In this document: positions 1 to 64,000 of the stretch, in pieces
Layout: the number at the start of each line of letters is the position of its first letter
Position numbering within the stretch: position 1 is the first letter of the stretch
Virus record (IMG/VR): IMGVR_UViG_3300036861_000805
Location: 1-64,000 of that record
Origin: a virus
Strand: one strand, 5' to 3'
DNA: 64,000 bases
Position numbers and translations under genes: made by a program
The notes under the pieces: generated by a model
Database searches by the model: none
Told to the model about the DNA's origin: nothing
The model's input: the letters and a program-made list of their open reading frames with translations, nothing else

Positions 1-50
1 GCGCTCATCGGCGGCATGTCCACGACTTCGCCCTTTTTGCTCGCGCTCAT
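1..50 (-). CDS. partial gene (N-terminus only)
   Basis: Only the first 16 codons are inside the window. The ATG at position 50 opens MSASKKGEVVDMPPMS and overlaps the stop of the upstream 39-residue gene as ATGA. That junction recurs along this leftward operon and is the reason to accept the gene. Too little is visible to propose a function. Confidence 0.5.
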   Translation of the reverse strand, partial: MSASKKGEVVDMPPMS

Positions 51-166
51 CCCGAACACCTTTGTCGGTGTAGACAGATGAGAACAGGCTTCCCGCTCTC
101 TGCCTGCGAGACGGTTACGCCTTTCAGCACTTGCAGAATGTTGTCGGGAATCTCGGTGGTAGTCAT
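47..166 (-). CDS. 39-residue hypothetical protein
   Basis: A short leftward frame starting MTTTEIPDNILQVLKG and ending CLHRQRCSG. Its ATG at 166 overlaps the TGA of the array-1 frame (163-165), and its own TGA overlaps the next ATG. It contains no recognisable motif beyond two cysteines. Its place in an unbroken chain of start/stop overlaps suggests it is translated by coupling. Function unknown. Confidence 0.5.
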   Translation of the reverse strand: MTTTEIPDNILQVLKGVTVSQAESGKPVLICLHRQRCSG

Positions 167-863
167 GGGGCTCCTTTCGATCGCTCGTACTTCACGGTTG
201 GCTCAACGGCGACGGCTCGCTCTTCCACGACGGTTGGCTCCAGATCCACGGCTCGCTCGATACTGACGGTGTTCTCAACGGCGACGGCTCGCTCCGTAGA
301 TACGGATGTCTCCCGTAGTACGGCTCGCTCTAGTTCCACGGGTGGCGCCAAGTGGGCGGCTCGCTTCCACGTCTCGGTTTGCTCAGCATCGACGGCTCGC
401 TCGGTCCTGACGGGTTGACTCTCCTTCCCCGCCTCGCTTCGCTGCTTCGGGTGACGCCAGCTTCTCGGCCTCGCTCATTCATCCCGGGCATCTCTCTGCA
501 CGCGGCTCGCTCCCAACCTTCGGTTTGCTCAACATCGACGGCTCGCTCCCAGTTCTCGGATGGCTCTGGGAGGACGGCTCGCTCGGGCGCTACGGGTGAC
601 GCGCTGATCGCGGCTCGCTCATGTACCTCGGGTGACTCCCGAAGTACGGCTCGCTCGTCATCGCCGGGTATCTCCAGCGCGTCGGCTCGCTCGCGCCGGA
701 CGGTTGTCACGCTCGATACGGCTCGCTCTTCGGAAGAGGGTGACTCGCGCAGCGCGGCTCGCTCACTCCAGACGGTTGTCACGTTTGCGACGGCTCGCTC
801 AGGGTTGATGGTGGTCTCGCTGGCTTCGACTCGCTCACCCGCCACGGGCGTCTCAATTCTCAC
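163..863 (-). pseudogene. frameshifted array-1 repeat protein
   Basis: A leftward frame could start at GTG 863, two bases past the previous stop. It runs through the first repeat array as 12-residue units ERAxxxExPxxx. Two single-base insertions inside conserved repeat cores (about 469 and 415) move it out of frame, so as written translation ends at 330 with 177 residues. The original frame resumes after the second insertion and ends in a TGA at 163-165 that overlaps the next start. The positions of both ends suggest a once intact gene of about 230 codons. It may now be broken, rescued by frameshifting, or kept only as DNA. A sequencing error at both sites is possible. Confidence 0.45.
178..863. 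repeat. 36-bp repeat array 1 (19 units)
   Basis: On the plus strand the 9-mer GGCTCGCTC, or a one-base variant, begins at 178, 214, 250, 286, 322, 358, 394, 431, 468, 504, 540 and every 36 bases to 828. A second, looser core GGNTGNCTC sits 18 bases after each. The two cores are separated by about 8-9 variable bases, different in every unit, which usually end in C or AC. The spacing is exact except for one extra base near 415 and one near 469. Constant cores, including third codon positions, with random spacers look like an array of protein-binding sites rather than a protein-level repeat. Confidence 0.93.
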
Positions 864-865
864 GA

Positions 866-1039
866 CTAGCGGCGCCGCTCGACTGCATCTTGGAGCGCGC
901 CCAGCGCGTTCCCCAGATCGTTCGAGATAGGTTCCGGTTCGGAGGCGAGCATGGCTTCCAGAACGTCGCAGACGAGATGCTTCACTTTCCACCAGCGGTA
1001 GAGCTGGAAGCGGCGCAGGCGAAGCACCCAGTCGTTCAT
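866..1039 (-). CDS. 57-residue hypothetical protein
   Basis: Starts MNDWVLRLRRFQLYRWWKVK, with the ATG at 1039 overlapping the upstream TGA as ATGA. The N-terminal half is basic and aromatic; the C-terminal half is acidic and probably helical (LEAMLASEPEPISNDLG). A longer start at 1144 exists but would sit inside the upstream gene, so the coupled ATG is preferred. Function unknown. Confidence 0.55.
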   Translation of the reverse strand: MNDWVLRLRRFQLYRWWKVKHLVCDVLEAMLASEPEPISNDLGNALGALQDAVERRR

Positions 1040-1317
1040 TCGGCGGAATCTGCGTAGTCGGCGGAGATGCCTGGCGCGGATGCAGGCTCGGCCTCCCGGA
1101 TCAGCGCCTGCTGGGAAACCATCACTGTGAAGCTGCGAGTACAAATATCCGCGCTCTCGAGAAGTACGCGCTCTTCGACGCGCACTGTGCGCGAAGACAT
1201 GAAGGTGCCTTCCGCCGGAAGCGTGTCGACGGCCGCGGAGAAGGCCTGGTCGCGGTCATCGAAGCGCTCGCCGGAGTCCTTTCCCGGCAAGATGACTTCC
1301 CAGTACGTGCGTCTCAT
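1036..1317 (-). CDS. 93-residue hypothetical protein
   Basis: Starts MRRTYWEVILPGKDSGERFD with the ATG overlapping the stop of the array-2 protein. The composition is balanced (mixed strand and helix, acidic) and unlike the low-complexity repeat frames on either side. This gene separates the two repeat arrays. No family recognised. Confidence 0.65.
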   Translation of the reverse strand: MRRTYWEVILPGKDSGERFDDRDQAFSAAVDTLPAEGTFMSSRTVRVEERVLLESADICTRSFTVMVSQQALIREAEPASAPGISADYADSAE

Positions 1318-2426
1318 CGCTTTTCCTTTCGCTTCGGGTCCGGGCGCACGGAGCGCTCAGGGGAGGGAATGTGGATGCGCATATGCTTGCCCTTCGGCAG
1401 TGGATGCACTTTCCCGCAGAGCTTGCATATCGTCCCCGCCGGCGCAGTGGCAAGGCAAGTGCTGCGGCGAGTCTTGGTTCGCTCCAGCGATACGGATGGC
1501 TCAGCAGGCTCGGCTCGCTCACCGAGTGCGGGTTTCTCTCCGTCTTCGGCTCGCTCGTGCGCGACGGGTGGCTCGGCGTAGGTGGCTCGCTCTTCCATGG
1601 CGGGTGGCTCTCGACCCGCGGCTTGCTCGCTTCGGACGGGTGCCTCCAGTCGCACGGCTCGCTCATTCGCGACGGATGGCTCGGCACCGGCGGCTCGCTC
1701 GCCAGGAGTGGGTGACTCTCCTTTATCGGCTCGCTCCCGTCGGCCAGGTGACTTCGCTGGTACGGCTCGCTCTCTCGTGTCGGATGCCTCACCATCGACG
1801 GCTCGCTCACTTGTCGCGGATGACTCAGCACAGACGGCTCGCTTCCGCTGGACGGGTGACTCCGCACTGACGGCTTGCTCCATAGATACGGGTGACTCCC
1901 GACGTCCGGCTCGCTCGCATGTCGCGGGTGACTCCTTTCCTTCGGCGCGCTCACAGCCTGCGGGTGACTCACTATCAGCGGCTCGCTCCTCACAGTCGGA
2001 TGACTCCTCTACTACGGCTCGCTCTGGACTCACGGATTGCTCTCGCATCCCGGCTCGCTCGGCGACCCCGGGTGATTTCTCAGCGGCGGCTTGCTCCTTA
2101 GTCTCGGACGACTCAACTTCGACGGCTCGCTCGTGCTGGAGGGATGGCTCCTGCTTCTCAACTCGCTCTTCGGCTTCGGATGCCTCGCGAAAAACGGCTC
2201 GCTCTGCTTCAACGGGTGGCTTCCTCGAGGTGGCTCGCTTGCAGGCGACGGATGACTCTCTCGGCTCGGCTCGCTCCCAATGGACGGATGACTCCGCGTC
2301 GTCGGCTTGGCTGGCCCTAGCCCCGCCCGGGGAGGCAGGGGCTAGGCCAGCTTTCTCGGGCGCGGGTGCGGCAGGTGGAGTGGGCTCCGCGCCCGATTCT
2401 TCGAGCAGATCGTCGAATTCGTTCAC
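1314..2426 (-). CDS. array-2 repeat protein with C-terminal zinc finger
   Basis: A 370-residue frame from GTG 2426, which overlaps the upstream TGA as GTGA, to a TGA that overlaps the next ATG. Residues 1-45 are acidic and Pro/Ala-rich. About residues 45-315 are 23 units of a 12-residue repeat ERAxxxExPxxx. The tail carries CKLCGKVHPLPKGKHMRIH, a C-x2-C-x10-H-x3-H arrangement like a C2H2 zinc finger, then a basic stretch. The repeat is open over its whole length, so the protein is probably made. The unit is conserved more as DNA than as protein: Arg is almost always CGA, a codon unexpected in GC-rich DNA. A DNA-binding or decoy role is inference. An alternative ATG lies at 2471. Confidence 0.6.
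   Translation of the reverse strand: MNEFDDLLEESGAEPTPPAAPAPEKAGLAPASPGGARASQADDAESSVHWERAEPRESSVACKRATSRKPPVEAERAVFREASEAEERVEKQEPSLQHERAVEVESSETKEQAAAEKSPGVAERAGMREQSVSPERAVVEESSDCEERAADSESPAGCERAEGKESPATCERAGRRESPVSMEQAVSAESPVQRKRAVCAESSATSERAVDGEASDTRERAVPAKSPGRRERADKGESPTPGERAAGAEPSVANERAVRLEAPVRSEQAAGREPPAMEERATYAEPPVAHERAEDGEKPALGERAEPAEPSVSLERTKTRRSTCLATAPAGTICKLCGKVHPLPKGKHMRIHIPSPERSVRPDPKRKEKR
1476..2312. repeat. 36-bp repeat array 2 (23-24 units)
   Basis: GGCTCGCTC, or a close variant such as GGCTTGCTC or GGCGCGCTC, begins at 1476 and then exactly every 36 bases to 2268, with a decayed copy at 2304. The half-step core, consensus GGRTGNCTC, lies 18 bases after each. There is not one insertion or deletion in over 800 bases. 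The 8-9 base spacers are all different, and their last base is usually C. It is the same unit as array 1 and as the repeat inside the initiator gene at 23792. Confidence 0.95.
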
Positions 2427-2662
2427 CTGATCTGCCGCAGCTGGAACTTTCCATGCTGGCGCCTGAGCCATCTGATGTGTTCCAGCAGCTCCTTGACTTC
2501 CCGGTTGCGCTGTTCGGCTTCGCCGAGCATGCAGTTGAGCTTGTGCCAGCGCCAGGGTTTGTGGCGCAGCTTTTTCATCACGGGAATGGCTTGCTCGTTC
2601 TCGTGTAGAAGGGCTTGGCAATGTCTGAGCAGTCTGAGGCGTGCCTCTACGAGCTCATCCAC
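2423..2662 (-). CDS. 79-residue coiled-coil protein
   Basis: Starts MDELVEARLRLLRHCQALLH from GTG 2662, overlapping the end of the RHH gene by eight bases. It is rich in Leu, Glu, Arg and Trp, with a heptad-like C-terminal half (NREVKELLEHIRWLRRQHGK) suggesting a coiled coil. It lies second in the leftward operon, between the RHH regulator and the repeat protein. It could be a partner of either; no family recognised. Confidence 0.65.
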   Translation of the reverse strand: MDELVEARLRLLRHCQALLHENEQAIPVMKKLRHKPWRWHKLNCMLGEAEQRNREVKELLEHIRWLRRQHGKFQLRQIR

Positions 2663-2840
2663 GATCGGTCTCGGCCTTGCGCACCCAGGCGTCGATCATG
2701 CTGTTCAGGATTTCCTGCATCGTGCGCCCGTCGTAGGCGAGCGCGACCTTGAGCCGGCGGTGCAGGGAGGCGGGCATGCGGAAGGTGACCTGCTGCAGGG
2801 GCTCGGTAGCGGGGGATTCAGATACCTCGGTATCGGGCAT
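2655..2840 (-). CDS. ribbon-helix-helix DNA-binding protein (ParG/CopG-like)
   Basis: 61 residues from ATG 2840. The flexible N-terminus is followed by an Arc/CopG-type fold: a beta strand (QQVTFRMPASLH) then two helices (RRLKVALAYDGRT, MQEILNSMIDAWV). Such proteins bind short operators as dimers that stack cooperatively. It is the first gene of the leftward operon, and an 8-bp-phased operator ladder overlaps its promoter and first codons, so autoregulation is likely. ParG- or omega-type proteins with this fold also serve in plasmid partition, but no ParA ATPase is visible here. The longer upstream start is rejected because it would overrun the promoter. Confidence 0.75.
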   Translation of the reverse strand: MPDTEVSESPATEPLQQVTFRMPASLHRRLKVALAYDGRTMQEILNSMIDAWVRKAETDRG

Positions 2841-2892
2841 TCGAGATACCGTAGCAGTTGGGTATTGAGATTTCAAGGTATCTGGGTATGTA
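2821..2892. promoter_or_regulatory. 8-bp-phased operator ladder
   Basis: Hexamers GGTATC or their inverse GATACC occur at 2821 (inv), 2829, 2845 (inv), 2861 (GGTATT), 2877 and 2885 (GGTATG). All are on one 8-base grid, with degenerate members at 2837 and 2869. This is the layout expected for cooperative RHH binding. The ladder covers the -35 and -10 of the RHH gene and its first codons. Confidence 0.75.
2848..2876 (-). promoter_or_regulatory. promoter of the leftward operon
   Basis: On the minus strand TTGAAA (2876-2871), a 17-base spacer and TACGGT (2853-2848). Transcription would start near 2841, directly at the ATG (2840), giving a nearly leaderless mRNA. The promoter lies inside the operator ladder. 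Confidence 0.5.
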
Positions 2893-3031
2893 GGGTGTTT
2901 GGTGGAAATATGGTGTGTGTAGAGCGGGAGTTCGCGCTCCCCCTTCAAGCGGCCGGGCTCATCGGGAGCAGCGGAGATCGAGACTGCCCAAGGCAGCATC
3001 GGGGCGCGCCGACGGCGCAGTCCCGGGAGTC

Positions 3032-3048
3032 GTTATCAGACTGATAAC
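3032..3048. promoter_or_regulatory. dispersed palindrome, site 1
   Basis: GTTATCAG-A-CTGATAAC, a perfect 17-base palindrome centred on 3040. It lies between the two divergent promoters, 42 bases upstream of the rightward -35 box. Confidence 0.7.
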
Positions 3049-3090
3049 TCCAGGCCTGGAGCGGGCTGGGGAGGATTCCCTCCTAGAGAC

Positions 3091-3119
3091 TTGACAGATG
3101 ATAGGTGAGGCCTCATACT
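3091..3119 (+). promoter_or_regulatory. promoter of the first rightward operon
   Basis: TTGACA (3091-3096), a 17-base spacer, and CATACT (3114-3119): a perfect -35 and a 4/6 -10. The start would be near 3126, leaving a leader of about 150 bases before the ATG at 3277. Confidence 0.65.
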
Positions 3120-3276
3120 AGGCAGGCAGCACGGAGCGAGCCGACTACCTTCGGGGACGAGTCCGAGGGATCTTCCCTCACTAGGAACCACCGAGGCGGG
3201 CAGACTCCAGGAACCTTGAAAACTCCAGTTCGCGAGGCTCCCACTAGGGGACTACTCCCCTGGAAACGGAGTCACA
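3120..3276 (+). other. structured 5' leader, no gene seen
   Basis: The leader holds several short inverted repeats, for example GAGGGA/TCCCTC near 3165-3180 and AGGGGA/TCCCCT near 3250-3270. It also has two copies of ACTCCAG, three copies of ACTAGG, and one isolated match to the array core (GAGCGAGCC, 3134-3142). No known riboswitch class was recognised. Confidence 0.4.
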
Positions 3277-4071
3277 ATGAGCAAGACTGACGTCCTGACT
3301 GCCGAGCAGGAGACTGCCGAGCAGTCAGCACAGGCCGAGACCGAGCAGAACGAGGCACTCGTCCCGCTCGAACGGGCGATCACCTCCGACATGGAGCGGA
3401 TCGACCGTGCCGAGTCCATGGTCGGACGCCTCTTCACCCGCGTCGGCATTCGTGTAGACAAGGGTGCATTCCGCGTCTCTGACTACGGGCGCGATTGGCG
3501 AGTCTGGGCACGGCCGCTCGTGGGCCGTTCCGACTCGATCCTGTACAAGGTCCGGCAGGCGGGAGCGATCGCCCGAGTCCTCGGATTCGAGGAGACCGCG
3601 AAGCCTGAGGACCTGCCCGGCTACCTGACCCTCGTCCCCTTCTACGCGGTCATCAAGACCGCAAAGACGGACAAGGAGCGAGGGAAGGCGGAGGACAAGA
3701 TCCGCCGCGCGTGGGCGTCGCTCACGAGTGGGGGAACCTTCCCGACACAGGAGCAGGCGCAGGCGAAGGCAGACGCCATCGTCGGGCGGATCCGCCAGGC
3801 ACAGGAGAACGGTGCCGATACCGACCCCGACTCGGAGGAGACTCCGCAGTCTGGTGCGGAGGCTCAGGAGAAGGACTCCCCCGCGGAGATGGTCCGTTTG
3901 GATCCGGCCGCGGTCGAGGCCACTCGAAAGCATCTCGTCCCGTTCTTCAGGCAATGGCACAACGAGTACGGCGTGGAGGAGACCGCTGCCAAGGCGATCA
4001 TGTCTGCCACGCTGCGGCTCGTCGGGTCCGACGGACCCGGCCGGGACCTGATCGAAGCGGCGATCGGCTAA
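3277..4071 (+). CDS. 264-residue hypothetical early protein
   Basis: First gene of the rightward block, behind the strongest promoter seen. Residues 1-30 are Glu/Gln-rich and probably disordered. Residues 30-150 are a well-mixed domain (MVGRLFTRVGIRVDKGAFRV, then LYKVRQAGAIARVLG). About residues 170-205 form a charged linker, and a helical C-terminal domain follows. It has no membrane segment and no Cys pairs. By position it could be a regulator or DNA-maintenance protein, but I do not recognise the family. Confidence 0.8.
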   Translation: MSKTDVLTAEQETAEQSAQAETEQNEALVPLERAITSDMERIDRAESMVGRLFTRVGIRVDKGAFRVSDYGRDWRVWARPLVGRSDSILYKVRQAGAIARVLGFEETAKPEDLPGYLTLVPFYAVIKTAKTDKERGKAEDKIRRAWASLTSGGTFPTQEQAQAKADAIVGRIRQAQENGADTDPDSEETPQSGAEAQEKDSPAEMVRLDPAAVEATRKHLVPFFRQWHNEYGVEETAAKAIMSATLRLVGSDGPGRDLIEAAIG

Positions 4072-4151
4072 TGATCGTCGCCGCAGTCATCATCACGCTG
4101 TTTGCACTGATCGCGCTGCCCATGCTGGGCGTCGCGATTCTGTCCAGGTAG
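4071..4151 (+). CDS. 26-residue single-pass membrane peptide
   Basis: The ATG shares its A with the preceding TAA. The peptide MIVAAVIITLFALIALPMLG is almost entirely one hydrophobic helix, ending AILSR. It sits just before a strong terminator. Too short for a family call; membrane location is clear from composition. Confidence 0.6.
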   Translation: MIVAAVIITLFALIALPMLGVAILSR

Positions 4152-4184
4152 TTCACCGAGTCTCGCGAGCGGAGTTTTCAGACA

Positions 4185-4214
4185 GGGCCCCGGGAGACCG
4201 GGGCCCTTCTCTTT
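4185..4214 (+). terminator. intrinsic terminator
   Basis: Perfect stem GGGCCCCGG / CCGGGGCCC with a GAGA loop, followed by TTCTCTTT. It ends the 3277-4151 operon. Confidence 0.85.
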
Positions 4215-4334
4215 GGTCCGGCCGGATTCCCCTGAGCGGAGCGGCTCGAGCTCGAGCCCTGGCGATCCCTGATCCTCGCGCGCGCGGATAGAAAGGTGTC
4301 CCTCGCGCGCACGCGTCACGCGGCGATGCGAAAC

Positions 4335-4364
4335 TTGACACGTCAAGGATACGGCAGCGACAAT
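4335..4364 (+). promoter_or_regulatory. promoter of the small-gene operon
   Basis: TTGACA (4335-4340), an 18-base spacer, and GACAAT (4359-4364). The -35 lies in an inverted repeat CTTGAC-AC-GTCAAG (4334-4347), a possible operator. Confidence 0.6.
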
Positions 4365-4405
4365 GTAGAGAGCCGTCGTGCGCCTCTCGCGCACGCGGCG
4401 ACCTG

Positions 4406-4426
4406 GGATTCTCAGTGTGAGAATCC
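4406..4426. promoter_or_regulatory. dispersed palindrome, site 2
   Basis: GGATTCTCA-GTG-TGAGAATCC. The 9-base arms are perfect. It lies directly upstream of the AAAGGAGG of the next gene and downstream of the 4335 promoter. Confidence 0.7.
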
Positions 4427-4441
4427 GGAAAGGAGGCGACG

Positions 4442-4573
4442 ATGATCGCTCTGGCGATCCTCGGCACAGCCGCCTACGCCTGGACTGTCTGGTACCTCGT
4501 CGACTGGCGCCGGCAGTCTCGACGCGAGGAGTGGGCGGACCGCTTCGCCCGCTATTCGCTGCGCGTCTGGTGA
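4442..4573 (+). CDS. 43-residue membrane protein
   Basis: Starts MIALAILGTAAYAWTVWYLV after AAAGGAGGCGACG. One N-terminal transmembrane helix is followed by a basic then mixed tail (DWRRQSRREEWADRF). First gene after the 4335 promoter. Function unknown. Confidence 0.65.
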   Translation: MIALAILGTAAYAWTVWYLVDWRRQSRREEWADRFARYSLRVW

Positions 4574-4737
4574 GACGCGAGGCTATGGCGGCCTGCCTTC
4601 GCGCGCGGGACGCCTGGCAGCGAGCCGGACGTCCTGGCGCGGAGGAGCAGCTCGAGCTGTTCCCGGTCCATGTCTGGCGGCGACGCGAGGCCGATCGCGG
4701 GCACTTGGCTGATCGGCCGCATAAGCGCAGGCGCTAG
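4570..4737 (+). CDS. 55-residue basic protein
   Basis: The GTG start overlaps the previous TGA as GTGA. Reads MRREAMAACLRARDAWQRAG and ends in an Arg/Lys-rich tail. An internal ATG lies five codons in. Hypothetical; accepted on frame composition and coupling. Confidence 0.5.
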   Translation: MRREAMAACLRARDAWQRAGRPGAEEQLELFPVHVWRRREADRGHLADRPHKRRR

Positions 4738-4787
4738 CCCTGCGGGTCGTCCCCCGGGAGGGGGATGCGCCCGGAGTGCTGGACACG

Positions 4788-4806
4788 GATTCTCAGACTG
4801 AGAATT
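4788..4806. promoter_or_regulatory. dispersed palindrome, site 3
   Basis: ATTCTCAG-A-CTGAGAAT centred on 4797, 27 bases upstream of the next ribosome site. A separate GC hairpin TCCCCC-GGGA-GGGGGA lies at 4750-4765. Confidence 0.7.
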
Positions 4807-4833
4807 CGGCCGCGCTCCAGAGAGGAGTTTCCG

Positions 4834-5058
4834 ATGAGCCCCGACGAAGAGGAACGCGTCGAACGCTGGCACGCGGAGTGCTTCGTCAACCTCGGGTTCA
4901 ACGGGTCACAGGTCGTCACCCTGCTCAACTGGGGAGTCGATCCGCACGAAGCGGCGCGACTGACCGAGCGCGGCTGTCCGCACGAGACTGCGATGCGGAT
5001 TCTCGTCCCGCTCGACGCGGCCTACGTGGCTCCGCTTGAGCTCGTGAGGTCCTTCTAG
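4834..5058 (+). CDS. 74-residue hypothetical protein
   Basis: Starts MSPDEEERVERWHAECFVNL after GAGAGGAG. Acidic and helical, with repeated short helix-turn patterns (LLNWGVDPHEAARLTERGC) resembling small helical bundles. No catalytic motif. Its 3' junction begins TAGCCCTG, as at two neighbouring genes. Confidence 0.75.
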   Translation: MSPDEEERVERWHAECFVNLGFNGSQVVTLLNWGVDPHEAARLTERGCPHETAMRILVPLDAAYVAPLELVRSF

Positions 5059-5124
5059 CCCTGCCGCTCCTCGCGCACGCCGCGGGGGGCGGGAGTGCTA
5101 CGCGCTCCGGAAAGGAGGCCACTC

Positions 5125-5379
5125 ATGGCCACTATCACCGACCGCACGAGCCCGCTCGTCGCCGTCCATCACGCCCTCGCCGGCGGTTGCTTTCGCGTCC
5201 GTCTGACGCAGGAGTCACGCGAGCGTGCGCCCGGGGCACGCGTGGGCGTCGTCCTGGACGATGAGGACACGCCGATCGGCTCGGCGAACGACTGGCTCTA
5301 CCAGGGAAGCGGATTCTCCGTCTGGACGCGTCCCTTCGCCGGCTTCGTCCCGCTCGAGCAGATCGAGTTCGTGTTGTAG
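5125..5379 (+). CDS. 84-residue hypothetical protein
   Basis: Starts MATITDRTSPLVAVHHALAG with GGAAAGGAGG upstream. Strand-rich with a compact beta pattern (GCFRVRLTQESRE, VGVVLDDEDTPIG). Probably a small soluble domain. Function unknown. Confidence 0.75.
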   Translation: MATITDRTSPLVAVHHALAGGCFRVRLTQESRERAPGARVGVVLDDEDTPIGSANDWLYQGSGFSVWTRPFAGFVPLEQIEFVL

Positions 5380-5390
5380 CCCTGTGGGTC

Positions 5391-5409
5391 GAGTCTCAGC
5401 CTGAGAACC
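5391..5409. promoter_or_regulatory. dispersed palindrome, site 4
   Basis: TCTCAG-C-CTGAGA core at 5394-5406 between two genes; the outer bases are less symmetric than in other members. Confidence 0.65.
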
Positions 5410-5450
5410 GGCCCAGAGCGCTATCCGGCGCTCGGAAAGGAGATACAGCG

Positions 5451-5699
5451 ATGAAAGCTTTCATCGCGCTTATCCTCGTCGTCGCATTCGGGCTCGCGCT
5501 CGCACGCGCCTGGGACTACGAGCAGAGCCGCTACTCGAAGCTTGAGACGCGACTCGTCCAGCTCGAGGTCCACGACTGTGGGCTCACGCAGTACGAGGAC
5601 CTCAGCATCGAGTTCCAGCGTGATGACGACATGAGGTTTGCGTGCGCCGCACTCATGCGCGGCAGTCCCGCTGGCGGGACTGAGCTTGACACGCCCTAG
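5451..5699 (+). CDS. 82-residue membrane-anchored protein
   Basis: The N-terminal hydrophobic helix (MKAFIALILVVAFGLALARA) could be a signal anchor. It is followed by a charged coil-like region and two cysteines (HDCGLTQ, FACAAL) that could form a disulphide outside the membrane. Its 3' end contains the perfect palindrome AGTCCCGC-TG-GCGGGACT at 5664-5681. Confidence 0.75.
   Translation: MKAFIALILVVAFGLALARAWDYEQSRYSKLETRLVQLEVHDCGLTQYEDLSIEFQRDDDMRFACAALMRGSPAGGTELDTP
5664..5681. repeat. TCCCGC-TG-GCGGGA palindrome, copy 1
   Basis: 18-base palindrome with arms AGTCCCGC / GCGGGACT. Other copies of its 14-base core lie at 9500 (variant centre), 22981, 25685, 40904 and 59231. Confidence 0.7.
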
Positions 5700-5721
5700 G
5701 GTAAGGCTGGATGCTGCTGTT

Positions 5722-5751
5722 GTGCCCCTGGGACTGCGGTTTCAGGGGCAC
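5722..5751 (+). other. intergenic hairpin
   Basis: Stem GTGCCCCTG / CAGGGGCAC with a 12-base loop, just after the 5451-5699 gene. It is not followed by a T run, so it may be an RNA-stability or attenuating hairpin rather than a standard terminator. Confidence 0.5.
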
Positions 5752-5770
5752 TTCGGGAGGCTCCGGCCTC

Positions 5771-5791
5771 CGGTTCTCAGACTGAGAACCG
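5771..5791. promoter_or_regulatory. dispersed palindrome, site 5
   Basis: Core TTCTCAG-A-CTGAGAA extended symmetrically to 10-base arms, the longest perfect member of the family. It lies 8 bases before an AAAGGAG. Confidence 0.75.
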
Positions 5792-5810
5792 TCCGCGCGA
5801 AAGGAGTCCA

Positions 5811-5984
5811 ATGTCCACGCAGGAAGCGCCGCTCGCCAGAGGCGACCGCGTTGTTCTCGTCTCTGACGAGACGCGCCGCTACAAGGGCACGGTCGTCGAC
5901 GACGAGTACGTCGGGCGCAAGTTCGTTCGTTGGGATAACGGGCGCACTTGGATCTACACGAACAACGAGTTGCGCCGCGTCTAG
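5811..5984 (+). CDS. 57-residue SH3/Tudor-like small protein
   Basis: Reads MSTQEAPLARGDRVVLVSDE, then RYKGTVVDDEYVGRKF and TWIYTNNELRRV. The pattern 'GD.V.......G.V.......V.W..G..' is that of a small beta-barrel (KOW/SH3-like), inferred by eye. Soluble. Role unknown. Confidence 0.7.
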   Translation: MSTQEAPLARGDRVVLVSDETRRYKGTVVDDEYVGRKFVRWDNGRTWIYTNNELRRV

Positions 5985-6065
5985 GCGCTGCGCGTCCCGC
6001 CGTCGCGTCTCCCCCCTCGGACGGGCGGCGGGGCGCGGAGCCCCTGGCTCCGGAAAGGAGAGATC

Positions 6066-6248
6066 ATGACTAGCACGCTTCGTCGCCGGATACGCGTCGA
6101 GAGAGATCTGCGCGTCCGCGCACGTCTCGCCGAGGTCTCGTTCTGCCGTGCCTGCGACATGCCGCACGAGTACGGGCAGCTCTGCGATCTGTGCGAGAGC
6201 AGACGCCTGCACCGCAAGGCAACCCGCACGGTTGCGCGTCCCGTATAG
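6066..6248 (+). CDS. 60-residue zinc-ribbon protein
   Basis: Arg-rich N-terminus, then FCRACDMPHEYGQLCDLCES: two C-x2-C knuckles 11 residues apart that should bind zinc. Ribosome site GGAAAGGAGAG. One of many small Cys-pair proteins in this block. Nucleic-acid or protein binding is a guess. Confidence 0.75.
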   Translation: MTSTLRRRIRVERDLRVRARLAEVSFCRACDMPHEYGQLCDLCESRRLHRKATRTVARPV

Positions 6249-6277
6249 GCGGGGCGCGGAGTCGTCCGATTCCCCGT

Positions 6278-6292
6278 TTCTCAGACTGAGAA
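6278..6292. promoter_or_regulatory. dispersed palindrome, site 6
   Basis: TTCTCAG-A-CTGAGAA, perfect, 9 bases upstream of GAGAGGAGGAGG. Confidence 0.75.
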
Positions 6293-6318
6293 TCGGCATA
6301 GAGAGGAGGAGGCACCGG

Positions 6319-6393
6319 GTACGCAACTACGGCTCACGCGAGGAGGCACAAGCCCTGGCACGCGAGCACGGTGCCAAGTACATCGAGAACTGA
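6319..6393 (+). CDS. 24-residue ORF lacking a standard start
   Basis: After GAGAGGAGGAGG the open frame reads GTA CGC AAC TAC, giving RNYGSREEAQALAREHGAKY, then IEN and stop. The spacing and SD point to the GTA at 6319 as the start position. No ATG, GTG or TTG exists in frame between the SD and the stop. The peptide resembles a short helical domain tail. Either GTA (or an upstream CTG) is used, or a GTG has mutated. Confidence 0.35.
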   Translation, partial: VRNYGSREEAQALAREHGAKYIEN

Positions 6394-6410
6394 TTCTCAG
6401 TCTGAGAATC
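6392..6410. promoter_or_regulatory. dispersed palindrome, site 7
   Basis: GATTCTCAG-T-CTGAGAATC, perfect with 9-base arms. It starts inside the previous stop codon and is followed by GGAGGAAGGAGG. Confidence 0.75.
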
Positions 6411-6426
6411 GGAGGAAGGAGGAGCA

Positions 6427-6636
6427 ATGAAGCCGTACGTCGATCTCACGATCAACGCTGGGACTCTCCGCTCGATGACCGACGAGCAGTTCCACGCGCT
6501 GCGGGACAACGTTCTCGCGGATGGAAAATGGGAGACCGTTGACGGCCCGCTTCGCATCGACGGAGGCGAGTACCTGGGCGTCTACCTGCCCAACATCTTC
6601 ATCGGCATCGAGAAGGACGGATACACGCACTCGTAA
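6427..6636 (+). CDS. 69-residue hypothetical protein
   Basis: Starts MKPYVDLTINAGTLRSMTDE. Short alpha/beta protein with 'DEQFHALRDNVL' helix and a strand-rich end (GEYLGVYLPNIFIGIEKDG). Strong SD (AAGGAGGAGC). Function unknown. Confidence 0.75.
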   Translation: MKPYVDLTINAGTLRSMTDEQFHALRDNVLADGKWETVDGPLRIDGGEYLGVYLPNIFIGIEKDGYTHS

Positions 6637-6647
6637 AGGAGGATCTG

Positions 6648-7013
6648 ATGGATCTGTACTGCCCACACTGCGGCGAGCCCTGGGATTTCGACTCGCTGCA
6701 TGACGAGGCGCAAGCCGAGTACGGCGTGCCGTACTACATCGAGGACGATCCCTACGGATCGCTCAAGGCTCGCGTCAAGAACACGGCCTACGACTCGGAC
6801 GCCTACGACAAGGTGTTCCAGCGGGTGAGGAAGGAGTTCCAGCGCATCGGCTGCGGGGTGTTCGCGTCGTTCGGTGCGAAGTGCTCGACGCCCTCTACGG
6901 AAGTCGATCGCACGTTCGGGCTCACGCGCCAGGAGGCCGCAGGCGCGTTGTACGACTTGCTCGGCGACGACATGGACGGCGCAGCCGCCATGCTCGACGA
7001 CATGGGGTACTGA
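6648..7013 (+). CDS. 121-residue zinc-ribbon protein
   Basis: Starts MDLYCPHCGEPWDFDSLHDE; the CPHCGEPW knuckle is an N-terminal zinc-ribbon half. Further Cys lie in the middle (GCGVFASFGAKC). A C-terminal acidic helix (GALYDLLGDDMDGAAAMLDD) resembles helical endings of phage accessory proteins. SD AAAGGAGGATCTG. Function unknown. Confidence 0.8.
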   Translation: MDLYCPHCGEPWDFDSLHDEAQAEYGVPYYIEDDPYGSLKARVKNTAYDSDAYDKVFQRVRKEFQRIGCGVFASFGAKCSTPSTEVDRTFGLTRQEAAGALYDLLGDDMDGAAAMLDDMGY

Positions 7014-7024
7014 CCGCTGCGCGT

Positions 7025-7049
7025 CACTCATTCACTTTCTGAATGAGTG
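7025..7049 (+). other. intergenic hairpin
   Basis: Perfect 10-base stem CACTCATTCA / TGAATGAGTG with a CTTTC loop, between two genes; no T run follows. Confidence 0.5.
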
Positions 7050-7098
7050 CGCGCGGAGTCGTCATCCCGGCGCTCCACGACAGCGAAAGGAGTCCGCT

Positions 7099-7251
7099 AT
7101 GTCTACCACGGCTTCCGATCTTCCCGGCAAGACCGGGCCCGAGATCGCCGCGCTCGTCAAGGGCGGGGAGATCTCGCAGAAGGATGCGGAGAAGTTCGTC
7201 GGCGATCGCGCGGTACGCAAGCTCCGCTCGGCGCTCGACAAGCTGGCATAG
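7099..7251 (+). CDS. 50-residue hypothetical protein
   Basis: Starts MSTTASDLPGKTGPEIAALV. It has two predicted helices (GPEIAALVKGGEIS, DAEKFVGDRAVRKLRSALDK). Preceded by GAAAGGAGTCCG and followed by a long perfect hairpin. Function unknown. Confidence 0.7.
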   Translation: MSTTASDLPGKTGPEIAALVKGGEISQKDAEKFVGDRAVRKLRSALDKLA

Positions 7252-7255
7252 TCCC

Positions 7256-7298
7256 AAAAAGCGGTCCCGGACCGGCAATTGTGCGGTCCGGGACCGCT
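7256..7298 (-). terminator. terminator-like hairpin oriented leftward
   Basis: 15-base perfect stem AGCGGTCCCGGACCG / CGGTCCGGGACCGCT, loop containing CAATTG. On the minus strand it is followed by TTTTT, so it is a textbook intrinsic terminator for leftward transcription although all nearby genes run rightward. Confidence 0.6.
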
Positions 7299-7321
7299 CA
7301 TGCACGTCCGAAGGAGGAATC

Positions 7322-7585
7322 ATGGAGCAGAACACGCTCCGGCACATCGCGGAGGACGCATTCCTCACTGCCGCGAAAATCCGCACGCTCGACGATGATT
7401 ATCTCGGAGTCGAAAATGAACTCGACTCCTATCGACTGGCCGAAATCATCGTAAATCTAGGCGAGCGCATCATCGACCAAGCAGGGATTCCACATGAAGC
7501 TGTATGGGTCCCCGATGCCTTGCGCGACATGCTCGATCCCGATTATCTCGGGCGCACAACCGGTGACCCACCGATCGGTTATTGA
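7322..7585 (+). CDS. 87-residue hypothetical protein
   Basis: Starts MEQNTLRHIAEDAFLTAAKI. Mostly helical and acidic, with a tail 'VPDALRDMLDPDYLGRTTGD'. SD GAAGGAGG. It is bracketed by the leftward hairpin upstream and a rightward terminator downstream. Confidence 0.75.
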   Translation: MEQNTLRHIAEDAFLTAAKIRTLDDDYLGVENELDSYRLAEIIVNLGERIIDQAGIPHEAVWVPDALRDMLDPDYLGRTTGDPPIGY

Positions 7586-7592
7586 CGGAAGG

Positions 7593-7614
7593 GCATCCCG
7601 AGAGGGATGCTTTT
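7593..7614 (+). terminator. intrinsic terminator
   Basis: Stem GCATCCC / GGGATGC with a GAGA loop and TTTT tail, 8 bases after the stop of 7322-7585. Confidence 0.75.
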
Positions 7615-7633
7615 CGATGCCCTGACTCAGACG

Positions 7634-7648
7634 TTATCAGGCTGAGAA
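7634..7648. promoter_or_regulatory. dispersed palindrome, site 8
   Basis: TTATCAG-G-CTGAGAA (one arm mismatch), between a terminator and the AAAGGAG of the next gene. Confidence 0.65.
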
Positions 7649-7670
7649 TCGACCGAAAGGAGAGCACACA

Positions 7671-7913
7671 ATGGACAACCGCGTCCTGCAAGACGAGCAC
7701 GAGCAGGCGCTCACCCACATCGACAAAGCCGACGAATGGGCGAACAAAGACAACGTCGATCCTGACTATCGACGTGTCGCGGTTGACTACCACCTGCGGC
7801 TCGCACAAATCCACGCGACGCTCGCGACCGCGCAGAAGCTCGACACCCTGATCGGCCTCGTGTTCGACGAGGGTCGCCCCATCTATATGCGCGGGAAGGA
7901 GGTGCCACATTGA
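7671..7913 (+). CDS. 80-residue helical protein
   Basis: Starts MDNRVLQDEHEQALTHIDKA. A helical hairpin-like sequence (YHLRLAQIHATLATAQKLDT) and a short strand end. It overlaps the next gene through a TTGA junction. Function unknown. Confidence 0.75.
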   Translation: MDNRVLQDEHEQALTHIDKADEWANKDNVDPDYRRVAVDYHLRLAQIHATLATAQKLDTLIGLVFDEGRPIYMRGKEVPH

Positions 7914-8104
7914 CCCGCATCCCAGTCGAGGCGATCGAAGGTCTCGAAGAAGTCGTCACGCGCTGGCTCGACCAGCGCATCGGCGAACTGCGCGAGGAAC
8001 TCGGCGCGGAGCGCGTCGAACGCCAGAATGCGGATGAGGCGATCCGCGACTCACTGCAGACGCTCTCGCATCAGCTCGAGAACGTGGCGGGGCAGTTGTC
8101 ATGA
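7910..8104 (+). CDS. 64-residue coiled-coil protein
   Basis: The TTG start overlaps the upstream TGA and has GGAAGGAGG ahead of it. Residues 10-60 are a continuous coiled coil (WLDQRIGELREELGAERVE, LQTLSHQLENVAGQ). It is coupled by ATGA to a membrane protein, which suggests the two work together at the membrane. Confidence 0.7.
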   Translation: MTRIPVEAIEGLEEVVTRWLDQRIGELREELGAERVERQNADEAIRDSLQTLSHQLENVAGQLS

Positions 8105-8301
8105 GACGGCTGCCGAGTATCGGTGATCGCATCGAGCTCGTTCTCACTCTGAGAAAGCTATTCGGGGTCAAGGAGCTCGGATTCGTCACGTTGCTCGCGC
8201 TCGGTTTCTCAAGCCCGATGTTCGGAGGGCCGTGGCACGCCGCCGCGGCCTTCCTCGCTTACTGCGTGCTCTTCGTCTCGGTTGCACTGGACGGACGATA
8301 G
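8101..8301 (+). CDS. 66-residue two-helix membrane protein
   Basis: Starts MRRLPSIGDRIELVLTLRKL. Two hydrophobic segments (GFVTLLALGFSSPMFGG and AAAAFLAYCVLFVSVAL) make it a likely inner-membrane hairpin. Palindrome site 9 lies inside the gene. It could be an accessory holin-like or exclusion protein, but its early-region location argues against a main holin. Confidence 0.7.
   Translation: MRRLPSIGDRIELVLTLRKLFGVKELGFVTLLALGFSSPMFGGPWHAAAAFLAYCVLFVSVALDGR
8141..8155. promoter_or_regulatory. dispersed palindrome, site 9 (intragenic)
   Basis: TTCTCA-CTC-TGAGAA. Its arms match the family but the innermost base pair differs, and it is within coding sequence. Confidence 0.55.
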
Positions 8302-8317
8302 ACCCGGCACGTAGAAT
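8288..8317 (+). promoter_or_regulatory. promoter of shared cassette type
   Basis: TGGACG, an 18-base spacer, and TAGAAT (8312-8317). The downstream sequence GTCGTTAGCCCAGTAGTTC is shared with copies at 11775 and 18129, each ending in ACCGAAAGGAG or similar. Confidence 0.55.
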
Positions 8318-8354
8318 GTCGTTAGCCCAGTAGTTCAACCGAAAAGGAGGCGTC

Positions 8355-8588
8355 ATGCTGACGCTCGAACAGGTGGAGGCGAGAGACTTCACCTTCTGTA
8401 CCGCCGTCTATGGCAACCCGCTTCGCTTCGAGCGGTTTATCGTCGGGACGGGACTGAAGTCCGAGGCGGAACCTCGTGCGAGAGCCTTCGCCACGGAGCA
8501 ATGGGGCGAGCCCGAGAAGCTCTGGCTCTACCCCCGCACCTACATCAAGGATGCGCGGCGGCTGCTCGCGGAGGGTCGCCATGACTGA
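8355..8588 (+). CDS. 77-residue hypothetical protein
   Basis: Starts MLTLEQVEARDFTFCTAVYG. First gene after the shared-cassette promoter, with AAAAGGAGG ahead. Alpha/beta, soluble. The end overlaps the next start by eight bases. Function unknown. Confidence 0.75.
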   Translation: MLTLEQVEARDFTFCTAVYGNPLRFERFIVGTGLKSEAEPRARAFATEQWGEPEKLWLYPRTYIKDARRLLAEGRHD

Positions 8589-8952
8589 CAGCGCCCTCTA
8601 TATCCTCACTCCGCCCGTACCGTTCCGCGCGGGATTCGTGGGTACAGGCGACGCCAGTCCCTTCTATCACCACTGCGCGGACTGCACCCGCGCCACGTAT
8701 CCGGATATGCCCGACTCGGACGCGGAGCAGCCGATTACGGCTGTGCTCGCTGCGCCCGGGCTCGACACGCTCGTCTGGGATGCCATACGGCTCGTGCAAC
8801 TCGACGAGTCGGACTCGCTCTCGTACACGCCGGCGGTCTTCTGCGCCCAGCACGCGCAGGAGCGTTGGCCGCAGGAGTTCTGCCCGGAATGCGGGCAACC
8901 CGACAACTGCGGCGATTGCGACCACACACCGATTACGGAGGCTGTCGCATGA
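8581..8952 (+). CDS. 123-residue zinc-binding protein
   Basis: Starts MTDSALYILTPPVPFRAGFV. The cysteines fall in two groups: HHCADCTRATYP near residues 28-33 and FCPECGQPDNCGDCDH near the C-terminus. They look like two zinc sites. Function unknown; joined by ATGA to the next gene. Confidence 0.75.
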   Translation: MTDSALYILTPPVPFRAGFVGTGDASPFYHHCADCTRATYPDMPDSDAEQPITAVLAAPGLDTLVWDAIRLVQLDESDSLSYTPAVFCAQHAQERWPQEFCPECGQPDNCGDCDHTPITEAVA

Positions 8953-9293
8953 ACACTTACAGAGAGCAGCTCGCGCGACAGGAGGCTTTGCGAGCCTCCC
9001 TGCCCAAGCGCGAGTACATCACGAACCAGGAGTACGCGAAGCTCAAGTCCGCGCTCACGCGTGCGAAGAACTCGGGCGATCCGGCGCGCGTGCTCAAGGC
9101 AGTTGAGGCGGCGGTCGACGTCTTCAATCAGAAGATCTGGCCGGACGATTGGGCGATGTGGCGCATCGCGCTCGAGGATGCCTCGCAACAGGCGAAGTCA
9201 TCGGCGGCCCGTGCGTCCATCCGCGACGGTGAGTACGAGCGGCTGATGACGCTCTCCGACGAACTGTACGCGGCAAGCCTGGTCCTGTTCTGA
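8949..9293 (+). CDS. 114-residue helical protein
   Basis: Starts MNTYREQLARQEALRASLPK. Almost wholly helical with amphipathic stretches (ALTRAKNSGDPARVLKAVEA). TGATG junction to the next gene. No family recognised. Confidence 0.75.
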   Translation: MNTYREQLARQEALRASLPKREYITNQEYAKLKSALTRAKNSGDPARVLKAVEAAVDVFNQKIWPDDWAMWRIALEDASQQAKSSAARASIRDGEYERLMTLSDELYAASLVLF

Positions 9294-9496
9294 TGACGCT
9301 GCGCGACTTCATACGAGAGAACCGCGCAGAGATCGACGCCATGATCAACGCGGAGCTATTCCGCTGGGATGGAGAGGGAGGCCGCGGGACGATCCCCAAT
9401 CCGCCGCCTCGACGCAACGACGACGAACGCGGCGCGTGGATAGTGAACTACGAGCCGCTCTACCGATGGGCACGCTCCTGTGGGGTGCCCGTCTGA
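9293..9496 (+). CDS. 67-residue hypothetical protein
   Basis: Starts MTLRDFIRENRAEIDAMINA, sharing the A of the preceding TGA. The N-terminal helix (MTLRDFIRENRAEIDAMI) is a pattern seen in many small actinobacterial ORFs; the C-terminal half is Trp/Arg-rich. Function unknown. Confidence 0.7.
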   Translation: MTLRDFIRENRAEIDAMINAELFRWDGEGGRGTIPNPPPRRNDDERGAWIVNYEPLYRWARSCGVPV

Positions 9497-9514
9497 GAAT
9501 CCCGCCTGGCGGGA
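9493..9514. promoter_or_regulatory. half palindrome plus TCCCGCC-T-GGCGGGA
   Basis: CTGAGAAT (9493-9500) is a lone right arm of the dispersed palindrome. It is fused to a perfect TCCCGCC-T-GGCGGGA (9500-9514), a variant of the second palindrome family. Both lie between two genes. Confidence 0.5.
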
Positions 9515-9528
9515 GAGAGGAGAAAAGG

Positions 9529-10083
9529 ATGAGTGCGTGGGTCGTATCGAAGACGCACATCGACCTGCTCGTACGAGCAGCGCTACACGCTCGCGAGGTC
9601 AGCGGCCACGGCTTTTCATGGTGGGCCGTCGAAGAGAACGGTGGCTACGCCGGCTGGCGAGAGCTCGACGAATTCGCCGAGGAACGGGCGCCTCGCTATG
9701 AAGGGCACGAGTTCGTGAGCCCCTCCGCGCTCGGGCAGATCCTCGTGAACGAGAACGTCATGAGCGTGCATCACCGCTACCCGGACGACAACCCCGATAT
9801 GGGGGAGTTGCCCGGTCCAGTCGACGCCTACTACATGGGTCCCTACGTGTACGAGAATCCGGGCTATACGCTCACACCCGGCGAAGTGTTCGCAGCGATC
9901 GACTGTCTCGACTACCAGAGCTGCGAGCACGATGAGTGGATGCAGTCGGAGGCCTATGCGTTCCTGCGCGCCCTGCGTGTGCGCTATTGCCAGAAGGTCG
10001 AAGGGTACGCCGAGGCTCCTCATGGCTGGGAGCAAGAGGACCTGGCCAAGCGACCGCGTGAGTTCTCGCGGAGGGTCCTCTGA
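9529..10083 (+). CDS. 184-residue conserved-looking phage protein
   Basis: Starts MSAWVVSKTHIDLLVRAALH. Features are an aromatic N-terminal half (FSWWAVEENGGYAGWREL), LGQILVNENVMSVHHRYPDD, and a C-terminal IDCLDYQSCEHDEWMQSEA. The KTHID...AIDCLDYQSCEH pattern resembles a hypothetical family found in many phages and bacteria. No catalytic assignment can be made. Confidence 0.8.
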   Translation: MSAWVVSKTHIDLLVRAALHAREVSGHGFSWWAVEENGGYAGWRELDEFAEERAPRYEGHEFVSPSALGQILVNENVMSVHHRYPDDNPDMGELPGPVDAYYMGPYVYENPGYTLTPGEVFAAIDCLDYQSCEHDEWMQSEAYAFLRALRVRYCQKVEGYAEAPHGWEQEDLAKRPREFSRRVL

Positions 10084-10310
10084 TGCGCATCGTCATCGCC
10101 ATTGATCTCGGGAACGAGGCTATGCAGACCATGCAGGACGTCGCCGACGCGCTTGCGAAGTGCCTGACGGCGAGCACGGACATGAACGAGCCGCTGCTCA
10201 TGAACGAGAGCGGCCGCGTTCGCGACCTGAACGGAAATACAGTGGGAGCCTGGGAAGTAGTCGATCTCGCCAACGGCAGCCCGTCATGGTTGACGAGTTT
10301 CTCAGACTGA
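10083..10310 (+). CDS. 75-residue hypothetical protein
   Basis: TGATG junction with the preceding gene. Reads MRIVIAIDLGNEAMQTMQDV. A ferredoxin-like alpha/beta start is followed by a loop-rich C-terminal part ending SWLTSFSD. Function unknown. Confidence 0.7.
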   Translation: MRIVIAIDLGNEAMQTMQDVADALAKCLTASTDMNEPLLMNESGRVRDLNGNTVGAWEVVDLANGSPSWLTSFSD

Positions 10311-10314
10311 GAAA
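10298..10314. promoter_or_regulatory. dispersed palindrome, site 10
   Basis: TTTCTCAG-A-CTGAGAAA, perfect. Its right end runs directly into AAAGGAGGAG, so binding there or an RNA hairpin would cover the ribosome site of the next gene. Confidence 0.75.
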
Positions 10315-10325
10315 GGAGGAGAAGC

Positions 10326-10616
10326 ATGAACGAGTCCATCATCGACCGCACGGCTGACCAGGCGGTCGGCTTCCTGCGCGTGTTCCACGTGATAGGCAAG
10401 CGGGCAGGTGTCGTGCACTGGCGCCACGACGTCGCAGCCCGTGATGAGAACCACGCTTGTGACCTTGCGCGTGAGTTCATCCTGACCAGCAAAGCGAACA
10501 TCTTGCACGACGTGCGAGGCGATCTGCGCTTCAGCGCCGAGCGTGCACGCATGCTCTCAGAACCCTATGGATGGATCATCGGAGTACGAGATCCAAAAGG
10601 AGAAGACAATGGCTAA
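10326..10616 (+). CDS. 96-residue hypothetical protein
   Basis: Starts MNESIIDRTADQAVGFLRVF. The helical N-terminus is followed by HWRHDVAARDENHACDLARE, and the tail (GWIIGVRDPKGEDNG) overlaps the DnaN start. Being translationally coupled to the sliding clamp suggests a replication-related or timing role, but no motif proves it. Confidence 0.7.
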   Translation: MNESIIDRTADQAVGFLRVFHVIGKRAGVVHWRHDVAARDENHACDLAREFILTSKANILHDVRGDLRFSAERARMLSEPYGWIIGVRDPKGEDNG

Positions 10617-11754
10617 GTCGTTTACATTCCGCGCGTCCGCGGCCGAGATCCTGGGGGTCGTCAGCCGCGTCACTCGTACCAACAAGAACGCCGTCGAAGT
10701 CCTGAACGGCGTGCATCTCGCGCTTGAGGGCAAAGAGCTGATCGTGCAGGGATCGGACATGAGCCTGATCCTGCGTGAGCGTCTTCCGGTCACGCACGTC
10801 GGCGAGGGCACGCGCGTCGTGCTCAAGGCGGATAAGGTGCTCAAGGGGCTGCGCACGCTCGACGGCATCGTCACATTCGCTGGTCGCAAGAATGTGCTCG
10901 CGATCCGGAACGGCACAACCACGCTCAACTACGCGCTCGGCAACGTCGAGGACTATCCGACGCTGCCCGTTGGCCCGACGGATTCCGCAGTCAGTTGCGA
11001 GCGCAAGGAGTTCGAGCTCACATTCGGCACCGTGAAGGCCGCACTCGGCAAGGACCAGTCGCGGCCGATTCTGTGCTGCGTCAAGCTTGAGATGGACCCG
11101 GAGTGGAAAGGCCGTTTCCGTATGACGGCCACGGACTCCTACCGTCTGGCCTCAGACTCCTGCGCTTCAACGCAGGCGGAGTTCGGCGAGGCGAACGTCG
11201 ACGGCCAGGACTTCGCCAAGGCACTTCAGTTCGTCGGCCACGGCCTCGCGAAGAAGGTCACGCTGTCGCGTTTCGACAAGTGGGTCGTGCTCTCCGAGGG
11301 AGAGCGGAGCGCGTGGCTGCGCGTGATCGAGGGACAGTTTCCGAACTATCGACAGCTCCTCCCGCAAAGTTGGGAGGCCTGCATCGAGCTCAACCGACGG
11401 GAGGCGCTCAAGGCCTTCGATCGCATGAGCAAGCTGAACGAATATAACCGCCCGGCGAAGATCACCTGGGCTGCGGATGCAGTCCTAGCGACCATCGGCT
11501 CGGACATCCCGGACGTGAACCTCGTCGAGTCCAGAATCGAGGCCACGGCCACGGGCGCATATGAGCTGGGGCTCCCGTATGGGATCAACCCAACGTTCAT
11601 GTACGACGCCCTGCAGTCAATCGGCGGAGAGAAGGTGCGTTTCCACTACATCAACCCGCTCCGGCCCTGCCTCATCACCGAGCCGGACTGGAACCACGAA
11701 GGCGGGGGGATGCCGGATCGCTTCTACCTTGTCATGCCGATCCGGTTGCCATAG
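10609..11754 (+). CDS. dnaN: DNA polymerase sliding clamp (beta subunit)
   Basis: 381 residues starting MAKSFTFRASAAEILGVVSR after AAAAGGAGAAGAC. It has the three-fold pattern of beta clamps. Recognisable features are LEGKELIVQGSDMSLILRER (domain 1), RMTATDSYRLASDS (domain 2, the TDSYRL-type motif), EGQFPNYRQLLP (the typical EGxFPxY), and the end RFYLVMPIRLP, matching the canonical 'YLxMPxRL' terminus. It would form the ring that tethers a polymerase. No polymerase gene is in the window, so it may recruit the host enzyme. Confidence 0.9.
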   Translation: MAKSFTFRASAAEILGVVSRVTRTNKNAVEVLNGVHLALEGKELIVQGSDMSLILRERLPVTHVGEGTRVVLKADKVLKGLRTLDGIVTFAGRKNVLAIRNGTTTLNYALGNVEDYPTLPVGPTDSAVSCERKEFELTFGTVKAALGKDQSRPILCCVKLEMDPEWKGRFRMTATDSYRLASDSCASTQAEFGEANVDGQDFAKALQFVGHGLAKKVTLSRFDKWVVLSEGERSAWLRVIEGQFPNYRQLLPQSWEACIELNRREALKAFDRMSKLNEYNRPAKITWAADAVLATIGSDIPDVNLVESRIEATATGAYELGLPYGINPTFMYDALQSIGGEKVRFHYINPLRPCLITEPDWNHEGGGMPDRFYLVMPIRLP

Positions 11755-11780
11755 ACGAGTGATAGGCCGACAGCTAGAAT
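11752..11780 (+). promoter_or_regulatory. promoter of shared cassette type
   Basis: TAGACG (overlapping the dnaN stop), a 17-base spacer, and TAGAAT (11775-11780). GTCGGTAGCCCAG and ACCGAAAGGAG follow, as in the 8312 copy. Confidence 0.55.
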
Positions 11781-11812
11781 GTCGGTAGCCCAGACAACCG
11801 AAAGGAGAAACC

Positions 11813-12307
11813 GTGCGTGATCCAATCCCTCCGGGGAGGGTGGCGAATGGCGCATCCCTCGCCGACCGCGTCGAGCACTACCTCAGACGCGTCGTTGTCG
11901 ACGCGGAATCGGGATGCTGGTTGTGGCAAGGGGGAAGAAACGTGTACGGCTATGCAGAGGTGTCTATCCGATACCAGAAACGCCGTGTGCATCTGGTCGT
12001 GTACGAGGTACTCGTAGGCCCTATCCCTGACGGCCACGATCTGCACCATCGCTGTCCAAACAGACACTGCATCTACCCGCGCCACCTAGAGCCGTTGACA
12101 CATGGGCAACATGCGTATCTCCATTTCGCTTCGTTATTTACTGCTGCCAACGAAAGGCGTCGAGCGGCAACACACTGCAAACACAATCATCTGCTGAGCG
12201 GCGACAACCTTTACATCCGTCCTGACGGGCGGAGGTCGTGCAGACGGTGTCGAGCGAATGCGGTAGTTCGATACGAGAGGAGGAGACGCTGTGTACGAGC
12301 CACGTGA
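11813..12307 (+). CDS. HNH homing-type endonuclease
   Basis: 164 residues from GTG 11813. It contains the standard phage HNH layout: GCWLWQGGRNVYGYAEV, then HLVVYEVLVGPIPDGHDLHH, then RCPNRHCIYPRHLEPLTHGQ. His/His/Asn-type metal-binding residues sit between Cys knuckles. A second Cys/His cluster (HCKHNHLLSGDNLYIRPDGR then CRRC) is a DNA-binding zinc element typical of these enzymes. It sits directly after dnaN under its own promoter, as mobile homing endonucleases often do. Confidence 0.85.
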   Translation: MRDPIPPGRVANGASLADRVEHYLRRVVVDAESGCWLWQGGRNVYGYAEVSIRYQKRRVHLVVYEVLVGPIPDGHDLHHRCPNRHCIYPRHLEPLTHGQHAYLHFASLFTAANERRRAATHCKHNHLLSGDNLYIRPDGRRSCRRCRANAVVRYERRRRCVRAT

Positions 12308-12533
12308 TCCTCTGCCCCCGGGCCATGGAGAGCCGCGGTCATTGAACCCCCGCGGCACCTTCGACACCGATCCTGGTGTTCAGTTCCGCTGCCCCGAGTG
12401 CGGTGTGATGGTCCAGAACCTGCGCCCAGATGCTCATGGCGAGTGGGAAGGCTACTGTCCGTCCCACGGAACGGTTCCGGCAGTCGCTCTGGGTTCTCAG
12501 ACTGATAACGACGACGAGGATCAGGATGAGTGA
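12291..12533 (+). CDS. 80-residue zinc-ribbon protein
   Basis: GTG start inside the HNH gene, with GAGAGGAGGAG ahead. The first 30 residues are Pro-rich and probably disordered. Then FRCPECGVMVQNL and YCPSHGT form a C-x2-C / C-x2-H zinc ribbon. The acidic tail (DNDDEDQDE) is encoded across palindrome site 11. Confidence 0.7.
   Translation: MYEPRDPLPPGHGEPRSLNPRGTFDTDPGVQFRCPECGVMVQNLRPDAHGEWEGYCPSHGTVPAVALGSQTDNDDEDQDE
12493..12509. promoter_or_regulatory. dispersed palindrome, site 11
   Basis: GTTCTCAG-A-CTGATAAC, one mismatch between arms, within the 3' end of one gene and 17 bases before the next start. Confidence 0.65.
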
Positions 12534-12795
12534 GCCACTCGACTGGCCGATGAGGCTGGCTAAGGTCGCCTCGCTACTCGACGACGAAACCGTAGACGTT
12601 GTGCTCGACGAGGACGATGGCTACTGCCACATCGTCGACGCAGATGGGCTCACGTACTACTGCGGCAAACCGCGTGTGGGCGAGGTCGCCTGCAAGACCT
12701 ACGAGGGCGAGGCGATCTGCCCGACATGCGGACTCCCAACGTGCCCGACGTGTGCGGTGCGCTCGGATCTCGCCGTACGACTGGAGGGAACATGA
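12526..12795 (+). CDS. 89-residue zinc-ribbon protein
   Basis: Starts MSEPLDWPMRLAKVASLLDD. Acidic strand-rich middle (DGYCHIVDADGLTYYC), then ICPTCGLPTCPTCAVRSD with overlapping C-x2-C pairs for zinc. Overlaps both neighbours by 4-8 bases. Function unknown. Confidence 0.75.
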   Translation: MSEPLDWPMRLAKVASLLDDETVDVVLDEDDGYCHIVDADGLTYYCGKPRVGEVACKTYEGEAICPTCGLPTCPTCAVRSDLAVRLEGT

Positions 12796-13061
12796 CGAGC
12801 GAAGAGCAGACGGAGCGTCGCCTGAAGCGTGAGGCGGACACGCTCCTGAAGACGATCAAGGTGGGCGACAAGTCCGTAAACGTCGCCCGTGTCGAAGTCA
12901 CCTACCAACGCCCAGGCGACATCGAGCACGCGGGACACCTCGTCGTCGTTATGCCGGGAGACGTGGATCCCTGGCAGATGGCGCGTGAGCAGGGCTACCG
13001 CTACCTCGAGAGCCTGGGGGAACTGGAGTACAGCAGTGTCGACGACATCTACGCGATCTAA
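12792..13061 (+). CDS. 89-residue hypothetical protein
   Basis: Starts MTSEEQTERRLKREADTLLK. N-terminal charged helix, then a beta-rich domain (VEVTYQRPGDIEHAGHLVVV). ATGA coupled. No family recognised. Confidence 0.7.
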   Translation: MTSEEQTERRLKREADTLLKTIKVGDKSVNVARVEVTYQRPGDIEHAGHLVVVMPGDVDPWQMAREQGYRYLESLGELEYSSVDDIYAI

Positions 13062-13281
13062 GCCGCTGGAGTTCAAGGGGCGCCACCGCGTCTCAATCAT
13101 CCTCCGCGCCCCCGACCTGACGCCCGTAGAGGCGAAGGAACTCGTGAAGGAACTTCGCGACGCGCTCCGCTATGTCCGGAACGGAAGCGGCGGCAGACCA
13201 ATCCAAGCCACGGTCAGCTGGACAGACCTGGATGATCTCGGAACCTACGCACTAAGGCTGCGGAGGAGGCGGGTGGTATGA
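13036..13281 (+). CDS. 81-residue hypothetical protein
   Basis: GTG start within the previous gene (26-base overlap). Reads MSTTSTRSKPLEFKGRHRVS, then a ferredoxin-like stretch (SIILRAPDLTPVEAKELVKE) and a basic tail. The overlap is longer than usual here, so the start could be later, but no other good start exists. Confidence 0.6.
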   Translation: MSTTSTRSKPLEFKGRHRVSIILRAPDLTPVEAKELVKELRDALRYVRNGSGGRPIQATVSWTDLDDLGTYALRLRRRRVV

Positions 13282-13709
13282 CGCGATCTGAGCACAACGT
13301 GCTCTGCCCGGATTGCAGGCAGCCGGTGCGCCCCTGCAATCTGAACCGTCACCGTCGCACGCACCTGCCGCGGCCGGTGAGAAGGACGACGGCGGGCTAC
13401 CAGTGGACGAAGTTCACGCGCCCGAAGCGGCCGCTCATTCAGTACCGAGATCATGACCGGCGCTACGACGAGGCGTTCCCGCGCGGCGAGGGACGTTATC
13501 GCTTCCGTGTGTACCGTCTGCGCGCCGGCGAGTTGCAGCTGCTCGCCGCTGCTCCCGATCCACCTGGCTACGGAGTCGCGCTCTTCGAGCTCTACGAGGA
13601 CGGTGAGTACATCGTCGACGACGCGACGGGCATCCTCGACACGATCGAAGATCCGGGCGACTGGATCGTGCACCCGTTCGCGCTCGGTAGACGAAGGGAG
13701 GCGGCATGA
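13278..13709 (+). CDS. 143-residue protein with C2H2-like zinc finger
   Basis: N-terminal LCPDCRQPVRPCNLNRHRRT matches C-x2-C-x12-H-x3-H, a classical zinc finger. The remaining domain (residues 50-140) is strand-rich with aromatic and acidic residues (YRFRVYRLRAGELQLLAAAP). A nucleic-acid-binding accessory protein is likely. The finger resembles that ending the array-2 protein only in layout. Confidence 0.75.
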   Translation: MTRSEHNVLCPDCRQPVRPCNLNRHRRTHLPRPVRRTTAGYQWTKFTRPKRPLIQYRDHDRRYDEAFPRGEGRYRFRVYRLRAGELQLLAAAPDPPGYGVALFELYEDGEYIVDDATGILDTIEDPGDWIVHPFALGRRREAA

Positions 13710-13864
13710 ACGCAACGAACGAAACAGACATTGAAAGACTGTGCGGAGAGATCGCGCAGCTCATAAAAGCCCTGCGAGCCGTGGAGGAAATTGCACTGGA
13801 TCACCGCGAGCGCCATATCGCGTTTCAGCTGATCCTCCGCGAAATCCAAAGGGTGCTTCCGTGA
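13706..13864 (+). CDS. 52-residue helical protein
   Basis: ATGA junction with the previous gene and GTGA with the next. Reads MNATNETDIERLCGEIAQLI, an amphipathic helical hairpin ending FQLILREIQRVLP. Function unknown. Confidence 0.6.
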   Translation: MNATNETDIERLCGEIAQLIKALRAVEEIALDHRERHIAFQLILREIQRVLP

Positions 13865-13896
13865 CACACGAGCCGACACCCGCGAAGTTGTCATGA
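13861..13896 (+). CDS. 11-residue bridging mini-ORF
   Basis: GTG at 13861 overlaps the upstream TGA and encodes MTHEPTPAKLS. Its TGA overlaps the next ATG at 13893. It probably lets ribosomes pass from one gene to the next across a 28-base gap. Confidence 0.4.
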   Translation: MTHEPTPAKLS

Positions 13897-14015
13897 CCCA
13901 TCCGTGGCCGTATCTGCTCGGCGTCGGCATCGGCTGGGTTACAGCAGGCGGCTTCGTCGCCGCGGCCTTCTGGTTGGAGAAGAAGGTGGGACGTGACGCG
14001 CGTCGCCGCCGCTAA
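13893..14015 (+). CDS. 40-residue single-pass membrane protein
   Basis: MTHPWPYLLGVGIGWVTAGG continues into FVAAAFWLEKK, one hydrophobic helix, and ends in a basic cluster (GRDARRRR), giving an N-out/C-in topology by the positive-inside rule. It overlaps the next gene by 23 bases. Confidence 0.6.
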   Translation: MTHPWPYLLGVGIGWVTAGGFVAAAFWLEKKVGRDARRRR

Positions 14016-14538
14016 CGCCTGGCTCGACGAGTACCGCGAGCGGGTGCCCGAACGGGTCCTCGAGATGGCTCGCCTACACGTGGAGGAGTGCTTAAGCTAC
14101 GCGCAGATCGGGGAGCGCTACGGGATTTCCAGGCAGCGCGTCGGGCAGCTGCTCACGCCGCTTGACCTCGCGCATCCCGAGGTTCAGCGCAGAGATGAGG
14201 AGGGACTGCGCAAGGCAGCCAGGCGCATCGAGCAACGGCGCTCGACACTCGCAGTCGAAGCGGAGAAGCTCGGCTACAGCTCAGGGGACTCGTTGCGCAC
14301 GGCGCTCTGGAGGATCGGGCTCAAGGTGCACGAACCCCCTCCGGCCATGCCGAAACACGGGACTGTCGCCCGCTATCGACGCGGATGCCAGTGCACGCGC
14401 TGCCGCAGAGCGAACGCCGACTATGCCCGCGAGCGCTACCAGGAAGCTCGCTCAACGGCTGAGGCCCGAGAGCAGGCGCGCGTGAAAGCACGCGCGAAAC
14501 GCGCCGAGAAGCGGCGCAGGAAGGAGATGATGGAATGA
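13993..14538 (+). CDS. helix-turn-helix protein (sigma region 4-like)
   Basis: 181 residues from GTG 13993. Residues 20-55 hold ARLHVEECLSYAQIGERYGI then SRQRVGQLL, a helix-turn-helix like sigma-70 region 4. A central domain (SGDSLRTALWRIG) follows, then GTVARYRRGCQCTRCRRANA, a Cys motif common in actinobacterial and phage DNA-binding proteins. The C-terminus is a long basic helix. Likely a DNA-binding regulator of phage genes. Confidence 0.75.
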   Translation: MTRVAAANAWLDEYRERVPERVLEMARLHVEECLSYAQIGERYGISRQRVGQLLTPLDLAHPEVQRRDEEGLRKAARRIEQRRSTLAVEAEKLGYSSGDSLRTALWRIGLKVHEPPPAMPKHGTVARYRRGCQCTRCRRANADYARERYQEARSTAEAREQARVKARAKRAEKRRRKEMME

Positions 14539-14777
14539 CCAGCCACACATATCACGAGGACTCGCACACGCATGGGCTAGCAGACGATTGCCCGCGCTGT
14601 TACGAGCATTCTCTGCATCCGTTCGAGTCGCTCGACGAGAGCAACATCCGCAACCTCGCACTCCGCGTCGAGCAGAACCTAGACGCGCGCTCGGAGAACG
14701 AGCGCACGGCCATGAACGTCATCGACATGGTGCTCTTCCGCGCCAGGCGGCTTAAGGCCATGGGAATCGAGATCTGA
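14535..14777 (+). CDS. 80-residue hypothetical protein
   Basis: Starts MTSHTYHEDSHTHGLADDCP; the His-rich N-terminus with DDCPRCYEH could bind metal, and a helical C-terminal half follows. ATGA coupled to the regulator upstream. Function unknown. Confidence 0.7.
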   Translation: MTSHTYHEDSHTHGLADDCPRCYEHSLHPFESLDESNIRNLALRVEQNLDARSENERTAMNVIDMVLFRARRLKAMGIEI

Positions 14778-14794
14778 AAGGAGGCGTATCGACG

Positions 14795-15037
14795 TTGACA
14801 GTCCACAACGCCGTATTGCAAGTCGGGGACGAGGTCTTTCACTTCTCGTCTCTCGACGGGGAGTCCTGGCTGCCCGTGACGCGGCCGGGGAACGAAGGTG
14901 AAGAGGAGAAGATCCACAATCTCTTTGAGGGCGACGGCAATTTCAAGCCGATGGCCTTCACGAAGTCCTACCTAGAAGGGCAGGGCGCACTGTTCACGAT
15001 GGATTCTCAGACTGAGAATCAGGAGGAGGCAGGATGA
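14795..15037 (+). CDS. 80-residue hypothetical protein
   Basis: TTG start 13 bases after GAAAGGAGG. Reads MTVHNAVLQVGDEVFHFSSL; beta-rich, then an acidic tail (MDSQTENQEEAG) encoded by palindrome site 12. Function unknown. Confidence 0.7.
   Translation: MTVHNAVLQVGDEVFHFSSLDGESWLPVTRPGNEGEEEKIHNLFEGDGNFKPMAFTKSYLEGQGALFTMDSQTENQEEAG
15002..15020. promoter_or_regulatory. dispersed palindrome, site 12
   Basis: GATTCTCAG-A-CTGAGAATC, perfect 9-base arms, followed at once by AGGAGGAGG of the next gene. Confidence 0.75.
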
Positions 15038-15327
15038 CACGCACCGAAGTGCTCAACCTGGTGCACCCCTCGGTGCTCGTCTACTTCGAGCAACCGCTCA
15101 GAAGCGCAGCGGGCACCGACTTGTTCCAGGCCGGTGAAGTCGGAGCGATTGAGCTTCGTCGGATCGACTCCTGGGGCGACGAAATCGCGCTCTACAACTC
15201 GCCACTCTTGCCGAAGCACGCGATCGGCTTTTGCACAGCGAACGAACTAGCGGGCAAGGTGAGACTCGCGACACGCGATGAAGAGATCGCGTGGATCATA
15301 AGAGCAGCACGAAAGGAGGCGTCATGA
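15034..15327 (+). CDS. 97-residue hypothetical protein
   Basis: Starts MTRTEVLNLVHPSVLVYFEQ. Strand-rich with a helical C-terminus (EEIAWIIRAARKEAS). The ATGA start junction is preceded by AGGAGGAGG, which follows the palindrome. No motif recognised. Confidence 0.75.
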   Translation: MTRTEVLNLVHPSVLVYFEQPLRSAAGTDLFQAGEVGAIELRRIDSWGDEIALYNSPLLPKHAIGFCTANELAGKVRLATRDEEIAWIIRAARKEAS

Positions 15328-15530
15328 TGACGCTTGCAGAGGAACTGCTGCGTGAGTCCGGAGGCGATCCCGTGCAGGCTGCGGTGATCATGGCCGAGGC
15401 CCTCATGCAGGACGATCCCGCCACCTTCAAGGCGGGATACACCCAGGCCAACGCGGAGATCGCCGCGGCCGAGTACATGGGCGTCGACCGGGAAACCGTG
15501 CACGATGCCCTAGAAAGGAGAAAGAGCTAG
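15324..15530 (+). CDS. 68-residue helical protein
   Basis: Starts MMTLAEELLRESGGDPVQAA (ATGATG; either ATG is possible). Fully helical, small Ala-rich bundle. SD AAAGGAGGC. An inverted repeat ATCCCGCC / GGCGGGAT (15415-15438) lies inside. Function unknown. Confidence 0.75.
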   Translation: MMTLAEELLRESGGDPVQAAVIMAEALMQDDPATFKAGYTQANAEIAAAEYMGVDRETVHDALERRKS

Positions 15531-17360
15531 ATGGCCATTGGAACCCAACGACTCCCCGCTCCCGCCTACGACACAGACGGGTGCCCGACGTGCATCGGGA
15601 TGGGGACGCTCGAGGCCACAGATCTCTTCTGTGGCGCCGGCGGGTCGAGCCTCGGGCTCGAATTCGTGCGCTGTCCCGACTGCGGGCGGCAGCTCATCGA
15701 GGTGACGCAGTGCCTGAACCACTGGGACCTCGCAGTCGAGGCGCACAACGCGAACTTCCCGCACGCAGACCACGACGTGCATGACGTCGAGGTTGTCCCC
15801 GCATCGCGCTTCCGCAGGACGCCGCTTCTGTGGGCTTCCCCGGAGTGCGTGCATCACGCCTACTGCCGGGGGCGCAAGTCGGACGACGACTCCGCCGAGC
15901 GCTCCCGCATGACGATGAGCGACGTCGTCCGCTTCACAGAGTTCCACCGCTACGACGCCGTCATCGTCGAGAACGTGATCGAGGCGCGACTGTGGGAGCC
16001 CTTCGATCGCTGGTTCGAGGCGATCTGCAACCTGGGCTACTCAGGCCGGATCGTCTACTTCAACTCGCAATTCGCGCTTCCGACGCCGCAGTCTCGAGAT
16101 CGCATGTATGTCGTCTTCTGGCGCGACGGTCTTCCTGAGCCGGACCTCGACTTCCGGCCCACGTCTTGGTGCTCGAACTGCGAGACCATCGTCCGCGGCA
16201 TGCAGTGGTGGAAGAAGGCGAGCAAGGGGTCGCTTCGGGACACGCCCGGAAAGTTCCACTGGGGCCGTTACGGCGCTCAGTACCTGTACGTGTGTCCCCG
16301 CTGCTACCAGAACGTCGCTCCGGCCGTCGTCGGCGCGAAGTCGATCATCGACTGGGGTCTCGCCATGACGCGCATCGGAGACCGGGAGAAGCCGCTCGCC
16401 ACGAAGACGAGGGAGCGGATCCGCACGGGCCTCAAGCGTCTGGCGACGACGGAGCCGGTCACCGTGCAAGTCGGTGGCCATCTGTACGAGCGGCCGGGTT
16501 ACGCTCGCGTGTGGAGCGTGCACGATCCTCTGCGGACGGTCACGGGCACGCCCTACATGGGTCTCGTCGTGCCCGAGAAGATCAACGGGGTCGTGCTCCG
16601 AGTAGGCGGACAGTCCGCAGTGCCGCGAACACCCGGCGAGCCGACGAACACGCTCACGGCCCACGACCGACAGATGGCCCTCGTCATCCCGAACCGCGAG
16701 AACGGTGTTGGCGACGCCATCGAGGAGCCTATGCGTACCGTCACGACAGCGCCCGCGCAGCACATGCTCGTGCGAGTGAATCGCGGCGGCGATCGCAGGC
16801 CGCTGGCGATCGAGGAGCCCGTGCCAACCGTCGCCGGACACGGAGAGATGGCGCTCGTCTCTTTCCGAAATCACGGAGACGCGGCGCCGGTCGAGATCCC
16901 GGCGCACACGGTGACGAGCGGCGCCTATCACCACGGGCTCCTTGTCTACAACGGCGTGCCCGGATTCGTGCGCTCACTCGAGGACGCGGCGGGCACGGTG
17001 ACGAGCCGCGACAAGCAATCACTTCTCGTCCCCTACTACACGAACGGAAACGGCAAGAGCACGGAGATGCCGATGGGGGCGGTGACGGGCAAAGATCGGG
17101 AGGCGCTCGTCATCAGCGAGGAGGACATCAATGACTGCCTCTTCCGGATGCTGCAGTGGCCGGAACTCCTGGCCGCTCAGCAGATGCACCTGCGACCCGA
17201 CGGCAAGGCCTACAACCTGAACGCGCGGCGACGGAACAAGCGCGGCAAGTTCGTCGAGCTCTCGAACGAGCTGCGAGTGAGGATGATCGGGAATGCGGTC
17301 TCCTCGCCCGTGGCGACGATGCTCGGCAGGGCGGTCGTCCAGTCCCTCATGGCGACATGA
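15531..17360 (+). CDS. DNA cytosine-C5 methyltransferase, variant motif IV
   Basis: 609 residues. Visible C5-MTase motifs are DLFCGAGGSSLGLE (motif I, SAM binding), VIVENV (motif VI), QSRDRMYVVF (motif VIII) and MIGNAVSSPVA (motif X). The catalytic loop reads LLWASPECVHHAYCRG in place of the usual PCQ, so the Cys is kept but its Gln neighbour is not. Residues about 284-527 are a target-recognition region of about eight degenerate units (E-x-P-x-x-T-V-T then a hydrophobic LV). Four C-x2-C pairs suggest bound zinc. It probably modifies phage DNA against host restriction. The family exists in other phages and archaea, from memory. Confidence 0.88.
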   Translation: MAIGTQRLPAPAYDTDGCPTCIGMGTLEATDLFCGAGGSSLGLEFVRCPDCGRQLIEVTQCLNHWDLAVEAHNANFPHADHDVHDVEVVPASRFRRTPLLWASPECVHHAYCRGRKSDDDSAERSRMTMSDVVRFTEFHRYDAVIVENVIEARLWEPFDRWFEAICNLGYSGRIVYFNSQFALPTPQSRDRMYVVFWRDGLPEPDLDFRPTSWCSNCETIVRGMQWWKKASKGSLRDTPGKFHWGRYGAQYLYVCPRCYQNVAPAVVGAKSIIDWGLAMTRIGDREKPLATKTRERIRTGLKRLATTEPVTVQVGGHLYERPGYARVWSVHDPLRTVTGTPYMGLVVPEKINGVVLRVGGQSAVPRTPGEPTNTLTAHDRQMALVIPNRENGVGDAIEEPMRTVTTAPAQHMLVRVNRGGDRRPLAIEEPVPTVAGHGEMALVSFRNHGDAAPVEIPAHTVTSGAYHHGLLVYNGVPGFVRSLEDAAGTVTSRDKQSLLVPYYTNGNGKSTEMPMGAVTGKDREALVISEEDINDCLFRMLQWPELLAAQQMHLRPDGKAYNLNARRRNKRGKFVELSNELRVRMIGNAVSSPVATMLGRAVVQSLMAT

Positions 17361-17374
17361 CCAGCGAACCATGA
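17357..17374 (+). CDS. 5-residue bridging mini-ORF
   Basis: ATG overlaps the methyltransferase TGA, encodes MTSEP, and its own TGA overlaps the ATG at 17371. Possibly only a coupling device; could be coincidence. Confidence 0.25.
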   Translation: MTSEP

Positions 17375-17649
17375 CGACGGGACCGGAACGTGGGTCGGAG
17401 GAATATCTCGTCATCCTGGAGCGCAGGATCAAGGAGCAGCGTGATCACATCGAGAGCCTGAACGCACTACGCGAGACCGTAAGCAACCGACAGGAGCGCA
17501 AGCGCATGGAAAAGCTCGAGCGAGCTCTCGGCCGCGCGACACTCAAAATCGAGGAGCAGAAGCGGGCAATCGCTTACCTTCGCGACAGGCTCGCTGAGCA
17601 CGGAGAGGAACCAGTTCGGCGCGGTCCCCCGAAGATCCATGTGCCATGA
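17371..17649 (+). CDS. 92-residue coiled-coil protein
   Basis: Starts MTTGPERGSEEYLVILERRI. Residues 15-75 form a continuous charged coiled coil (ERKRMEKLERALGRATLKIE), followed by a basic Pro-rich end. It lies directly behind the methyltransferase and may be a partner or a DNA-binding accessory; unproven. Confidence 0.75.
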   Translation: MTTGPERGSEEYLVILERRIKEQRDHIESLNALRETVSNRQERKRMEKLERALGRATLKIEEQKRAIAYLRDRLAEHGEEPVRRGPPKIHVP

Positions 17650-17669
17650 GTAGCGGCGTGAAGTTGTGA
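17646..17669 (+). CDS. 7-residue bridging mini-ORF
   Basis: ATG 17646 overlaps the upstream TGA, encodes MSSGVKL, and its stop overlaps GTG 17666 of the next frame. Same start/stop chaining as at 13861, 17357 and 25681. Confidence 0.3.
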   Translation: MSSGVKL

Positions 17670-18124
17670 AACTCTCCGCCTGGCAGCAGGTCGCGATCGA
17701 GAACTGGACGCTGATCCCAGAGGAACAAGCGCGGCCGATCTTCGGTCATCGCTCAATCGCGGGCACGCTCGTCCTAACGGTGCGCGCGGGCTGGGGCTGA
17801 GTAGCCGAGAAGTTCGGCGGACCCGTGTGGCACGCGAGCGGAAGCACACCGGACAGGAATCCACGAGAAGGTCGCCGTCTTGCACGGGCGGGGCTCTCTG
17901 GTGTTGGTGACGCCGAGCTGGGCGAGTGGGCATATGAGGGCGAGCGACCCGGCATTTTCCACGTCCTGCGTCGGCTAACCACCGAGGAGCGCGAGGCTTT
18001 CGGCGTTCCCGAGCCCTACGACATCAGGGGTACTCCCGAGGAGCAGCGACGCGTCGCTGCCGTACTCAACGAAGCTTCGTATCTCCGTGCACACTTTCCC
18101 TGGCTTGACGAGCAGCGCCGCTAG
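17666..18124 (+). pseudogene. interrupted gene with an in-frame TGA
   Basis: From GTG 17666 the frame reads MKLSAWQQVAIENWTLIPEE and continues to RAGWG, stop (17798-17800). The same frame then runs on without another stop for 108 codons: VAEKFGGPVWHASGSTP, then GEWAYEGERPGIFHVLRRLT and YLRAHFPWLDEQRR. Both parts read like one protein of about 150 residues, and a TGG-to-TGA change would explain the break. Alternatives are readthrough, or two genes with the second starting at GTG 17825. A 13-residue remnant of the same N-terminus (MNLSVWQRIAIEN, then TAG) occurs at 26426. Confidence 0.55.
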
Positions 18125-18134
18125 GCTTCATGCT
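18105..18134 (+). promoter_or_regulatory. promoter of shared cassette type
   Basis: TTGACG (18105-18110), an 18-base spacer, and CATGCT (18129-18134). The leader then ends GCCCGTAGTTCAACCGAAAG, nearly identical to the leader at 8324-8344. Confidence 0.5.
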
Positions 18135-18177
18135 GTCAGCGTAAGACCAGCCCGTAGTTCAACCGAAAGGAGGCCAC

Positions 18178-18360
18178 GTGGCCACCCTCGTTACTGCGGC
18201 GACGCACTTCCCGCGGAAGAAGTCGAAGTCGCTGTCGTCACTGAACTCCACAGTGATAGAGGAGGTCGCCGAGGTCGCCATGCACGGCGACGATGAGATC
18301 GGCGAACCGGCTCGTGCGGACGGCACCATCGAAGTTTCCTGGGACGTGCAAGATGAGTGA
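18178..18360 (+). CDS. 60-residue hypothetical protein
   Basis: GTG start behind AAAGGAGGCCAC. Reads MATLVTAATHFPRKKSKSLS: basic N-terminal third, acidic C-terminal half (EEVAEVAMHGDDEIGEPARA). First gene after the shared-cassette promoter. Function unknown. Confidence 0.65.
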   Translation: MATLVTAATHFPRKKSKSLSSLNSTVIEEVAEVAMHGDDEIGEPARADGTIEVSWDVQDE

Positions 18361-18532
18361 ACTCGGGTCGCCGATGGCCGAAATGTCGCGGGCGATCCGC
18401 ACCACCGTCCAAAAGCACGGCCCGCGCCTTCGTGACCTGCCGAGTGAAGTGCTGAAAGACTTCGAGCAGATCGTAAGCGCCTACGCGCTCGATCTCCGTG
18501 CCGAGATCGAGCGACGGAAGGAGCAGTCATGA
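18353..18532 (+). CDS. 59-residue helical protein
   Basis: Starts MSELGSPMAEMSRAIRTTVQ and ends with a charged helix (LRAEIERRKEQS). Eight-base overlap with the previous gene, ATGA with the next. Function unknown. Confidence 0.65.
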   Translation: MSELGSPMAEMSRAIRTTVQKHGPRLRDLPSEVLKDFEQIVSAYALDLRAEIERRKEQS

Positions 18533-18753
18533 ATCTCAAACTTTCCTACGCACAGGAGCGCAACCTCATAACGCTCGTGGACCTATATCCCAAGTGGATC
18601 CGCCCCGGATATCTGCATACACGCGCGAACACGCTCGAATCACTGGCGCGGTTTGGACTCGCCCAAGAGCGAATGCGAACGGGCGTCGGCCTTTACTGGG
18701 AATACCGGGCAACGAATGAGGGCATCGCTCTCTGCAACTCGATGGGGGACTGA
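18529..18753 (+). CDS. 74-residue winged-helix-like protein
   Basis: Starts MNLKLSYAQERNLITLVDLY. The pattern of a helix (QERNLITLVDLYPKW), a second helix (NTLESLARFGLAQER) and a strand pair with EYRATNEGIALC resembles a small winged helix (MarR/phage 'repressor-like' wing). DNA binding is only suggested. Confidence 0.65.
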   Translation: MNLKLSYAQERNLITLVDLYPKWIRPGYLHTRANTLESLARFGLAQERMRTGVGLYWEYRATNEGIALCNSMGD

Positions 18754-18971
18754 TGAAACCGACACCGATGACAAGCGAGACCCTGGCTGCAGTTCTTCGA
18801 CACATGGCCGAGCGAGTCGAAAAGCATGACTCGTTCGAGGGCAGCATCCAGTACCTCATGCCCACTACCGAGAACGTACCGGACGATACGTACACACTCG
18901 TTCAGGCGAGCTACCGCATCGGAAACACGGACGGGCAAGGCGGCGTCCGGCTGATCGGAGAGGAGATCTGA
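18753..18971 (+). CDS. 72-residue hypothetical protein
   Basis: Starts MKPTPMTSETLAAVLRHMAE. TGATG junctions on both sides. N-terminal helix then a beta-rich domain (YTLVQASYRIGNTDGQGG). Coupled to the Cro/CI-type regulator downstream. Function unknown. Confidence 0.7.
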   Translation: MKPTPMTSETLAAVLRHMAERVEKHDSFEGSIQYLMPTTENVPDDTYTLVQASYRIGNTDGQGGVRLIGEEI

Positions 18972-19255
18972 TGAGCGAACTAGGCAAGCGCATCCAACGC
19001 GCGCGGCGCGGCAGCGGGTACACGCAGAAAAGCCTTGCCGAGCGCATGGGCGTGGAGTCGATCACCGTCTCACGCTGGGAGCGCGGCGTCACTCAGCCTA
19101 GCCTGCGCACGCTCGAGCGCATCTCCGCCCTCACGAAGGTACCGCTTTCGGACTTCGTCTCGGGCGACGGTGCCCCTAACGTCATCCTCGACGAGCTCAA
19201 GCGCATGCGCGAGGACATCGCGGAGATCAAGCGCGCGCTCATTCCAAGACGATGA
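18971..19255 (+). CDS. Cro/CI-type (XRE) regulator
   Basis: 94 residues. Residues 1-60 are a classical XRE helix-turn-helix: GKRIQRARRGSGYTQKSLAE, RMGVESITVSRWERG then PSLRTLERISALTKV. The C-terminal part (LDELKRMREDIAEIKRAL) is a coiled coil for dimerisation. It is one of two XRE proteins here and is a candidate for binding the dispersed palindromes, most of which lie in this rightward block. That link is inference. Confidence 0.9.
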   Translation: MSELGKRIQRARRGSGYTQKSLAERMGVESITVSRWERGVTQPSLRTLERISALTKVPLSDFVSGDGAPNVILDELKRMREDIAEIKRALIPRR

Positions 19256-19503
19256 AGGAAACCATGACGAAAACGAGCAACCTCGATCAGGGCCTACTGG
19301 CGCAGGTGCGGCCCTCGGGCAAACACGACTCCGCGGCAAGACGCCGAACAGTGCGACGAGGCCGGGAACGCGGCTGTTGGTTGTATGTCCCCGCTGAGGT
19401 GATGGCCGAGGTCGGCGTGCGGCCGACCGATCCTCCGCCCTTCTACCGCACATGGGCGGGACACAAGCGAACCGTACTCGTCCAGTTCTACGACGAGCGA
19501 TGA
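19252..19503 (+). CDS. 83-residue basic protein
   Basis: Starts MKETMTKTSNLDQGLLAQVR. The basic N-terminal half (SAARRRTVRRGRERGC) leads into an AbrB-like strand pattern (WLYVPAEVMAEVGV) and a strand-rich end (HKRTVLVQFYDER). ATGA junction with the regulator. Possibly DNA binding. Confidence 0.65.
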   Translation: MKETMTKTSNLDQGLLAQVRPSGKHDSAARRRTVRRGRERGCWLYVPAEVMAEVGVRPTDPPPFYRTWAGHKRTVLVQFYDER

Positions 19504-19513
19504 GGGAGTAGCT

Positions 19514-19690
19514 GTGTATATCGACGAGCAGCAGCAGTTGAAGCAGGAGCTTCTTGCTCTCCGCCAGTCTCTTACACCGCCACCCAGCTGCGCACAAGGG
19601 CACCTATTCAGGAAGAAGAAAGGAGGCGTACTCGAATGCGAGCGCTGTCTAATGACCCCCTTCGGCGTGCTCAGAGAGGAGGACCGATGA
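19514..19690 (+). CDS. 58-residue zinc-binding protein
   Basis: GTG start after GAGGGAG. Reads MYIDEQQQLKQELLALRQSL, then CAQGHLF and LECERCLM, a C-x3-H / C-x2-C zinc motif. ATGA junction with the next gene. Confidence 0.65.
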   Translation: MYIDEQQQLKQELLALRQSLTPPPSCAQGHLFRKKKGGVLECERCLMTPFGVLREEDR

Positions 19691-19875
19691 GCAGTTGGGA
19701 AGTCTTCAGCCAGGAGGTGGCGTGCCCGGGGTGCGGCGCGCAGTACACATATCTCGTGGAAGCTCCGCCGATCGCAATGGTCGTGCGGCGCTTCGTGAAC
19801 GACGAAGGGCGCGAAGTCGGGGAGGACTGCCCACGCTGCTGGGAGCCGCTGCCCGTACCCGAGGAAGCGCTGTGA
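19687..19875 (+). CDS. 62-residue zinc-ribbon protein
   Basis: Starts MSSWEVFSQEVACPGCGAQY; CPGC and CPRC pairs about 36 residues apart form a zinc ribbon around a beta hairpin. GTGA coupling to the next gene. Function unknown. Confidence 0.75.
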   Translation: MSSWEVFSQEVACPGCGAQYTYLVEAPPIAMVVRRFVNDEGREVGEDCPRCWEPLPVPEEAL

Positions 19876-20087
19876 TCCCTTTGGAACGTGAAGTGCTGAG
19901 CGAATGGCGCGGTGCCGAGGCGGTTGCCCTCTACGGCGTCTGCGCATGCGAGAAAGCCACGCTCCAGAACCAGACGTGGTATGTGGTGCGCGAGAGCCGC
20001 CTGGAGCGGGACGGCCACATCTCGACTCACGGCTACGTCAGGTGCGCCCTCTGCCGCCGACCCTTGGGCTGGTGGGATCGTGCCTAG
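19872..20087 (+). CDS. 71-residue zinc-binding protein
   Basis: GTG start overlapping the previous stop. Reads MIPLEREVLSEWRGAEAVAL with a CACE motif and RCALCRRPLGW near the end, a split zinc knuckle. Third zinc protein in a row. Function unknown. Confidence 0.7.
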   Translation: MIPLEREVLSEWRGAEAVALYGVCACEKATLQNQTWYVVRESRLERDGHISTHGYVRCALCRRPLGWWDRA

Positions 20088-20319
20088 CTCTCAGACTGAT
20101 AACGCATTTGAAGCCAAGCTCCGTCGCCTCGCCGAGGCCCTGCCGGCGGCAGTCTACGTCGGCCCACGGATCCTCCAGCATCCCCAGGGACGCTCCGAGT
20201 GGCACGTCGTGTCCGTGATGCACGAGAACGGTCGTTGGCAGGCCGTCTACTGCAAGACGCAGGAGATGGCCCAGGCGATCGAGCAGGCAGCCCGCTATGC
20301 CGAAAGGATCTCCAAGTGA
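20080..20319 (+). CDS. 79-residue hypothetical protein
   Basis: GTG start; the first codons (MPSSQTDNAF) are encoded by palindrome site 13. Then an alpha/beta domain (AVYVGPRILQHPQGRSEWHV) with a C-terminal helix. It resembles small single-domain proteins that bind DNA or metal, without a firm match. Confidence 0.65.
   Translation: MPSSQTDNAFEAKLRRLAEALPAAVYVGPRILQHPQGRSEWHVVSVMHENGRWQAVYCKTQEMAQAIEQAARYAERISK
20087..20103. promoter_or_regulatory. dispersed palindrome, site 13
   Basis: GCTCTCAG-A-CTGATAAC; the inner 5-base arms are perfect and the outer arms mismatch. It lies just inside the 20080 gene. Confidence 0.6.
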
Positions 20320-20609
20320 AGACGATCTGGAAGTTCCCGCTGCATCATGCTGCCGACGAGGTCAGTATCGACATGCCTAAGGGGGCACGGATTCTCACGG
20401 TTCAGATGCAGGGAGAGACGCCCTGCCTATGGGCGGGCGTCGACCCCAACGCCGTGCTCGAGGCGCGAAGGATCTTGATCATGGGTACCGGACACCCGCG
20501 CCATGAACTGCAGTGGCTCGACGGCGACGAAAGCTCCCTGCGCTACATCGGCACTGTGCAAATGGCTGGCGGACAGCTCGTCTACCACTTCTTCGAGTGG
20601 CGGGGCTAG
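20316..20609 (+). CDS. 97-residue conserved phage/bacterial protein
   Basis: GTGA coupled. Starts MKTIWKFPLHHAADEVSIDM. The pattern 'IDMPKGARILTVQMQGETPC' with 'LWA.VDP' and 'GTGHPRHELQWL' followed by 'YIGT' matches a common small family of unknown function, found in many phages and plasmids (recognised by pattern, from memory). Cytoplasmic. Confidence 0.75.
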   Translation: MKTIWKFPLHHAADEVSIDMPKGARILTVQMQGETPCLWAGVDPNAVLEARRILIMGTGHPRHELQWLDGDESSLRYIGTVQMAGGQLVYHFFEWRG

Positions 20610-20614
20610 CGTGT

Positions 20615-20637
20615 CCGAGTCAGCGCGTAAAGTTACC
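20615..20637 (+). promoter_or_regulatory. GCGTAAAGTTACCG motif, copy 1 (putative promoter)
   Basis: TAAAGT (20628-20633) lies 6 bases before the ATG at 20640, fitting a leaderless transcript. At least 20 of these 23 bases recur at 27817-27839, and the core appears inverted at 32156-32174. Confidence 0.45.
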
Positions 20638-20639
20638 GC

Positions 20640-20930
20640 ATGCTTCGTCGCTTCCTGAACCATCTCCAGGGGATCGACCCCGAGTTGAACTCTCTGTCCG
20701 ACGAGCTCGGCGCTCCGAGGGAGTGGGTGGTGTGTCCTCATTGCGGTGCGCAATCTTGGCGGCTCCCGCCCCATGGAATCACGGAGCCCTGTCCGCTCGT
20801 TCAGGGAATGGTCGATTCCGTTGGTCTCAAGTTCGATGCCGAGCGCAACCTCGTGATCGGTTCGCGTCAGCAGATGGAGGCCATAACCAGGCTCTTCAAT
20901 CAGCAGCTCGGAGAAGGAGACGATCAATGA
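20640..20930 (+). CDS. 96-residue zinc-knuckle protein
   Basis: Starts MLRRFLNHLQGIDPELNSLS with no SD, consistent with leaderless translation from the motif just upstream. VVCPHCGAQSWRLP and EPCPLVQG provide cysteines. The C-terminal part is helical. Confidence 0.7.
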   Translation: MLRRFLNHLQGIDPELNSLSDELGAPREWVVCPHCGAQSWRLPPHGITEPCPLVQGMVDSVGLKFDAERNLVIGSRQQMEAITRLFNQQLGEGDDQ

Positions 20931-21127
20931 GAGGAATCGCCTCGTACACCCTTGAGGTCCTCGCACCGAGCGAGGTTCCCGCAGAGGAGGGATCAGCCTA
21001 TAACGCCGAACAACAGGAGCGGCGCGTTCTCTCCAAGCTGCCAGCCCTCGTCGAGGAGGCGGAGGAGAACTTGAGTGACATGCTTCCCGAAGGATTTCGG
21101 GTGCGGATCTCCGAAGCCCAATTCTAA
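20927..21127 (+). CDS. 66-residue acidic protein
   Basis: Starts MRGIASYTLEVLAPSEVPAE. Strongly acidic and helical (LPALVEEAEENLSDMLPEGF). ATGA coupled. Function unknown; an anti-DNA-binding mimic is possible but unsupported. Confidence 0.7.
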   Translation: MRGIASYTLEVLAPSEVPAEEGSAYNAEQQERRVLSKLPALVEEAEENLSDMLPEGFRVRISEAQF

Positions 21128-21142
21128 TCGAAAGGAAGAGAA

Positions 21143-21334
21143 ATGAAAAAGCAGCTGCTCGTCTGTGATCAATGCGGGAATGAAGTCGACTCTGACGGTG
21201 GAGTCCTGCGCTTCAACTACACCGACGGCCGGCGTGGATCCAAAGTTGCGGATCTCTGCGGGGTCTGCGCCAACAACCTCCCTGGTTCTCCAACAGCTCG
21301 CCGAGGGCGCCCGAAGAAGGAAGCACAGGAATGA
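21143..21334 (+). CDS. 63-residue zinc-ribbon protein with AT-hook-like tail
   Basis: Starts MKKQLLVCDQCGNEVDSDGG. CDQCG and LCGVC make a zinc ribbon; the tail ARRGRPKKEAQE contains GRPKK, the core of an AT-hook. Probably DNA binding. SD AAAGGAAGAG. Confidence 0.75.
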   Translation: MKKQLLVCDQCGNEVDSDGGVLRFNYTDGRRGSKVADLCGVCANNLPGSPTARRGRPKKEAQE

Positions 21335-21732
21335 GTCGAAGCGTCGCAATGGGAAATTCGCTACCCCCGTGCAACAAGTGCGGCGGAGACTTGGTCCAGG
21401 AGCCCGAGCATCACAATGATCCGCGCGGCCCGGAGACGATCTTCCGTTGCACGAGTTGCGATCAAGTCATAGGTGTCCGCCCCGACGGCTCGCTTTGGGA
21501 GACGATCACAACCATCTACGGCAGGCCCACCACTGCGCAAGAACACCACGACCTCGCGGACGGGCAGGAGAAGGACAAGATCTTCTTCTCACAGCTTCGG
21601 CTCGCCGCTCACTACCAGACACTGTCCGAGCACATGCATTTCGTGAACGGGATGATGGACGCCGTCGAACGCTACAAGGCAGAGCATCCGCTTCCCGTCA
21701 GTCTCTGGCGACGGATCAAAGAAAGGATTTAG
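21331..21732 (+). CDS. 133-residue zinc-ribbon protein
   Basis: Starts MSRSVAMGNSLPPCNKCGGD (a second ATG seven codons in). CNKCG and FRCTSCDQ form a zinc ribbon. The remainder is helical (KIFFSQLRLAAHYQTLSEHM). ATGA coupled to the previous gene. Confidence 0.75.
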   Translation: MSRSVAMGNSLPPCNKCGGDLVQEPEHHNDPRGPETIFRCTSCDQVIGVRPDGSLWETITTIYGRPTTAQEHHDLADGQEKDKIFFSQLRLAAHYQTLSEHMHFVNGMMDAVERYKAEHPLPVSLWRRIKERI

Positions 21733-21735
21733 AGC

Positions 21736-22257
21736 ATGAGCGACGGAGCAAACCTGGGCATCACCGCAGGACGAGCCCTCGGGACGATCCTCGGAGACGA
21801 CCCGCAGCCCTCAGACGACGGACGCGCAACGCCAGAAGAGGTCCGGGCTCGCTTGGAGGCTGCACCTCTCTTCGAGGGTCCCGCTCCCTGGGAAGGCGTC
21901 GAGCCTGGTGGTGACGATCCCGAGGGCCGCGACGAGGCTTACAGCGCAGCCTGCGACTCGATCGGGCACGCGTTCCTCATCCTGATCGAGGAGGACCCAT
22001 CCCTACTCGAGCCGCATCCCTATCCAAAGACGTACCCAGACGGAAGCCCTATGCCCGACTGGACGAAGGGAAAGAACCGTGACCAAGACAGCGTGGTCTG
22101 GGATGCGATGAAGGAGCGCTGGCCACATGCGAACGGCTGGCTCGGTGGAGCAAGCGGTTTCCAGGTCGGGTTCGCACTCAACGCTGCCCTCTATGCCTCC
22201 GGCCACAAGCCTGTGCCCAATCCGGCGATCGTGGAAGTGGAGGTCCCGAATGGCTGA
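21736..22257 (+). CDS. 173-residue hypothetical protein
   Basis: Starts MSDGANLGITAGRALGTILG. Acidic Pro/Gly-rich linker up to about residue 70, then a domain with SACDSIGHAFLILIEEDPSL, PDWTKGKNRDQDSVVW and WLGGASGFQVGFALNAALYA. It overlaps the annealing-protein gene, so a recombination or replication role is plausible. Confidence 0.75.
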   Translation: MSDGANLGITAGRALGTILGDDPQPSDDGRATPEEVRARLEAAPLFEGPAPWEGVEPGGDDPEGRDEAYSAACDSIGHAFLILIEEDPSLLEPHPYPKTYPDGSPMPDWTKGKNRDQDSVVWDAMKERWPHANGWLGGASGFQVGFALNAALYASGHKPVPNPAIVEVEVPNG

Positions 22258-23461
22258 GGAAACCGACACCGATGTCATCGACGCCGAGGTCGTCGAGGAA
22301 GTGAGAAACCTTCCGGCCGTAAGGGCGTCCGAGGCGATCATCACTCGCGCCGAGCTCACCGTCGACGAAGTCGTCGCGCAGAAGGACAAGATCGAGGAGG
22401 TAATGAGGCGCGTCATGAAGCGCGACGTCCATTACGGCGTCATTCCGGGGGTGAACAAGCCGAGCCTGCTCAAGCCTGGCGCCGAGGCGATCAACGTGGC
22501 GTTGCGACTGGCGGCGCATTACGACTCCGAGAAGATCTGGCACGAAGACGGGCACCTCACCGTCGTCGCCAAGTGCGAGCTGCGCCACATTCCCACGGAT
22601 CTCGTCGTCGGCACCGGCGAGGGCCTATGCACGACGAAGGAATCCCGCTACGCGTTTCGCAAGGGCACGCGCCTGTGTCCGAACTGCGGCGAGCCACAGA
22701 TCAAGCGCTCGAAATTCAAGCCCAAGCGGGGCGATTACGACGGCGCGGGCCCGGACGATCCTCCTGGCTGGTACTGCTGGAAGAAGCAGGGCGGGTGTGG
22801 CATGAACTTCGCTCACGACGACGAGCGCATCATCTCGCAGTCCGAGGAGAAGATCCCGAATCCCGATCTAGCGGACACCTACAACACCGTGCTCAAGATG
22901 GCCGACAAGCGCGCACTGATCGCCGCGGATCTGAATGCCACCGCGGCTTCGGACATCTTCACCCAGGACGTCGAGGATGCTCCCGCCAGCGGGAGTGACA
23001 CCCCCGAAGAAGTCGCCAAGGACGAAGCCGTGACTGAAGAGAGGGCATTCGATCCCGGCAAGGATTTGCTCGAAAACGCGATCCAGGGTTCAGGAGAAGA
23101 GCAAGTCGCGGCCGTCCAGGAGGCCCTGCGAAACCTGAATGAGCGGATCGACTGGAGAGCGCTGATCGGGCAGGTGACGAAGCAGCACTTCAACAAGGCA
23201 TGGTCCAAGCTGACCAAGGCCGAGAAGACCGAGTGGTGGATCCGAGTTCGCAACGCGGCCGCAAAGCTCGAAGAGATCTCGCCTCCAGATCTCGGAGCCT
23301 CGCCCGAGTACATCCAGGATGCGTTCGCGTTCGCGTTCAATAGCCTCGCGGTGGAGATCGTCACTCTGGAACCGCCAGAGCCGGAAGAAGCCATCGAAGG
23401 CGTGTTGTCAGAGGAAGACGTAGAGAGACTGGCCGAAGAAGCCAGGGACACGGAATTCTGA
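22250..23461 (+). CDS. probable single-strand annealing / recombination protein
   Basis: 403 residues. The N-terminal domain has VMRRVMKRDVHYGVIPGVNK, SLLKPGAEAINVALRLAAHY, and GTGEGLCTTKESRYAFRKG. It ends in NTVLKMADKRALIAADLNAT, with SDIFTQDVED after it. This signature occurs in a widespread phage protein family usually grouped with Erf/Sak-type annealing proteins (from memory). A zinc insert (CPNCGEP, and CWKKQGGCG) sits in the middle. The C-terminal part is an acidic helical extension. It lies before the replication genes and a strong terminator. Confidence 0.65.
   Translation: MAEETDTDVIDAEVVEEVRNLPAVRASEAIITRAELTVDEVVAQKDKIEEVMRRVMKRDVHYGVIPGVNKPSLLKPGAEAINVALRLAAHYDSEKIWHEDGHLTVVAKCELRHIPTDLVVGTGEGLCTTKESRYAFRKGTRLCPNCGEPQIKRSKFKPKRGDYDGAGPDDPPGWYCWKKQGGCGMNFAHDDERIISQSEEKIPNPDLADTYNTVLKMADKRALIAADLNATAASDIFTQDVEDAPASGSDTPEEVAKDEAVTEERAFDPGKDLLENAIQGSGEEQVAAVQEALRNLNERIDWRALIGQVTKQHFNKAWSKLTKAEKTEWWIRVRNAAAKLEEISPPDLGASPEYIQDAFAFAFNSLAVEIVTLEPPEPEEAIEGVLSEEDVERLAEEARDTEF
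22981..22994. repeat. TCCCGC-CA-GCGGGA palindrome, copy 3
   Basis: Perfect 14-base member of the second palindrome family inside the 22250 gene. Confidence 0.65.
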
Positions 23462-23473
23462 TGCCAGTAGCCG

Positions 23474-23500
23474 AAGGGCCCCTCCCGGGGCCCTTCTCCC
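23474..23500 (+). terminator. intrinsic terminator
   Basis: Stem AAGGGCCCC / GGGGCCCTT around a short TCCC loop, followed by CTCCC. It closes the operon ending at 23461. Confidence 0.75.
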
Positions 23501-23508
23501 TCCAGCAC

Positions 23509-23529
23509 CTTTCGCCGCGCCGGCGAAAG
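23509..23529. promoter_or_regulatory. perfect inverted repeat upstream of the initiator gene
   Basis: CTTTCGCCG-CGC-CGGCGAAAG, 9-base perfect arms, between a terminator and the replication-initiator gene. Either an operator or a second hairpin. Confidence 0.5.
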
Positions 23530-23614
23530 TTGTAGTCTCTCGGACGCCTATGAACGAAAGACTGGAAAGACCGTAGCACGTCCGGCGGTTGTTACGCAGC
23601 TTGTAGAAGCTGCA

Positions 23615-24472
23615 ATGCGTGACCGGATGGTGTATCGGGATCGCATCTGCTTCGCATCGAAAGCGACACTCGCGCAAGCCGCTGGCTGCTCGACGCGCTC
23701 GGTGCAACGGGCTTGGCGCGAACTCGAGCTCTCTGGCCGCTGGGAATGTGTCAAATCCCTACCTTCTGGAAAAGCCCCCAAGACCAGGGTGTGGAGAGCC
23801 GTGTCCGAGGAGACCACCGGAATCGTCGAGCGGGCCGTGGTAACCGAGACTACCGGAGCTGTCGAGCGAGCCGCGAGATCCGAGAACACCGGAGCGTACG
23901 AGCGTTATTTTGTCTCCCGACGTACTTCGTACAGAAAACCTCAAACCCCTCGGCCTTCTGATCTCAGGATCAGCGCTAGCGAAGGACCACGGCCGAGGCG
24001 CGCGAGCGCGCCGACCATCCGCTGCGGTAGGAGGAGAAGACTCGTGGAACGACACCCAGAAAAACTCTCCGAAGGGGTGGTGCGGCGGAATGGCGAGGTA
24101 ACTCCCTGGAATGCTGGAGACGCCGTAGCTGCCACGGTGGACTTCTGCCGCACACGCGGCATACCCCTTGCTCCCTCGATCCGAGCGCGACTGGGGAAGG
24201 CAGCGAAGGCGCTGCTCGAATCAGACTTCCCTCCGAACGTCGTCGTCGCTTCCTGTGTCGTTGCGATCAGGACTGGCTGGTTCGGATCTGTGGAGACGAT
24301 CGCGCAGGAAATGGCTGTAGCTCAGGCGGGGGAGCGGATGACGCGGCAGGCCTATGTTCAGGCGATGCACGAGACATCGAGGGAGATGGAACATTCAGAG
24401 AGCGAAGTGTGGAAAACGCTACGTGAGGAAACGCAAAGACGAGCAGAGAAATCGAAAGGAGCCGAAGCATGA
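23615..24472 (+). CDS. winged-helix replication initiator / replisome organiser
   Basis: 285 residues. Residues 8-55 are a winged helix like lambda-O/phage replication proteins: ICFASKATLAQAAGCSTRSV then QRAWRELELSGRWE. Residues 60-100 are a linker of 12-residue units (ERAVVTETTGAV, ERAARSENTGAY) encoded by the same 36-bp repeat as the two large arrays. A basic region follows, then a helical C-terminal domain (AAKALLESDFPPNVVVASCV). Domain-like sequence continues upstream to about 23549 (ERKTGKTVARPAVVTQLVEA) with no standard start, so the true start may be a GTA at 23573. In lambda the origin lies inside gene O, a close parallel. Confidence 0.7.
   Translation: MRDRMVYRDRICFASKATLAQAAGCSTRSVQRAWRELELSGRWECVKSLPSGKAPKTRVWRAVSEETTGIVERAVVTETTGAVERAARSENTGAYERYFVSRRTSYRKPQTPRPSDLRISASEGPRPRRASAPTIRCGRRRRLVERHPEKLSEGVVRRNGEVTPWNAGDAVAATVDFCRTRGIPLAPSIRARLGKAAKALLESDFPPNVVVASCVVAIRTGWFGSVETIAQEMAVAQAGERMTRQAYVQAMHETSREMEHSESEVWKTLREETQRRAEKSKGAEA
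23792..23908 (+). repeat. intragenic 36-bp repeats (iteron-like)
   Basis: Cores begin at 23792 (degenerate), 23828 (GAGCGGGCC), 23864 (GAGCGAGCC) and 23900 (GAGCG...), exactly 36 apart. Half-step cores GAGACTACC (23846) and GAGAACACC (23882) lie 18 bases after. Core, spacing and reading frame are the same as in the arrays at 178 and 1476. Confidence 0.85.
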
Positions 24473-24960
24473 CGCAGATCGTGATCGACCTAGGCGAGGT
24501 CTGGGCTGATGAGCAAACCGTGGCTGAGGCGATCCTCGAACGGGCCGTGACGAGTCTGTTCGGAAGATACGAGTTACAGAAAGCCGTCGAGAAACGCGTG
24601 GCCGAGATGGCGGAGGAGCAGATCCGCGAGGCTGTCGCGCCGCTTGTCGCCAAGGCGCTCGAGAGGCCGTACCAGCCGACGAACGCCTACGGCGACAGGG
24701 TCGGCGAACCGACTGAACTCCGCGAAGTCATCGTCACGAGGGTCGAGTCGGAGTTAAAGCAGTCGCGCGCGGATTCTGGTGGTTTCAGCAGCTCTCGCCG
24801 CGAGACGCTGCTCGATGAAATCATCGGGCGCCAACTCGGGAAGGTGGTCGGCGAAGACCTGCGTCAGGCGATGGATGCTGCGCGCAAGAAGGTTCGGGAG
24901 GCGGTAGAAGCAAAAGGCGCAGAGGTGCTAGCGGAGACGATTGCGAGGATGGCGCGATGA
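24469..24960 (+). CDS. 163-residue helical protein
   Basis: Starts MTQIVIDLGEVWADEQTVAE. Nearly all helical and charged (KRVAEMAEEQIREAVAPLVA; AMDAARKKVREAVEAKGAEV), suggesting a long helical or coiled-coil subunit. ATGA coupled to the initiator. Possibly a structural partner in replication; not recognised. Confidence 0.75.
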   Translation: MTQIVIDLGEVWADEQTVAEAILERAVTSLFGRYELQKAVEKRVAEMAEEQIREAVAPLVAKALERPYQPTNAYGDRVGEPTELREVIVTRVESELKQSRADSGGFSSSRRETLLDEIIGRQLGKVVGEDLRQAMDAARKKVREAVEAKGAEVLAETIARMAR

Positions 24961-25160
24961 GCCTTACTGCTGAGCAGATCCAGGACCTGCCCTGGGCCAC
25001 ACTGGACGATCTTCTCGACGCGAAAGAAGATGTAGCTGCCTACGGGCGCTGTTACGCGGAGATCTTGGACATCGAGGGGGACATGCGGATGCGGCGCATC
25101 TTGCCGGGGAGTCGCGCGACACCCATTCACCCTCCGCCTCAAGTGGGGGAGACTGGATGA
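24957..25160 (+). CDS. 67-residue hypothetical protein
   Basis: Starts MSLTAEQIQDLPWATLDDLL. Helical N-terminal 45 residues then a Pro-rich tail. ATGA junctions on both sides. Function unknown. Confidence 0.7.
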   Translation: MSLTAEQIQDLPWATLDDLLDAKEDVAAYGRCYAEILDIEGDMRMRRILPGSRATPIHPPPQVGETG

Positions 25161-25684
25161 AGATCGGAGAGGCAGCAGAGCTTGTGGGCGTGATGGCCGC
25201 AATGACGAGCACCCGCTTGCTCGAGCAGGAACGGGAAGTCTGGATCGAGCAGGTATCGCCACTCGATGCGGATCTGGCGACGAAAGCCGTGCTCGAAGGT
25301 CGCCGGGAGTGGAAGCGCTTTCCCTCCTGGGCCCAATTCCATGAGGCATATGCGCTACAGAAGAAGCTCTCCGAGCCCGTCGGCGAGCAGCGGGACATGA
25401 TCGAGGTCCAAGGTAAGCGAGGCATAGCGACGCCGGAATGGGTCTACGTGTGGTGGTGGGCGCGCCGTTCGCGTACGCCCCGTTCTCTCATCCCCTTCCC
25501 GCAGGAGAAGGGTTTCGCGGACGACGCTGACATCATGTCCCAGGAACGCTACGACAAGCTGCTCGCAGAATGGGTAGCCGCCGGCTCTCCGAAGAAGGAT
25601 GTCGCTGAGGCGATGATCGGAAAGACCTCGAAGGGATCCACAGTCGACGACACGATCGCCGTGCTGAAGGAGACTGCGGAATGA
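25157..25684 (+). CDS. putative replicative helicase loader
   Basis: 175 residues. The N-terminal region (AAELVGVMAAMTSTRLLEQE, EVWIEQVSPLDADLATKAVL) and KRFPSWAQFHEAY give the pattern of phage helicase-loader/inhibitor proteins: small helical domain, Trp-rich first repeat, 'FPSxxQF'. A Trp/Arg-rich centre (WVYVWWWARRSRTPRS) and a helical C-terminus follow. Its position two genes after the initiator supports a role in loading the DnaB-type helicase. The call rests on pattern and context only. Confidence 0.5.
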   Translation: MKIGEAAELVGVMAAMTSTRLLEQEREVWIEQVSPLDADLATKAVLEGRREWKRFPSWAQFHEAYALQKKLSEPVGEQRDMIEVQGKRGIATPEWVYVWWWARRSRTPRSLIPFPQEKGFADDADIMSQERYDKLLAEWVAAGSPKKDVAEAMIGKTSKGSTVDDTIAVLKETAE

Positions 25685-25704
25685 TCCCGCTGGCGGGACA
25701 ATGA
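25681..25704 (+). CDS. 7-residue bridging mini-ORF
   Basis: ATG overlaps the loader stop, encodes MIPLAGQ across the palindrome TCCCGC-TG-GCGGGA (25685-25698), and its stop overlaps ATG 25701. Same chaining as other mini-ORFs here. Confidence 0.3.
   Translation: MIPLAGQ
25685..25698. repeat. TCCCGC-TG-GCGGGA palindrome, copy 4
   Basis: Perfect 14-base copy in the 16-base gap between two genes, 2 bases before the next ATG. Confidence 0.65.
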
Positions 25705-26426
25705 GTGCGCCGGCGGGACCCATGACAGCACAGGAGGTGAAGGATCGCCTGCGTGTCCACTATCCAGGGGGTGTCTTCGCAGGGATGCCCGGGCCGTGGA
25801 CGGTGATCGAGGAGTGGCGCAACATCGATTTTCTTGCCTGGAGCGCATGGGGGTCAAAAGGAAAGTTCATGCGTATCGGCCACGAGATCAAGGTGAGCCG
25901 CGCGGATCTGCGATCTGAACTTTTAGATCCAGGCAAGCGTGTGCTGAACGTGAACTGGTGCCACGAGTTCTACTTCGTCGTTCCCAGCGGACTTCTCACA
26001 GAGGAAGAGTTGGACTATCAGGAGCCTGAGTGGGAGGGCACGGACTTCCTAGGTGAGCGCTGCCCGGGGTTGTGGGGGAAGCAATGCCAGACATGGGGGC
26101 GACGAAGGACGCACTACGTCTACGTGCCGCTCCCGTACGTCGGCTCATGGACTCACGCCTGGGACTACATCGTCTGCCCCACCTGCAAGGGCAGGGGCGT
26201 CGTCCAGATTTCCCGTGTCGAGCGCGAGGCTCCAACATGTTGGGTTCCTCGAGACGTGGGGCTCCTGCAAGTCAGCAGGCGCGGGGTGTCGATCTTCAAG
26301 CGGAGCCCAAGACGTACCGAGGTTCCGCATCTGAGTGATCGCGAGTTCGGACAACTCGTTCGCTGGATCAGCATGCGTCCGGATTTGCGGCACCATCAGC
26401 AAACCGCCCTTTCACTGGCCGTGTGA
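25701..26426 (+). CDS. MmcB-like PD-(D/E)xK nuclease-fold protein
   Basis: 241 residues. IDFLAWSAWGSKGKFMRIGH then EIKVSRADLRSELLDPGKR shows the E-x-K core of the restriction-nuclease fold, and HEFYFVVPSGLL is the typical last strand. This matches proteins named MmcB-like DNA-repair or phage nucleases. A zinc insert (CPGLWGKQC and CPTCKGRG) follows. It probably acts on phage replication or repair intermediates. An inner ATG at 25722 is possible. Confidence 0.65.
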   Translation: MSAPAGPMTAQEVKDRLRVHYPGGVFAGMPGPWTVIEEWRNIDFLAWSAWGSKGKFMRIGHEIKVSRADLRSELLDPGKRVLNVNWCHEFYFVVPSGLLTEEELDYQEPEWEGTDFLGERCPGLWGKQCQTWGRRRTHYVYVPLPYVGSWTHAWDYIVCPTCKGRGVVQISRVEREAPTCWVPRDVGLLQVSRRGVSIFKRSPRRTEVPHLSDREFGQLVRWISMRPDLRHHQQTALSLAV

Positions 26427-26467
26427 TGAATCTCTCCGTTTGGCAGCGCATCGCGATCGAGAACTAG
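26426..26467 (+). pseudogene. 13-residue remnant of the 17666 gene
   Basis: MNLSVWQRIAIEN then TAG. 9 of its 13 residues are identical to the start of the 17666 gene (MKLSAWQQVAIENW), where the next codon is TGG instead of TAG. TGATG junction with the upstream gene. A truncated duplicate. Confidence 0.5.
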
Positions 26468-26477
26468 GGATGCTGCC

Positions 26478-26801
26478 GTGAGCAAACTCACCTGTGGAGG
26501 TGGCATCTTCGGCGAGGACCGCAGCGCGCTGTGTCTGGAGGAGCCGTTCCTGCACGCGCTTTTCTTGGACGAGACCGACACTTTGTGCTGTACGAAGCAT
26601 GTGCGGGTACTGAAGTACATGCGGATCATGGAGTTCAACGGGACGCCTCAGGTGCACGAGGTGACGTCAGAATGCCTTGATCCCGAGTCCGTCTGGGACG
26701 TTGAGGAGAACTGCTGCGTGCTCGAGGAGGACGAGCCGCTGGAGATCTCCGAGCGAGAGCAGATGCTCGCCCAAGCGCGACGTCGATACCTACACAGATG
26801 A
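26478..26801 (+). CDS. 107-residue Cys-rich protein
   Basis: GTG start. Reads MSKLTCGGGIFGEDRSALCL, with further Cys in TDTLCCTKH, SECLDPE and EENCCVLEE. Seven cysteines, acidic. Possibly zinc or disulphide stabilised. It overlaps the adenine methyltransferase by four bases. Confidence 0.7.
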   Translation: MSKLTCGGGIFGEDRSALCLEEPFLHALFLDETDTLCCTKHVRVLKYMRIMEFNGTPQVHEVTSECLDPESVWDVEENCCVLEEDEPLEISEREQMLAQARRRYLHR

Positions 26802-27313
26802 CGCGGAACAGAAAGATTCCGACCGAAGTGTGGGTGCTTCCGCGCCCTCGTCGCGACGCCTATGTCGGCTCCTTCCCGCTCCATTTCGAGCAGCGCTGGT
26901 GGCGTGTCGTCGGCAAGCCCGAGAGAGTGCTACAGCCGTTCGGCGGGCTGTGCGAGATCGGGGACTCTGTGGATCTGAATGAGAGCACCGCGCCTACCTG
27001 GGTCGGTGACGCACACGATCTGCACTGGATCGCCGACGATACATACGACGCCGTGCTCCTCGATCCGCCGTACTCGGACGAGGAGTCGGAGGAGCTCTAC
27101 GGCACGCCGCCGCTTCGCTACGGGAAGTTCGTTCAGGAGGCGGTGCGGGTGTGCAAGCCAGCGGGGCATGTGGCGATCTACCATAAAATCATGGCGCCGC
27201 GGCCGAAGGGCACGATCCTCGTCCATCGCATCGTTGTCCTCACCCGGGTCTGGCACTCCGCCCGCATTTGCATGATCTTCCGGAAGGACGACCGACTCAC
27301 CCTTGACCTATGA
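26798..27313 (+). CDS. DNA N6-adenine (or N4-cytosine) methyltransferase
   Basis: 171 residues. VLQPFGGLCEIG resembles the SAM-binding motif region, GDAHDLHWI precedes YDAVLLDPPYSD, the DPPY catalytic motif typical of amino-methyltransferases, and GHVAIYHKIMAPRPKG completes the fold. It is short and lacks a separate target-recognition domain, so specificity is unclear. Presumably protects or marks phage DNA, along with the C5 enzyme. Confidence 0.8.
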   Translation: MTRNRKIPTEVWVLPRPRRDAYVGSFPLHFEQRWWRVVGKPERVLQPFGGLCEIGDSVDLNESTAPTWVGDAHDLHWIADDTYDAVLLDPPYSDEESEELYGTPPLRYGKFVQEAVRVCKPAGHVAIYHKIMAPRPKGTILVHRIVVLTRVWHSARICMIFRKDDRLTLDL

Positions 27314-27468
27314 CACTCTGCTCCGTCTGCCGTACTCCAAGACAATGCCTGCAAGAGGGCTGCTTCGTCGGGCGCGGGAAGAAGCGGCCCCCGAAAGAGG
27401 ACTTGAAACGCGAGCCAGATCGCGCGAGGATGCGCTGGCACAACCGCCACAAACGATTCATTCACTGA
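27310..27468 (+). CDS. 52-residue Cys/basic protein
   Basis: ATGA junction with the methyltransferase. MTLCSVCRTPRQCLQEGCFV gives four cysteines in zinc-like spacing, followed by a strongly basic tail (RARMRWHNRHKRFIH). Nucleic-acid binding is likely but unproven. Confidence 0.65.
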   Translation: MTLCSVCRTPRQCLQEGCFVGRGKKRPPKEDLKREPDRARMRWHNRHKRFIH

Positions 27469-27486
27469 CGACCCTTGGGAGGGGGA

Positions 27487-27831
27487 ATGTCGCTGTCAGA
27501 TCTCCGCCCGGACCCACCCGCCTGGGCGCTCGAAGCAGGACTGCCAGAGCCAGAAGAGAACGAGAGCTTCGTCGCCTACACTAGGCGTCTCGGGCTCGAC
27601 GTCGAGAAGCTGCTCGCCGATCTCACCGATCAGACGGCACCACTCGCCAACGTGCGCCTCGGCTCACGCCTCATGCGCCTGATACCGGACGCGTACGAGA
27701 GACACTTGGCGCAGCTCGTCGCGAAACATGGTGTCTCCTCGCCAGAGCGCAAGAGGCGGACGGAGAACCTCGCTCGCTCTCTCTTCGGCAAAGACTACCG
27801 TGCGAGGAAGTCCATCCGAGACAGCGCGTAA
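27487..27831 (+). CDS. 114-residue hypothetical protein
   Basis: ATG preceded by GGGAGGGGG. Reads MSLSDLRPDPPAWALEAGLP; helical, basic C-terminus (SSPERKRRTENLARSL). Its stop codon lies inside the GCGTAAAGTTACCG motif. Function unknown. Confidence 0.75.
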   Translation: MSLSDLRPDPPAWALEAGLPEPEENESFVAYTRRLGLDVEKLLADLTDQTAPLANVRLGSRLMRLIPDAYERHLAQLVAKHGVSSPERKRRTENLARSLFGKDYRARKSIRDSA

Positions 27832-27839
27832 AGTTACCG
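27817..27839 (+). promoter_or_regulatory. GCGTAAAGTTACCG motif, copy 2
   Basis: Differs at one base in 23 from the copy at 20615. TAAAGT at 27829-27834 could be a -10, with the next ATG 26 bases downstream behind AAAGGAG. Confidence 0.45.
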
Positions 27840-27860
27840 TCATCCACGAAAGGAGAAACG

Positions 27861-28127
27861 ATGTACGACGAGGGATATGCCGACAAGTCGACGCCCGAAC
27901 GCGAGAGTTCCGGGCTCCAGCTCCAGTACGTCTGTGCGGAGCTCTCGAAGGAAGTCGAAATGCTTGAGCAACGACTGGTACCGGTACTGCGGCGAGTCCC
28001 GGAGGACCAGGTAATGCCCTCAACAATGCTGCGGGATTCCTCCGATTCGCCGCTCGCAGATCGAGTGGCCGAGCTACGTGAGGTCCGCGCGAAAATCACC
28101 AATCTGATCCAGCGTCTCGACGTCTAG
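27861..28127 (+). CDS. 88-residue coiled-coil protein
   Basis: Starts MYDEGYADKSTPERESSGLQ. Two long amphipathic helices (VCAELSKEVEMLEQRLVPVL; VAELREVRAKITNLIQRLDV) suggest a helical hairpin. SD GAAAGGAG. Function unknown. Confidence 0.75.
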   Translation: MYDEGYADKSTPERESSGLQLQYVCAELSKEVEMLEQRLVPVLRRVPEDQVMPSTMLRDSSDSPLADRVAELREVRAKITNLIQRLDV

Positions 28128-28130
28128 GGA

Positions 28131-28460
28131 ATGAAGCTCGTCGTCAACGAATCGCTCCCGCGCGCGCTCCGCCGGGCTCTCGAGCGGGATGCGCGCGGAA
28201 AGAACACTACGCTGAACGACGTCGCCGGCGAGATTCTCGCGGAGCACTATGGCATCGAGTGGGTGCATTCCGGGAGGAGCTACGAGCGCACCTCGGATCG
28301 CTTTCGGCTCAAAGTCCCCGACGCGATGCACCGCTTGCTCCTGATGGAGGCGGCGGATAGGCTCGGCACCCTCCGAGGCGTCGCGATCGGGACGCTTGAG
28401 GCTCACTACGGAACAAGGAAGAACATCAACGTTGGGCGGAGACCCAGAGGAGGCAAGTAG
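28131..28460 (+). CDS. tandem ribbon-helix-helix-like protein
   Basis: 109 residues. Two similar halves each show strand, helix, helix: MKLVVNESLPRALRRALERD followed by LNDVAGEILAEHYG, and FRLKVPDAMHRLLLMEAADR followed by VAIGTLEAHYG. This is the Arc/MetJ-type arrangement, here as an internal duplication, which would let one chain form a complete DNA-binding unit. It ends in a basic tail (RRPRGGK). Confidence 0.65.
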   Translation: MKLVVNESLPRALRRALERDARGKNTTLNDVAGEILAEHYGIEWVHSGRSYERTSDRFRLKVPDAMHRLLLMEAADRLGTLRGVAIGTLEAHYGTRKNINVGRRPRGGK

Positions 28461-28462
28461 AC

Positions 28463-28711
28463 GTGGCCGAAACGATGTACGTGATCTTGAAGCAAAACGA
28501 GCTCGCCTCGGTACCGACAGAAGCGACATTCGGCGATACTGGTTGGGTCGAGATCGGCAAGCAGGCTGCGAGCAACCGCGAGGGTGCCATCCGAGCATTC
28601 ATGAACGAAGGCGAGAACGGCGACATGTTCGGCGAGGGCTCTTACCGTGCCGTCTCCGAGACTTCCTGGGGCGAGCCTGTTCCGATCGCGAAGAAGATCT
28701 CGTTCGGCTAA
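28463..28711 (+). CDS. 82-residue hypothetical protein
   Basis: GTG start behind AGAGGAGG. Reads MAETMYVILKQNELASVPTE. A strand-rich small domain with a helix (NREGAIRAFMNEG); its pattern is seen in short phage and plasmid ORFs. Function unknown. Confidence 0.7.
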   Translation: MAETMYVILKQNELASVPTEATFGDTGWVEIGKQAASNREGAIRAFMNEGENGDMFGEGSYRAVSETSWGEPVPIAKKISFG

Positions 28712-28714
28712 CCG

Positions 28715-29338
28715 GTGGCGGGCGTTCCTGCCATTCTCCAAGCTGAGGCTTTTGAGGCCGCAGGGATCACGTTTACCGAAACCTCCCTGCAGATCGCGAA
28801 CCCAGAAGGGCTAAGCCGCGACGCCTACCTCCGCCTCGGAGCGTTCCTTGCGACGATCGGACGCGGTTACTGCTTCTGGGTTGGCGATCTTCTCAACAGT
28901 GCCGAAGACAATATCGAGGAGTGGGCACAACTCGAGGCGATCCTGCCTCATTCTCCGCATACCCTCGTCAACTACAAGTCGGTCGCATCCCGCATCCCGC
29001 GCACGCGGCGCCGCAAGATGCTCTCCTTTTCGACCCACGCGGAGGTCGCCTATCTCGACCCTCGAGTGCGAGACCAGTGGCTCGACAAGGCTGAGCGCTA
29101 TGACTGGAAACGAGAGGACATGCGCGCAGCGCTGAACGATGCGGGGCTGAAACCGAAAAGCTCGGGCTCGGTGGGCAATGAGGCCTTAACGAGCAAGAGC
29201 GATCCCTTAGGACGAGCAGGACTGGATCGCGAGGAACGCCTCGGTGCGAATGAGGCGCCTGCCCTTGGTCGCAGGGGTGAACTCGTGCCGAGCCCGAAGA
29301 TCTGCCCGCACTGCGGCCACGTGCTGGAGGAAGAGTGA
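28715..29338 (+). CDS. 207-residue putative DNA-binding protein with zinc knuckle
   Basis: GTG start. The middle (YCFWVGDLLNSAEDNIEEWA, SPHTLVNYKSVASRIPRTRR, LSFSTHAEVAYLDPRVRDQW) looks like the helical DNA-binding part of phage and plasmid regulators with a ParB/KorB-like helix-turn-helix. The C-terminal CPHCGHVLEEE is half a zinc ribbon. Possibly regulates neighbouring genes. No firm family match. Confidence 0.6.
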   Translation: MAGVPAILQAEAFEAAGITFTETSLQIANPEGLSRDAYLRLGAFLATIGRGYCFWVGDLLNSAEDNIEEWAQLEAILPHSPHTLVNYKSVASRIPRTRRRKMLSFSTHAEVAYLDPRVRDQWLDKAERYDWKREDMRAALNDAGLKPKSSGSVGNEALTSKSDPLGRAGLDREERLGANEAPALGRRGELVPSPKICPHCGHVLEEE

Positions 29339-29536
29339 ATGCCTAGCCATTGGGAACGACTGCTCGCTCAGATCGGACTGTCTGGCCGCACGCGGATGAC
29401 GCCAGCCGGGCCGCGACACGCCTCGCGTGACATCGTGGAGAGCACGAAACCCAATTGCTCCTCAAAGCAGCGAACACGGGATCGTGCTCGCGCCAAGTGC
29501 GCGAAGCAGGCACGCAAGAGGAATCGGAGGCGATAG
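29339..29536 (+). CDS. 65-residue strongly basic protein
   Basis: ATG abuts the previous TGA. Reads MPSHWERLLAQIGLSGRTRM and ends RAKCAKQARKRNRRR. Highly basic tail suggests nucleic-acid binding. Codon use fits; function unknown. Confidence 0.55.
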   Translation: MPSHWERLLAQIGLSGRTRMTPAGPRHASRDIVESTKPNCSSKQRTRDRARAKCAKQARKRNRRR

Positions 29537-29538
29537 CA

Positions 29539-31296
29539 GTGCTGAAGGTCAGCAAGGATCTCTCGCTGCCGCTTGATCTCGCTGGAGAGGCCACAGCGAT
29601 CCTCGCAAAACGAGGTGCTGGTAAGACGAATACAGCCACCGTCTTCGCAGAGGAACTCATCCGTGAGGGCGTGCAGACGGTGATCCTCGATCCGGTGGGC
29701 GCATGGTGGGGCATTCGCTATGGATCAGATGGCGAATCTCCGGGCCTGCAGGTGCCAGTGCTCGGGGGCGCACACGGTGACGTGCCGCTCGAGCAGACTG
29801 CCGGCGCGCTCATCGCCGACGTCGCAGTCGATTCCGGCCAGTCGCTCCTCCTCGATCTCTCGGATCTGCCCTCCAAGGCAGCAGTCGGCCGCTTCGTCAC
29901 CGACTTCGCGGAGCGCCTCTTCCGACGCAAGGCTCGGGACCACTCGCTCCTGCATCTGATCCTCGAAGAGGCTGACAGCTTCGCTCCGCAGAAGGTGAAG
30001 GGCTCCGAGCGCATGCAGGGCGCGATCGAGCAGATCGTGCGCCGCGGCCGAGCTCGCGGACTCGGTGCCACACTCATCACCCAGCGCTCCGCTGTTCTCT
30101 CGAAGGACGTGCTGACGCAGGCTGACACGCTCGTCGTCATGCGCACGACGGGCCCGCATGATCTGCGCGCAGTGAAGGAGTGGATCGACTCGCGCGGAGA
30201 CGAGCGCGGCGCCGGCGTCATGGATTCACTGCCTTCACTCGCCACAGGAGAAGGATGGATCTGGAATCCCGAGAACGACGTGCTCTCGCGCGTGCAGTTC
30301 CGGGCGCGCAAGACGTTCGACTCCTCACGCACGCCGAAGGCAGGCGAGCACCGGGCGGAACCCGAGAACGCGGCCTCGATCGACATCGCTGCTCTGGGTG
30401 AGAAGATCAAGGCGACGGCCGAGCGCGTGAAGGCTGAGGATCCGCGAGAGCTGAAGACACGCATCCGAGAACTTGAGTCCGAGCTCGCACACAAGAATGA
30501 CGTCACAGTCGTGACGGAAACCGTCGAGGTGCCTGTCTTCAACGGAGAGATCGAGAATCTCGAGACCCTGATGAGACAGCTCAAGCTGCGAGTCGACGAC
30601 GTCGCTGAATTTCAGCATACGATCCACGATTCGTACGAGAGCCTTGTCGCACGCATTGCCGAACTGAAGGGAGTATCGAATGTCCGATCTGACACCCGAG
30701 CAGGAAGAACTGCTGCGCGAGATCGAAGCGCGGCTCGGCCGGATCGAGGGCGTGCTGAACGTCATGCTCATCGCCCGCGGCATCGATCCGAAGACGCTCA
30801 AGCCGCTGAAGGCTTCGAGCCGACCGTCCCGCAGCAGAAGGTCCTCGACGCCCTCGCTTGGCTCGAGTCGATAGAACTCGAAGGAGAGCGTCGCCGCGTC
30901 GGCTTCATCGCGGGCTACTCTCCGAACTCGGGCAACTTCAACAACCTACTTGGGCAGCTCCGTACAGCGAGCATCGTCGACTATCCGAAGGTGGGCACAG
31001 TCGAGCTCACGGATGCAGGACGTGCTCTCGCGCAGGCTCCTGAGGAAACGCCCACAACGTCGGCCCTGCACGCAAAGGTGCTGGAGAAGCTCCCTGGTCC
31101 GCAGCGACGTGTTCTGGAGGCACTGCTTGCTCGCTACCCACATGACGCATCGAAGCAGGAGATCGCCGACGAGGTCGGCTATTCCGCAAACAGCGGCAAC
31201 TTCAACAACATCCTCGGCAAGATGCGCACGCTCGGCATCATCGAGTACCCCGCTCCTGGCTACGTGCGCGCCGAAGACGTGCTCTTCCTCGAATGA
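29539..31296 (+). CDS. HerA/FtsK-type ATPase with C-terminal winged-helix repeats
   Basis: 585 residues from GTG 29539. Walker A AKRGAGKT (residues 23-30), Walker B LLHLILEEAD, and sensor region GATLITQRSAVLSKDVLTQA are typical of HerA-like DNA translocases. A coiled-coil segment (about 290-390) leads to two repeated winged-helix units, each with GYSPNSGNFNNLLGQLR or GYSANSGNFNNILGKMR. Between them and the coiled coil, residues about 380-425 are Arg-rich and unnatural. The same DNA in the +1 frame encodes a sensible protein with its own SD (30680), so an overlap or paired frameshift is likely. It may act in DNA processing or end handling. Confidence 0.75.
   Translation: MLKVSKDLSLPLDLAGEATAILAKRGAGKTNTATVFAEELIREGVQTVILDPVGAWWGIRYGSDGESPGLQVPVLGGAHGDVPLEQTAGALIADVAVDSGQSLLLDLSDLPSKAAVGRFVTDFAERLFRRKARDHSLLHLILEEADSFAPQKVKGSERMQGAIEQIVRRGRARGLGATLITQRSAVLSKDVLTQADTLVVMRTTGPHDLRAVKEWIDSRGDERGAGVMDSLPSLATGEGWIWNPENDVLSRVQFRARKTFDSSRTPKAGEHRAEPENAASIDIAALGEKIKATAERVKAEDPRELKTRIRELESELAHKNDVTVVTETVEVPVFNGEIENLETLMRQLKLRVDDVAEFQHTIHDSYESLVARIAELKGVSNVRSDTRAGRTAARDRSAARPDRGRAERHAHRPRHRSEDAQAAEGFEPTVPQQKVLDALAWLESIELEGERRRVGFIAGYSPNSGNFNNLLGQLRTASIVDYPKVGTVELTDAGRALAQAPEETPTTSALHAKVLEKLPGPQRRVLEALLARYPHDASKQEIADEVGYSANSGNFNNILGKMRTLGIIEYPAPGYVRAEDVLFLE
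30680..30874 (+). CDS. 64-residue ORF nested in the ATPase gene
   Basis: ATG 30680 has GAAGGGAG nine bases upstream. It reads MSDLTPEQEELLREIEARL, then LNVMLIARGIDPKTLKPLK, a normal helical protein, before an Ser/Arg-rich end where the ATPase frame becomes sensible again. Either a genuine overlapping gene or a stretch displaced by two compensating frameshifts. Confidence 0.5.
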   Translation: MSDLTPEQEELLREIEARLGRIEGVLNVMLIARGIDPKTLKPLKASSRPSRSRRSSTPSLGSSR

Positions 31297-31517
31297 TGTA
31301 CTCAGTCGGATATGCAATCCGCGATGCTCGCCAGACGCGGGGCATGTCGCAAGTCGCTCTCGCCAGGACAGCAGGTGTCACTGATCGTGCGATCAGCTAC
31401 TGGGAGGCAGGTGTAAAGATCCCCAATCTCATGCTGCTCGTGAAGCTCGCTGGCGCTCTCCACGTGGAGTTCGTATGCATCGGCGACGGAGTCCTCTGGC
31501 GAGAAGATCCACGATGA
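31293..31517 (+). CDS. Cro/CI-type (XRE) regulator
   Basis: 74 residues, ATGATG start overlapping the ATPase stop. Residues 5-60 give a clear helix-turn-helix: GYAIRDARQTRGMSQVALAR, TAGVTDRAISYWEAG, then PNLMLLVKLAGALHV. Short C-terminus, so Cro-like. Second candidate for binding the dispersed palindromes. Confidence 0.88.
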   Translation: MMYSVGYAIRDARQTRGMSQVALARTAGVTDRAISYWEAGVKIPNLMLLVKLAGALHVEFVCIGDGVLWREDPR

Positions 31518-31738
31518 GTGTGTTCCCGCTCGAGTGGCGCTGTGCTTGCGGCGCGAGGGGACGATCGGTCAGCTCCGGCTTCGTGGGAGGAAGCATGGCC
31601 GCTCACCTACGGCGCTGCAAGCAGCGTCGGCGGAGCAAGCGCCCGTACTTCCGGCTCGCTCTAGACGATGTCTGGGAGTGCGCGTGGCTTGAGCGCAAGG
31701 ATGATTGGTTCTCGTTCTCGAAACATGCATTCGCCTGA
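31514..31738 (+). CDS. 74-residue basic Cys-containing protein
   Basis: Starts MSVFPLEWRCACGARGRSVS. CACG near the N-terminus and a basic stretch (AAHLRRCKQRRRSKRPYF) suggest nucleic-acid binding; the end is aromatic. ATGA coupled to the regulator. Confidence 0.65.
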   Translation: MSVFPLEWRCACGARGRSVSSGFVGGSMAAHLRRCKQRRRSKRPYFRLALDDVWECAWLERKDDWFSFSKHAFA

Positions 31739-31789
31739 CAGACGGTTTGTTGTCTGCCCTCTCAGGCAACATTAGATTCGTGATCTTCG

Positions 31790-32089
31790 ATGAACGAATC
31801 CTGGGAGAACATCCGAGCGCGGATCATCGATCGCGACCGCGCTTGTAGCGGCCGCTTCCTGGGCGGGCCCTGCTCGCCGCTCATCGACGTCCATCACATC
31901 GTCCCGCGCGACGAGGGCGGGACGGACGAGGATGAGAACCTGCTCGCGCTCTGCCACCGCCACCACCCGATGCTGGAGTCCATGCGCAGGCAGATCCTGC
32001 GCCGCCGGGGATGGAAGACGTGCCCGCACGATCACCGTTATTCGTGGGCTCGCGAGGAATGCGAGGCAAAACTGAACCGTGCGGCATAG
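31790..32089 (+). CDS. HNH endonuclease
   Basis: 99 residues. IRARIIDRDRACSGRF, then IDVHHIVPRDEGGTDEDENL and LALCHRHHPMLES show the HNH metal and catalytic histidines (VHHI, Asn in ENL, CHRHH). Compact, as in free-standing phage HNH enzymes. Preceded by a short inverted repeat CAGAC/GTCTG (31739-31756). Could be a homing or packaging-associated nuclease. Confidence 0.85.
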   Translation: MNESWENIRARIIDRDRACSGRFLGGPCSPLIDVHHIVPRDEGGTDEDENLLALCHRHHPMLESMRRQILRRRGWKTCPHDHRYSWAREECEAKLNRAA

Positions 32090-32155
32090 GTGGGTCGGGG
32101 GGCGGCAGCGGTGTTCATCCCGAGAGACCGGAGTGGGGCGGGGCGTCCGGTCGAT

Positions 32156-32174
32156 GCGATAACTTTACGCGACC
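32156..32174 (-). promoter_or_regulatory. GCGTAAAGTTAYCG motif, inverted copy
   Basis: On the minus strand the same core as at 20615 and 27817, upstream of the RNA ligase SD but facing left. Confidence 0.4.
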
Positions 32175-32194
32175 CTAATCGTCAAAGGAGTCCC

Positions 32195-32770
32195 ATGAAG
32201 AAGATTCCAACCATCTTCGAACGCGACTGGGAAGGAGATCGGTCCCGCGTGCTCGACGAGGTTGTGCCCGGCTGCATGTGGGTGATCGCTGGCGAGGGAG
32301 TTGCGACTCGCAAATACGACGGAACGGCCTGTCTCGTCGAAGATGGCAAGCTCTGGAAGCGTCGTGAGCAGCGCGCGGGAACCGGGGCCCCTCCCGAAGA
32401 CTTTAGGCTCGTCGAGCACGATCTGACGACAGACAAGATCATCGGCTGGGTGCCCGTCGGGGATGGCCCCGACGACAAGTGGTATCGCGAGGCACTCAAC
32501 AACGCTGGCGGTATTGGAGGACTCCCAGATGGCACCTATGAACTCCTGGGCCCTAAGGTGCAGGGTAACCCCGAACGCTTCGAGCAGCACACGCTGCTCC
32601 GACACGTGGACGCCGAGCCGTACATCGTTCCTCGCACCTACGCGGGCATGAGAGACCTGCTCAAAGAGCTCGATGTCGAGGGCTTCGTCTTCCATCATCC
32701 TGACGGACGCATGGCGAAGATCAAGGCCCGCGACTTCGGGATCAAGCGCCGGCGGCTTGAGCGTGTCTGA
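32195..32770 (+). CDS. RNA ligase (nucleotidyltransferase)
   Basis: 191 residues. Motif I is VATRKYDGTACLV, with the catalytic lysine in KYDG at about residue 40. EGFVFHHPDGRMAKIKARDF supplies motif IV (EGFVF) and motif V (KIK). The spacing fits a short single-domain RNA ligase of a type seen in phages. It would join RNA ends, for example repairing cleaved tRNA during host defence, but no kinase or phosphatase partner is in the window. SD AAAGGAG. Confidence 0.8.
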   Translation: MKKIPTIFERDWEGDRSRVLDEVVPGCMWVIAGEGVATRKYDGTACLVEDGKLWKRREQRAGTGAPPEDFRLVEHDLTTDKIIGWVPVGDGPDDKWYREALNNAGGIGGLPDGTYELLGPKVQGNPERFEQHTLLRHVDAEPYIVPRTYAGMRDLLKELDVEGFVFHHPDGRMAKIKARDFGIKRRRLERV

Positions 32771-33203
32771 GCCAGGCTCAGAACTCGTTCTCGCGCACTC
32801 CGGCGAACTTGTCGACCTCGAGGACGTTACCCAAGTCGCGGTCGCGCTGCGTAACGTGCAGGACATGGAGAAGCAGCTCAGGGAAGCCGTGCGCGTCCTC
32901 AAGAGCGCGCTCGTCTATCACTCGGGAGAAGCGGGCACGAAGACGCTCCACCTGGACGGTGTCGGCACAGTCCAGCTGAAGAACGACACGGTCGTCGAAT
33001 GGGACATTGTCGGGCTCGAGCGGCGCCTGCGGCGCGCCGGCGCACCGGACGATTTGATCGGTGAGATCATCGTGACGACGATCTCGCAGAACGTCGACGC
33101 GAAGCGCGCGAAGCAAGCGGCGAGCGCGAACAAGAAGTACGCGCGCGCGGTCGAACTCTCGCGCAAGGAGATTCCGAAGGTTCCTACGGTCTCGTTTGCT
33201 TGA
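32763..33203 (+). CDS. 146-residue hypothetical protein
   Basis: GTG start overlapping the ligase end by eight bases. Reads MSEPGSELVLAHSGELVDLE; a helical region (VRNVQDME-type) is followed by strands (TKTLHLDGVGTVQLKNDTVV) and a helical basic C-terminus (NVDAKRAKQAASANKKYARA). It resembles phage Gam-like host-nuclease inhibitors in size and helical layout only. Unassigned. Confidence 0.75.
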   Translation: MSEPGSELVLAHSGELVDLEDVTQVAVALRNVQDMEKQLREAVRVLKSALVYHSGEAGTKTLHLDGVGTVQLKNDTVVEWDIVGLERRLRRAGAPDDLIGEIIVTTISQNVDAKRAKQAASANKKYARAVELSRKEIPKVPTVSFA

Positions 33204-33343
33204 CGAACGTCCGAGAGACGTGCGAGGATCCGGCAACCTACAAGTTCTCCTGATGGGCTTCGCTTGGAGACAGCAAGCCGGACCTGCCGTCAGCAAAGGT
33301 CCGAGGACCTGCCCCCGTCGAAAGGATCGGAGACATTCTCAGA
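33204..33343 (+). other. possible structured leader, no gene seen
   Basis: 140 bases before the transglycosylase gene, with pairings such as CTGATGG / CCGTCAG and AGGTCC / GGACCT. Cell-wall hydrolases of actinobacteria are often behind riboswitches, but the known ydaO consensus is not recognisable. Confidence 0.3.
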
Positions 33344-34024
33344 GTGTTCACGACACTCGTCATCTGCATACTGATCGCATCGCTCAGCATCGCGGCCTCG
33401 AGCCGCACAAGTGCTGCGCCGAAGGCAGCCGCAGGCCTGAAGGTGCGGAAGGGAGCCGGGCCGGACTTCCCAGTTCTCCGGCCCCGCTGCAGCTCTGCCC
33501 GCAGAGCTGTGCCATGGTACCGCTCCGCTACGCATTCGTGGCAGCGTCTGAGAGACGCCGTGCGCCTCGCAGGACCCAGCCCGAAGGTCAGAGGCCACTC
33601 CTGCGGCTTCGCTCGCTACGCGGCCGGAGAATGGCAGAGTCGTGCCCGCACGGCTCGCTTCACATACAAGAAGTGGCTCACGGAGCGTGTGCTCCAAGAG
33701 CAGGAGTCATATCTCGAAGCCGTCGAAGAAGTGCAACGCGTCTATCTAGGAAGCAGAGGCTGGCTTCAGTCTTGCCCTCGTTCAGAGGGCGGTTGGGGTC
33801 GCTGGGTCCTGAACCGCGAGGGCTCTGGTGCAGGCGGTTGGCTTCAGTTCATGGAGTCGACTTTCTGGCGCATGTTCTACGCGGCCAAGGCTGAAGCTGA
33901 GGCAAAGGGATTCGTCGTGCCACGTTCAGCAGCTTCTTGGTACTCGCCGCTCGGACAGGCTCTCGCCGGTGGCTGGGCTCTGACACACGGCGCGACTCAT
34001 GAGTGGAGCGGGAGCACCTGTTGA
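33344..34024 (+). CDS. secreted transglycosylase-like protein
   Basis: 226 residues from GTG. N-terminal signal peptide (MFTTLVICILIASLSIAASS). The C-terminal domain reads SCPRSEGGWGRWVLNREGSG then AGGWLQFMESTFWRMF and ASWYSPLGQALAGGWALTHG. This is the lysozyme/transglycosylase pattern in which a Glu (SEGGWG) is catalytic and 'GWLQF..STF' lines the cleft. It would cut peptidoglycan, either in host cell-wall penetration or lysis. It is the penultimate rightward gene. Confidence 0.65.
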   Translation: MFTTLVICILIASLSIAASSRTSAAPKAAAGLKVRKGAGPDFPVLRPRCSSARRAVPWYRSATHSWQRLRDAVRLAGPSPKVRGHSCGFARYAAGEWQSRARTARFTYKKWLTERVLQEQESYLEAVEEVQRVYLGSRGWLQSCPRSEGGWGRWVLNREGSGAGGWLQFMESTFWRMFYAAKAEAEAKGFVVPRSAASWYSPLGQALAGGWALTHGATHEWSGSTC

Positions 34025-34428
34025 CGATCCCCGATCCTCGGCCAGCAGGACGCATCCGTGATCCAGATCTTCTGGCTGTCCTGCATCGGGAATGGGAGGA
34101 ATGCGCGCTCTGCTACGAGACCGCGTACTCGTTCGGGCGGCTCTCACTTCACCACATCCACAAGCACCCACGGAACGATGTGCGCGCAAATCTCGTCATG
34201 CTCTGCGGGGACGGCGTGCGCGGCTGTCACGGGCGCATCGAGGCACACGATCCTGAGACGCGTGCCGCACTCTGCGTCTACATCCTGGCCGAGCGGCCAG
34301 ACACGATCCTGTACCTAAACGATCTTCTCGGCGGGGAAGAGCCGACTCGTGAATGGCTTCATCGCGATGTTCGGCTACCATCCCGAGCGGGAAGGGCTGT
34401 CGCTTCTGCCGACGCCCCTTTCGGTTGA
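34021..34428 (+). CDS. HNH endonuclease
   Basis: 135 residues from TTG 34021, overlapping the previous TGA; an upstream GTG at 34003 is possible. RLSLHHIHKHPRNDVRANLV with MLCGDGVRGCHGRIEAHD gives the HNH triad (HHI, Asn in RANLV, CHG.IEAH) plus CALC earlier. Last gene before the convergent terminators. Confidence 0.8.
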   Translation: MTIPDPRPAGRIRDPDLLAVLHREWEECALCYETAYSFGRLSLHHIHKHPRNDVRANLVMLCGDGVRGCHGRIEAHDPETRAALCVYILAERPDTILYLNDLLGGEEPTREWLHRDVRLPSRAGRAVASADAPFG

Positions 34429-34439
34429 AAGGGCTGGGG

Positions 34440-34468
34440 GAGGCTCCGCTTTGCGGGGCCTCTCTCTT
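34440..34468 (+). terminator. rightward terminator
   Basis: Stem GAGGCTCCGC / GCGGGGCCTC (one G-T pair) with TT in the loop, followed by TCTCTTT. It closes the rightward block. Confidence 0.75.
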
Positions 34469-34482
34469 TATCAGTCTGAGAA
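34468..34482. promoter_or_regulatory. dispersed palindrome, site 14
   Basis: TTATCAG-T-CTGAGAA, sitting exactly between the rightward and leftward terminators. Confidence 0.65.
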
Positions 34483-34485
34483 TGC

Positions 34486-34509
34486 AAAGGCCCCGCTGGG
34501 ACGGGGCCT
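34486..34509 (-). terminator. leftward terminator
   Basis: On the minus strand AGGCCCCG / CGGGGCCT stem followed by TTTGC, after the last late gene. Faces the rightward terminator. Confidence 0.7.
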
Positions 34510-34560
34510 CCGCACATCACTTGGGGAGAAGATGCGGCTTTCGCCGAAAGCGTACTCCCT

Positions 34561-34995
34561 TCAGACACCTTTCGCTGGCGCCGGACTCTCACCCTTCGTC
34601 CCGAGAGCAACCACAGCGCGGAAGGCTGCGGCGATGGCCCCCGTGATCGCGGCCGTCACCAGGGCACGCCAGGTGCCGAGATCGGGCGCCTGGTTGATGA
34701 GATCCGTCGTCGAGACGATCAGCGTTCCGACAAACGTCACCGAGAAGAGATCGATCCTCGAGACCCACGCTAGCGGCACTCCCAGAGGAGTGAGCAACGT
34801 TCCCCAGGAGAACTCCGAGAGGAAGGCCTTGATGACGAGTAGGCCTGCGGCGATGGACGCTCCCAGAGCGGCCACGCCGAGGGCCCGTGCATCAGCAAGA
34901 TTGGGCGCCTCCCAGATGCCGGGCATATAGGTCAGAAGTGAAGCGAGAAACGCGAGGATGAACCCCTTCCCCGCCTTCTCGAGCCATACGGACAC
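34561..34995 (-). CDS. holin candidate (multi-pass membrane protein)
   Basis: 144 residues from GTG 34995, SD AAAGGAG. Four or so hydrophobic segments (GFILAFLASLLTYMPGI; LGVAALGASIAAGLLVI; FVGTLIVSTTDLI; LVTAAITGAIAAAFRAVVAL). A short charged C-terminus. It is the last gene of the late operon, a few genes beyond the endolysin, as expected for a holin that times lysis. Sequence-based identification only. Confidence 0.65.
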   Translation of the reverse strand: MSVWLEKAGKGFILAFLASLLTYMPGIWEAPNLADARALGVAALGASIAAGLLVIKAFLSEFSWGTLLTPLGVPLAWVSRIDLFSVTFVGTLIVSTTDLINQAPDLGTWRALVTAAITGAIAAAFRAVVALGTKGESPAPAKGV

Positions 34996-35045
34996 ACCGA
35001 CTCCTTTCGTTGGCTAGCCGAAAGGAAGTCTGACGTGTCTGGCGG

Positions 35046-35474
35046 CTAGATGATCGAGCCGCGACGAAAAAGGAGAGCTACGGCGTGCACGGTATTGCGA
35101 GCACCGAGCTTGCGCGCCGCCTTCTGCTGGTGAAACTTGACGGTCTGAATGGCCAAGCCGAGCTGCGCGGCGACATCCTTCATCTGGTAGCCGTCAGCGA
35201 GCAGCATCATCACTTCTAGCTCACGGGCTGTGAGATCCTCTTCATCAACGCTGGGAGAACGGCGATGAGGCAGTGCCGCCTCGCCATACGCCTCGATAGC
35301 TTTGATTGCCCCCACGATCGCGTCCGTAACCTTCGCGCCAGGATCCGGAGGGTTCCAGCCAGCCTTGAGGAACGCCTTCACTACACGGCCCCAGAAGACG
35401 CGCGGATTCTGCTCCAACAGTCTCTGGAGATCTTCTTGACTCAGGAAGTGGTCTCCATTCTCGAGAGCACACAC
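35046..35474 (-). CDS. LuxR-type helix-turn-helix regulator
   Basis: 142 residues from GTG 35474, overlapping the papain-like gene by 34 bases. Residues about 81-135 are a LuxR/GerE domain: LTARELEVMMLLADGYQMKD, VAAQLGLAIQTVKFHQQKAA then RKLGARNTVHAVALL. The N-terminal 75 residues are not a receiver or autoinducer domain. A LuxR-type regulator inside a phage lysis cassette is unusual. It might control late timing or report host state. Confidence 0.8.
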   Translation of the reverse strand: MCALENGDHFLSQEDLQRLLEQNPRVFWGRVVKAFLKAGWNPPDPGAKVTDAIVGAIKAIEAYGEAALPHRRSPSVDEEDLTARELEVMMLLADGYQMKDVAAQLGLAIQTVKFHQQKAARKLGARNTVHAVALLFRRGSII

Positions 35475-36160
35475 GCCTCGCCGTACTCGCCGAGGAGTCT
35501 CTCCAGAATGGTGAGTTCGAGCCAGACGACGCGCGGGTAGTCCTCGCCCCAGGAATTCAGAAGAGGCACGCCACCTATCTCCGCATAGTTCGGAGAGGCG
35601 AGCGCCTCAAGAATCTCGTCTACGCTTCCAGCCCAGCGGTACTCCCCGATTCCGTAAACGGGATTCGGTTCCTCTTTTTCCCGTCTGCTCCAGAGCACAG
35701 AACCCTGCGAGTTGAGGATGCGTGCGCCGGCGTCGATCGAGGTGCCGTTGTTATCGCCAGGATTGGTGTCGTCCCATTCGTCCGAGGCCTTGGCCTGGTT
35801 CCAGAGCCACGCGCCATCAAAGAGCACCTTGTAGAACTGCGTGATCGCCCTCGAGAGCGAGAAGCCGACGCAGGCCGACAGGCGTCCCTGGTTGTAGAAG
35901 TGGTACCAAGCGTCGCGATCCGGGAGTTGGCCGTTATCGACGAGGATCGCGTGTCCTCCTTCGATTATGCCCAGGTTCGGCCGCCTGACCCACCAACGGT
36001 TGTCGAAGAATTCTGGCTTGTCGCAGCTTGAGTACCAGTTGATCCCGAGGACAACGGGGGTGCGTCGGAAGCGCTCGGGCTCGGGCGCAGCCGCAAGTGG
36101 GTAGCGCTCGACGTGCCGCCAGGTCGTCGGGGTTCTCCTGCCGAATCCTGTTTCGCTCAC
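35441..36160 (-). CDS. papain-like (C1) fold protein, permuted motif order
   Basis: 239 residues. NQGRLSACVGFSLSRAI matches the papain 'QG.CGSCWAFS' box: Gln 91 and Cys 97 are six apart, as in papain. LLNSWGEDYPR provides the NSWG Asn (202). The catalytic His should lie between them but no His is there. The only match, GGHAILV (His 70), is upstream, so the motif order is H-Q-C-N. Either a circularly permuted enzyme or an inactive relative. It lies next to the endolysin, so peptidoglycan cross-bridge cleavage is a possible role. Confidence 0.6.
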   Translation of the reverse strand: MSETGFGRRTPTTWRHVERYPLAAAPEPERFRRTPVVLGINWYSSCDKPEFFDNRWWVRRPNLGIIEGGHAILVDNGQLPDRDAWYHFYNQGRLSACVGFSLSRAITQFYKVLFDGAWLWNQAKASDEWDDTNPGDNNGTSIDAGARILNSQGSVLWSRREKEEPNPVYGIGEYRWAGSVDEILEALASPNYAEIGGVPLLNSWGEDYPRVVWLELTILERLLGEYGEACVLSRMETTS

Positions 36161-37005
36161 AGCAGCTTCAACTCCTCGTTCGTGAGAGGTGGACGGACGG
36201 TGAACATGTATTCCCCCGGAAAACGGGAGTAACCGCGCAGCGACTCGATTAGCTCCGGCGCTCGCTCAGATCCGTTTGAGCCCCATTCGGCGGTATCGAA
36301 GGTCCCGGGCTTGATGCACTGGATGACGTGGCGCTCGCTGTGGAAGTGAGCCAGGTCCCCAACCCGGAAGGGGCTCCCGATCTTGGGCCAGTCATCCTCG
36401 TGGTCGTCTGTATTCCCTGCGCCCGAGTAGTTGTACTTCGAGGGATCGGGAACAATGATCCCGCTCTTCGTCTGCGCATAGCGGCTCGACTGCACGACCA
36501 TCGCCGAGCAGTCACTCTCACCACCGGCTTCGGGATCGACCGTGGGATCAAACAGCCGATGCTGATCGTAGTGCCAGCGGTCAGCGTTGGCGATGGTCTT
36601 GCGCCAGAAATCGTTGATCCAGAACTGCACCTTGGCAAGAGCCGTTCCCACGGCGATGAGCCCCGCCTCGTCCTGGACGATCTTGCGCGAGTAGAAGTCG
36701 AGCGCATACTCGCCCTTGTGCGGGCCCGTGGGCACGCGTCGCGTGCGGATGTGCTCCCACACCTCCTTGCCATAGCTGCCGTCCCGCGGATCCGTCTTCT
36801 TGCGGATCCCCTGGTTGATCTTGAGGTCGGCAACGAGTTCCCACAGATTGCGGTTGTAGTGCTGGTCGTAGTCCGTCCACTCGAGCTTGCCGATGCGCCC
36901 GAAGAAGCGTTTGAGCGCCTCCGCCGTCGGCCCCTTGGACTTGAGCGGCCCCGCCGCCAGACCATAGGGGACGGTGAACGGGAACTGTTCGGGCGTAAGA
37001 CTCAC
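36157..37005 (-). CDS. endolysin, NlpC/P60-type peptidase
   Basis: 282 residues. Residues 10-90 are an N-terminal domain with peptidoglycan-binding features (YGLAAGPLKSKGPTAEALKR; LWELVADLKINQGIRKK; SYGKEVWEHI). The catalytic domain has GGESDCSAMVVQSSRYA (Cys 166) and FRVGDLAHFHSERHVIQCI (His 226), the NlpC/P60 Cys-His pair, with GPGTF-type loops. It would cleave peptidoglycan peptides at lysis. Joined by 4-base overlaps to both neighbours. Confidence 0.8.
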   Translation of the reverse strand: MSLTPEQFPFTVPYGLAAGPLKSKGPTAEALKRFFGRIGKLEWTDYDQHYNRNLWELVADLKINQGIRKKTDPRDGSYGKEVWEHIRTRRVPTGPHKGEYALDFYSRKIVQDEAGLIAVGTALAKVQFWINDFWRKTIANADRWHYDQHRLFDPTVDPEAGGESDCSAMVVQSSRYAQTKSGIIVPDPSKYNYSGAGNTDDHEDDWPKIGSPFRVGDLAHFHSERHVIQCIKPGTFDTAEWGSNGSERAPELIESLRGYSRFPGEYMFTVRPPLTNEELKLL

Positions 37006-37610
37006 AGGACGTACTCACCGAGGTAGTCCACGCCCGGCCAATCGGCCCACTGTGCATAGGACGGAGCCGGTTTGCCTTCGACCGGATAAACCCCGAAGAC
37101 GGGCTGCGAGGTCGGCCATCCGAGATCACGCGCGATCCGATCCATGCTGTCGGGAGTCGCGTTTGGGTTCTCGTTCAGATACGCCTCCACGAGACACGTG
37201 AAGCCCGCGTCGATAAGCGGCCGCGCCGCCTCGCGCGACTGCAGGGGCGTGTTGAAGTTCGTGCAGATGGCGAGCGGACACGAGGGAAGCGATCCACCCC
37301 CAGCGCCCTTGATGACGTTCATGATGCCTTCGTAGTCTCCCGGACCTTCGAGCTCGGCGATCGCGAGATCGGCGTTCCCCGGTGTCTTGTAGATACTCCC
37401 GCCCTCCGTGAACCAACACCCCGCGAGAATGCCGCGCGCGTGGAAAGCGGCCACGTATTCGTTCCAGATCGAGCGGTTGTAGGCCTCCGTCGCAGGGTCG
37501 TCCAGCTCAAGCACGACCCATTCGTAGCCCTTCTGCTGAGCGAGCGCCGCCGTCTCGGCTAGTGAGTGGCGGCCGGAGGTATAACCCTTCATCGGCCCCC
37601 ACGCGAGCAT
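37002..37610 (-). CDS. glycoside-hydrolase-like TIM-barrel protein
   Basis: 202 residues. Strand-helix alternation typical of a barrel (YEWVVLELDDPATEAYN; AAFHARGILAGCWFTEGG; LAIAELEGPGDYEGIMNV; LPSCPLAICTNFNTP; FTCLVEAYLNENPNATP). The acidic residues ELDD, ELEG and VEAYLNE at strand ends could be catalytic. GH25/DUF1906-like lysins have this look. It lies upstream of the endolysin in the late operon. Confidence 0.55.
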   Translation of the reverse strand: MLAWGPMKGYTSGRHSLAETAALAQQKGYEWVVLELDDPATEAYNRSIWNEYVAAFHARGILAGCWFTEGGSIYKTPGNADLAIAELEGPGDYEGIMNVIKGAGGGSLPSCPLAICTNFNTPLQSREAARPLIDAGFTCLVEAYLNENPNATPDSMDRIARDLGWPTSQPVFGVYPVEGKPAPSYAQWADWPGVDYLGEYVL

Positions 37611-37617
37611 TACGCCT

Positions 37618-37941
37618 CTACGGAAAGGGGCGGGAGGGCGGCGCCTCCTTCAACGCCGCGATCTCTGCTCGCATTTCGATGATGGCCTGCCCGTGTGCGT
37701 CGACGTCCCGCTTGATCGCGTCCGTGAAGTCCGCGTTTGCCTTGACGACATCGCGCAGGCCAGTCACGTCGTATTCCTTCTCGCCGCCGACCCAGCGCTT
37801 CCACAGCGGTAGCTTCGACGTGAAGCCCTTGCCGAGCACCTTCTTCGAGAGGTCGTCGATGCGTACCACGAGCGCGTTCATGTCCGCGCCGGTGGGCGGC
37901 TGTGTCGGCTTAGCGCTTGCCTGAAGCTTCTTCTTCGGCAC
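37618..37941 (-). CDS. 107-residue hypothetical protein
   Basis: Starts MPKKKLQASAKPTQPPTGAD. Basic Pro-rich start, then a helical/coiled region (DLRDVVKANADFTDAIKRD-type) with IIEMRAEIAALKEAP at the end. May be a small tail or lysis accessory. No family recognised. Confidence 0.65.
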   Translation of the reverse strand: MPKKKLQASAKPTQPPTGADMNALVVRIDDLSKKVLGKGFTSKLPLWKRWVGGEKEYDVTGLRDVVKANADFTDAIKRDVDAHGQAIIEMRAEIAALKEAPPSRPFP

Positions 37942-37977
37942 GAGGAGAAGAGTAGTCCTAGTTCAGGACGACGATGG

Positions 37978-38002
37978 AGGGCACGTCATGCTTATGTGCC
38001 CT
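37978..38002 (-). other. hairpin at the end of the collagen-like gene
   Basis: AGGGCAC / GTGCCCT stem around an 11-base loop, overlapping the stop of the 38001 gene. No T run; possible mRNA-processing hairpin. Confidence 0.4.
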
Positions 38003-38684
38003 ACTTCGACTTGCAGGGTGGCGGCTTCCCGTTCGTACAGGGCTTCGGCGAGGGTGGGTTGGGCGGCTCCGGTGTCCCCGGAGGGCCCGGGTTTCCCGGC
38101 GGCCCCGGCGGCCCGGGTGTCCCCGGCGGCCCCTGACCCTCGGCCCCCGGCGGGCCCTGTGGTCCCGCTGGTCCTGTCGGCCCGGCCGGTCCTGCGGCGC
38201 CCGCTGGCCCCTGTACCCCCCTGCAGATCATCGGGTGCGCCAGGCAGAAAGTGCGAATGGCGACCGCGAGCTCGCGTTCTGTTGGAGCGCGTCCTACCGC
38301 ACCGGTCGTACCCATGCGCCCTCGGCAGGGATCGCTGGCGCTGTTGCAGAAGACCGTGATGGCGCGTACTAGCTGCGCCCGCGTCGGATCGGGCCCGCGT
38401 GCTCCTTGCGGACCTGCCGGCCCGCGCGCCCCGACTTCCCCCGGCTTCACTTTCTTGGCGGCAAAGCGGCGCTCGAGCGCGTCGATACAGGCTTTCTCCC
38501 TCAGTCCTGCGCACACGCCTGTCCGAATGATCCGCTCGGTCGTCTGTACGCGCCGCTCCGTCTGCCACTGCTTATACGCACTCGCCGCCTGGGCGGTGGC
38601 TACGAGAACGAACAGCGCGACAATGACGATGCCTAGGGCATTGCGCGCTCGCATCTCTCCCTGCTCGAACTCAGGTGCGCTCAT
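38001..38684 (-). CDS. membrane-anchored collagen-like protein
   Basis: 227 residues. The N-terminal transmembrane helix ([20 protein letters not shown]) is followed by a helical region, then two collagen-like G-x-y blocks ([17 protein letters not shown]; a longer one near residue 155-215 rich in GPP). The Cys-rich tail ([13 protein letters not shown]) may cross-link chains. The helix suggests it sits in the host membrane or envelope rather than in the virion. One of three collagen-like proteins here. Confidence 0.7.
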
Positions 38685-39090
38685 TCGAACCTTTCAGGAT
38701 CCGACGAATGACCTTTCTGTCGTGCCAATCAAGGGAGCTTTGAACCGCGACAAGCAGAGCGATGGCGATCAGTCCTGCCGTGATGATGAGCCCTACGGTA
38801 CTCACGCGGGCTGGGCCTGGAATAGCTGGAGGCTGGAGCCCAGCGTAAAGACCGATCGAGACAACAATCACTGCCTGTGCGATCCGCAGAACCTCACGGC
38901 GCAAGTAGCCGCGCGCGAGCAAGTGCAAGTCCTCCGCTCCTAGCGCTCTCGCATAGCGGTAGTCCAACCAAAGCGCACGAACACGCAGGCTCGCGACGCA
39001 GAGAGCAAGGAGCCCTGCACCAAACCAGATCGCTTCGATCAGCGTCCAATCGCCCCATTGCGGTATCTCGATCAAGGTCGTCGCCATCAT
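38671..39090 (-). CDS. 139-residue membrane protein
   Basis: Starts [20 protein letters not shown]. Three hydrophobic segments ([51 protein letters not shown]) with basic linkers. It overlaps the collagen-like gene. A lysis-related membrane protein (holin-like or antiholin) is possible. Confidence 0.7.
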
Positions 39091-39254
39091 TCGCTCGCGC
39101 TTTTTCTGCGCCGGGGATCGAAGAGATCACGCTCCCGACGCAGATGCTCTACGCGGGCCAAGCGGCGCTCGTGGTCATGGAGCTGCTGCTCATGTTCAAC
39201 GAGCCTCTTCTCAATTGCCTCGTCGCTGATGCGGCGCTTGCGTACTAGTCTCAT
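39087..39254 (-). CDS. 55-residue coiled-coil protein
   Basis: MRLVRKRRISDEAIEKRLVE continuing HEQQLHDHERRLARVEHLR: a short basic start then a charged coiled coil with heptads. ATGA overlaps both sides, between two membrane proteins, so it could be a spanin-like or antiholin partner. Confidence 0.6.
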   Translation of the reverse strand: MRLVRKRRISDEAIEKRLVEHEQQLHDHERRLARVEHLRRERDLFDPRRRKSASE

Positions 39255-39466
39255 CGTTTTCGCTCCGCAGCCTCCAGGGCCCTTTGCGCGATTTCAGCCT
39301 GTTTGTAGACAAGATCCATTGCTCGGTCTCGCTCGGCCAGCACTCTCCCGTGTGCGGCTCCGCTGACGATCCAGCCGCGGATGAAAGCGAGCGCAAAGAA
39401 GGCGAGAATTCCAAGCGCGCCCGCATTCGAGAGCCACTGAAGCAGTGGATCGGGCGTTTGTGCCAA
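39251..39466 (-). CDS. 71-residue single-pass membrane protein
   Basis: TTG start. One transmembrane helix (ALGILAFFALAFIRGWIVSG) then a charged helix (AERDRAMDLVYKQAEIAQRA). Typical of small holin-like or lysis accessory proteins. The 96 bases upstream hold only a 13-codon ORF and no clear promoter. Confidence 0.65.
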   Translation of the reverse strand: MAQTPDPLLQWLSNAGALGILAFFALAFIRGWIVSGAAHGRVLAERDRAMDLVYKQAEIAQRALEAAERKR

Positions 39467-39562
39467 CTCACTGATCAGGGCTTGTCTTTGACACCGGCTG
39501 CCTCCCCATTATCTCCCCGGAAGCGTATGCTCGCCTGCGGACGCCTCTAGTCGGGTTCGGGA

Positions 39563-40156
39563 TCAGCGGTTACTTGCGAAGACCCCATAGAAGCAATCGC
39601 CTACTGCTCCGTCCTCGTTGAGATGAGCCACGAACCCGGGGGCTCCAAGCCATTCCTCAAGTTGCTCTCGATGAAGTTCCTGGGGATGGCCTTCCCTCGC
39701 CGGCATGTTGAGCCACTCGAAGATTCTGATCGTCGCAGCGGCGGCTTTAGCTCGAGCAATGATTCGACCCGGATCTTTCGCATGGGTCAGCACGTTGTAG
39801 ATCCAGGCGTCATCAAATGCTTGCCGCCCGGTGGTGCCGTTCTTGCTCGCAACGAAGTCCTCTCCCTCTTCGGATTTCAAGGCAACTCCATGAGCCTTGT
39901 AGCGAGCCTTCACCCAAGGCGGGTAGGGGGCGGGATCGACTACCAGCACCCGGCCAAAGTTCACGCACTTGAGAAGAAGCGAGACGGGCCCGCCGCCGAT
40001 GTCAACGACAGAACGTCCGCCGAGATCGAAGGTCGGAGGATGCGCACAGTTCCAACTCGCGAGTAATCCCATGCGGGGCGCGTATGCGAGTTGCTTCTGC
40101 TCCTCATGAAAGCTATTGCAACAGTCCCCGAACCACTCAGCGTCGAACGAAGGCAA
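39563..40156 (-). CDS. class I SAM-dependent methyltransferase
   Basis: 197 residues. GGRSVVDIGGGPVSLLLKCV is motif I (VDIGGGP), RVLVVDPAPYPPWVK is the second strand with its acidic end, and DDAWIYNVLTHAKDPG carries the motif following strand 4. It overlaps another methyltransferase and sits next to a glycosyltransferase, so it may methylate a sugar or glycan. Substrate unknown. Confidence 0.75.
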   Translation of the reverse strand: MPSFDAEWFGDCCNSFHEEQKQLAYAPRMGLLASWNCAHPPTFDLGGRSVVDIGGGPVSLLLKCVNFGRVLVVDPAPYPPWVKARYKAHGVALKSEEGEDFVASKNGTTGRQAFDDAWIYNVLTHAKDPGRIIARAKAAAATIRIFEWLNMPAREGHPQELHREQLEEWLGAPGFVAHLNEDGAVGDCFYGVFASNR

Positions 40157-40715
40157 GGCCGCTCCATCTCCAGTAGCCGTGCGGAACGAATTCCATCGTC
40201 TTGCGCGTCAGACGTTTGTCGTGACGGAAGCCGATCTCCGCCAGATGCTCGATCCAGTAGCCGTCATTCTTGCAATTGACGTGGTGGTGGCCGCCTTGCC
40301 CAGGTTGTCCATGCGTCATGAGCAGAATCTTCGCGGCCCGGAAAGTGGCGAAGAAGTTCGACATATAGCGCTCTTCGACGTGCTCCACGAATTCGCATGA
40401 CCAGCAAAGATCGAACTCGCGGCCAGGGACGTAGGGGCCCTTCGTGTAGTCGTGCTGCACAATCCAGGGATCGCCTTGTGGCATACCCTCGACTCCGAGA
40501 ACGTCGCAGCCGAGATCGCGGAAGTAGCGGAGCGCATGCCCCTCACCGCAGCCGACGTCGATCACGGAGCGGACCTTGCGACGCTTCACGATCCAGGACC
40601 ACAGCTGCGGACAGTAGCTTCCGGCGTCTCCTCCGACGAGATAACCGCCGAGATGACCAGCCTTGAGCATGTTGCTGACCATGATGGGCTTCCGAGGAGT
40701 TCCGAATTCACTCAC
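40137..40715 (-). CDS. class I SAM-dependent methyltransferase
   Basis: 192 residues. RSVIDVGCGEGHALRYFRDL is motif I, GCDVLGVEGMPQGDP the second strand, and DLCWSCEFVEHVEERYMSNF the post-strand-4 motif of glycan or small-molecule methyltransferases. It belongs with the adjacent methyltransferase and glycosyltransferase as a modification cassette. Substrate unknown. Confidence 0.78.
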   Translation of the reverse strand: MSEFGTPRKPIMVSNMLKAGHLGGYLVGGDAGSYCPQLWSWIVKRRKVRSVIDVGCGEGHALRYFRDLGCDVLGVEGMPQGDPWIVQHDYTKGPYVPGREFDLCWSCEFVEHVEERYMSNFFATFRAAKILLMTHGQPGQGGHHHVNCKNDGYWIEHLAEIGFRHDKRLTRKTMEFVPHGYWRWSGLAFVRR

Positions 40716-40727
40716 CGACTTCTCCTC

Positions 40728-41843
40728 TTACTCGAAGAATCCCGTCGCCCAGAGTGTGTCAAGTTGATCGAACCAACGCATGAACATCGAGCCGACAGCC
40801 TCAAGCGAGAACCGCGTAATCGCATAACTTCGGATCGCCTGTCGGTCGAGACTGACCACCTCCTCGACTGCAGCTGCGCCCTGCTTGGGGGTGCGAAAGA
40901 GTCTCCCGCTGGCGGGACTAAGAAGTTCGGGGAAGGCCCCCCAGTCCGAAGCTACGACCGGCGCACCGGCAAGCATGGCCTCGACGGCGACACCACCGAA
41001 GGGCTCGATGTACTTGGTGGGCACGAGTACGGCTGCGGCTTTGGCCATCAATTCCGCACGTTCGGCGAAGTGCACTTCTCCCACGTATTCGAGATCGCCT
41101 GTGATCTCGTCCCCTTCGTAGTTCACGACCCTGCCCTTGCTCCACTCTCGAGCGCCAGGGCCCGCGATGATGAGCTTGCGTCCTGCACGTTCGGCGATCA
41201 TGGCCGCGATGTCGACACCCTTACGCTGGATCACGCGGCCCATGTAGAGGAGATAATCGCCGGGTTCGGCGAGGTAGAACTGCGCCGGCTCGAAGAAGTT
41301 CGGGATCACCTGGTGGTAAGCGGGGCCATCGGTGATTCGGCGCAACCCGTACACGTGGTGCATCCAGGCATAGCTCTCGAAAGCGGAGAAGGGACTCCAG
41401 AATCCCTCGTAGCCGATTCCGTATTCGACGCAGAGCGGGCCGCGCCGACAGTCATCTCCTGAGATCGCCTGCCCGATCGGCTGCTGCGTTCCGGTGATGA
41501 GGCATAGATAGTCGCGCTCGCGCATGCGTTCTCGGATCGCATCGATGGCCTTGACTGCGGGCTCTTGCCAGTACGGTAGGGCGGCGTCCCACTCGAAGGG
41601 TGTGCCCGCAGTGTTGAAGCCTTCCCCGAAACCCCAGCGCTCGCGGTCGGCTTGGGTCGTGATGACGACGTGCTCGGTCGCGCGGAAGTAGTCATCCGTG
41701 ATGTCCGGTCCGTACGAGAAGACTTCGCAACCCTGATCGAGCATCATCGGACAGAAGCGATGGTGCTTCATGGTGTAGGCACAAGTCGAATGTTGCTCGG
41801 TCAGCGTTGTGTGCGGCAACGAGATGACATGCAGGCGTCTCAT
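40728..41843 (-). CDS. GT4-type glycosyltransferase
   Basis: 371 residues from ATG 41843. YLLYMGRVIQRKGVDIAAMI and EPFGGVAVEAMLAGAPVVAS (an E-x7-E motif) define the GT-B fold donor-site half of GT4 glycosyltransferases. The N-terminal half (YTMKHHRFCPMMLDQGCEVF; GPDITDDYFRATEHVVITTQ) is the acceptor domain. Phage glycosyltransferases next to tail genes can glycosylate virion proteins; the nearby collagen-like fibres are candidate acceptors. TCCCGC-TG-GCGGGA occurs inside the gene. Confidence 0.8.
   Translation of the reverse strand: MRRLHVISLPHTTLTEQHSTCAYTMKHHRFCPMMLDQGCEVFSYGPDITDDYFRATEHVVITTQADRERWGFGEGFNTAGTPFEWDAALPYWQEPAVKAIDAIRERMRERDYLCLITGTQQPIGQAISGDDCRRGPLCVEYGIGYEGFWSPFSAFESYAWMHHVYGLRRITDGPAYHQVIPNFFEPAQFYLAEPGDYLLYMGRVIQRKGVDIAAMIAERAGRKLIIAGPGAREWSKGRVVNYEGDEITGDLEYVGEVHFAERAELMAKAAAVLVPTKYIEPFGGVAVEAMLAGAPVVASDWGAFPELLSPASGRLFRTPKQGAAAVEEVVSLDRQAIRSYAITRFSLEAVGSMFMRWFDQLDTLWATGFFE
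40904..40917. repeat. TCCCGC-TG-GCGGGA palindrome, copy 5
   Basis: Perfect 14-base copy inside the glycosyltransferase gene. Confidence 0.6.
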
Positions 41844-41856
41844 GCCCGCCAGCAGT

Positions 41857-42342
41857 TCAGCTGGCCCGGATGAAGCCCGCGGACAGATCGACGATGATGT
41901 CGTCCCCGTTCGGAACGGCGTAAGAGCCATTCACGATCAGATCATGGGCGCTGACAGGGACGAGGTTCGCATCCGTACCCGCCGTCGTGTCGTTGTCGTA
42001 GGCGATGAGCATCTGCGCCCAGATGTCACCCGCGGAGATGATCGCGAAGGTCTGCACGGGGATCGCGATGGTGATCGAGTTCGTGGTGTCGTCGACCGTG
42101 TAGGCCGCGAGATCGACATCCGTCAACGTCTTGCGGCCGTACCCCACATTCGTGACCTCGTTCGTTGTGCCAGCCAGAACATCGGCGACGGTGTCCTTCG
42201 TCTTCAGGACTGAGGGCTGCTCGAGTCCAGACTCCGCGAGCACCAGCAGGATGAAGGCGCTGTTCGTGGGATCGTTGTTGTTGACGCGGTTGTAGAGCTC
42301 GACCTCGCGTCCCAGAGAGACATTCGCCTGCCACTGGGGCAT
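41857..42342 (-). CDS. 161-residue virion protein candidate
   Basis: Starts MPQWQANVSLGREVELYNRV; beta-rich, Asn/Thr/Val-rich (NSAFILLVLAESGLEQPSVL; TNSITIAIPVQTFAIISAGD). Typical of phage minor structural proteins. It starts right after the 50-residue gene upstream with a TAATG-type junction. Confidence 0.65.
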   Translation of the reverse strand: MPQWQANVSLGREVELYNRVNNNDPTNSAFILLVLAESGLEQPSVLKTKDTVADVLAGTTNEVTNVGYGRKTLTDVDLAAYTVDDTTNSITIAIPVQTFAIISAGDIWAQMLIAYDNDTTAGTDANLVPVSAHDLIVNGSYAVPNGDDIIVDLSAGFIRAS

Positions 42343-42494
42343 TACTTCACCGGCCTGGGCGTGATCGTCTGCGGGCCCTTGATCGTGACCTTGGCGGGTA
42401 GCACAGTGCGCCTGGTTAGAACGAGCTCGGGCCGCATCTGCTGTTCGTTGCCGCTGCGAGTTACGGTAGCCTCAAGAACTTCGCTCTTGGACAC
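42342..42494 (-). CDS. 50-residue hypothetical protein
   Basis: GTG start at 42494. Reads MSKSEVLEATVTRSGNEQQM and ends in a strand-rich KVTIKGPQTITPRPVK. Lies between two structural genes; a small virion component is possible. Confidence 0.55.
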   Translation of the reverse strand: MSKSEVLEATVTRSGNEQQMRPELVLTRRTVLPAKVTIKGPQTITPRPVK

Positions 42495-42503
42495 GTCAGG
42501 ATC

Positions 42504-43829
42504 CTAGACTCCGTCACGGACGCCGTCGAAGCCTCTGAGACCTCTACCGAAGCCGAGCCCAGCTCGCCGATCCGCATATCTCCAGTTCATGCCCACGATG
42601 GGCTGGAAATCCTCGCCCACCAACTCCGTTACCGTGCCACGATCGCGTGCGCTGTCGTGCGCGAGCCCGCCCGACTGCCGCTGGAAGCTGCCGAAGGCCT
42701 GTGAGTGCCGGTTACCTGCAGTCTGCGGATGACGAAACGGCGGCGCGTCCACATCCTGGAATGAGACGACGCCTTGGTTGAGGGCTGCATCGCAGACCCC
42801 GAAGCCGATGGACGAGCCGTTCGTCGCTGGACTGTACTCCGTTTCCGCGGACTCGTGGGCCAGATCGTTGGCGAAGAACACCAGTCCGCGCGGCAGGTAC
42901 GGCGTCGTGACGCTGCCCGTCTGGCCGCTCGTGTGGTGGTAGACCCAGCGCCCGACGGCGGCATCCTCGAAGGCCATCCACGCGTACTGTCGCGCGATGC
43001 TCCCCTCAACCTTCGTGAAGTTGAGCGTGAAGCCGTCGGCATCCATGGAGTCCAGCTCGGCTGTCACCTGCAAAACGGGGTGATAGTCGGTCACGCCAGG
43101 GATGGGAGCGAAGACGTTTGCATCGCGGGTCATGGCGATGCACTTATCGCCCTGGGCGATCTGGTTCGTGTAGACGTCACCTGAAAGTGAGCCGCACCAG
43201 ATACTGAACTGGTTATTGGCGTCGTCGGCCGCACCGATCATCACCCGCGCCATGCTCGCGTCCGCGATCTCCAGCGTCGTCACTTGCGTCGTTACGAACA
43301 ACACCGCCCCAGGCGTGAAGCCAAGGCCGCTGATGGACTGCAAGCCGGGAGCGCTCGGTGACAACTCAACGCCGCAGTCGTAGCCACCCTGCCCGGCGAG
43401 CGCCAGGTAGAGCACATCTAGGTCGAAAGGCAGCGGGTTCGGCACATTGAAGGCGAAACCATCATCCGCGAAGCCGTTGAAGTCGGCCAGCTCGGGCAAG
43501 ATCTGAAGCTCGCTGAGCCAAGCGCTGCGCTGCGTCGTCGTGAGATAGGGATGGAAGACCTTGGCCCCAAACTGATGCCCCCTGGCTGCCCCGCCGAGGA
43601 AGAAATAGTTGGAGGCCGCGACACCGTTGCCCGGATAGTGCGCAGTGACGATCAGGGCCTCCGGGCGAAAGGCGAGACCCGTCTGCGCCGGGTAGCTCTC
43701 CTCCGGCAACGCACTGCTGAGAGTAATGACGCCAGCCGCCGACTGCCGCTCGCTTCCCATGAGTGCGAGCCAGTGGCGATAGCGGTCGGCGTTCGAGGCA
43801 TTGACTGCCGTGTACTCGAAGCCACTCAT
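42504..43829 (-). CDS. 441-residue virion protein candidate
   Basis: Starts MSGFEYTAVNASNADRYRHW (ATGA overlap with the upstream gene; longer start rejected). Large beta-rich, Gly/Ala/aromatic sequence (AGQGGYDCGVELSPSAPGLQ; LNFTKVEGSIARQYAWMAFE). Likely a minor tail or fibre component by position and composition. No domain recognised. Confidence 0.65.
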   Translation of the reverse strand: MSGFEYTAVNASNADRYRHWLALMGSERQSAAGVITLSSALPEESYPAQTGLAFRPEALIVTAHYPGNGVAASNYFFLGGAARGHQFGAKVFHPYLTTTQRSAWLSELQILPELADFNGFADDGFAFNVPNPLPFDLDVLYLALAGQGGYDCGVELSPSAPGLQSISGLGFTPGAVLFVTTQVTTLEIADASMARVMIGAADDANNQFSIWCGSLSGDVYTNQIAQGDKCIAMTRDANVFAPIPGVTDYHPVLQVTAELDSMDADGFTLNFTKVEGSIARQYAWMAFEDAAVGRWVYHHTSGQTGSVTTPYLPRGLVFFANDLAHESAETEYSPATNGSSIGFGVCDAALNQGVVSFQDVDAPPFRHPQTAGNRHSQAFGSFQRQSGGLAHDSARDRGTVTELVGEDFQPIVGMNWRYADRRAGLGFGRGLRGFDGVRDGV

Positions 43830-44599
43830 CCGATGATCGTCCCGAAGGTGTAGCCGGCGGCGGAAATGTTCTCCATGACTACCTCGACAGGTACCTGACT
43901 CACGCGCGCCTTTCCAGTTGTCGGCGAGACAACCGCCTCCGTCGGTCCCTGCGACAGTCGCGCCCGCGTATTTGCGGTATAGACGGCAACCGTCCACATC
44001 ATGTTCTGGACCGCAACGGAGACCGCCCACGTACCGGGATCTTCCGTCCCGTCGTCGCTAGTCACCTGTTTCGATGCGCCGAGCACGCCGATGATCGCAC
44101 CTGAAGCGGTGCCGACGAACAAGGTCGCATTGGAGTAGCCGCTTGGCCCCGATGTCAGGGTGGCTGAACGATCGAAGCCTCCGACTGAGAGCCAAAGAAC
44201 GTCATAACCCGATCGAAGCGCATCGAGAGAGGGAGAATTTGGGTTGGCATTGGCGCTGTTCGATGCGGGCGTCCCGATTACAAGCGAGTCGCCCCCCGTG
44301 ATGCGGTAGCAGAGGGCGACGATGGGCCGCGACGTCCCGAGTGTGACGGTGATCGTCGCACCCTCGGTCCCATCGGCGATTCGCCAGGCGCAAGATTGCG
44401 TGTCGTCCGAGGCATCGAGACTTGTCTCGTCTAGCTCCGTCCATCCAGCCGGCCAGGAGATTGTGGTTCCGGCTGTGGCACGGACGACAGCAAAAAGAAT
44501 GTCGCCAGAGGAGATGCTCCCCGGAAGGTTGACCGCTTGACTCAGACTCCCAGTGGGCTGATCGGTCGTCGCTCGAGCGGCATCTACCGGAGCGGCCAT
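43826..44599 (-). CDS. 257-residue Ig-like virion protein
   Basis: Starts MAAPVDAARATTDQPTGSLS. SGDILFAVVRATAGTTISWP with 'AGWTELDET' and 'ITVTLGTSRPIVALCYRIT' gives a repeated-strand jelly-roll or Ig-like pattern often found in phage decoration and fibre proteins. It shows the same overall plan as the 56733 protein. Probably a surface domain that binds host or stabilises the tail. Confidence 0.6.
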   Translation of the reverse strand: MAAPVDAARATTDQPTGSLSQAVNLPGSISSGDILFAVVRATAGTTISWPAGWTELDETSLDASDDTQSCAWRIADGTEGATITVTLGTSRPIVALCYRITGGDSLVIGTPASNSANANPNSPSLDALRSGYDVLWLSVGGFDRSATLTSGPSGYSNATLFVGTASGAIIGVLGASKQVTSDDGTEDPGTWAVSVAVQNMMWTVAVYTANTRARLSQGPTEAVVSPTTGKARVSQVPVEVVMENISAAGYTFGTIIG

Positions 44600-44603
44600 C
44601 TAA

Positions 44604-45638
44604 CTAGACAGAAACCTTCGCACCGAATTCAGCGCTGTTCACGTCACTGATTGACCACGCCCCTCCACCCGGCTTCGTCTCACGAATATCCGGGTAGTAG
44701 GAATAGCCGACGCTAAGCGCCTTGTCCGAGCTGTCAACCTCCGTTCCCGCAAGCCTTGCGACACTGACGATCGAGCGTGTGCCCGCATCTGTCTTAGCGG
44801 CGTAGGGAAGCGGTTGCACACCGAATACCGTTCCGGCAGTCGGGGTCAGATTGGTCATGGCGTAGGTGTCCTTGTCGCCAACGTCAGGAGATTCGACGTA
44901 ATCCGTGTCGCTGTTCGGCGTAGCCTCGTCGACGAGCAGGTAATTGTCCGTCGAGTTGCCATCTGATCCATCGAACTGGCTGGAATTGCCGTTGCCGTTC
45001 GGGAAGAGAGCCTCGACGCGGACGTCTCCGAGAAAGCTGTTTGTCGGCGAGCCCCCGGTGCCGTCGCAGAGATAAAGATCGTCGAAAAACCAGGTACTCT
45101 GCGCTCCCCCAGAGGATGCTCCCGCCGCATAGAGCCGGAGACGGTCGGCACTTGCGTTTGCCGCGTTCCGCGTATCTCCGGAGAAGTTGATGTCGGTGAC
45201 TCCGTTCACCTTGACGATCGCCACACCGTTGACATCATCGATAATGACCTTCATTTCTATGTAGTACCAAGTGTTCAGGGAGAGCGGAATCGTGCCGGTC
45301 GCGAGCACAGTTCCGTTCCGCGTTGCTTGGAGGAAGGTTCCGTTGAAGCGGAGATCGACGTGGAGTGTGCCGCCGTCGAAGAAGCCGAACAGTCCGCCAG
45401 GGTTGGTGCCCGGCGAGCCGAAGTCGGAAGACGTAAGCGCCGCGCCGACGATCCAGGTCGCTTGCGCGTTGAGGACTTTGATGAGACTCCCGTTGCTCTG
45501 TAGCTGCAGTCGGCTACCGCCAAGTCGTCCCGCTCCGACTACTGCCGGGGCTCCGCCGGAGGTACCCGCAGAAGTCCATTTCTGTGCGAGTTGAGCGGTC
45601 GCATAATGATCCCACCCGTCGATAAAACGAAGCGCCAT
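44604..45638 (-). CDS. LamG/concanavalin-like tail protein
   Basis: 344 residues. MALRFIDGWDHYATAQLAQK opens a beta-sandwich of the lectin type (VDLRFNGTFLQATRNGTVLA; NTWYYIEMKVIIDDVNGVAI; IVKVNGVTDINFSG; TWFFDDLYLCDGTGGSP), a pattern seen in phage fibre and carbohydrate-binding proteins. Placed between a collagen-like fibre and other virion proteins; host-glycan recognition is a reasonable guess. Confidence 0.7.
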   Translation of the reverse strand: MALRFIDGWDHYATAQLAQKWTSAGTSGGAPAVVGAGRLGGSRLQLQSNGSLIKVLNAQATWIVGAALTSSDFGSPGTNPGGLFGFFDGGTLHVDLRFNGTFLQATRNGTVLATGTIPLSLNTWYYIEMKVIIDDVNGVAIVKVNGVTDINFSGDTRNAANASADRLRLYAAGASSGGAQSTWFFDDLYLCDGTGGSPTNSFLGDVRVEALFPNGNGNSSQFDGSDGNSTDNYLLVDEATPNSDTDYVESPDVGDKDTYAMTNLTPTAGTVFGVQPLPYAAKTDAGTRSIVSVARLAGTEVDSSDKALSVGYSYYPDIRETKPGGGAWSISDVNSAEFGAKVSV

Positions 45639-45641
45639 TTA

Positions 45642-47261
45642 TCAGCTCCTTTGCACCGTAAGCGAAACCGTAACGCGGGTAATGGTCGTCACCGAATCGA
45701 CATTGAAGCCGAGAATGTCGCCGGCGGTGATGCTCGTAGTCCAGCCGGAGAGAGTCGTGTCCTGTGATTTCGTCGCCGAGGAGATGGTGGGTGGCGTCGC
45801 TGAGGTAATCGAGTCCGGGTCCGTTGGAGGATAGTTAGCGTAAGTGTCTTTCCAGATATCGATGACGATGCTCCCACTCTGGTCAGCGAACAGCCGCGCA
45901 GCGGTAATCGTGCAGTTGAAGGGCACTTCCAGATATCCCTTCTGGCCCGTCGTAATCACTACCCCGCCGCCGTCGATGACGAACTCGATGGCCAGAACCG
46001 TTCCGCCAGGGCCTGTCGCGCCAGTAGCTCCGTTCGCTCCAGTCGCTCCCTGTGCCCCGGTCGCTCCAGCGCTTCCGGCCGTACCGGTGGCGCCGGTAGC
46101 TCCCGGCACTCCGGGAGCGAAGGCGACGACGGTGTCGCCGAGCGCAGTCGAGAGCGCGATACCCGAATCGTCGATGTAGGTGACGTGGATGCGGCGGTAG
46201 CCGGAGACAGTGTCGATGGCGTCGATGCGGTAGACGACCCAGCGCGTCGGGTCCGTCTCGCTGAGGATCTTCAGATAGCCCGGGACGGTCGCAAAGAGGT
46301 CGAGCCACGCGGTAACGTCGCTGCCCCACGTGTCGAGCAGGTCTATATACAGCTCCGTGACTGCGGAATAGGTCGCGCTGTTGAAGCGCAGGTTCCCGGA
46401 ACCGGGATCCGCGTCAGTCGTGGAGGAGTCGTCGAAGTTGAACTCGAAGGCGTCTGAACCAAGCGCGCCCTGCGCGCCGGTCGCTCCGGTGGCCCCGCCT
46501 GGCGAGCCAGTCGCCCCTGTCGCGCCAGAATCGCCGTCCGAGCCGTCAATGCCCGCCAAGCCAGTCGCTCCAGTTGCCCCGTCAGGAGGGCCTGCTGGCC
46601 CCGTAGCACCCGTGGCACCCGCTCCGGTCGCTCCGGTTGCGCCTGTGGCTCCCGTGGCTCCTGCGACGCCCGTAGGCCCCGTAGCACCGCCTGGCGAGCC
46701 CGCCGCTCCGGTAGCACCTGTCGCTCCGATGCCGGTCGCGCCAGTGAAACCGCGCACGCCAGTTGCGCCGGTAGCGCCACTTGCACCCGTGTAGCCGCGA
46801 GGCCCGGCGCTTCCCGCCGGGCCTGCCGGGCCCGTTGCACCCGCACTGCCCGAGGCGGGCCAGTAGATGCGCACCTCCCCGTCGTCGTAGTCGATCGTGA
46901 CCCGGCCAACCTGGAACTCAGACGTTGCCGGATCCCAGACGTCAACGAGGAAGGAGACGTTGTGTGGAGGTCGGAAGGTGGGTTCGACTCCCACGACGTC
47001 GGGCAGGATGCAAGCAACTGTTCCCGAGACTCCGGGGATAAGTGTGCCCTTGAACTCGAGCGAGTTGTCCGCATGCAGCCGGTACTGAAAATCTCCGAGG
47101 GAGAGCTCGGGATGCGTGTCGGAGGGCTGCGTCCACGTTCCGAGCAGCGTGGGCGTATTCCAGCGACCGGCGAGCGGCCGGCGCTCCTGTCTCGTTACTC
47201 GCTGATCGACGTATCGCTGACGGCGTTCCGGGTCGTTCTCGTCGTAGACCGGGCGACTCAT
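45642..47261 (-). CDS. collagen-like tail fibre
   Basis: 539 residues. An N-terminal domain (about 1-145) is followed by about 110 residues of G-x-T/G-A-T triplets ([16 protein letters not shown], repeated), a non-collagenous insert (about 255-370, [20 protein letters not shown]), a second short collagen stretch, then a beta-rich C-terminal domain ([20 protein letters not shown]). Trimeric triple-helix fibre with globular tips; the tips are likely receptor-binding. Possible target of the neighbouring glycosyltransferase. Confidence 0.8.
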
Positions 47262-48569
47262 CTAAATTGAATCCTGGTCGGGGGACGTCTCGAACTCACC
47301 AAGCGTCTCGACATCGTCGTCGTCGACGTCCACCGTGTATCCGTAGATGCGCATGCCGCCGGACTCTGTCATGCGGCTCTTCTGACCCATGTTTACGGTC
47401 ACGAGATCGCCGACGTCGAAGTCTCCGGGAAGGAAGATGTCCATGCCCGCGGGCACCGTCGTGAACTGGCTCTTGCGCACGGGCGTGATGTAGAGCATCT
47501 CGCGCGGCTTCGCCCGCAACAGGCTCTCCACCTGCCACTGGCGTACGAACAGAGGATAGGCCGAATCCTCGGAGCCGAAGTTGTCGTAGACGTTGATCAG
47601 CATGAAGACGCCGATTTCGCTGCGGGAGGTCCAGATGAGGTTTCCAAGCGGACCGACGACGGGATACACGCGACCACCGGGAGGGTTGAAGGCGGCAGTG
47701 ATGAGGTCTGGATGATCTGCCGTCACGTTTGCTCGCCAGTGCTGCTGATCCATGCGCTGGCCGAGGAAGTACCAGAGCTTGGTCGCGATCGAGCTCATGT
47801 CCTCGGAGCGACGGAAGCGCGAGATGTTGTCCGCATCCGCCTCGATGCCGTAGTCGAAGTGCACGCTCGAGGTGCGATCGGTGCCGAAATCGCCGTTGTA
47901 GCAGTGCACGATTCCCATGTTCTGAAAGCCTTCGGCTCCGATTCCTCCCACGACCGGCTCGATGTAGATGTCGAGCTCTCCGCTGTTGGTCAGAAGGGTC
48001 GCCACCTCAGCGATCGACATGGGAAAGTCTGTGGGCGCACCCCGGAGATCCGCCCCTCCTGTCGCGTAGGTCGAGGCTGCGAGATCTAGGAAGAGTTGCC
48101 CCTCCGCATCGTCGGGGATCTCCGCGGGGTTTTCCGAGGCGAGGAGGATCTCCTCCATGATCTGCGGCCCTGTCTGGTTGCGGACGATGAACTGCGGGTC
48201 CGAGAAGTCCCCGACCGTGTGCCCGGGAGAAGCGACGCCGTCACGCGCCGGGCGGTAGGGCCAGACCCTCATCGGATCGTAGGACGTGACGCGTGTATAG
48301 GCGATGTCCTCATCCCCTTCGTCCTCCACGATCCAGCAGAGGCCGTGGTGGAAGAGCCCCATGGAATCGAGGTTGAACTCGATCTGGCGATAGCCCGCAC
48401 AGATCAGCGGGCGGCCGTCATCCTGAGTCTCGCCTGCGATCGAGGAAGGAATGCGGAAGGTGCAGGAGCTGGGTCGACTCAGCCGGCGCCTGCCCTGTTT
48501 GTCGAAAGCGTAGGTGTAGATGTCTCCCAGCGAGGTGCCATCTCGCTTCCTAACGACGAGCGAGCCCAT
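47262..48569 (-). CDS. minor tail protein (Gp37-like)
   Basis: 435 residues from ATG 48569. MGSLVVRKRDGTSLGDIYTY, LICAGYRQIEFNLDSMGLFH, VTSYDPMRVWPYRPARD and ADNISRFRRSEDMSSIATKL give the pattern of a family of actinophage minor tail proteins typified by a siphovirus Gp37. Position two genes after the tape measure fits a tail-tip protein. Confidence 0.65.
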   Translation of the reverse strand: MGSLVVRKRDGTSLGDIYTYAFDKQGRRRLSRPSSCTFRIPSSIAGETQDDGRPLICAGYRQIEFNLDSMGLFHHGLCWIVEDEGDEDIAYTRVTSYDPMRVWPYRPARDGVASPGHTVGDFSDPQFIVRNQTGPQIMEEILLASENPAEIPDDAEGQLFLDLAASTYATGGADLRGAPTDFPMSIAEVATLLTNSGELDIYIEPVVGGIGAEGFQNMGIVHCYNGDFGTDRTSSVHFDYGIEADADNISRFRRSEDMSSIATKLWYFLGQRMDQQHWRANVTADHPDLITAAFNPPGGRVYPVVGPLGNLIWTSRSEIGVFMLINVYDNFGSEDSAYPLFVRQWQVESLLRAKPREMLYITPVRKSQFTTVPAGMDIFLPGDFDVGDLVTVNMGQKSRMTESGGMRIYGYTVDVDDDDVETLGEFETSPDQDSI

Positions 48570-49081
48570 TAGACGGGGAAGCTGCCCGAAGGTGGATAGG
48601 TGACGTAATCCGGATCGGCCGCAATCAGCCCGAAGTTGAAGAGTCGCCACTGGATCCCGGTGAAGCCGACGGGGGGATCGTGGGCGCGCACGATGAGCTG
48701 GTGCTCGCTGAGACCTCGCGGCGTCCAGGTGAGGGTCCCGTCCGCGCGCTCGATGGACTTGAGCGCCGCCTTCAGATACTGCTCCATGAGATTGCGCGCG
48801 ATTCCCGTGGCGTTCGAGTTCGAGTTGCGCGTCGATCGGATGATGATGACGCCGGGGATCGTCAGTACACGAGGGCCCTCAAGGCGACCGTGCACAAGGC
48901 CTCCGTCTGTATTCGGACGGTTGTCCGTCGGGATCCGCAAGGGGGCGCCATCGAGCCCGTCGATCTCATCCCCGATATAGAACTCGTCCTCGCCGTAGGA
49001 GTTGAAGCGATCGAGACCCGTGTGGTTGAAGGTGATCGTTCCCCAAGGGGTGTCGAGCACATACGGAACGGTGACGTCCAT
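48569..49081 (-). CDS. distal tail protein candidate
   Basis: 170 residues. MDVTVPYVLDTPWGTITFNH, IEDG-like loops (GEDEFYIGDEIDGLDGAPLR), ARNLMEQYLKAALKSIERAD and HQLIVRAHDPPVGFTGIQWR resemble distal-tail (Dit-like) domains. It is immediately downstream of the tape measure, the usual position of Dit. Confidence 0.65.
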   Translation of the reverse strand: MDVTVPYVLDTPWGTITFNHTGLDRFNSYGEDEFYIGDEIDGLDGAPLRIPTDNRPNTDGGLVHGRLEGPRVLTIPGVIIIRSTRNSNSNATGIARNLMEQYLKAALKSIERADGTLTWTPRGLSEHQLIVRAHDPPVGFTGIQWRLFNFGLIAADPDYVTYPPSGSFPV

Positions 49082-49084
49082 CTC

Positions 49085-52000
49085 TTACTCCGTGTCCATG
49101 AAGGCGCTCGAAGCTCGCTCGGAGCGACGCGCCTCCGGATGACCCGCACGACGGTTCAAAAGCATGAGCTGGTGCACCATCTGCACCATCAGGGTGATCA
49201 TGCGGGAGGCCTGCGCATGCGAGGAGCCGCGCTCCTGGACTGCAGCTCTCGCAGCCTGATCTTGCAGTGCATTCGTAGGAAGCTTGGCGGCCGCGCCCGC
49301 CATTCGCTCCTGAATGAAATGCTGCGCCGCGATGCCCGAGATCCCAGCCGCCGTGGCTGAGCTAGGTGAAGGAGCCGTCCCGCGCAGGCCGGTACTTGCT
49401 GAGGAGGTGCCGCCAACTGTTCCCGAAAGCGCCTGAGCGGGGAGCAGATTCCCGAGAAGCGTCGCGGCGAATCCCTGTTGTGTCGTCAGGAACTCAAAGG
49501 CCATGGCCCTGAACTCCTCCTTGACCTTCTTCTGCTCGTCCCGCAGGTCCTTCAGCTCCTTCTGCGCCTGACGCAGGGCGAGGATCCAGCGCTTGCGCTC
49601 GAGGCTTCCCGCCCGCGTGGCCTTGATCCGCCCGCGGTAGAAATCGATCTCGGCCTTCAGGGCGCGAGCCAGCGCAGCCTTATTGCCGGTGGTCTCCGCG
49701 ATCTGAACGTCGAGCTCGAGTGATTCCTGCTCACGTTCGAGGGCGGCCCTGCGCTTCTCGCGTGCAGCCTCGTTCTGCTGGCGGATGAGATCCGCGCGTC
49801 GCGCCCTCTCGTCGTTTAGCTGGCGAGTGAGATCGAGGATGACCTCATTGGCAGTCTTCGCATCCCGAATCCGCTTCTTTGCCTCCCGAATCTCAGACTG
49901 ATAGAGCTTGATCAGCGCGTTCGAGAGGTCGAGGTCGTCGGAGAGCTTCTTCGAGGCTTCGATCTTTGCCTTGTTGAGAGTGAGCCTCGTTTCGGCGCGT
50001 GCGAAGGAGTCGATGACGGCCTGGTCGTGCTTGTTGTTGGCCTGGATGATCTTGTTCTTCGCCGTCTCCGCGTCGCGCGCAGCCCGCTCTCTCGCCTGTG
50101 CACGATCATCCAGGATCCCGGTGATTTCGTCGTCCGTCTTCTTGAGCGCATCCGCAGCATTCCGGATCTTGTTCCCTTGCTCTCTGCTGATCCTCCCCGC
50201 CTCCGTTGCGGCTCTCACATCTTCAGCGGTCGCGCTCGGAGGAAGCCCGGCGCCTACAAGAAGTGCAGCAAGTCTCCTCTGCTGTCTTTCGCGTCTTGTT
50301 CTAAGGAGCGCGAGACGTCCGGCTTCATCTCCCCTGGCCTCTGCGATCGCAAGTGCCGTATCGAGCCCGGTTGTAAGTGCTGCTCCGATATCTTCGCCAG
50401 CGGTCTCGGCAGTTGGCTTCGTCGCGTTGGCGAGGTTCGTCAGTAACTCGTTGGTGGTGTCAACGAGATCAGGAAAGGCCGCCCTAAAGGAATCATCGAT
50501 TCCCTTGACGACTCCCTTACCGATGTCCTCGCCTGCCTTCGGTGCTGTGAGCGCGGCGGCGCGCAGCGCGCTCACCATGTCGAGGAGCTTTTCCCGGAGA
50601 GAAGCTGCACTTGGATTGCTGCGATCGAGACCCGCTGCGAGTTTCTGGATCGCGTCCGCCGATCTCTCGAAGGATTCTGCAGTACCTCGTTCTGCCGGAA
50701 GGGCTCTGACGATCTTCTCCACCCCAAGCACGGCATCCTCGAGATTCCCGTCAAGATCTCGCACGGAAGCGCCCATTCGACCGAGGCCTGCTACTCCGAG
50801 GTCGGAGAGACTGATAAATCTCTTTTTCAGCTCTTCGGTCTGCTGTTCGAGACCCTCGAACAACTGCTGCCGGGGGATCTCCAAAGCGACCGGGATCCTG
50901 ATGTCGGGAACGCTGGCTCCGGCCTGTAGTTGCTCGATGACCCCCTGGATATCTCGCGCCAACTGCTGCGCTGCGGGGCTTCCCTTTTCGAGCTCCGTGA
51001 CGATCTTCTGCAGTCCGACTACGGTCTCGTTGAGCCCGACTATCGGTGCACCCTGACCAAAGGGAACATTCTGAGCCTTCTGCAATTCGAGAATGAGGAG
51101 AGCAACTTCCTGACGAGCACTTTCGGCGCTCACTTCCACAGGCTCGAAAAGATCGCGAAGACCAGCGATGGCGAGTCTCGGGATAAGGCCGCCAGAAGCG
51201 GCTGTCTTGAGACTTTCTCGTATGCCTGTCCCGATTCCTTCGCCTAGGAACCCGAGGCCAAGATCGTCGAGGGTTCGGTTGAGATCGCCGAGCACCCCGA
51301 TCCCCTCGTTGGCCGTCGAGATCAGCTCGCTGAGGCCTTCGATGAATCCACCGAGCGGGCCCAAGGTGACGTTTCCGAGATTGACCCCGAGTGTCGCGAG
51401 GCTGTTCTTCAGGGCTTCGAGCTTGCCGTTGAAGCCGGCGGTCTGCGCCCCAGCCAATTCCTGCGCGGCGCCGGCGCGGTTGACTGCCTCGATTTCTTCC
51501 TGCAACTCCTGGGCTGTGACTCGACCGAGAATCCCCTGCGCGACGATCGAACGGGTTGTGAAGATCGTCCCCAGTGCACGGCGCCTCTCGGCTGCACCGA
51601 GACGGTCCGTGGCCTCCTGGATTTGACGGAAGATATTGATGTTCAGGCGCCCAGCGGAGTCAAGAACACGAACCGATGCGCCGCTCTCGAGGCGCAGTTT
51701 TTCGAGTACCGCTCGTGCCTTGTCCGCGGGATTGAGGAGACGCAGCATTGCATTGCGCAGCGTCGTACCAGCTTCGCCACCCTGGCGACCTGCACGAGCC
51801 ATTTCTGTGATGAAGGCCACGAGTTCGTCGATCCCGACCCCGGCGATGCGGGCGACGGCCGCAGAGTTCTCAAGTGCCTCGCCCATTTCGGTGATGCCGC
51901 CCTGCGCTTCTTTGGAAGCATTCGCGAGCAGATCGGCGACATGAATCGCCTCGGTCCCGGATTTTCCGAACGCGTTGAGGGCGGAAGCGACAAGATTTGC

Positions 52001-53455
52001 TGCCTGGGCCTGGTCGATCTCTCCAGCCGTCGCGAGCTGAAGTGTGCCTCTCGCCGCCGCAATAGAGTTTTCGACAGAGAGGCCCGCTTTGGAGAGCTCC
52101 GTCATGGCAGTTGCCGCGTCTCCTGCGTTGACGGCCGGGAGCGTGATGTCTGCACCAAGGGCGACTGCTTGCGCGCGCACACGCTCCATCTCGTCGGCGG
52201 TCGCTTCAGCAGTGACGCGGAACACGTTCAGCTGCTGCTCGAGGTTCGCAGCCGAGCCGACAGCCTTCACGAAGCCGATCGCCGCAGCCGTACCCACGAG
52301 GAAGGGACCACTCGCCGCCAGAACTGCTCCTCGCAGGCCAAGCGTGCCAAGCGAGGCGGCAAGGGCTCCCTTGGCGAGCTGGCGATCTTGGCGGATCCGC
52401 TCATTCAGTGGGCCGAGACCTCTGAGGCGCTCAACAGTCAGGGCCCGCTCGGCCTGCACTTGCTGAAGAAGCGCGGCGTTAGTAGCTTCGAGTTCTGCGG
52501 CTTCCTGCGCCATGACGGTGTTGCCGAGACGTTCAGCCGCGATACGAATCTCCTTCGCCTCGGCGACGGCGGCCTCCAAGGCTCGCTCTGCCTGCAGCTG
52601 CGCGTTGTTCACGGCACGTACTTCCGCGACTTTACGAAGCGACGCCGTTTCGACTCCCGTCGCCGCAGCGGCTGTGCTCGTCGCATCGGCACTTGCGATC
52701 TTCAGTGCGGCATGTCGTGCCTCCGTACGATCTGCAAGCTGCGTCGTTTCGATGCGTTCGAGCTGAGCGGCAAGAGCCTGTCTATCTGTCGCTAGACCCT
52801 CTTGGATCGTGGCCTGACGACGAGCTTCGGCTTCATTCCCGGCATCGAGCGCAGCTTTCCGACGTACCTCGGCGCTGAGTTCCGCGGCGCTCGCCTGGGC
52901 AAGTCCGGCCGCGGATGTCTTCCTGGCGCTTTCGAGCGCGACGGCTCGTTCGTCGGCCGTGGTAACTGATCCCAGAGCGGTTGCATATGCGCGCTCGGAG
53001 GCAATGAGGGCGGCCTGTGTTCCTTGCCGTGCCCTCTGAACATCGCGCAGGATTCGTTCCTCTTCGCTCAGCTTTGCCGCAGCAGCGGCAGCAGCTGGCC
53101 CGGCAGCTCCCGCCGCCGCGGCAGCTGCGCTGACACCCGCAGCCTGCCTTGCCGCAGCAGCCTGCGTGACACCGACGGGAGTGACCTTGACGGGAATCTC
53201 GAGTCCGGCCAGCTGCTCGCGCAACTTGGTGCGGAAACCAGTAACGTCCGGACGAACGGGGACGTCGAAGGCAGCCCGTCCGATCTCCCGCTTCAGCTGC
53301 CGCCGAAAGGCTTGCAGCTCGAGCTTGACGGGGATCTTGAAAACGCCCGCCCGCTTGATCGCACTGTTGACATCAGCCTTTAGCTGCTCGCGGAAGGTGC
53401 TCGCGTCCGGCTTGAGCTTGACCCTGGCGGTCGCGAAATATTCCGTGTTACCCAC
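49085..53455 (-). CDS. tape measure protein
   Basis: 1456 residues from GTG 53455. Coiled-coil Ala/Glu/Arg-rich N-terminal third, hydrophobic segment (GALAASLGTLGLRGAVLAAS), then the TP901-type core (GVGIDELVAFITEMARAGRQ with GTTLRNAMLRLLNPADKARA). Several further helical domains and a C-terminal coiled coil (KRRAALEREQESLELDVQIA) follow. It sets tail length; by the usual 1.5 A per residue rule the tail would be about 0.2 micrometres. It carries palindrome site 15. Preceded by the G/GT chaperones. Confidence 0.92.
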   Translation of the reverse strand: MGNTEYFATARVKLKPDASTFREQLKADVNSAIKRAGVFKIPVKLELQAFRRQLKREIGRAAFDVPVRPDVTGFRTKLREQLAGLEIPVKVTPVGVTQAAAARQAAGVSAAAAAAGAAGPAAAAAAAKLSEEERILRDVQRARQGTQAALIASERAYATALGSVTTADERAVALESARKTSAAGLAQASAAELSAEVRRKAALDAGNEAEARRQATIQEGLATDRQALAAQLERIETTQLADRTEARHAALKIASADATSTAAAATGVETASLRKVAEVRAVNNAQLQAERALEAAVAEAKEIRIAAERLGNTVMAQEAAELEATNAALLQQVQAERALTVERLRGLGPLNERIRQDRQLAKGALAASLGTLGLRGAVLAASGPFLVGTAAAIGFVKAVGSAANLEQQLNVFRVTAEATADEMERVRAQAVALGADITLPAVNAGDAATAMTELSKAGLSVENSIAAARGTLQLATAGEIDQAQAANLVASALNAFGKSGTEAIHVADLLANASKEAQGGITEMGEALENSAAVARIAGVGIDELVAFITEMARAGRQGGEAGTTLRNAMLRLLNPADKARAVLEKLRLESGASVRVLDSAGRLNINIFRQIQEATDRLGAAERRRALGTIFTTRSIVAQGILGRVTAQELQEEIEAVNRAGAAQELAGAQTAGFNGKLEALKNSLATLGVNLGNVTLGPLGGFIEGLSELISTANEGIGVLGDLNRTLDDLGLGFLGEGIGTGIRESLKTAASGGLIPRLAIAGLRDLFEPVEVSAESARQEVALLILELQKAQNVPFGQGAPIVGLNETVVGLQKIVTELEKGSPAAQQLARDIQGVIEQLQAGASVPDIRIPVALEIPRQQLFEGLEQQTEELKKRFISLSDLGVAGLGRMGASVRDLDGNLEDAVLGVEKIVRALPAERGTAESFERSADAIQKLAAGLDRSNPSAASLREKLLDMVSALRAAALTAPKAGEDIGKGVVKGIDDSFRAAFPDLVDTTNELLTNLANATKPTAETAGEDIGAALTTGLDTALAIAEARGDEAGRLALLRTRRERQQRRLAALLVGAGLPPSATAEDVRAATEAGRISREQGNKIRNAADALKKTDDEITGILDDRAQARERAARDAETAKNKIIQANNKHDQAVIDSFARAETRLTLNKAKIEASKKLSDDLDLSNALIKLYQSEIREAKKRIRDAKTANEVILDLTRQLNDERARRADLIRQQNEAAREKRRAALEREQESLELDVQIAETTGNKAALARALKAEIDFYRGRIKATRAGSLERKRWILALRQAQKELKDLRDEQKKVKEEFRAMAFEFLTTQQGFAATLLGNLLPAQALSGTVGGTSSASTGLRGTAPSPSSATAAGISGIAAQHFIQERMAGAAAKLPTNALQDQAARAAVQERGSSHAQASRMITLMVQMVHQLMLLNRRAGHPEARRSERASSAFMDTE
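49891..49903. promoter_or_regulatory. dispersed palindrome, site 15
   Basis: TCTCAG-A-CTGATA inside the tape-measure gene; one mismatch. The only member deep inside the late operon. Confidence 0.5.
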
Positions 53456-53897
53456 GCTCGAAGCTCCTCAGGCCTCCGCCACTCATGCCAGACATGCGAG
53501 CTTCGAGCCAAGAGAGCGCGCGATTGTTCATGGCGACGATGTCTTCCTCGGACATCTCCTCGGCCGGTCTCTGGCCCTCGTTCTGTCTGCGAGGGCGAGC
53601 CGCGACAGAACGCTCTCCCTCAAGATCAGGAGGTGGCTCAGAGCTTGGATCGTAGCCTTCGGCCCAGAAGCGGGCCGCGTGAATCGCATCCTCGAGCGAG
53701 AGTCCAGAGATGTTGATGCCGCCAACCTGCCGGGAACGCTGAAGTTCCTTGACGAGCGCTGCGTATGCCAGATTGAGCCACTCGCGGAGGGAAAGGGCAT
53801 TCGGATCCCCCCCTGCGAGCGTTACGCTACCTGCGAGATAGGTGCGGATTCCCCAGGCCCAGCTTCCGAGGGCTCTGGCGTACGCGTAGGGCGCTCG
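53448..53897 (-). CDS. tail assembly chaperone, T part (frameshift product)
   Basis: A minus-strand frame in the -1 register relative to chaperone G reads PRAPYAYARALGSWAWGIRT, SVTLAGGDPNALSLREWLNL, AYAALVKELQRS. It ends GGGLRSFERG just inside the tape-measure start. It has no ATG/GTG/TTG start, so it is reachable only by frameshifting from G. A C4 run at 53897-53900 (codon CCC) permits a perfect -1 slip of the P-site tRNA and is my preferred site. G plus T would give about 295 residues. Confidence 0.65.
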   Translation of the reverse strand, partial: RAPYAYARALGSWAWGIRTYLAGSVTLAGGDPNALSLREWLNLAYAALVKELQRSRQVGGINISGLSLEDAIHAARFWAEGYDPSSEPPPDLEGERSVAARPRRQNEGQRPAEEMSEEDIVAMNNRALSWLEARMSGMSGGGLRSFERG

Positions 53898-54310
53898 GGG
53901 ATCTGGACCTCCTGCAGCCAGACGAGAAGCAACTGCAGCTGCTCAATCGAGATGTGTTTGTCCTTGTCCTCGATGATTTCGGTGAAGCGTGCGCTGTCCG
54001 AGGATTCGATGAGCATCTTGACTCGCTTGACGACGTATTCGAAGCTCTCGATGACCGTCCCACGATCCTCGAGCACGACCGTTTCCGGATCTTCGCCCTT
54101 CGCGGCTGCAGCAGCCTTGAGCTTCGCAAGCTCGGCGTCTCGCTTGCGCTGCTCCTCTTCTTGCTCCGACTGCTGCTTGTCGAGAAATTCGCCCCAAACC
54201 CGCCAGTGCATCTGCACCCAGTGAAAGCGCTGCCCACCCAGAATAAAGTCCCGCGGCGCCGTGAAGACTTCGTCGAAGTTCGGCGCCTCAGCGGTCTCAA
54301 CCTGTGACAC
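53822..54310 (-). CDS. tail assembly chaperone G
   Basis: 162 residues from GTG 54310 (SD GAGGGTAAG). MSQVETAEAPNFDEVFTAPR, FILGGQRFHWVQMHWRVWGE, and a long charged helical middle with KAAAAAKGEDPETVVLED. Ends PGESAPISQVA. Position directly upstream of the tape measure and the overlapping -1 frame identify it as the G protein of a G/GT pair. The longer upstream start is not used. Confidence 0.75.
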   Translation of the reverse strand: MSQVETAEAPNFDEVFTAPRDFILGGQRFHWVQMHWRVWGEFLDKQQSEQEEEQRKRDAELAKLKAAAAAKGEDPETVVLEDRGTVIESFEYVVKRVKMLIESSDSARFTEIIEDKDKHISIEQLQLLLVWLQEVQIPERPTRTPEPSEAGPGESAPISQVA

Positions 54311-54324
54311 TCTTACCCTCCTCG

Positions 54325-54897
54325 TTAGGAGCCGATGAGCAGCTCTTCGTAGCCTTCGAGCCCGACTCGAATCACCGCTGTCCAGCCAGCGCACCCGCCG
54401 GCGGGAATCATGGGGATGAGCCCGTCGAAGAACACTTCGTCACACAGGCTAACGAGGTGTTCGGCGCGCACAAGGTTGTGCAGATGGTTCCAGAGTGCCC
54501 ACGCGTCCGCGTAATGTTGTCGGGCGGAGGTCGTCAATGCATCGGCGCTTGGGGGGACGAAGACCGCCGTGGCGCTGCTTGTGCCAGTCGGAATGCACCG
54601 AAAGATGTGAGCGACCATCGTCACGGAGTTTTTCCAGGCCTCACGCACAGCACGTCGCCCGGCGTCGAGACCGCCCGGTGTCGTGTCGAGTTCTCCGATC
54701 GGATCTACTCGGACGACAAGCTGAGTGCAGCAGTCCCGGCCAACGAAATCCGCGACCGGCATCCCCGGCGAAAGGAACTGCCGCTCCGGCGCTCCCTCGA
54801 GTTCGGGGATGAAGTCCGGAATGGTGTCGAGGGCTTCCGCACAGTCGTCGAGGTACGCCTGCGCGATCAGGTAGAGATCGTCAGGGCCCGTCGACAT
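54325..54897 (-). CDS. 190-residue head-tail or tail-terminator protein
   Basis: Starts MSTGPDDLYLIAQAYLDDCA. Mixed strand/helix with CCTQLVVRVDPIGELDTTPG and CAGWTAVIRVGLEGYEELLI. Cys-containing proteins of this size lie between head genes and chaperones in many actinophages and act as tail terminators or head-tail proteins. Specific role uncertain. Confidence 0.6.
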   Translation of the reverse strand: MSTGPDDLYLIAQAYLDDCAEALDTIPDFIPELEGAPERQFLSPGMPVADFVGRDCCTQLVVRVDPIGELDTTPGGLDAGRRAVREAWKNSVTMVAHIFRCIPTGTSSATAVFVPPSADALTTSARQHYADAWALWNHLHNLVRAEHLVSLCDEVFFDGLIPMIPAGGCAGWTAVIRVGLEGYEELLIGS

Positions 54898-55257
54898 CTA
54901 GGCTCCACGTCTGAATCCGGCAGCAATGAGCGCTGGCGCGAGGAAGGGATACTGATAGAACGCGCCCTGAGGGGTCACGCCGCCGAGTTCGAGTGCGATC
55001 GGGTAATTGAAGTCCGGATGCCCTCTCCAGGGATGAGCCGCATCCGCCAGGACGACGGAATAGAGCGAATCCGCCTCCTGGAAGATGCCAGCGTCGCGAA
55101 GAGACTGGATCGCATCTCCCGAGCGAACATGCGCACTCAGGTTGTTGTGCGCGTACGTCACGATCTCCTGGGACTTGCGGGAGATGTAGCGCCCAAGCTC
55201 TCCTTCCTCGGAGTGGAAGAACTGACGGATCACTCCGTCGTGCAGGATCACACTCAT
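54898..55257 (-). CDS. HK97 gp10-like head-tail protein candidate
   Basis: 119 residues from ATG 55257 (ATGA overlap). VIRQFFHSEEGELGRYISRK with SQEIVTYAHNNLSAHVRSGD and 'DAIQSLRDAG' matches the helix-rich N-terminal part and 'TGxLxxS'-like turn of gp10-type minor head-tail proteins. Fits its place between head-tail connector and tail genes. Confidence 0.6.
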   Translation of the reverse strand: MSVILHDGVIRQFFHSEEGELGRYISRKSQEIVTYAHNNLSAHVRSGDAIQSLRDAGIFQEADSLYSVVLADAAHPWRGHPDFNYPIALELGGVTPQGAFYQYPFLAPALIAAGFRRGA

Positions 55258-56357
55258 ACGGGATGCCTGGGCGCGTAGCGCAATCTCGATGCGGGGCTCA
55301 TGACGGTCGGCGATCGGAGGAGCCCATGCGGATTCACAGTGTTCAGGAAGTAGTCCACCTCGCCGATGCCCGTGGCCCAGACGCCATCTCTGTTGCGCAC
55401 AAAGTAGCTGCGTTCCACGGTGATGCCTTGACGGGTGACGCGGGTCACGCCGCGCGGGAGAGCGCAGGACTCGTCGTTCTGGCAGGACTTGATGATCTCG
55501 CATGCAAGCGCCGCGGCCGCAAGCTGACCCATGACCGGAGGTGCCTTGCCGTAGGTGTAGGTGACTGCGAACGCTCCCGCAGCATCGTCGTCGACATCCG
55601 TGGACTGGCAGCGCGGCCAGAGTGCCCCGTCCTTGCGCACCAGATCGCGATTTCGGCGAACGAAATACGTGTCCGGCTCCACGATCTCGCCGTCAATCAG
55701 TACCTCGGTGATCTCCCGGACATGGCCAGCAAGCTTCACGACAGACTCTGCTCGGCAGCCGCAGACGAACCCGCTCCAGCAGCCTCGCCATTCGTCCCAT
55801 CCGACGAGATGACCACGGGAGAGCACCTGCAGACCGCAGAGGCAGCTATCGGTCCCGCAAGGGCGCACGGTCGTCTCACAAACTCCGGCCCAGCGCTTGC
55901 CGGATGCCAGGTAAAGCAGTTCGCTCGAGCCGACGATCGCAGAGTCAAGTAGGACGATGTCGGAGCCGAGATTGTCGGTATTGCAGCATTCGAGGACGTT
56001 CTCGCTCGTCGTCCAGGCCGAGCACAGAACCGAATCTGAGACGTCAACTCCCAAGGAGGGAAGCGAGAGGCTCGTATCCTGAACTAGGAGTTCATCTTCG
56101 CCCCCGGTGCCCGGATCAAAGCTGCCGTCGTTCGACCAGATGATCGTGTATTGCCCTTCCGTCGCCGGGGCTGTGAGCATGGCCCGGTAGCTGCCCGTCG
56201 GATTGCCGGCGATCGTCAGCTCGATGATGCCGACTGTAGTCGGCCCGAGCACGGTGTTGTTCTGATTATCGTTGATCGCGACGGCAAGTGCACCCACGAG
56301 ACCACTGACGCCGGCGTCGTAGGTCGCCTCGAAAACCGCACTCGGTTCCTGCTGCAT
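55254..56357 (-). CDS. 367-residue head-tail connector candidate
   Basis: Starts MQQEPSAVFEATYDAGVSGL. N-terminal Ig-like beta domain (about 1-95). A Cys-rich middle with CGTDSCLCGLQVLSRGHLVG and CWSGFVCGCRAESVVKLAGH follows, then a domain with FAVTYTYGKAPPVMGQLAAA and SCALPRGVTRVTRQGITVER. The last two patterns appear in actinophage head-to-tail adaptors. Order in the operon supports this. Confidence 0.65.
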   Translation of the reverse strand: MQQEPSAVFEATYDAGVSGLVGALAVAINDNQNNTVLGPTTVGIIELTIAGNPTGSYRAMLTAPATEGQYTIIWSNDGSFDPGTGGEDELLVQDTSLSLPSLGVDVSDSVLCSAWTTSENVLECCNTDNLGSDIVLLDSAIVGSSELLYLASGKRWAGVCETTVRPCGTDSCLCGLQVLSRGHLVGWDEWRGCWSGFVCGCRAESVVKLAGHVREITEVLIDGEIVEPDTYFVRRNRDLVRKDGALWPRCQSTDVDDDAAGAFAVTYTYGKAPPVMGQLAAAALACEIIKSCQNDESCALPRGVTRVTRQGITVERSYFVRNRDGVWATGIGEVDYFLNTVNPHGLLRSPTVMSPASRLRYAPRHPV

Positions 56358-56367
56358 GGCGCTCCTT

Positions 56368-56676
56368 TTAGGCGCTTGCTCGGCTTGCTGCGGCGGCGAT
56401 CGACCGCTTCTTCGTCAAGGCAGTCGCGTCGCCTGTGAGATCGGCGAAGACGGCCACGTTGTTGAAGGCCCCGAAGGCATTGTTCGCAAGTAGCGCGGCG
56501 AGCTCAGTGTTCGTGAGTGTGACACCGTCCTTGTAGGAGTAGGCGTCCACGTCCGTCCCGCCCGCGTTCACGTTCACGAGCTGCTCGTCGCTTCCATTCA
56601 CGATCGTGTAGTTGACGTTGAAGACCTCGAGCCGACCGTCAATATCGAACTCGTCGAAGTGATGCCAATGCTCCAT
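56368..56676 (-). CDS. 102-residue head or tail protein
   Basis: Starts MEHWHHFDEFDIDGRLEVFN. Beta-rich and Asn/Val-rich (VNYTIVNGSDEQLVNVNAGG), Ala-rich end. SD GGAGGAAAG. A small virion component by context. Confidence 0.6.
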   Translation of the reverse strand: MEHWHHFDEFDIDGRLEVFNVNYTIVNGSDEQLVNVNAGGTDVDAYSYKDGVTLTNTELAALLANNAFGAFNNVAVFADLTGDATALTKKRSIAAAASRASA

Positions 56677-56684
56677 CTTTCCTC

Positions 56685-56732
56685 CTAGCTTTCGCTGCTA
56701 TTGCCGTCGAGTTTGACATTTGTGGCGGACAT
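56685..56732 (-). CDS. 15-residue mini-ORF
   Basis: ATG directly follows the TGA of the upstream gene (TGAATG) and encodes MSATNVKLDGNSSES. It stops just before the SD of the next gene. Could be a coupling ORF or a tiny peptide. Confidence 0.35.
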   Translation of the reverse strand: MSATNVKLDGNSSES

Positions 56733-57512
56733 TCAGATCACCGCTCTCTCGGGAACCCACAGATCCGGTACGAAGATCCCACTCTTGCGACGATGCCAGG
56801 ATTCGCGTGCCTTGCGGAGTCCTCCCATGAAGACGGCGGTGGAAGCGAAGCCGAGCCCGTGATAGCTCCGCTCCTGTGATTCAAGCTCGACGCCGACACT
56901 GGCGAATGCGGTGGAAGTGGTACCGCCGAAGGTCAATGTGGCGGCGTTCTCGCCGCTGTCGAGGACAGCCGAGCCGAGGCCGGTCGCCGGGGTGTTATAG
57001 CCACCATCAGCTCCCTCGATGTATCCCGTGCGCGGATTCATCACGGCGGCGTTCGCGCCCGCTGCAACGGCAATCAGCATGGGATTGCGATCATGTGGCG
57101 TTTGGTTTAGGACCGGCGCAGGTGTCGTGCCCGCTACGCCGCTCGACTCTCCGCCATTCGAGCGGACGGCCGAAGCTCCTGTAAGCGTCATGCCCGACAG
57201 TCTGTAGACGTGTAGCCCGCCGCCGGTCGATCCCGCCTGCGCCGCCGTGAAGATCGTGCTGCTCGCTGCCGGGATGAGCGCAGTCCGCACCCAGACCGTG
57301 AGAACGCCAGTGGTCGAAAAGCCCGTGCGGTCGGAGTCGGCCTGCGTGTAAGTGCCCGAGGAATTGTTGTCGGTGACGGCCGTGGTACCGCCCGACAGGC
57401 CCGAGGATGCCGCGATTATCACGATCAGGTCACCTATCGCAGGCGTAGCGGTAACGGTCTTATCCCCCGCCGCAGTCGTCCAGGTCGATCCCGCGAATGT
57501 CCAGGCAGGCAT
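56733..57512 (-). CDS. 259-residue Ig-like virion protein
   Basis: Starts MPAWTFAGSTWTTAAGDKTV. TATPAIGDLIVIIAASSGLS and GVLTVWVRTALIPAASSTIF show the jelly-roll/Ig-like plan of the 43826 protein. The C-terminal 40 residues (MGGLRKARESWHRRKSG) are basic. Probably a capsid- or fibre-associated surface protein. Confidence 0.6.
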   Translation of the reverse strand: MPAWTFAGSTWTTAAGDKTVTATPAIGDLIVIIAASSGLSGGTTAVTDNNSSGTYTQADSDRTGFSTTGVLTVWVRTALIPAASSTIFTAAQAGSTGGGLHVYRLSGMTLTGASAVRSNGGESSGVAGTTPAPVLNQTPHDRNPMLIAVAAGANAAVMNPRTGYIEGADGGYNTPATGLGSAVLDSGENAATLTFGGTTSTAFASVGVELESQERSYHGLGFASTAVFMGGLRKARESWHRRKSGIFVPDLWVPERAVI

Positions 57513-57515
57513 CTC

Positions 57516-59366
57516 TTACGTCCTCGTGTAGTTGATGACCACGCCGATCAGCTTGGCATCGACCGCGAGGTTGTCGTTCGCCACGTCACGCCGGATTCGG
57601 ATCACCACAAGTTCGCCCGCGGCCGCACCAGTGAGTGTGACCGCGGGTGTAGCGTCCGACTTCTGCGCCTGAAGAGCTGTCGCCGTGTGAGCATCGGAGA
57701 TCACCTGTGCCGTGCCAGGAGCCGCATCGATTGTTTCCGAGTCACCGTAAGAGCGCCCAGCAATCTCCCACTGCACGTTGTTGGTCGAGACGCCAGTCGC
57801 GGTCCACCAGAATTCGGCCGTGACCGTGCCGCCATCCCAGTCCGAGGGCATCGCGAACGTCGCCCACGCGATCTCCTGCGTCGTCGTGTCGAAGTCGAGC
57901 GTGTAGTAGTTGAGGACGTTCGTGACCTCGACGTTCTTGACGAGCTGCGGACCGTTTGTCGTTGCCGGAATGAGACCCTGTGCGCTCAGATAGATGACGC
58001 CACTCGCCTTCGGGCCAGTTGCTCCCTGTGCCCCGGTCGCTCCCGTTGCCCCGGCAGAACCCGTTGCCCCGGTGGCACCCTGCGCACCGGCTGTCCCCGT
58101 GGCACCCGTCGCCCCATCGAGACCGTCCAAACCATCGAAGCCCGTTCCCCCCTGCGGACCAGTAGCGCCCGTCGCCCCCTCTACCCCTGTTGCCCCTGCT
58201 GCTCCTGTGGCTCCTTGAGTGCCTGTAGCCCCGGTAGCTCCATCCAGGCCGTCCAGACCGTCGGATCCGGTAGCTCCTGCGGAGCCGGTGGGACCAGTCG
58301 CACCCTGGATACCGGTCGCCCCCTGGGGGCCCGAAGCTCCAGTCGCACCATCAGCACCCGTGGCCCCGGTGCTGCCCTGAGTTCCGGTAGCCCCTTGGGT
58401 TCCCGTTGCTCCGGTAGCACCTTGGATTCCGGTAGCACCTGTCGACCCCTGAGTGCCCATCGCACCTGTACTACCTGTCTCTCCTTGCGCACCGGCTATC
58501 CCCGTCGCGCCAGTAGCTCCATCCGGTCCCTCAAGGCCATCCATACCCGTAGCCCCTGTTGCTCCAGCACTACCCGCAGTGCCGGTAGCTCCGGTTGCGC
58601 CCTGCGTGCCCACGATTCCCGTCGCCCCCGTCGCTCCATCGACCCCTGCGCTTCCTGTAGCGCCGGTCGCCCCCTGGGTCCCCGTGGCTCCGGTCGAACC
58701 CGTACCCGTTGATCCTTGCGCACCAGTAGCTCCCGTGCTTCCCTGGATTCCCGTCGGGCCAGTCGCACCCTGCGGCCCCGTAGCTCCCGTGAATCCGTCG
58801 AGACCATCAAGCCCGTCGAGGCCTGTGGCGCCTTGCAGGCCTGTCGCACCTGTTGCTCCCGTCGTTCCCTGAGTACCCGTTGCACCCGTTTCTCCCGCGC
58901 CAGTAGCACCGGTGTTTCCGGCCGCTCCCTGCACACCCGTGGCACCAGTGGCTCCTGCTGTTCCTGCCGTACCCGTCGCGCCGGTAGATCCCTGCGTCCC
59001 CGAGCCTGTAGCACCTGTAGCACCCGTCGCCCCCGTCTCTCCATCGGCACCATCCAGACCGCCGAGACCAGTCGCACCTGTTTCGCCAGCTCCCGTCGCT
59101 CCCGTGATTCCGGTCGCGCCAGTTGCCCCCGCAGTACCGGTTGCGCCAGTAGAGCCAGAACCGGTTCCTCCTGTCGCTCCCGTTGCACCATTAGCCCCGG
59201 TAGCACCCTGGGACCCGGTTGCTCCGGTATTCCCGCCAGCGGGAGGATCGATATAGACGTGCGTCAGACCGTCGCCAGCAACTTGCAGGATCTTGCCCGC
59301 GGCCTGGGCCGAATTGTCGACATCGAACAGAGCTTGCAGGAAGCGAATGACTTGAATCGCTGCCAT
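57516..59366 (-). CDS. collagen-like fibre or head fibre
   Basis: 616 residues. Short N-terminal domain (about 1-50, [20 protein letters not shown]) then about 400 residues of uninterrupted G-A-T/G-x-y triplets with regular inserts GLDGLDG. A beta-rich C-terminal domain follows ([35 protein letters not shown]). The longest of three collagen-like proteins, located between the capsid and tail blocks, so it may be a head or long tail fibre. Contains a TCCCGC-CA-GCGGGA copy at 59231. Confidence 0.8.
59231..59244. repeat. TCCCGC-CA-GCGGGA palindrome, copy 6
   Basis: Perfect 14-base copy inside the collagen-like fibre gene, encoding part of its N-terminal linker. Confidence 0.55.
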
Positions 59367-59428
59367 CAGCGCTCCTTATCCGCGGGTTGCACGACCATGC
59401 CGCGGAGAGTCGCCTTATCCCGAGCCGT

Positions 59429-60328
59429 CTACTGGAGGCTCCAGTCGATGAGGACGCCGACCTGGAGAGCGGTGTCCCAGTCATAGACGACGAAACGCTC
59501 GGGATAGACCGTGACCAGGTTGATCGAGCGATCGAGAGACTCACCGATGGTGACCCTCGGCCCGTCCCCAATCCTGACCTCGAGCGGCCCTGTCGCGAAG
59601 ACCCAATCCTTCGTGTCATCCGGCCCGGGCAGGCCTCCACCACCGAGGGGATGAACTCCGATATATCCGGATCCCGAGACGACGGGGGTCCCGTTACGTG
59701 TGCGGATCCCGGCTTCCGGCGTCTCCTCGTTGATATCCGAGTTGTCGTTCAGAAGCTCGGAGCCGAACCCCCAAGCTGCGACGACAGCGGGGGTCGCATG
59801 GATCATGAACTCTCGCCCTGTGCGGCTGGCGCCTGCGTTCTCGAGATAGCCGAGACCGACTGCCGGACTGACTGCTGCGCCCGCCAGCGCAACGAAATTC
59901 GTGTCTCCGAGAAAACGGTTATTCGACTGCGCGACGCCTCCTGCGATCGCAGCCTCGACACCGTGTGAAAGTGTGGCGTTGAGAGCCAACCGCGCGCGCT
60001 CGATGAAGGACTCGTCGCGTGCGTCGAAGCTCGAGCACTCGAGCGGGAAGTAGATCGCGATCGGATCGAAGCGATCTCCCGGCTGAGGATCCTCGTCCGC
60101 CGCGGTCTCCTTGGTGCGAAACGTTCCTACGGAACAGGGTTCCCAGTCGAAGGGCGTCCCGGCGGGATAGCCATAGACATTGACCCCCGCCATCCACCGG
60201 GGCTCGCCCTCGTCCTCTCCTACTTCTTCGACGACGACCCCGGGTGTCTTTAACAGGCTGTACCGACGAGCAACGGGAAGGGGGCCGTTGATGGCCTGAG
60301 CTTCCCCTACTCCGGTCAACGTTGCCAT
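59429..60328 (-). CDS. 299-residue structural protein
   Basis: Starts MATLTGVGEAQAINGPLPVA. DPIAIYFPLECSSFDARDES and FIERARLALNATLSHGVEAA, then 'FMIHATPAVVAAWG' and 'RNGTPVVSGSGYIGV'. These resemble a HK97-type structural protein with an exposed loop, not an enzyme. Located two genes after the capsid gene; a minor capsid or decoration protein is likely. Confidence 0.65.
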   Translation of the reverse strand: MATLTGVGEAQAINGPLPVARRYSLLKTPGVVVEEVGEDEGEPRWMAGVNVYGYPAGTPFDWEPCSVGTFRTKETAADEDPQPGDRFDPIAIYFPLECSSFDARDESFIERARLALNATLSHGVEAAIAGGVAQSNNRFLGDTNFVALAGAAVSPAVGLGYLENAGASRTGREFMIHATPAVVAAWGFGSELLNDNSDINEETPEAGIRTRNGTPVVSGSGYIGVHPLGGGGLPGPDDTKDWVFATGPLEVRIGDGPRVTIGESLDRSINLVTVYPERFVVYDWDTALQVGVLIDWSLQ

Positions 60329-60355
60329 CTTGCGGCCCCCTTACTCGTCGATTCA

Positions 60356-61024
60356 CTAGCTCCCCGGCGTGACGGCGCCGGTAGCGCAGTCAGCTGCGGG
60401 GATGGTGTCGGCCGTCTTCCAGTACGCGCCTTCCATCCCGACGTCGGAGCCGTCCGGCGGACCATCGCCGTACGGGCCCCCACCCCAGAGATCGTTGGAA
60501 CGCGAGAAGCCGGTCAGCACCGGATTCATGTAGTCCTCCTCGGCCGTGTTGTCCGACCACTGCCAGACCGACGCAGGGAAGACCCAGTGGATGTATGGCA
60601 GGGACGAGTCCTTCTTCGATCCGAAGAGGTGCTGCGTCCAGATCTCGACCGCGACCATCTGCGCCTGCTCGTCACAGTCGAGGGCCGTCGGGAAGTGCTG
60701 TCCGACGACTCCATTGCCTTCGGTGGGATCCGTGATGCTCGTCCCGCCCACCATGAGAACCGTCAGCTCAGGCTCGACGGCCCCGTCGGTGAAGGTGAAC
60801 TCCCACCAGTTGAAGATGTCCTCCGACTTGAATCGAGACAGGGAACAGCCACAGCCGTTGCGCTGGCTGAAGGTCGCCCCGGTATCGATGTTCGGAGAGA
60901 AGGCAAACGAGATCTGCTTGTCCGTGACATACGTGTTGTCGCCTGCGGCGACGTTTCCGAGATCGTCGAGCAGAGTGACTCTCAGACCACACAGCCCGAA
61001 GCTCGGCCCACAGCGGATCGCCAT
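60356..61024 (-). CDS. 222-residue structural protein, possible major tail protein
   Basis: Starts MAIRCGPSFGLCGLRVTLLD. Beta-rich with QISFAFSPNIDTGATFSQRN, SEDIFNWWEFTFTDGAVEPE and LTVLMVGGTSITDPTE, a plan like tail-tube subunits or virion decoration proteins. The N-terminal cysteines (GPSFGLCGL, NGCGCSLS) may cross-link. Assignment is tentative. Confidence 0.55.
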   Translation of the reverse strand: MAIRCGPSFGLCGLRVTLLDDLGNVAAGDNTYVTDKQISFAFSPNIDTGATFSQRNGCGCSLSRFKSEDIFNWWEFTFTDGAVEPELTVLMVGGTSITDPTEGNGVVGQHFPTALDCDEQAQMVAVEIWTQHLFGSKKDSSLPYIHWVFPASVWQWSDNTAEEDYMNPVLTGFSRSNDLWGGGPYGDGPPDGSDVGMEGAYWKTADTIPAADCATGAVTPGS

Positions 61025-61096
61025 TTAGAGCACCTCCTTGTTGTGCATGGCGGTCGCGAGGAGAACGGGAGAGCCGCTTGCCTTTATGGCTTTCAT
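61025..61096 (-). CDS. 23-residue mini-ORF with a ribosome site
   Basis: MKAIKASGSPVLLATAMHN then KEVL, preceded by GGAGAG and followed by a TAA that overlaps the ATG of the next gene (TAAATG). Possibly a translated coupling peptide between the capsid and the next structural gene. Confidence 0.4.
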   Translation of the reverse strand: MKAIKASGSPVLLATAMHNKEVL

Positions 61097-61128
61097 CGCG
61101 TCTCTCCCGTCCTTCGTTCCTCGAGTCC

Positions 61129-62976
61129 CTATGCGCACGTCGGCGCGGTCCCCAGTGCCGGGTACACGCCGTTCGGGCAAATGTCCTGAGTGATCCAGAG
61201 AGCGGCCTGTGCTGGGCCGATGCGAGCCACGTTCTCGAAGGACTCCCCAAACAGCTGGAAGTCGTTCGTCGAGTTGAGCGTCGAATCACGGACGAGGCCG
61301 AGCTCGAGCACGCCCATGTCGAGGTGGATGAACTCGCCCTCCGGGAAGAGCGGGTACTGCACCTCGGCCGGAAAGAGCTCCAGCGGGCCCACGGCCTGCG
61401 TGGCCCCGAACGTGTCCGCACCCGTGACGTCGTCGAGCGAGTACGAGATGCGGATGCCATACTGAGCGAGCTTGGCGGTCAGAGCCGCGCGTGCGCGGTC
61501 TGCCGTGTCGAGCTGCTTCAGTGCGTCGTCGGCAGCCAGGATGTCGCCGATCCAGGACGGCATGATCGTCCGGAAGACGACGTTGTCGTCCATCCGGAGA
61601 CGTCGCTTGATGCCCGCCGTCGCCGCGGTGATGGCGTACACGAGGCTCGCGAACGCGTTCATCGTGGCTCCGACGGCTGCCTGCGTGACCTGCACCGACT
61701 GCGTCTTGATCCCGTCGAGCAGGAAGGTGTCCGCCGTTCGTGCCCAGGCGGCCATCGTCAGATCGTTCTCGTGCGCGATCCGCTCCGGCCACGCCCGGGC
61801 GTTCAGATTGCCGTACTCACGGCAGTGGCTGATCACGACAACGGAGGTCTCGACGTAATCGACGCAGTCGAGGTCCTGGCAGGACTTCGTCGCGAAGGTC
61901 CCGCCGAGGGCATCCTCGTCCGCCGTGATCTGCGAGATCGCCGTGGTGATGTCACCGATCGTGGGCGACTCGGGAACGTTCACGCCGCCGCGATCCGCCT
62001 GGAAGGACGCGAGTGCTTCCCGCACCGGCCGCGCCTGCGAGGCGAAATTGACGAGCGTGTAGATGTTCTCGAGCGGTGCACAGAGACCACCGGACGCGAT
62101 CATCCCCATGAGACCCGGAATGCCCGCCGGAATCACCGAGCGGATCTTGCGAGCATTCGCATCCGGATCGCCCGGGAACAGTCTTCGCTCCTCGGGGAAG
62201 GGGAAGTTCGCCGACGCGACGAGGAAGCGCTGCTCGATCCCCGCCTCATGCTTGGTCTGCGGCCCGAGTGAGCGAGCCACCGTCTTGATGGCCTCGGCGA
62301 GGCCCATCCGGTCGAGCATGGTCCCTCCGCGGACACCGGCCTGGCCGGCGACTGCGATCAGGCCCGCACCCGTGGATTCGCCACGGCGCTCGGCAGAGGG
62401 AGCGGGCGGGCGACGAAGCGGCGTACGCTTCGGCGACCGTGGCGTACCGGCCGATGCCGTTGCGGCCTCCTCTTCCTTCTCCTTCTCCTCTTCCTTCTCC
62501 TCGTCTTCCTCGGCCTTGCCTTCGCCCTCGGCAGCGAGCGACTCAGAACCCTCCTCGGAGCTCTCTCCCTCGCCCTCAGACGCCTCGGCTTCGGCTCCGG
62601 CCTCTTCGCCTTCGCCGGCACCTTCCTCTTCGCCTTCGCCGCCGGCATCCTCTTCGCCGCCCTCAGCCGCTTCGTCCTCCTCGACTGCAAGCGCCTGGGC
62701 CGCGCGCTCGGCGAGCTCGTTCTTGCGATCGACGTATTCCTGCGCGAGATCGTCGCGGCGCTTCTGCTCCGCCTTGATCGCCTCGATCTGCCCAATCCCA
62801 CGCTCCATCTCGGCGAGCTCCTCGTCAGGGGAGACGCCCTTCAGGAACTCCTCGTTGCCTTCGTTGATCGCCTCGAGGGCGACCTCGTGCTCCTTCAGTA
62901 GAGCTTCCAGCCTCTCGTCGGTGACGTTCTCGACATCCGACAAGTCCTCAGGAAGCTCGGGGAACAGTGGGTCCAT
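61129..62976 (-). CDS. major capsid protein with acidic N-terminal domain
   Basis: 615 residues from ATG 62976 (SD GAAGGAGAC). About residues 1-190 form a highly acidic Glu/Ala/Gly domain (low-complexity middle), then a basic linker (RSPKRTPLRRPPAPSAERR). The capsid domain has GVNVPESPTIGDITTAISQI, CQDLDCVDYVETSVVVISHC, RAWPERIAHENDLTMAAWAR, FRTIMPSWIGDILAADDALK and FIHLDMGVLELGLVRDSTLN, in the order seen in HK97-fold coat proteins. The acidic region probably acts as a scaffold (delta) domain. First gene of the late operon in this window. Confidence 0.85.
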   Translation of the reverse strand: MDPLFPELPEDLSDVENVTDERLEALLKEHEVALEAINEGNEEFLKGVSPDEELAEMERGIGQIEAIKAEQKRRDDLAQEYVDRKNELAERAAQALAVEEDEAAEGGEEDAGGEGEEEGAGEGEEAGAEAEASEGEGESSEEGSESLAAEGEGKAEEDEEKEEEKEKEEEAATASAGTPRSPKRTPLRRPPAPSAERRGESTGAGLIAVAGQAGVRGGTMLDRMGLAEAIKTVARSLGPQTKHEAGIEQRFLVASANFPFPEERRLFPGDPDANARKIRSVIPAGIPGLMGMIASGGLCAPLENIYTLVNFASQARPVREALASFQADRGGVNVPESPTIGDITTAISQITADEDALGGTFATKSCQDLDCVDYVETSVVVISHCREYGNLNARAWPERIAHENDLTMAAWARTADTFLLDGIKTQSVQVTQAAVGATMNAFASLVYAITAATAGIKRRLRMDDNVVFRTIMPSWIGDILAADDALKQLDTADRARAALTAKLAQYGIRISYSLDDVTGADTFGATQAVGPLELFPAEVQYPLFPEGEFIHLDMGVLELGLVRDSTLNSTNDFQLFGESFENVARIGPAQAALWITQDICPNGVYPALGTAPTCA

Positions 62977-63070
62977 TTCGGTCTCCTTCGACTCGAACTA
63001 ATGAGCGTCGGAGTCCTAAGGACCCAACTGACACGAGAGGTCTAAGCCGTCTCAGCGCTTGCGCAGCAGA

Positions 63071-63112
63071 TTAGACCACCCAGCGGATGTGCGCTAGTAT
63101 CGGTGCCGATAC
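63071..63112 (+). promoter_or_regulatory. promoter with palindromic operator
   Basis: TTAGAC (63071-63076), an 18-base spacer, and TAGTAT (63095-63100). The -10 overlaps a palindrome GTATCGG-TG-CCGATAC (63097-63112). It would drive the 63204 gene, whose start lies about 100 bases downstream. The half GTATCGG resembles the octad GGTATCGG at 2829. Confidence 0.45.
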
Positions 63113-63203
63113 GAGAGCTGCCGAGCTCCCTCCGTCCCTCGACTTCGATAGCCGAACCGCCGAGTTCGAGCAGCCCACTCAGACGACATAGGAGGTAAAA
63201 CCG

Positions 63204-63665
63204 GTGAGCACTCACACGCTCGACGCGAGCGGATCGCGTCCCCTCACTACCATGATCAACGACCCGGCGAGAACGGCGGCGACCGTCGGCGCGAAGCTCG
63301 GAGACGACGTCGTCGCGACGCTCGGCAACTTCGCCTACGTCGAAATTCCGATCCCGACGACTCCCGGCGCGTGCGAGATCGTCGTCCGCCAGCGCGTCGA
63401 GAAGCAGATGAAGCGTGACGAGAAAGGCGACCCGGTCCGCGACGCGGACAAGAACGTCGTCTATGAGGAGGTCGAGGTCGAGAGCCGGACGCTTCGGCTT
63501 CGCGCATTCACCTACGTCATCGGCCGCACCGAGAGCGAGACGCCGCACTCGACCTTCCGTGTCGTCAACCTCGACAAGGATCCCAACCCTCCGATGGCGC
63601 TCTGGGGCGACGTCGTCGCCGAGGCGAAGATCGACCTCGGCTACGGGACGGAGCCGACGCCGTGA
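63204..63665 (+). CDS. 153-residue hypothetical protein
   Basis: GTG start after TAGGAGGTAAAACCG. MSTHTLDASGSRPLTTMIND then a domain (VVATLGNFAYVEIPIPTTPG; RVEKQMKRDEKGDPVRDADK; LRAFTYVIGRTESETPHSTF). Alpha/beta protein, no known family. Rightward, facing the leftward late genes. Confidence 0.8.
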   Translation: MSTHTLDASGSRPLTTMINDPARTAATVGAKLGDDVVATLGNFAYVEIPIPTTPGACEIVVRQRVEKQMKRDEKGDPVRDADKNVVYEEVEVESRTLRLRAFTYVIGRTESETPHSTFRVVNLDKDPNPPMALWGDVVAEAKIDLGYGTEPTP

Positions 63666-63883
63666 GCGAGGAGACCGTCATCGGGGGCCCGCTCGACTCT
63701 CGCGGAAGCAAGGCTCACGGAGGATCGCTCTACCTGGACGGATGCGACGTCGATCTCTCGCGCGAGGCGCTTGTCCTCGACGTCCGCATCTCGAAGGTCG
63801 ACTCCAGCAAGCTGGAGACGATCGTCGTCACGATCAAGGGAGTCGAGGTCGCGAGTCTCCCGGCGACTTTCGTCTTAGTCTGA
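63662..63883 (+). CDS. 73-residue hypothetical protein
   Basis: GTG start overlapping the previous stop. Reads MSEETVIGGPLDSRGSKAHG, then a small beta protein (DVRISKVDSSKLETIVVTIK). It ends inside the end of the facing leftward gene. Function unknown. Confidence 0.75.
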   Translation: MSEETVIGGPLDSRGSKAHGGSLYLDGCDVDLSREALVLDVRISKVDSSKLETIVVTIKGVEVASLPATFVLV

Positions 63884-64000
63884 CCAGTCGAGCTCAAGCG
63901 GATTGCGCTCGCCGATGAAATTGAGCGCACAGCGCCCGCGGTCTTTCCCCCAGAGCGCGTTCTGACGTCCCTTCACCGATTCGACGGTGTCCGGATGCTC
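63875..64000 (-). CDS. partial leftward gene, C-terminus only
   Basis: 41 codons plus stop are visible: EHPDTVESVKGRQNALWGKD, then RGRCALNFIGERNPLELDWS and D. The stop TAA (63875-63877) lies within the end of the facing gene, a 9-base tail-to-tail overlap. Function not recognised. Confidence 0.55.
   Translation of the reverse strand, partial: EHPDTVESVKGRQNALWGKDRGRCALNFIGERNPLELDWSD

Follow-up and report, generated by a model that had tools for sequence, protein, structure and literature searches.

An 8-bp-phased ladder of GATACC/GGTATC octads at a phage ribbon-helix-helix gene, a probable autoregulatory operator

The stretch of DNA analysed here (the window) comprises bases 1–64,000 of an 86,757-bp virus record. 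Both ends of the record carry an exact 127-bp direct repeat, which makes a complete genome, assembled as a circle, the most likely interpretation. Phage genes for terminase, portal, capsid and tail proteins, a sliding clamp and DNA methylases are present, and the structural proteins have only distant relatives among known phages (terminase <37% identity). A terminase search returned relatives at 29–36% identity only, searches with the major capsid protein and with 25 kb of the phage DNA against phages found no close relatives, and Rfam and tRNA scans were empty. The phage also encodes three collagen-repeat tail fibre proteins (45642–47261, minus strand, and neighbours) as well as glycosyltransferase, methyltransferase and PIG-L deacetylase genes (40728–41930, minus strand, and in L002) that are possibly involved in virion or host glycosylation.

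The locus considered here consists of a leftward group of small genes and a row of short sites over its predicted promoter, with the following features.

2805–2892 (core 2821–2892), both orientations: octad ladder of 11 consecutive 8-bp steps, from a phased-site scan and shuffles
2871–2876, minus strand: candidate −35 box TTGAAA, beneath octads 2869/2877
2848–2853, minus strand: candidate −10 box TACGGT, after a 17-bp spacer and 7 nt from the ATG at 2840, beneath octads 2845/2853
2805–2852: imperfect 24-bp duplication, partly coding (VSRMPDTE / VSESPATE), each unit spanning three octads; matches a TRF row at 2802–2850
2821–2834: strongest pair of sites, the inverted repeat GATACC-TC-GGTATC, within the first codons of the ribbon-helix-helix (RHH) gene
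2655–2840, minus strand: 61-aa RHH protein, likely a ladder-binding repressor, from Pfam RHH_10, PDB matches and GC3
2423–2656, minus strand: small coiled-coil-like protein, next gene in the leftward operon, its ATG overlapping the RHH stop codon (ATGA)
1314–2471, minus strand: acidic protein built of 12-residue repeats (ERAVxxESP-type), with Cys and His residues clustered at its C terminus; start codon inferred

On the plus strand from 2805 the successive octads of the ladder are GGTAGCGG GGGATTCA GATACCTC GGTATCGG GCATTCGA GATACCGT AGCAGTTG GGTATTGA GATTTCAA GGTATCTG GGTATGTA. Four ladder hexamers are exact (GATACC at 2821 and 2845, GGTATC at 2829 and 2877) and three have one mismatch (GGTAGC at 2805, GGTATT at 2861 and GGTATG at 2885), and all seven hexamers with ≤1 mismatch found between 2700 and 3000 share a single 8-bp phase. 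An earlier note on this DNA had listed six hexamers on one 8-base grid; the grid and the six sites stand, while exactness holds for four of them, 2861 and 2885 being one-mismatch sites, and the seventh in-register site at 2805 had been overlooked. The octads at 2837 and 2853 match the hexamer poorly (3–4 mismatches).

The 8-bp ladder is genuine, its phasing is far beyond chance and it is unique in the record. It reaches a phased score of 11 across 12 octads, compared with a maximum of 4 among 5,000 dinucleotide shuffles of the local 200-bp region, and shuffling the entire 86,757-bp record 60 times likewise gave scores ≤4. The runner-up site in the whole record scores 3, leaving a single ladder. 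A motif-free seed-and-period scan of the region returned GGTATC at period 8 as its top result, with 7 matches at that period versus ≤5 at others. Taken singly, GGTATC hexamers show no enrichment across the window (16 observed versus 14.2 expected); what is special is the phasing alone. The 24-bp duplication (lag-24 identity of 0.55) accounts for part of the pattern at 2805–2852, but not for the upstream steps at 2861, 2877 and 2885.

The arrangement TTGAAA-17-TACGGT-7-ATG occurs once in the 86.7-kb record, inside the ladder, and the octad at 2837 falls on the ATG of the RHH gene. The sites thus overlap the predicted promoter of the RHH gene, as in RHH autoregulatory operators. The −10 box is weak relative to the E. 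coli consensus, and an automatic promoter scan missed the site. There is no clear ribosome-binding site and the predicted promoter ends 7 nt before the ATG, which together suggest that the RHH mRNA is leaderless. A longer 114-aa frame for the RHH gene was considered and dropped, since GC3 is 0.84 within the gene and falls to 0.43 just upstream of the ATG at 2840; by the same token, the upstream half of the ladder is probably noncoding. The RHH gene is followed on the minus strand by the coiled-coil-like gene and then the 12-residue repeat protein genes, and the ATGA overlap together with these downstream same-strand genes makes repression of an operon likely. In two of the leftward genes imperfect 36-bp repeats encode the 12-residue units (ERAVxxESPxxx; 181–840 and 1480–2300, minus strand), and such repeats recur at 23810–23904 on the plus strand, in the gene of an HTH_36 protein.

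Divergent from the ladder lies a strong rightward promoter-like site, TTGACA-17-CATACT (3091–3119, plus strand), which precedes a 264-aa gene (3277–4071) for which no close relatives were found. Between it and the ladder, at 3032–3048, is GTTATCAGACTGATAAC, a variant of the 15-bp palindrome TTCTCAG-N-CTGAGAA. This palindrome is present in 17 copies with ≤3 mismatches in the window and L002 (3033, 4409, 4790, 5393, 5774, 6278, 6394, 7634, 8141, 10299, 12494, 15004, 69950 and others), mostly just upstream of the ribosome-binding sites of small rightward genes, and resembles the start-associated or stoperator-type repeats of actinobacteriophages.

The 61-aa protein belongs to Pfam family PF23807, RHH_10 (E 7.7e-8; 32.9 bits against a cut-off of 27), in agreement with the earlier note, which had correctly called the gene and its leftward direction. 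Its analogy with omega and ParG was also apt: the sole matches in a PDB sequence search were ParG (1p94) and omega (2bnw/1irq), with E values of 0.0075–0.014. With 17.6 bits against a cut-off of 21.4, the protein falls outside the ParG family PF09274, and a PHROG family of Arc-like repressors matches it with an E value of 5e-4. A single-sequence AlphaFold2 model of the monomer (pLDDT 76) has helices at residues 24–37 and 41–60, the two helices expected of the fold, with the ribbon strand not resolved. Its list of structure matches consists of RHH folds throughout (Arc, CopG, PutA, MatP and others), the best having a probability of 0.99 and an E value of 0.17 and none an E value <0.1.

No close relatives of the RHH protein were found in IMG/VR or among phage records (best E ≥2 in the latter), and neither source yielded phage relatives carrying the gene. 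The nearest sequence relatives by tblastn are encoded on Deinococcus plasmids (43% and 41% identity), and a seed-and-period scan found no ladder upstream of these two genes. They lie (L004 2965–3171 and L005 2965–3171) directly upstream of genes leading to a McrB-family gene and are perhaps regulators of a restriction system. Several other plasmid matches are ParG-like genes adjoining ParA. An alignment of six RHH sequences was too heterogeneous to serve as a query.

Ladders of the same hexamer were sought in other genomes. An IMG/VR scan with an 18-base pattern taken from the ladder returned four contigs, three of which (L010, L011 and L013) look like chance or unrelated repeats. The fourth, the unrelated contig L012, has three GATACC/GGTATC arrays with 8-bp spacing and 6–7 steps each (∼8729–8790, 8952–9013 and 10074–10127), and the motif-free scan recovered GGTATC at period 8 in all three. 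These arrays flank two genes, one for ParA (PF13614, E 3.3e-12) and one that is RHH-like, the latter assigned by gene position and sequence pattern with a Pfam E value of 0.054, below the cut-off. A contiguous GRTAYC octad pattern run on 84,980 genomes gave 110 stretches, most of them uniform 8-mer tandem repeats that are uninformative, and most perfect octad runs in these public genomes have no recognisable ParA or RHH gene nearby. One stretch, L106 from Dysgonomonas, comprises 41 GGTATYGA-type octads that stop ∼25 bp short of a ParA gene; the small protein encoded after ParA is RHH-like as judged by eye. Neither the L012 nor the L106 protein has a clear sequence match to that of the window. 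A small RHH profile detected no RHH gene near the 110 stretches, a weak negative because the RHH-like gene of L106 escaped this profile as well. ParA was further seen ∼1.8 kb from the stretch in L027, with a marginal ParA near that in L102.

Other hexamers are arranged in the same way. In plasmid ParA loci related to L012 (L014 and L017) the 8-bp ladders are built from GACGCC/GACGTC, and in a Leclercia ParG locus the ladder is built from ATGAGT/ACTCAT; another ParA locus, L015, has no clear ladder in the motif-free scan. By sequence comparison, 8-bp ladders of various hexamers thus recur at predicted RHH partition loci, with the GATACC/GGTATC type at two or more of them (L012 and L106). RHH homology as judged from sequence does not by itself predict a ladder, since ladders are absent at the Deinococcus relatives and none is clear at L015. 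Octad arrays were also encountered in two further settings. A short GATATC array, GATATCTT GATATCAT GATATCAA GATATCAA, recurs at five sites spread over four contigs of a single Clostridiaceae genome (L022, L038, L040, L060 and L065) and is perhaps a dispersed operator or repeat element. In the Actinobacteria genome FK_Sedi_B_Bin.58, octad ladders that mix GGTACC/GATACC/GGTATC are numerous and lie on different contigs (L050, L066, L079, L092, L095, L113 and L118).

We propose that the ladder is very probably the operator of the RHH gene, at which cooperative binding of RHH dimers would repress their own operon. Protein binding, cooperativity and repression are each inferred by analogy with ParG and omega. 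A dimer of the 61-residue protein would insert its two-stranded beta-ribbon into the major groove of one octad, and dimers packed side by side along the 8-bp grid would occupy the ladder cooperatively between about 2805 and 2892, anchored at the exact GATACC/GGTATC steps and held on the degenerate ones through contacts with neighbours. The resulting filament would extend over both promoter boxes (−35 and −10) and the start codon, thereby blocking RNA polymerase and keeping the leftward operon (RHH, coiled-coil and repeat proteins) at a self-limiting level. The autoregulatory operator suggested earlier is well supported, if indirectly, by the RHH family match, the position of the ladder over the promoter and the octads beside ParA elsewhere. 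The same octads beside ParA in L012 and L106 also indicate that the architecture is of a known RHH operator type.

The ladder could instead be a by-product of short tandem duplication in 24-bp, partly coding units that binds nothing in particular. The imperfect duplication at 2802–2850 is in frame with the RHH N-terminus, most perfect octad runs in public genomes are plain 8-mer tandem repeats, and 36-bp coding repeats abound in this phage. However, the hexamers occur in both orientations with differing 2-bp spacers, and the phasing runs on through 2861–2892, upstream of the gene and outside the duplicated pair, and coding periodicity stops at the start codon; we regard this origin as unlikely. 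That the octads serve a different phage or host regulator, with the adjacent RHH protein acting elsewhere, is highly improbable. The genome does offer an HTH_36 protein (23615–24472) and a Sigma70_r4 match as candidates, and the Deinococcus RHH relatives have no ladders, but RHH dimers are suited to tandem 8-bp sites, the record's one octad cluster sits at the RHH promoter and the matching ladders of L012 adjoin an RHH-like gene.

The earlier note had also suggested a possible centromere, and this part is not supported. In such a scheme the ladder would double as a centromere and a ParG/omega-type protein would segregate a plasmid prophage, with a motor that is supplied by the host or is unrecognised. 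The idea draws on the same octads lying beside ParA in L012 and L106, on ParG and omega as the only PDB sequence matches and on the ParG-like plasmid genes next to ParA. Yet in the apparently complete 86,757-bp record neither ParA (PF13614 and PF01656) nor FtsZ/tubulin families, nor a tyrosine integrase or serine recombinase, were found, and there is only one ladder; the control of a ParM search of the record gave no signal. The short phased repeats at a promoter that are typical of type Ib (ParG/omega-type) partition are present here, and the ParA-type ATPase encoded alongside them is not, making a centromere very unlikely. We give least credence of all to a variant in which the phage retains the RHH protein and ladder, the centromere-type part of such a system, but no ParA, its filament acting with the coiled-coil and 12-residue-repeat proteins to anchor, segregate or package DNA. 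GATACC/GGTATC octad ladders are found both with ParA (L012 and L106) and without it, and a ladder alone should therefore not be read as a centromere.

As a probable autorepressor operator, the ladder can be compared with those of several characterized RHH proteins. MetJ has the RHH fold and binds tandem 8-bp operator steps (met boxes), a tandem 8-bp palindrome being the subject of a 1989 paper cited in PMC3274233, but differs from the window protein in its box and its SAM corepressor domain, and was not matched in any search. Arc-like repressors are likewise small phage RHH autorepressors, although Arc places two dimers on a single 21-bp operator and not on an extended ladder. ParG of plasmid TP228, which coats tetramer boxes with AT-rich spacers between them and represses its own operator (PMC7308502), is alike in being a small RHH protein whose row of short boxes (at its operator and parH) has spacers that vary, and its repression of its own operon matches that proposed for the window protein; the 8-bp step is shared by the Leclercia ParG locus, and ParG is the top PDB sequence match. 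Its boxes are of the ACTC type rather than GGTATC/GATACC, its partner gene ParF/ParA is missing from the phage, and the window protein has a short acidic N-terminus and a ParG Pfam score below the cut-off. The omega/ParB protein of pSM19035, whose dimers bind 7-bp repeats overlapping promoters (PMC9499535), shares the RHH fold and contiguous direct and inverted short repeats, with one dimer per repeat as proposed here, but recognizes WATCACW heptads in six arrays and is accompanied by a delta/ParA gene, unlike the single array of other sequence and 8-bp step in this phage. The L012 and L106 loci have the same GATACC/GGTATY hexamer family on an exact 8-bp grid adjoining a DNA-binding gene and differ in having ParA and either three arrays (L012) or 41 steps (L106). 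The ladder thus adds a new case to a design already familiar from plasmid partition, here in a phage with no partition motor that could be recognised. For this uncharacterised RHH_10 regulator of a phage, it predicts at the sequence level the hexamer, the 8-bp step and where the promoter lies.
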